This document shows, piece after piece, positions 1 through 6,926 of a DNA stretch of 6,926 nucleotides (positions are counted from its first letter, which is position 1; each line of letters opens with the position of its first letter). The stretch covers positions 1 through 6,926 of the forward strand of contig JBFLYA010000196.1 in assembly GCA_040757115.1 (NCBI GenBank), in the 5' to 3' direction. The translations under genes were made by a program, and so were the position numbers. The notes under the pieces are model-generated. The model had not been told where the DNA came from. It was given only the letters and a program-made list of their open reading frames with translations, and did not search any database. Source of the DNA: a bacterium (lineage in GTDB: Bacteria > UBA9089 > CG2-30-40-21 > SBAY01).

Positions 1-2
1 TG

Positions 3-125
3 ATAAGAACATACGAAATAACCAAAAACTTCCCCACTGAAGAAAAATATGGATTGGTGCAACAGATGTGCACAGCGGCTGTTTCTATTTCAGCAAATAT
101 TGCAGATCAATTAAGAGTAAAATAG
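3..125 (+). pseudogene. Four-helix-bundle (23S rRNA intervening-sequence type) protein, 3' remnant
   Basis: The frame is open from the window edge to a TAG at 123-125, followed directly by TAA, and gives about 40 residues. The stretch ITKNFPTEEKYGL, then AAVSISANIAD, matches the core of the S23 / 23S rRNA intervening-sequence four-helix-bundle family, whose members usually read ITKNFPxEEKYGL...AAVSIPANIAEG. Family members are typically near 115-125 residues and continue about 60-70 residues past the NIAEG motif. Here the sequence diverges after NIAD and stops within five residues, so the C-terminal half of the bundle is missing. I see no continuation in the other frames, which argues for truncation or decay rather than a single frameshift. 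The start lies outside the window. Function of the family is poorly defined; the family call is fairly sure, the pseudogene status is inferred. Confidence 0.6.
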
Positions 126-264
126 TAAGAAGTATTTTCCCCCTTTCCTACTTCCTGCTTGCTTGGTATTTGGTATGCTGAATAGTTACGATTTGCTCAA
201 GTGATGACAGAATTTACTGAGACGATAAGAAAATTAGGACCAAGCCCATATTCAACAAGGAATT

Positions 265-273
265 AAAAGGAGA
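265..273 (+). promoter_or_regulatory. Ribosome binding site of hydrogenase small subunit
   Basis: AAAAGGAGA lies nine bases upstream of the ATG at 283. This is a strong Shine-Dalgarno match with good spacing and fixes the start of the small-subunit gene. Confidence 0.75.
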
Positions 274-282
274 TAAGAAATT

Positions 283-1209
283 ATGGCAGTGAAGGTTGCA
301 GAGGAGTGGTTAAACATTTGCGGAGGGTGTGAGGTAACTATTCTGGACATTGGAGAACCATTATTAGATTTGTTACCTCAACTTGAGTTTGTCCATATGC
401 CGGTGATTATGGACCATAAATACTACGGACAGACCGGCGAAAAGGAGGAAATGGAGATACCAGAGGCTACCGTTGGTATTATCTCCGGTGGGATACGCAA
501 TGAGAAGGAAAAGCATGTAGCAGAGGAGATGTGCAAGAAATGTTCGGTAGTAATAGCTCTTGGCTCTTGTGCTTGCTATGGTGGTATCCCTGCCTTAGCT
601 AATCAGTATAATTTAGAGAAGGTTTACGATAAAGTCTATCGTGATTCAAAAACTACCGATTCTGGAGAAACGCCTTCACTTGAGCTTCCTCCCTTAACTG
701 ATCGGGTTTATGCCCTGGATGAGATGATTAAGGTTGATGTCTATATCCCTGGATGTCCGACAGCCCCGGAGATAGTAGTTGAGGCATTAACTTCTCTGCT
801 TTCGGGCAAGCCATTTACCTTACCCGAGCGGAGTGTGTGCGATGACTGCCCAACTAAACGGGAAAAGAAGGCAGTAACCTCTATAAAGAGGCCGCTTGAG
901 CCGATTATTCCGCCGGGGCAAAAATTAGAAGAATCCCGCTGTTTTATGGAGCTTGGATTTTTATGTCTTGGACCGGTGACTAAATCTGGTTGTGGTGGCT
1001 CTGCAAAAATACCTCGATGTATTAAAGCAGGAATGCCCTGTCGAGCCTGCTTTGGTCCAATCAGAAAAGGTGCTAATCCAATGGTAGATATGATGGGTGC
1101 ACTCTCTACTACTGGATTAGACCTAAAGTCAATCCTTGACAGATCAGCTACCTTTCAGAGATATATTGGTGCTCATGGCAGATTAAGACCACTGCCGAAG
1201 AGGGCATGA
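283..1209 (+). CDS. mvhG: Group 3 (MvhG-like) [NiFe]-hydrogenase small subunit
   Basis: This is the iron-sulfur electron-transfer subunit of a cytoplasmic [NiFe]-hydrogenase, 308 residues. There is no Tat signal or membrane segment. The N-terminal motif EEWLNICGGCEVTILDIGE, the GSCACYGG motif and the IPGCPTAPE motif give the four proximal [4Fe-4S] ligands as Cys13, Cys16, Cys96 and Cys158. The C-terminal third carries Cys186, 189, 220, 228, 237, 246, 253 and 256, enough for two more [4Fe-4S] clusters. The sequence and length resemble MvhG of F420-non-reducing (methyl-viologen-reducing, group 3c) hydrogenases. Those enzymes normally pass electrons through MvhD to heterodisulfide reductase HdrABC, but neither partner is in the window, so the true electron acceptor is unknown. 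A strong ribosome site at 265-273 supports the start. The large subunit follows after 55 bp. The family call is firm; the 3c assignment is likely rather than proven. Confidence 0.9.
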   Translation: MAVKVAEEWLNICGGCEVTILDIGEPLLDLLPQLEFVHMPVIMDHKYYGQTGEKEEMEIPEATVGIISGGIRNEKEKHVAEEMCKKCSVVIALGSCACYGGIPALANQYNLEKVYDKVYRDSKTTDSGETPSLELPPLTDRVYALDEMIKVDVYIPGCPTAPEIVVEALTSLLSGKPFTLPERSVCDDCPTKREKKAVTSIKRPLEPIIPPGQKLEESRCFMELGFLCLGPVTKSGCGGSAKIPRCIKAGMPCRACFGPIRKGANPMVDMMGALSTTGLDLKSILDRSATFQRYIGAHGRLRPLPKRA

Positions 1210-1253
1210 CATAGGAGAATAAGATATATACGACATATATGACTTATAAGAAA

Positions 1254-1260
1254 AAGGAGA
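1254..1260 (+). promoter_or_regulatory. Ribosome binding site deciding the large-subunit start
   Basis: AAGGAGA ends four bases before the ATG at 1265. An in-frame TTG at 1262 would leave only one base of spacing, so the ATG at 1265 is preferred as start. Confidence 0.75.
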
Positions 1261-1264
1261 TTTG

Positions 1265-2707
1265 ATGGGTAAAAAGATCATCATACAACCAGTAACCCGA
1301 ATTGAGGGGCATGCTAAAGTGACCATTCAATTGGATGACACGGGGAATGTACAGGAGACAATGGTTAATGTTGTTGAACTGCGTGGCTTTGAGAAATTCT
1401 GCCAGGGCAGGCCAGTGGAGGAACTGCCCAGGATTGTAACCAGTATCTGTGGTGTTTGTCCCTGGTCGCATCATTTAGCCAGTGCTAAAGCAAATGATGC
1501 CGTTTTTGGGGTGGAGATTCCTTCTGCGGCTAAAAAACTCAGGGAATTGGCGAATGCTATTGCCTTTACCGAAGAGCATATCCTTCATTTCTATTTTTTA
1601 GCCGGGGCAGATTTTGTTATTGGACCAGATGCGGATTATTCAATTAGAAATGTCATCGGTATTGCTCAAAAACTCCCTGATGTGGCTAAACAGGTGGTTA
1701 GATGCAGGCATCTGGGTGCTCAGATGCTGGAAATCTTAAGTGGTAAATCCATTCATCCAGTAGCGGCTGTGCCTGGCGGATTCAGTAAAGCTTTAACTAC
1801 ACAAGAAAGGGATGAGATGAAGACGAAGGCTATGGAAATATTAGAGCTGGCGAAGTTCTCGATTGACTTTGCGAAGAAGAATATCTTCCCACCATTCCTT
1901 GAGGCAGTCCAGACTTTGGGGGTGATAAAGACAGGCTTTCTGGGCACGGTTAGAGAGGACGGCCGCCTTGACCTTTATGACGGCAGATTAAGGATGATGC
2001 AAGCAGATGGGAGTTATGAAGACTTTAGCTATGACCAATACACTGATTATATTGCAGAACATATTGAGCCGTGGACATATTTGAAGTTTCCCTATATGAG
2101 AAAAGCAGGAGGCTTTTCAATGGATTTAGCCAACCCTGTGGGGATATACCGCACCAATACTCTGGCAAGAATCAATGTTTGCGATAAGATTGGGACACCG
2201 CTTGCTCAAAGTGAGCTTGAGGAATTTAGGGCTAATTTTCGCAGGCCAGCTCAGTTGACCCTACTTTATCATTGGGCACGCTTGATTGAATTGCTCTACA
2301 ATGCCGAGCATATTGTTGATCTTCTATCTGACCCGGAGATTACCAGCACAGATATCCGCAAGTCAGTTACACCCAGAGCAAGCCGTGGAGTAGGCTGTGT
2401 AGAGGCACCCAGAGGGACATTAATCCATGACTATGAGACGGATGAAAATGGTCTGGTTACCAATGTTAATTTAATTGTAGGCACGACCCATAACAATGCA
2501 CCCATAAATATGTCGGTCAAGAGAGCGGCAATGGATAACATTAAGGATGGCAAATACGACCAGGGGATACTTAATCGGGTTGAGATGGCAATTCGTGCTT
2601 ATGACCCCTGTCTTTCCTGTGCTACCCACGACTTAGATGGCAGATTGCCGGTGAGAATAGACTTTATTAATCCAGCAGGGGAGATAATAGATAGTTTAAG
2701 GAATTAA
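1265..2707 (+). CDS. mvhA: Group 3 (MvhA-like) [NiFe]-hydrogenase large (catalytic) subunit
   Basis: This is the H2-activating subunit that holds the Ni-Fe(CN)2CO site, 480 residues from the ATG at 1265. An upstream in-frame TTG at 1262 is too close to the ribosome site. The N-terminal VTRIEGH motif lies at residues 10-16. The L1 motif SICGVCPWSHH gives Ni/Fe ligands Cys62 and Cys65. The L2 motif DPCLSCATH near the C-terminus gives Cys449 and Cys452. Both cysteine pairs are intact, so the protein should bind the bimetallic site. After His455 there is a 25-residue tail, which the maturation protease would remove once nickel is in place, and a candidate protease is the next gene. The match to MvhA is good through RGFEKFCQGRPVEELPRIV and LHFYFLAG. 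It is predicted to be cytoplasmic, paired with the small subunit upstream. What is unusual is its maturation neighbourhood: HydG- and HydE-type enzymes rather than the usual hypBCDEF set. Confidence 0.92.
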   Translation: MGKKIIIQPVTRIEGHAKVTIQLDDTGNVQETMVNVVELRGFEKFCQGRPVEELPRIVTSICGVCPWSHHLASAKANDAVFGVEIPSAAKKLRELANAIAFTEEHILHFYFLAGADFVIGPDADYSIRNVIGIAQKLPDVAKQVVRCRHLGAQMLEILSGKSIHPVAAVPGGFSKALTTQERDEMKTKAMEILELAKFSIDFAKKNIFPPFLEAVQTLGVIKTGFLGTVREDGRLDLYDGRLRMMQADGSYEDFSYDQYTDYIAEHIEPWTYLKFPYMRKAGGFSMDLANPVGIYRTNTLARINVCDKIGTPLAQSELEEFRANFRRPAQLTLLYHWARLIELLYNAEHIVDLLSDPEITSTDIRKSVTPRASRGVGCVEAPRGTLIHDYETDENGLVTNVNLIVGTTHNNAPINMSVKRAAMDNIKDGKYDQGILNRVEMAIRAYDPCLSCATHDLDGRLPVRIDFINPAGEIIDSLRN

Positions 2708-2715
2708 AAAAGGTT

Positions 2716-3216
2716 ATGCTTGATTATTACGAAAAGCGTGTGCTTATTTTAGGTTGTGGAAATATTCTATTTGGGGATGATGGATTTGGGCCAGCTGTGA
2801 TAGAGTATCTTCAGAAACACTATGACCTGCCTCAAGATGTAGCAGTAATAGATGTAGGCAGTGGTGTGCGAGGGGTACTGTTTAATCTATTACTCTCTGA
2901 AATAAAGCCGCAAAAGATTATTATCGTTGATGCTATAGACACAGGTAGAAAGCCAGGTGAGGTTTTTGAGGTAGCAATTGAGGATTTACCGAAAAATAAG
3001 GTTGATGACTTCTCGATGCATCAACTTCCAACCTCAAATCTACTCAGAGAACTTAAGGTGTTAGGTCAGGTAGAGGTAAAACTCATTGCCGCCCAGGTAG
3101 AAAACATACCAGAAATGGTTCAGCCAGGGCTCTCTAAGAGATTATCTGAGGCGATACCTATAGCGTGTGAGATAATAATGTCTGACTTGTCCGACAGGTC
3201 TGACAAGTCCGACTGA
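2716..3216 (+). CDS. [NiFe]-hydrogenase maturation protease (M52 / HycI-HybD type)
   Basis: This nickel-dependent endopeptidase cleaves the C-terminal tail of the large subunit after the DPCxxCxxH motif, closing the active site. It has 166 residues. The N-terminal signature GCGNILFGDDGFG (residues 13-25) is diagnostic. The expected metal ligands are the acid in GDDG (Asp21/22), Asp72 in IIIVDAID, and His102 in MHQLP. Its position eight bases after the large-subunit stop and the 25-residue tail on that subunit make it the dedicated protease. The ribosome site is modest (AAAAAAGG just before the ATG). The last residues, MSDLSDRSDKSD, are unlike the family and are encoded by the 9-bp repeat array starting at 3181, which also supplies the stop codon. 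The true family-like C-terminus is therefore about ten residues shorter. The tail is probably tolerated rather than functional. Confidence 0.88.
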   Translation: MLDYYEKRVLILGCGNILFGDDGFGPAVIEYLQKHYDLPQDVAVIDVGSGVRGVLFNLLLSEIKPQKIIIVDAIDTGRKPGEVFEVAIEDLPKNKVDDFSMHQLPTSNLLRELKVLGQVEVKLIAAQVENIPEMVQPGLSKRLSEAIPIACEIIMSDLSDRSDKSD

Positions 3217-3225
3217 TCTGATAAA
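3181..3225 (+). repeat. 9-bp tandem repeat array 1 (five units)
   Basis: Five degenerate 9-bp units, TCTGACTTG, TCCGACAGG, TCTGACAAG, TCCGACTGA and TCTGATAAA, run through the end of the protease gene and its TGA stop. The last unit merges into the AAAGGAGA ribosome site of the next gene. Because the period is a multiple of three, the array is translated as repeated SDx tripeptides. Confidence 0.85.
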
Positions 3226-3230
3226 GGAGA
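3223..3230 (+). promoter_or_regulatory. Ribosome binding site of four-helix-bundle suffix gene
   Basis: AAAGGAGA is placed eight bases before the ATG at 3239. Its AAA is the last three bases of repeat array 1. Confidence 0.7.
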
Positions 3231-3238
3231 AAGATTCT

Positions 3239-3808
3239 ATGAACCATAACCTAATTCCACCTCACGGCGGATACCGTAATCTCCGTAGTTTCCAGACCGC
3301 ACAATTAGTCTATGATGCGACGGTTATCTTTTGCAATCGCTTTATTGAGAAATATTCGCGCACTCACGACCAAATGATACAGGCCGCCCGTAGCGGTGTG
3401 CAAAATATTGCTGAAGGCAGTATGGCTTCTGCAACCTCAAAGAAGATTGAACTTAAATTAACAGGAATTGCAAGAGCCAGCCTTGAAGAACTGGTGCTTG
3501 ATTACGAGGATTTCTTGCGTCAGCATGGATTGAACAGATGGGATAAAGACTCACCTGAAGCACTTGCTGTAAGGAGAAGATATAAGTCTGACCAGTCAGA
3601 CAAGTCAGACCTGTCTGACCCTTACTGCATCAAGCAAGTTTCATCTGAGGTGGCAGCAAATACAATCATTTGCTTAATTAACCAGGCCAGTTATCTTTTA
3701 AGAAAACAGCTGCAGAAATTAGAAGAATCATTCCTTTCTGACGGTGGTTTCACAGAACGGCTATACCAGGAGCGGCAAAAAAGGAAATTTGGTAACAAGC
3801 AAGTCTGA
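3239..3808 (+). CDS. Four-helix-bundle suffix domain protein
   Basis: 189 residues, related to the 23S rRNA intervening-sequence / four-helix-bundle superfamily and of the type with an extra C-terminal suffix domain. Visible marks are the N-terminal PPHGGYRNLRSFQTAQLVYD, then the RSGVQNIAEGS motif and ARASLEELVLDYEDFL. Residues 116-128 (KSDQSDKSDLSDP) come from an internal 9-bp repeat array and form a low-complexity linker. The stretch ASYLLRKQLQKLEESFL through RLYQERQKRK matches the suffix domain. The protein is helical and soluble, with no catalytic motif. Its biochemical role is unknown to me. It interrupts a hydrogenase operon and is bracketed by repeat arrays on both sides, which suggests a spreading cassette rather than a hydrogenase part. 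The start is supported by AAAGGAGA at 3223. The stop falls inside repeat array 3. Confidence 0.85.
   Translation: MNHNLIPPHGGYRNLRSFQTAQLVYDATVIFCNRFIEKYSRTHDQMIQAARSGVQNIAEGSMASATSKKIELKLTGIARASLEELVLDYEDFLRQHGLNRWDKDSPEALAVRRRYKSDQSDKSDLSDPYCIKQVSSEVAANTIICLINQASYLLRKQLQKLEESFLSDGGFTERLYQERQKRKFGNKQV
3587..3622 (+). repeat. 9-bp tandem repeat array 2 (four units, inside a gene)
   Basis: Units TCTGACCAG, TCAGACAAG, TCAGACCTG and TCTGACCCT are translated in frame as SDQ SDK SDL SDP. It contains two perfect inverted repeats with 7-bp arms and 2-nt loops, GTCTGAC-CA-GTCAGAC at 3586-3601 and GTCAGAC-CT-GTCTGAC at 3604-3619. Confidence 0.85.
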
Positions 3809-3848
3809 CAAGTCAGACAAGTCAGAATAGTCCGACATATCCGACAAA
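3804..3848 (+). repeat. 9-bp tandem repeat array 3 (five units)
   Basis: Units TCTGACAAG, TCAGACAAG, TCAGAATAG, TCCGACATA and TCCGACAAA. The first unit contains the stop codon of the four-helix-bundle gene and the last merges with the AAAGGAGAT ribosome site of the next gene. GTCTGAC-AA-GTCAGAC at 3803-3818 is a perfect inverted repeat. Confidence 0.85.
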
Positions 3849-3854
3849 GGAGAT
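3846..3854 (+). promoter_or_regulatory. Ribosome binding site of the HypA-like gene
   Basis: AAAGGAGAT stands nine bases before the ATG at 3864, and its AAA is the end of repeat array 3. This supports the short HypA-like reading frame as a translated gene beginning with MHEW. Confidence 0.7.
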
Positions 3855-3863
3855 CTTTAATTT

Positions 3864-4106
3864 ATGCATGAATGGGGAATTACACAAGAGGCAATAGATG
3901 AAGTCATTAAGATAGCTAATAAGAACGGCGTGAGCAAGGTAACCAGGGTCTCTTTATCCGTAGGCGAGGACGACCATTTAACACCTGATGCAATAAAGTT
4001 ATGCTTTGAATGCCTGGGGAAAGGGACAATGGTTGAAAGGAGTGAATTGGAGATTAAAAAGGGCGATGGCCAGGGGATTACTATTGAAGTTGTAGAAGGA
4101 GAGTAG
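3864..4106 (+). CDS. hypA: Short HypA-like nickel chaperone lacking the zinc-finger domain
   Basis: HypA delivers nickel to the [NiFe]-hydrogenase large subunit. This protein has 80 residues, against about 113-120 for the family. The N-terminus MHEWGITQEAIDEVI carries the nickel-binding Met1-His2-Glu3 start. The core VTRVSLSVGEDDHLTPDAIKLCFECLGKGT and the strand SELEIKK match the HypA nickel domain. The usual insert with two CxxC pairs that binds structural zinc is absent: the chain goes from LEIKKGDGQ directly to ITIEVVEGE, which looks like the normal C-terminal strand. The loss is therefore internal and neat, not a cut end, and no second frame supplies the missing part. Only Cys47 and Cys50 (in LCFEC) remain; they lie in the helix where HypA often has one or both. 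Its position between the structural genes and the HydG/HydE genes supports a role in maturation. Nickel delivery is inferred. Confidence 0.75.
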   Translation: MHEWGITQEAIDEVIKIANKNGVSKVTRVSLSVGEDDHLTPDAIKLCFECLGKGTMVERSELEIKKGDGQGITIEVVEGE

Positions 4107-4151
4107 TCTGACTTGTCTGACCTGCCTGACCTGTCAGACTTGTCTGACTAA
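4107..4151 (+). repeat. 9-bp tandem repeat array 4 (five units)
   Basis: Units TCTGACTTG, TCTGACCTG, CCTGACCTG, TCAGACTTG and TCTGACTAA start on the base after the HypA-like stop codon and fill nearly the whole spacer to hydG. GTCAGAC-TT-GTCTGAC at 4133-4148 is a perfect inverted repeat. Unlike arrays 1 and 3, no AAAGGAG follows it. Confidence 0.85.
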
Positions 4152-4161
4152 AATAAAAAAG

Positions 4162-5544
4162 ATGACTAACGAGATAATTAACCAGGAAAAGTTCAACGAA
4201 ATCCTACAAAAGACAAAGAACCCAACCCCTGAGCTAATCAAAGATATCCTTGATAAGGCTAACGAAAAACAGGGACTAAACTTAGAAGAGATTGGATTCT
4301 TAGTCAATGCAGATAGTCCGCAACTGATGGCTGAGATCTATGAGACTGCCGGAAGGATTAAGGATGAGATCTATGGTGAACGGCTGGTATTTTTTGCTCC
4401 ACTTTATGTTTCAAACTTTTGCATCAATGATTGTGCCTACTGCAATTATCACCTCAGCAATCGAGAGCTAACCCGTCACAGATTGACATTAGAAGAGGTC
4501 CAGGAGCAGACAGAGCTCTTACTTAAGATGGGGCACAAAAGGGTGCTGCTTGAGCTGGGTGAGGACCCAATTAATAACCCGATAGATTATGTGGTGGAGG
4601 TCATAGAAAAGATATATTCGGTTAGACTGCCGGTTGGTAATATTAGAAGGATAAATGTCAATATCGGGGCTACCACTGTAGAGAACTATAAGAAGCTAAA
4701 GCAAGCAGGAATAGGCACCTATCAACTCTTTCAGGAGACATACCATCAGGAGACCTACCAGAGATTACACCGTGGTCCAAAGGCAGATTATATCAGGCAA
4801 TTGACAGCCCACGAGCGCGCCTTTGAGGCAGGGATTGACGACCTGGGACTGGGGGTCTTATTTGGACTTTATGACTGGCGGTTTGAGGTATTAGCTCTGG
4901 TATCCCATGCCCAATACTTCGAGCAAAGATATGGGGTAGGACCGCATACCTTCTCTGTGCCGCGTTTTCGGGAAGGCTCAACCATTAGCTATCATCCTGA
5001 CCGCTATAAAGTAAGCGATGCTGACTTTCTCAAGATTATTGCCATACTAAGGTTAGCAGTGCCCTATACCGGTATGATTATCTCTACCCGTGAAACTCCA
5101 AAGATAAGGAAGATTGCCTATAGGATTGGCATCTCCCAAACATCAGCTGGGTCAGTAACTACAGTAGGAGGATATGGAAGGGATAATGGTAACGGGCAAT
5201 TTACGGTTTATGACCAGCGTTCATTAAAAGAGGTTATCTCTACGGTCTTACAGGATAGGTTATTACCCAGTTTTTGCACAGCTTGTTATCGTCGTGGTCG
5301 AACGGGTGATGTCTTTATGGGTCTGGCAAAGCCGGGTGAGATTCACAACTTCTGTCGGCCTAATGGACTACTTACCTTCGCTGAATATTTAGAGGATTTT
5401 GCCAATAAATCTAATGGATTGTATCAAAAGGGCTATGAGGTAGTAAATTTTTACCTGAACAAGATGGAAGATGAAAATCTGCGCCATCAAACAGAAAAAT
5501 ATTTAAAGAGGATTAAAGAGGGGAAAAGAGACCTGTATTTCTAA
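4162..5544 (+). CDS. hydG: HydG-type radical SAM tyrosine lyase (CO/CN-forming)
   Basis: HydG cleaves tyrosine by radical SAM chemistry to p-cresol and dehydroglycine, then makes CO and cyanide bound to an iron, the synthon for the [FeFe]-hydrogenase H-cluster. This 460-residue protein is full length. The radical SAM cluster motif is CINDCAYC with Cys87, Cys91 and Cys94. The motifs LFQETYHQETY, GIDDLGLGVLFGLYD and VPYTGMIISTRE are close to known HydG. His262 in GVGPHTFSVPR corresponds to the ligand of the labile fifth iron. The C-terminal cluster motif CTACYRRGRTG...HNFC has Cys372, Cys375 and Cys398 in the expected CX2CX22C spacing, so the CO/CN-forming site is intact; this separates it from ThiH, which lacks it. 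It ends in the typical RDLYF. No clear Shine-Dalgarno precedes the ATG. The surprise is the setting: a [NiFe]-hydrogenase operon, with a HypC-HydE fusion four bases downstream and no HydA or HydF in the window. Confidence 0.93.
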   Translation: MTNEIINQEKFNEILQKTKNPTPELIKDILDKANEKQGLNLEEIGFLVNADSPQLMAEIYETAGRIKDEIYGERLVFFAPLYVSNFCINDCAYCNYHLSNRELTRHRLTLEEVQEQTELLLKMGHKRVLLELGEDPINNPIDYVVEVIEKIYSVRLPVGNIRRINVNIGATTVENYKKLKQAGIGTYQLFQETYHQETYQRLHRGPKADYIRQLTAHERAFEAGIDDLGLGVLFGLYDWRFEVLALVSHAQYFEQRYGVGPHTFSVPRFREGSTISYHPDRYKVSDADFLKIIAILRLAVPYTGMIISTRETPKIRKIAYRIGISQTSAGSVTTVGGYGRDNGNGQFTVYDQRSLKEVISTVLQDRLLPSFCTACYRRGRTGDVFMGLAKPGEIHNFCRPNGLLTFAEYLEDFANKSNGLYQKGYEVVNFYLNKMEDENLRHQTEKYLKRIKEGKRDLYF

Positions 5545-5548
5545 AAAT

Positions 5549-6727
5549 ATGTGTTACGCTATACCGGCTAAGGTTGTTGAAATAAATGATAATATAGTTA
5601 CTGTTGATTACTTTGGGGAAAAGAGGAAGGCAAGAAATGACTTCTTTAAATTAACCCCAGGCGAGTATGTCTATGCTCAGGGCGGATTTATCATCCGACA
5701 GATACCTACCCCGGATGCCCTTTCTATCCTTAATACATGGCAAGATTACTTCTTCAAACTCAAAGAAACTGACTTAAGACTTACCCGCGAATCCAAAACC
5801 CTTTACCAACAAGCAAATTCTATTCGACAAAAACATCTGGGTAATGCCTGCTGTGTGCATGGAATTATAGAATTTTCTAACTGGTGTCAAAATAACTGCC
5901 TTTACTGTGGACTGCGTAGAGATAACACGGAAATTAAACGCTACAGAATGCAACCAGAAGAGATAATTGAACATTGTGCCTATGTGGTTAATGAATTAAA
6001 TTTTAAGGCATTAGTTTTACAATCAGGAGAAGACCTCTGGTATACAGAGGAAAAACTAATAACCATTGTTGAAAATATTATGAGGCGGACGCCTGTTTTG
6101 CTGATATTAAGTCTGGGCGAAAGGGATATAGCAATTTATGAGAGATTGTATGATGCAGGTGCTCGAGCAGTGCTTATTAGATTTGAGACAAGCAATCCGC
6201 AGCTTTATGAGAGATACAGACCCAACCATAAACTGAAAGATAGAATTAATTTGGTTAAGGAGTTATATCAGCTTGGTTATCTTATCTTTAGCGGATTTTT
6301 AGTCGGGTTACCGCAACAGACAGAGGAAGATATTCTTAACAATCTTGAGTTAACCGCCTCTCTTAATGCCGAGATGTTTTCTTTTGGTCCATTCATCCCT
6401 CATCCTCAGACACCCCTGAGCAATGCCGAAAAGCCATCCCTTGAAACGGCATTAACTACTGTCGCTCGGGCAAGGATAAGGTATCCTCAATCAAGGATAC
6501 TGGTGACTACTGCCTTAGAGACCATTGATAAGGAAGAAGGTCTAAAACGCGGTCTTTTGAGTGGTGGAAATTCTCTAATGATTAATCTTACCCCACAAAA
6601 ATATCGCCCCTTTTACGACATCTACCCAGGTCATACAGATGGAAATAAAACCTTTTCTGATAAGATAGAAGAAGTCGTAACATTATTGCAATCCATTGGC
6701 AGAGCACCTACAGATTTAGGGTTGTGA
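5549..6727 (+). CDS. hydE: HypC-HydE fusion protein
   Basis: 392 residues in two parts. Residues 1-70 are a complete HypC-like domain: MCYAIPAKVVEI with the essential Cys2, then the VDYFG strand, the PGEYVYAQGGFIIRQI strand and the final helix DALSILNTWQDYF. HypC carries the Fe(CN)2CO unit with HypD and delivers it to the large subunit. Residues from about 100 on are a HydE-type radical SAM enzyme: IIEFSNWCQNNCLYCGLRRDN gives the CX3CX2C ligands Cys113, Cys117 and Cys120, followed by KRYRM, LVLQSGEDL, SLGERD, GFLVGLPQQTEEDI, GPFIPHPQTPL and a terminal YRPFYDIYPGH, all typical of HydE. There are no cysteines for the optional second HydE cluster. The short N-terminal helical region of HydE appears to be partly replaced by the HypC helix. 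The start codon is four bases after the hydG stop, so the two are likely translationally coupled. A shared frame without stops makes this a true fusion. The role in [NiFe] assembly is inferred. Confidence 0.9.
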   Translation: MCYAIPAKVVEINDNIVTVDYFGEKRKARNDFFKLTPGEYVYAQGGFIIRQIPTPDALSILNTWQDYFFKLKETDLRLTRESKTLYQQANSIRQKHLGNACCVHGIIEFSNWCQNNCLYCGLRRDNTEIKRYRMQPEEIIEHCAYVVNELNFKALVLQSGEDLWYTEEKLITIVENIMRRTPVLLILSLGERDIAIYERLYDAGARAVLIRFETSNPQLYERYRPNHKLKDRINLVKELYQLGYLIFSGFLVGLPQQTEEDILNNLELTASLNAEMFSFGPFIPHPQTPLSNAEKPSLETALTTVARARIRYPQSRILVTTALETIDKEEGLKRGLLSGGNSLMINLTPQKYRPFYDIYPGHTDGNKTFSDKIEEVVTLLQSIGRAPTDLGL

Positions 6728-6898
6728 TGCTTACAACGGAACTTCCCCTCAAAAAGAGCCTATAGGTAAGTCAATTCAAAAGAGGGTGTTGAAAAAGTTC
6801 TCGCACCCAACAAGGGATTAAGACTAATAAGTAATTATTCCTTGACAATTTCTCATCTACTCTTACCTAAGAATTTTTTATTTTTTTTATTTTTTTAC

Positions 6899-6926
6899 TT
6901 GACAAAATTGATAATTTGTGCTATAC
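6899..6926 (+). promoter_or_regulatory. Sigma70-type promoter at the right edge
   Basis: TTGACA at 6899-6904 is a perfect -35 box. A 17-base spacer leads to TATAC at 6922-6926, which matches the first bases of a -10 box and is cut by the window end. It follows a T-rich stretch at 6872-6897. It would drive a gene starting beyond the window and marks the end of the hydrogenase operon. Confidence 0.5.

Follow-up and report, generated by a model that had tools for sequence, protein, structure and literature searches.

Which enzymes provide the CO and CN ligands of a [NiFe]-hydrogenase whose genes lie in one operon with HydG and a HydE-like protein? This question is raised by the window analyzed here, an entire contig of 6926 bp. 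We propose that HydG and a HypC-HydE fusion protein take the place of HypD, HypE, and HypF in an alternative pathway, in which they produce and supply the Fe-CO-CN half of the [NiFe] site (probability roughly 0.87). The genomic evidence for this reading is strong; its chemical steps are inferred and rest on no experiment, which applies most of all to where the second cyanide comes from.

Gene content of the locus

All six genes that the first-pass annotation had placed on the forward strand were found (Table 1), and the gene-family similarities in the window are far beyond chance. The series is not uninterrupted as had been claimed, since an ORF of the 23S rRNA IVP type lies between the protease gene and hypA. 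It has GTCTGAC repeats on both sides, exists in a shorter version in the sister genome G001, and is probably an unrelated insertion. G001, a congener, has the same gene order, which continues upstream with mvhD and the gene for a 1485-aa HdrA, and is followed downstream by a formate-THF ligase gene. A scan for promoters and terminators gave hits at chance level only.

Table 1. Features of the 6926-bp window.
Feature	Position	Strand	Evidence
mvhD 3' end (electron-transfer subunit), C-terminal tail only (..RFAQVMTEFTETIRKLGPSPYSTRN)	190..266	+	Compared with full-length mvhD of G001 (L025 14058-14492)
[NiFe]-hydrogenase small subunit, MvhG/VhuG-like, 308 aa	283..1209	+	Pfam Oxidored_q6 104 bits; NCBIfam VhuG 223 bits (best NCBIfam)
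[NiFe]-hydrogenase large subunit, group 3c MvhA/VhuA-like, 481 aa	1262..2707	+	VhuA 462 bits
HycI/FrhD-type maturation protease	2716..3216	+	TIGR00072 134 bits, cut-off 47
Four-helix-bundle '23S rRNA IVP'-type ORF, 189 aa	3239..3808	+	TIGR04258 and TIGR02436 over cut-off
HypA without zinc-finger loop, 80 aa	3864..4106	+	Pfam HypA 54 bits; alignment
HydG, complete	4162..5544	+	TIGR03955 546 bits, cut-off 312
HypC-HydE fusion, 392 aa	5549..6727	+	HupF_HypC and HydE models, alignments, AlphaFold model

The large subunit contains all four Ni-Fe cysteines in its L1 CxxC (TSICGVCPWSH) and L2 DPCxxCxxH (YDPCLSCATHD) motifs and ends in a cleavable C-terminal extension. As an MvhA-like protein with the L1/L2 cysteines that is linked to MvhG, MvhD, and HdrA, it qualifies as a member of group 3c, and it is 69% identical to its MvhA counterpart in a sister-genus genome that lacks the fusion. 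Throughout the genus the L1 arginine is replaced (TSICGVC vs xRICGVC). HypA, the sole HypA match in the source genome, retains the N-terminal MHE nickel site. The missing L1 arginine and HypA zinc loop in this genus could mean that the [NiFe]-hydrogenases are inactive relics, or that HydG and HypC-HydE build an unknown cofactor for some other target. We see only a very slim chance of this, as the catalytic cysteines are all retained in those fusion-linked large subunits that were read at full length, hydrogenases of three groups (3b, 3c, and 4) are linked, and HycI and HypA are co-conserved.

HydG had been described as full-length, and its model score and intact motifs bear this out. The radical-SAM Cx3Cx2C motif reads CINDCAYC, and the C-terminal Cx2Cx22C motif of the auxiliary, synthon-building cluster reads CTACYRRGRTGDVFMGLAKPGEIHNFC. 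In the tree, this HydG falls inside a clade of fusion-linked HydGs with a support of 100/100.

The HypC-HydE fusion protein

HypC-HydE was confirmed to be one continuous fusion, with the HypC domain at residues 1 to ~66 and the HydE domain at ~79-384. The HypC domain scores 48.3 bits with Pfam HupF_HypC (cut-off 28.5) and starts with Met-Cys; Cys2 is invariant among the fusions. The conserved histidine of HypC (E. coli VHVGFA) is missing and replaced by Gln44, which is likewise invariant in the fusions.

The HydE domain of the window lies slightly below the TIGR03956 cut-off (251.0 vs 254.6 bits), and the members of the fusion family straddle it (218-271 bits). Its radical SAM Cx3Cx2C motif (C113/C117/C120 in the window) is invariant among fusions, as is Cys102. 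At the position of Tm Arg54, all 26 tested fusions carry His (His104 in the window), whereas all 11 ordinary HydE proteins carry Arg. A single branch with a support of 100/100 splits the fusion HydE domains from ordinary HydE in the tree. The AlphaFold model of the fusion is of high confidence (pLDDT 91, pTM 0.90), and a structure search matched residues 83-391 to T. maritima HydE (5few) with a Z of 42.5 and an rmsd of 1.6 over 306 residues. This search covered the HydE domain only and barely tested the HypC domain.

Maturation genes in the source genome

The first-pass annotation had suggested looking for hydA, hydF, hypD, hypE, and hypF in the source genome, which is 99.87% complete (G001: 100%). 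We found no HydA, no HydF match over the cut-off, no HypD, and, using single E. coli sequences as queries, neither HypE nor HypF. The absence of hypD, hypE, and hypF had not been anticipated in the first-pass annotation. The HypE and HypF queries were sensitive enough to give 297-512 bits in sister-genus genomes, and the sister-genus genome G002 tested positive for HypD, HypE, and HypF. Because HydA/HydF and HypD/HypE/HypF are all absent, neither known maturation route can operate in the source genome.

Several weaker matches were rejected. TIGR03918 matches occur in every genome and are not HydF; they are GTPase-domain matches of ~100 bits or less. Of the weak matches in the HypE range, those checked proved to be AIR-synthase paralogs scoring far below the hypE cut-off, and the one match checked in the HypF range is a TsaC-type protein.

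Recurrence across genomes

A search for the gene order elsewhere, also suggested at the outset, revealed the linkage again in numerous genomes from several candidate phyla. MAGs assigned to several phyla encode the HypC-HydE fusion, next to genes for [NiFe] subunits belonging to groups 3b, 3c, and 4. In a first set of 24 fusion genomes, HypD/E/F were present in one only and HydG in 19. No HydG was seen in G020, G021, G024, G028, and G038. HydA and HydF are both missing from 10 of the 24 genomes, nine of which have HydG; G021 lacks all three. One genome (G033) combines the fusion with a classical Hyp set, the latter adjoining a different [NiFe] enzyme.

Among 384 Omnitrophota genomes, 59 encode the fusion and 139 HypD without a single overlap (expected 21, Fisher 3e-13), i.e., HypD was found in 0/59 genomes with the fusion vs 139/325 without it. 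This mutual exclusion is partly confounded by the shared ancestry of the genomes. HydG accompanies the fusion in 57 of the 59 genomes (Fisher 4e-23) and was not seen in the other two; these two and the five of the first set without HydG are mostly draft MAGs. A [NiFe] large subunit or HycI was linked at 26 of 30 Omnitrophota loci, with flanks of only 1.5 kb. Locus L181 encodes HypC, HydE, and HydG as a single chain of 915 aa, downstream of HycI and HypA. Seventeen Omnitrophota matches starting at model position ~120 might have been taken for HydE without HypC; they are short-linker HypC-HydE fusions like that of the window. Group 4-like matches in L152, L153, and L162 lack CxxC motifs and were rejected as hydrogenases.

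Most of the genomes are draft MAGs, so the missing Hyp genes might be an artefact of incomplete assemblies. We give this next to no weight in view of the completeness of the source genome and G001, of the HypD distribution within a single phylum, and of the closed chromosome CP070684 (G026) and the large-contig genome G034, which show the same pattern. In G026, an intact group 4 [NiFe]-hydrogenase with all cysteines is accompanied by HydG and the fusion, and no HydA, HydF, HypD, HypE, or HypF was found.

The first-pass annotation had itself named an alternative, namely that HydG and HydE work for an [FeFe]-hydrogenase encoded in another part of the genome; they would then lie in this operon by chance, and an ordinary Hyp system would mature the [NiFe] enzyme. 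In the first set, HydA is indeed present in 13 of the 24 fusion genomes. However, several genomes that make an [FeFe]-hydrogenase encode, in addition to the fusion beside [NiFe] genes, an ordinary HydE as a distinct protein, usually adjoining HydG and/or HydF; G030, one of them, even has two HydGs. The linkage with [NiFe] genes recurs in many lineages. Nine further fusion genomes share with the source genome the lack of both HydA and HydF, and the source genome also lacks HypD/E/F. There, the alternative fails unless HydA, HydF, HypD, HypE, and HypF all lie in assembly gaps, and the closed G026 matches. Overall, we regard it as scarcely tenable.

A proposed pathway for the Fe-CO-CN unit

Our observations comprise the gene content, the operon linkage, the mutual exclusion with HypD, the near-obligate co-occurrence with HydG, the separate clades, and the clade-specific residues. 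The supply of [NiFe] ligands by HydG, as suggested in the first-pass annotation, is supported by gene content and linkage; where the ligands come from is so far an inference, as there are no isotope or infrared data. Going beyond that suggestion, the key protein is most likely the HypC-HydE fusion, which would replace HypD, HypE, and HypF altogether rather than merely add a CO source.

Judging from its intact motifs and the established chemistry of HydG, the window enzyme would split tyrosine and build an Fe(CO)2(CN)-cysteine synthon, the same role that HydG has in H-cluster assembly. The HydE-like domain may take up this synthon and remodel it by radical chemistry. With its altered site (Arg54 to His, the new invariant Cys) and no HydF, it presumably yields a mononuclear Fe unit and not a diiron H-cluster precursor. 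By homology with classical HypC, the fused HypC domain is predicted to carry the Fe unit on Cys2 and insert it into the apo large subunit; transfer of this unit to the large subunit is possible with HypC alone (PMC11565642). HypA, with HypB where present, would then insert nickel and HycI would trim the C-terminus, as in the classical steps.

HydG makes CN along with CO, and its product, an Fe(CO)2(CN) unit, differs from the classical [NiFe] site, which is Fe(CN)2(CO). Therefore, the pathway needs either an exchange of ligands or a further cyanide, and we identified no enzyme for either. It is conceivable that the pathway is functional yet leaves the [NiFe] iron with the Fe(CN)(CO)2 ligand set of HydG, giving a site chemically unlike that of every characterized [NiFe]-hydrogenase. 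The known product of HydG and the absence of HypE and HypF, the classical cyanide makers, are compatible with this, but the ligand-pocket motifs EAPRG and VGTTHNNA of the window's large subunit are identical in the 69%-identical sister-genus enzyme, whose genome has HypC and HypF and no fusion. We consider such a site unlikely. Alternatively, HydG could provide only CO (and iron), with cyanide derived from carbamoyl phosphate by an unrecognized HypE/HypF-like pair and an unknown scaffold in place of HypD. In its favor, some fusion genomes have weak HypE-like AIR-synthase paralogs, which reach 91-112 bits against a 252-bit cut-off; yet no HypE-like match was obtained in G000 or G001 at E 1e-10, the TsaC-type match is no HypF, and HydG produces both ligands. 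This possibility is quite improbable. HydG is the only recognizable CO/CN source of a widespread natural system in which HypD and HypE/HypF are undetected, and which the source bacterium shares with dozens of related genomes across several poorly known phyla.

The CO and CN of these [NiFe]-hydrogenases, poisonous ligands of one of the oldest metal centers in biology, seem to be made and installed by radical enzymes otherwise confined to the maturation of the unrelated [FeFe]-hydrogenases, which would be a third route of hydrogenase building. We found no published description of HypC-HydE, or of HydE/HydG with [NiFe]-hydrogenases, in the literature searched, which did not cover most subscription papers and bioRxiv. 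If the route is confirmed, the maturation of [NiFe] and that of [FeFe] enzymes can in practice not be regarded as independent inventions, and for at least one [NiFe] pathway of anaerobes the CO is known to come from tyrosine. HydG, HypC-HydE, HypA/B, and HycI would then form a compact maturation set usable for heterologous production, and an absent HypD would be no ground for calling a metagenomic [NiFe]-hydrogenase non-functional.

Comparison with known maturation systems

The system shares with HydE-HydF-HydG maturation of [FeFe]-hydrogenases a complete HydG and the fold of the HydE-like radical SAM domain (Z 42), but it lacks HydF and HydA, and its target is a [NiFe] large subunit. Compared to ordinary HydE, most active-site residues are kept in the fusion (Tm Q107, R159, R180, M224, M291, and Y303), whereas fusion to HypC, a clade of its own, the change of Arg54 to His, the loss of Thr134, and the new invariant Cys set it apart. 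HmdB, which belongs to the HmdB/Hcg maturation of [Fe]-hydrogenase, is another case in which HydE-related radical SAM enzymes help to build a mononuclear Fe-CO cofactor. There are, however, no Hcg genes or Hmd at the window locus, and the HmdB model gives only 64 bits (cut-off 321).

With the HypABCDEF system of E. coli and C. necator, the locus has in common a HypC domain with Cys2, HypA, a HycI-type protease, and standard [NiFe] large subunits; it differs in having neither the HypD scaffold nor cyanide synthesis by HypE/HypF. Unlike classical HypC, the HypC of the window is fused to a radical SAM enzyme and has Gln in place of the conserved His. HypX, which uses formyl-THF and acts alongside HypCDEF, supplies CO under aerobic conditions. 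Both it and the pathway proposed here represent a dedicated source of the CO ligand, but in the latter the HypDEF machinery is wholly replaced and the presumed precursor is tyrosine.

Operon structure

The contig is 6926 bp long, and all genes of the operon lie on one strand. The first-pass annotation had described a series of [NiFe] small subunit, large subunit, protease, HypA-like protein, HydG and HypC-HydE; these genes are present, but an IVP-type ORF was missing from its list.

Genes of the [NiFe]-hydrogenase operon
Feature	Position	Strand	Score
Group 3c [NiFe]-hydrogenase small subunit	283-1209	+	
Group 3c [NiFe]-hydrogenase large subunit	1262-2707	+	
HycI/FrhD-type protease	2716-3216	+	
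Four-helix IVP-type ORF	3239-3808	+	
Short HypA	3864-4106	+	
Full HydG	4162-5544	+	546 bits on curated model (cut-off 312)
HypC-HydE fusion	5549-6727	+	

All four Ni-Fe cysteines are present in the large subunit, which ends in a cleavable tail, and both cysteine motifs of HydG are intact. The congeneric sister genome G001 has more of the operon, which there reads HdrA - MvhD - MvhG - MvhA - HycI - IVP - HypA - HydG - HypC-HydE, followed by formate-THF ligase (HdrA and the ligase were named from our reading of the translations).

The L1 motif of the large subunit is TSICGVC in the source genus and PRICGVC in the sister genus; the former has lost an arginine that almost every [NiFe] large subunit conserves (RxCGxC). 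Positions 1-189, over which mvhD would be expected to extend upstream, instead encode the C-terminus of another IVP-type four-helix protein (..SISANIADQLRVK), and mvhD homology begins again only at ~190. The cause is either insertion of an IVP-type sequence into mvhD or misassembly of the contig end. The 9-nt tandem repeat GTCTGACNN occurs at four sites (3180-3239, 3577-3627, 3794-3853 and 4106-4165) surrounding hycI, the IVP ORF and hypA, where the reading frames gain SDLSDKSD-like stretches from it; it looks like a small repeat family tied to the IVP insertion. Short HypA proteins (~80 aa) from which the zinc-finger loop has been cleanly removed are encoded here, at locus L034 (9751-9993) and in the sister-genus genome G002 (L061, 353-604). 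Loop-less HypA adjoins HypF in G002 and HypC-HydE in many Omnitrophota.

Maturation genes in the source genome

It had been considered possible that HydG and HydE serve an [FeFe]-hydrogenase elsewhere in the genome. In the source genome (rated 99.87% complete), both HydA and HydF are absent: a PF02906 search found no HydA, and the TIGR03918 matches were not HydF, only GTPases at ~90 bits. HypD (PF01924 search) was not found either, nor were HypE and HypF using E. coli queries, which do pick up both proteins in sister-genus genomes (297-512 bits). With these proteins absent, neither the HydEFG/HydA nor the HypCDEF system is complete. The HypA of the operon is the only one in the genome and, judged from sequence, HydG is the only CO/CN-making enzyme recognised.

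The MvhA of the sister-genus genome G003 is 69% identical to the one described here; G003 encodes HypC and HypF and lacks the fusion. G003, which is 88% complete, yielded neither HypD nor HypE, but HypD, HypE and HypF are all present in its congener G002. It looks as if the maturation machinery has been replaced around the same [NiFe] enzyme.

Recurrence in other genomes

Co-operon placement had been taken to suggest that HydG supplies the [NiFe] site, and this linkage is found elsewhere. A scan of genome contigs with the fusion as query yielded 32 loci, of which 23 are fusions. The MAGs that contain them are labelled Omnitrophota, Margulisiibacteriota, Verrucomicrobia, 'Gammaproteobacteria', 'Deltaproteobacteria' or unclassified; the fusion adjoins [NiFe] genes under several of these phylum labels. 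The neighbouring [NiFe] subunit genes belong to groups 3b, 3c and 4, and HycI, HypA, HypB or HydG is often present too. Wherever a fusion-linked large subunit was read over its full length, CxxC is kept at both ends.

Only one of 24 fusion genomes examined, G033, yielded HypD, HypE or HypF; it encodes a further, classically matured enzyme with hyp genes of its own alongside. HydG was present in 19 of the 24. HydA and HydF are both absent from ten (G000, the source genome, G001, G019, G021, G025, G026, G027, G029, G034 and G042), and nine of these encode HydG. The closed chromosome of G026 (CP070684.1, 1.275 Mb) encodes HydG, HypA and the fusion, together with a group 4 [NiFe] large subunit whose cysteines are intact; no HydA, HydF, HypD, HypE or HypF was found on it. 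Genomes that do make an [FeFe]-hydrogenase often have an ordinary HydE adjoining HydG and/or HydF, plus a fusion adjoining [NiFe] genes, and G030 has two HydGs, one per set.

In 'Gammaproteobacteria' MAGs, a DsbD_2/CcdA-like membrane protein (214-277 aa), possibly involved in metal transport or thiol redox, directly precedes HypC-HydE (L030, L031, L032, L033, L040, L044); a relative at L038 (18053-18814) lies near the fusion without adjoining it.

The fusion occurs in 59 of 384 Omnitrophota genomes, 42 with a long linker and 17 with a short linker like the one described here (the 17 were read individually; a contig end cuts one before the HypC domain). HypD exceeded the cut-off in 139 of the 384, and never together with the fusion (0 observed versus 21 expected; Fisher 3e-13). 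HydG accompanies the fusion in 57/59 (Fisher 4e-23), and the exclusion holds among HydG-bearing genomes alone (HypD in 0/57 with the fusion versus 22/100; 2e-5). Shared ancestry inflates these Fisher figures, but other phyla show the same pattern. Of 30 Omnitrophota loci with flanks of only 1.5 kb, 26 have a [NiFe] large subunit or HycI next to the fusion; the usual order is large subunit - HycI - (HypA) - HypC-HydE - HydG. Genome G121 encodes a single 915-aa HypC-HydE-HydG triple fusion (L181, 1501-4248) directly after HycI and HypA. The nickel half of the classical pathway, HypA and HypB, survives in several fusion operons, whereas HypD, HypE and HypF, its iron half, are gone.

Features of the fusion and its HydG partners

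A single branch with 100/100 support separates the HydE domains of 43 fusions from 12 ordinary HydEs. Among the substrate-site positions of the T. maritima HydE structures, Arg54 (T. maritima numbering) is His in 26/26 aligned fusions and Arg in 11/11 ordinary HydEs, and Thr134 is also replaced. Most substrate-site residues (Q107, R159, R180, M224, M291, Y303) are kept, and Cys102 (numbering of the 392-aa fusion), two residues ahead of the replacing His, is invariant among fusions. AlphaFold models the fusion with high confidence (pLDDT 91, pTM 0.90), and residues 83-391 of the model align with T. maritima HydE (Z 42). The HypC domain retains Cys2 and has Gln in place of the conserved HypC His. 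A HypC His is among the predicted ATP-site contacts of the HypCD complex (2024 study, PMC11565642); we infer that this is the His replaced by Gln, dispensable once HypD is gone. The fusion-route proteins have specialised.

Seventeen fusion-linked HydGs, including the one described here, form one clade (100/100) apart from HydGs sitting with ordinary HydE. Four others fall outside it, two of them among ordinary HydGs, a scatter which indicates repeated acquisition or exchange of the HydG partner. Some HydG subtypes read CTAGYRC rather than CTACYR at the auxiliary-cluster motif; they occur in G027 (L130, 361-1746), L034 and L038, and their settings are [FeFe]-linked as well as fusion-linked. G027 encodes an additional, very divergent HydG-like protein.

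Proposed maturation route

The following chemistry is established: HydG turns tyrosine into CO and CN and assembles an Fe(CO)2(CN)-cysteine unit that HydE goes on to process for the H-cluster, and HypC delivers Fe(CN)2CO, bound to its Cys2, to the large subunit. By analogy, HydG would make the synthon, the HydE domain of the fusion would remodel it without HydF, the tethered HypC domain would pass the remodelled unit to the [NiFe] large subunit, and HypA(/HypB) and HycI would complete the enzyme. This route from HydG through the HydE and HypC domains is probably the one used, and its biochemistry is still to be shown. Its weak link is the ligand count, as the HydG product has two CO and one CN, whereas iron in the classical [NiFe] site binds one CO and two CN. 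Either a second HydG turnover adds CN and CO is lost, giving the classical set, or the ligand set of fusion-route enzymes differs. In its ligand-pocket motifs the large subunit agrees with the 69%-identical sister enzyme, a point in favour of the classical product.

Neither a HypC-HydE fusion nor a role of HydG in [NiFe] maturation is described in the literature searched, which did not extend to subscription papers and preprints. A 2025 review of [NiFe] cofactor assembly (PMC12134894) holds six Hyp proteins to be necessary and the anaerobic CO source to be unknown; neither HydG nor HydE is mentioned in it. Subject to biochemical demonstration, we rate the maturation route as categorically new, assembled from known protein families.
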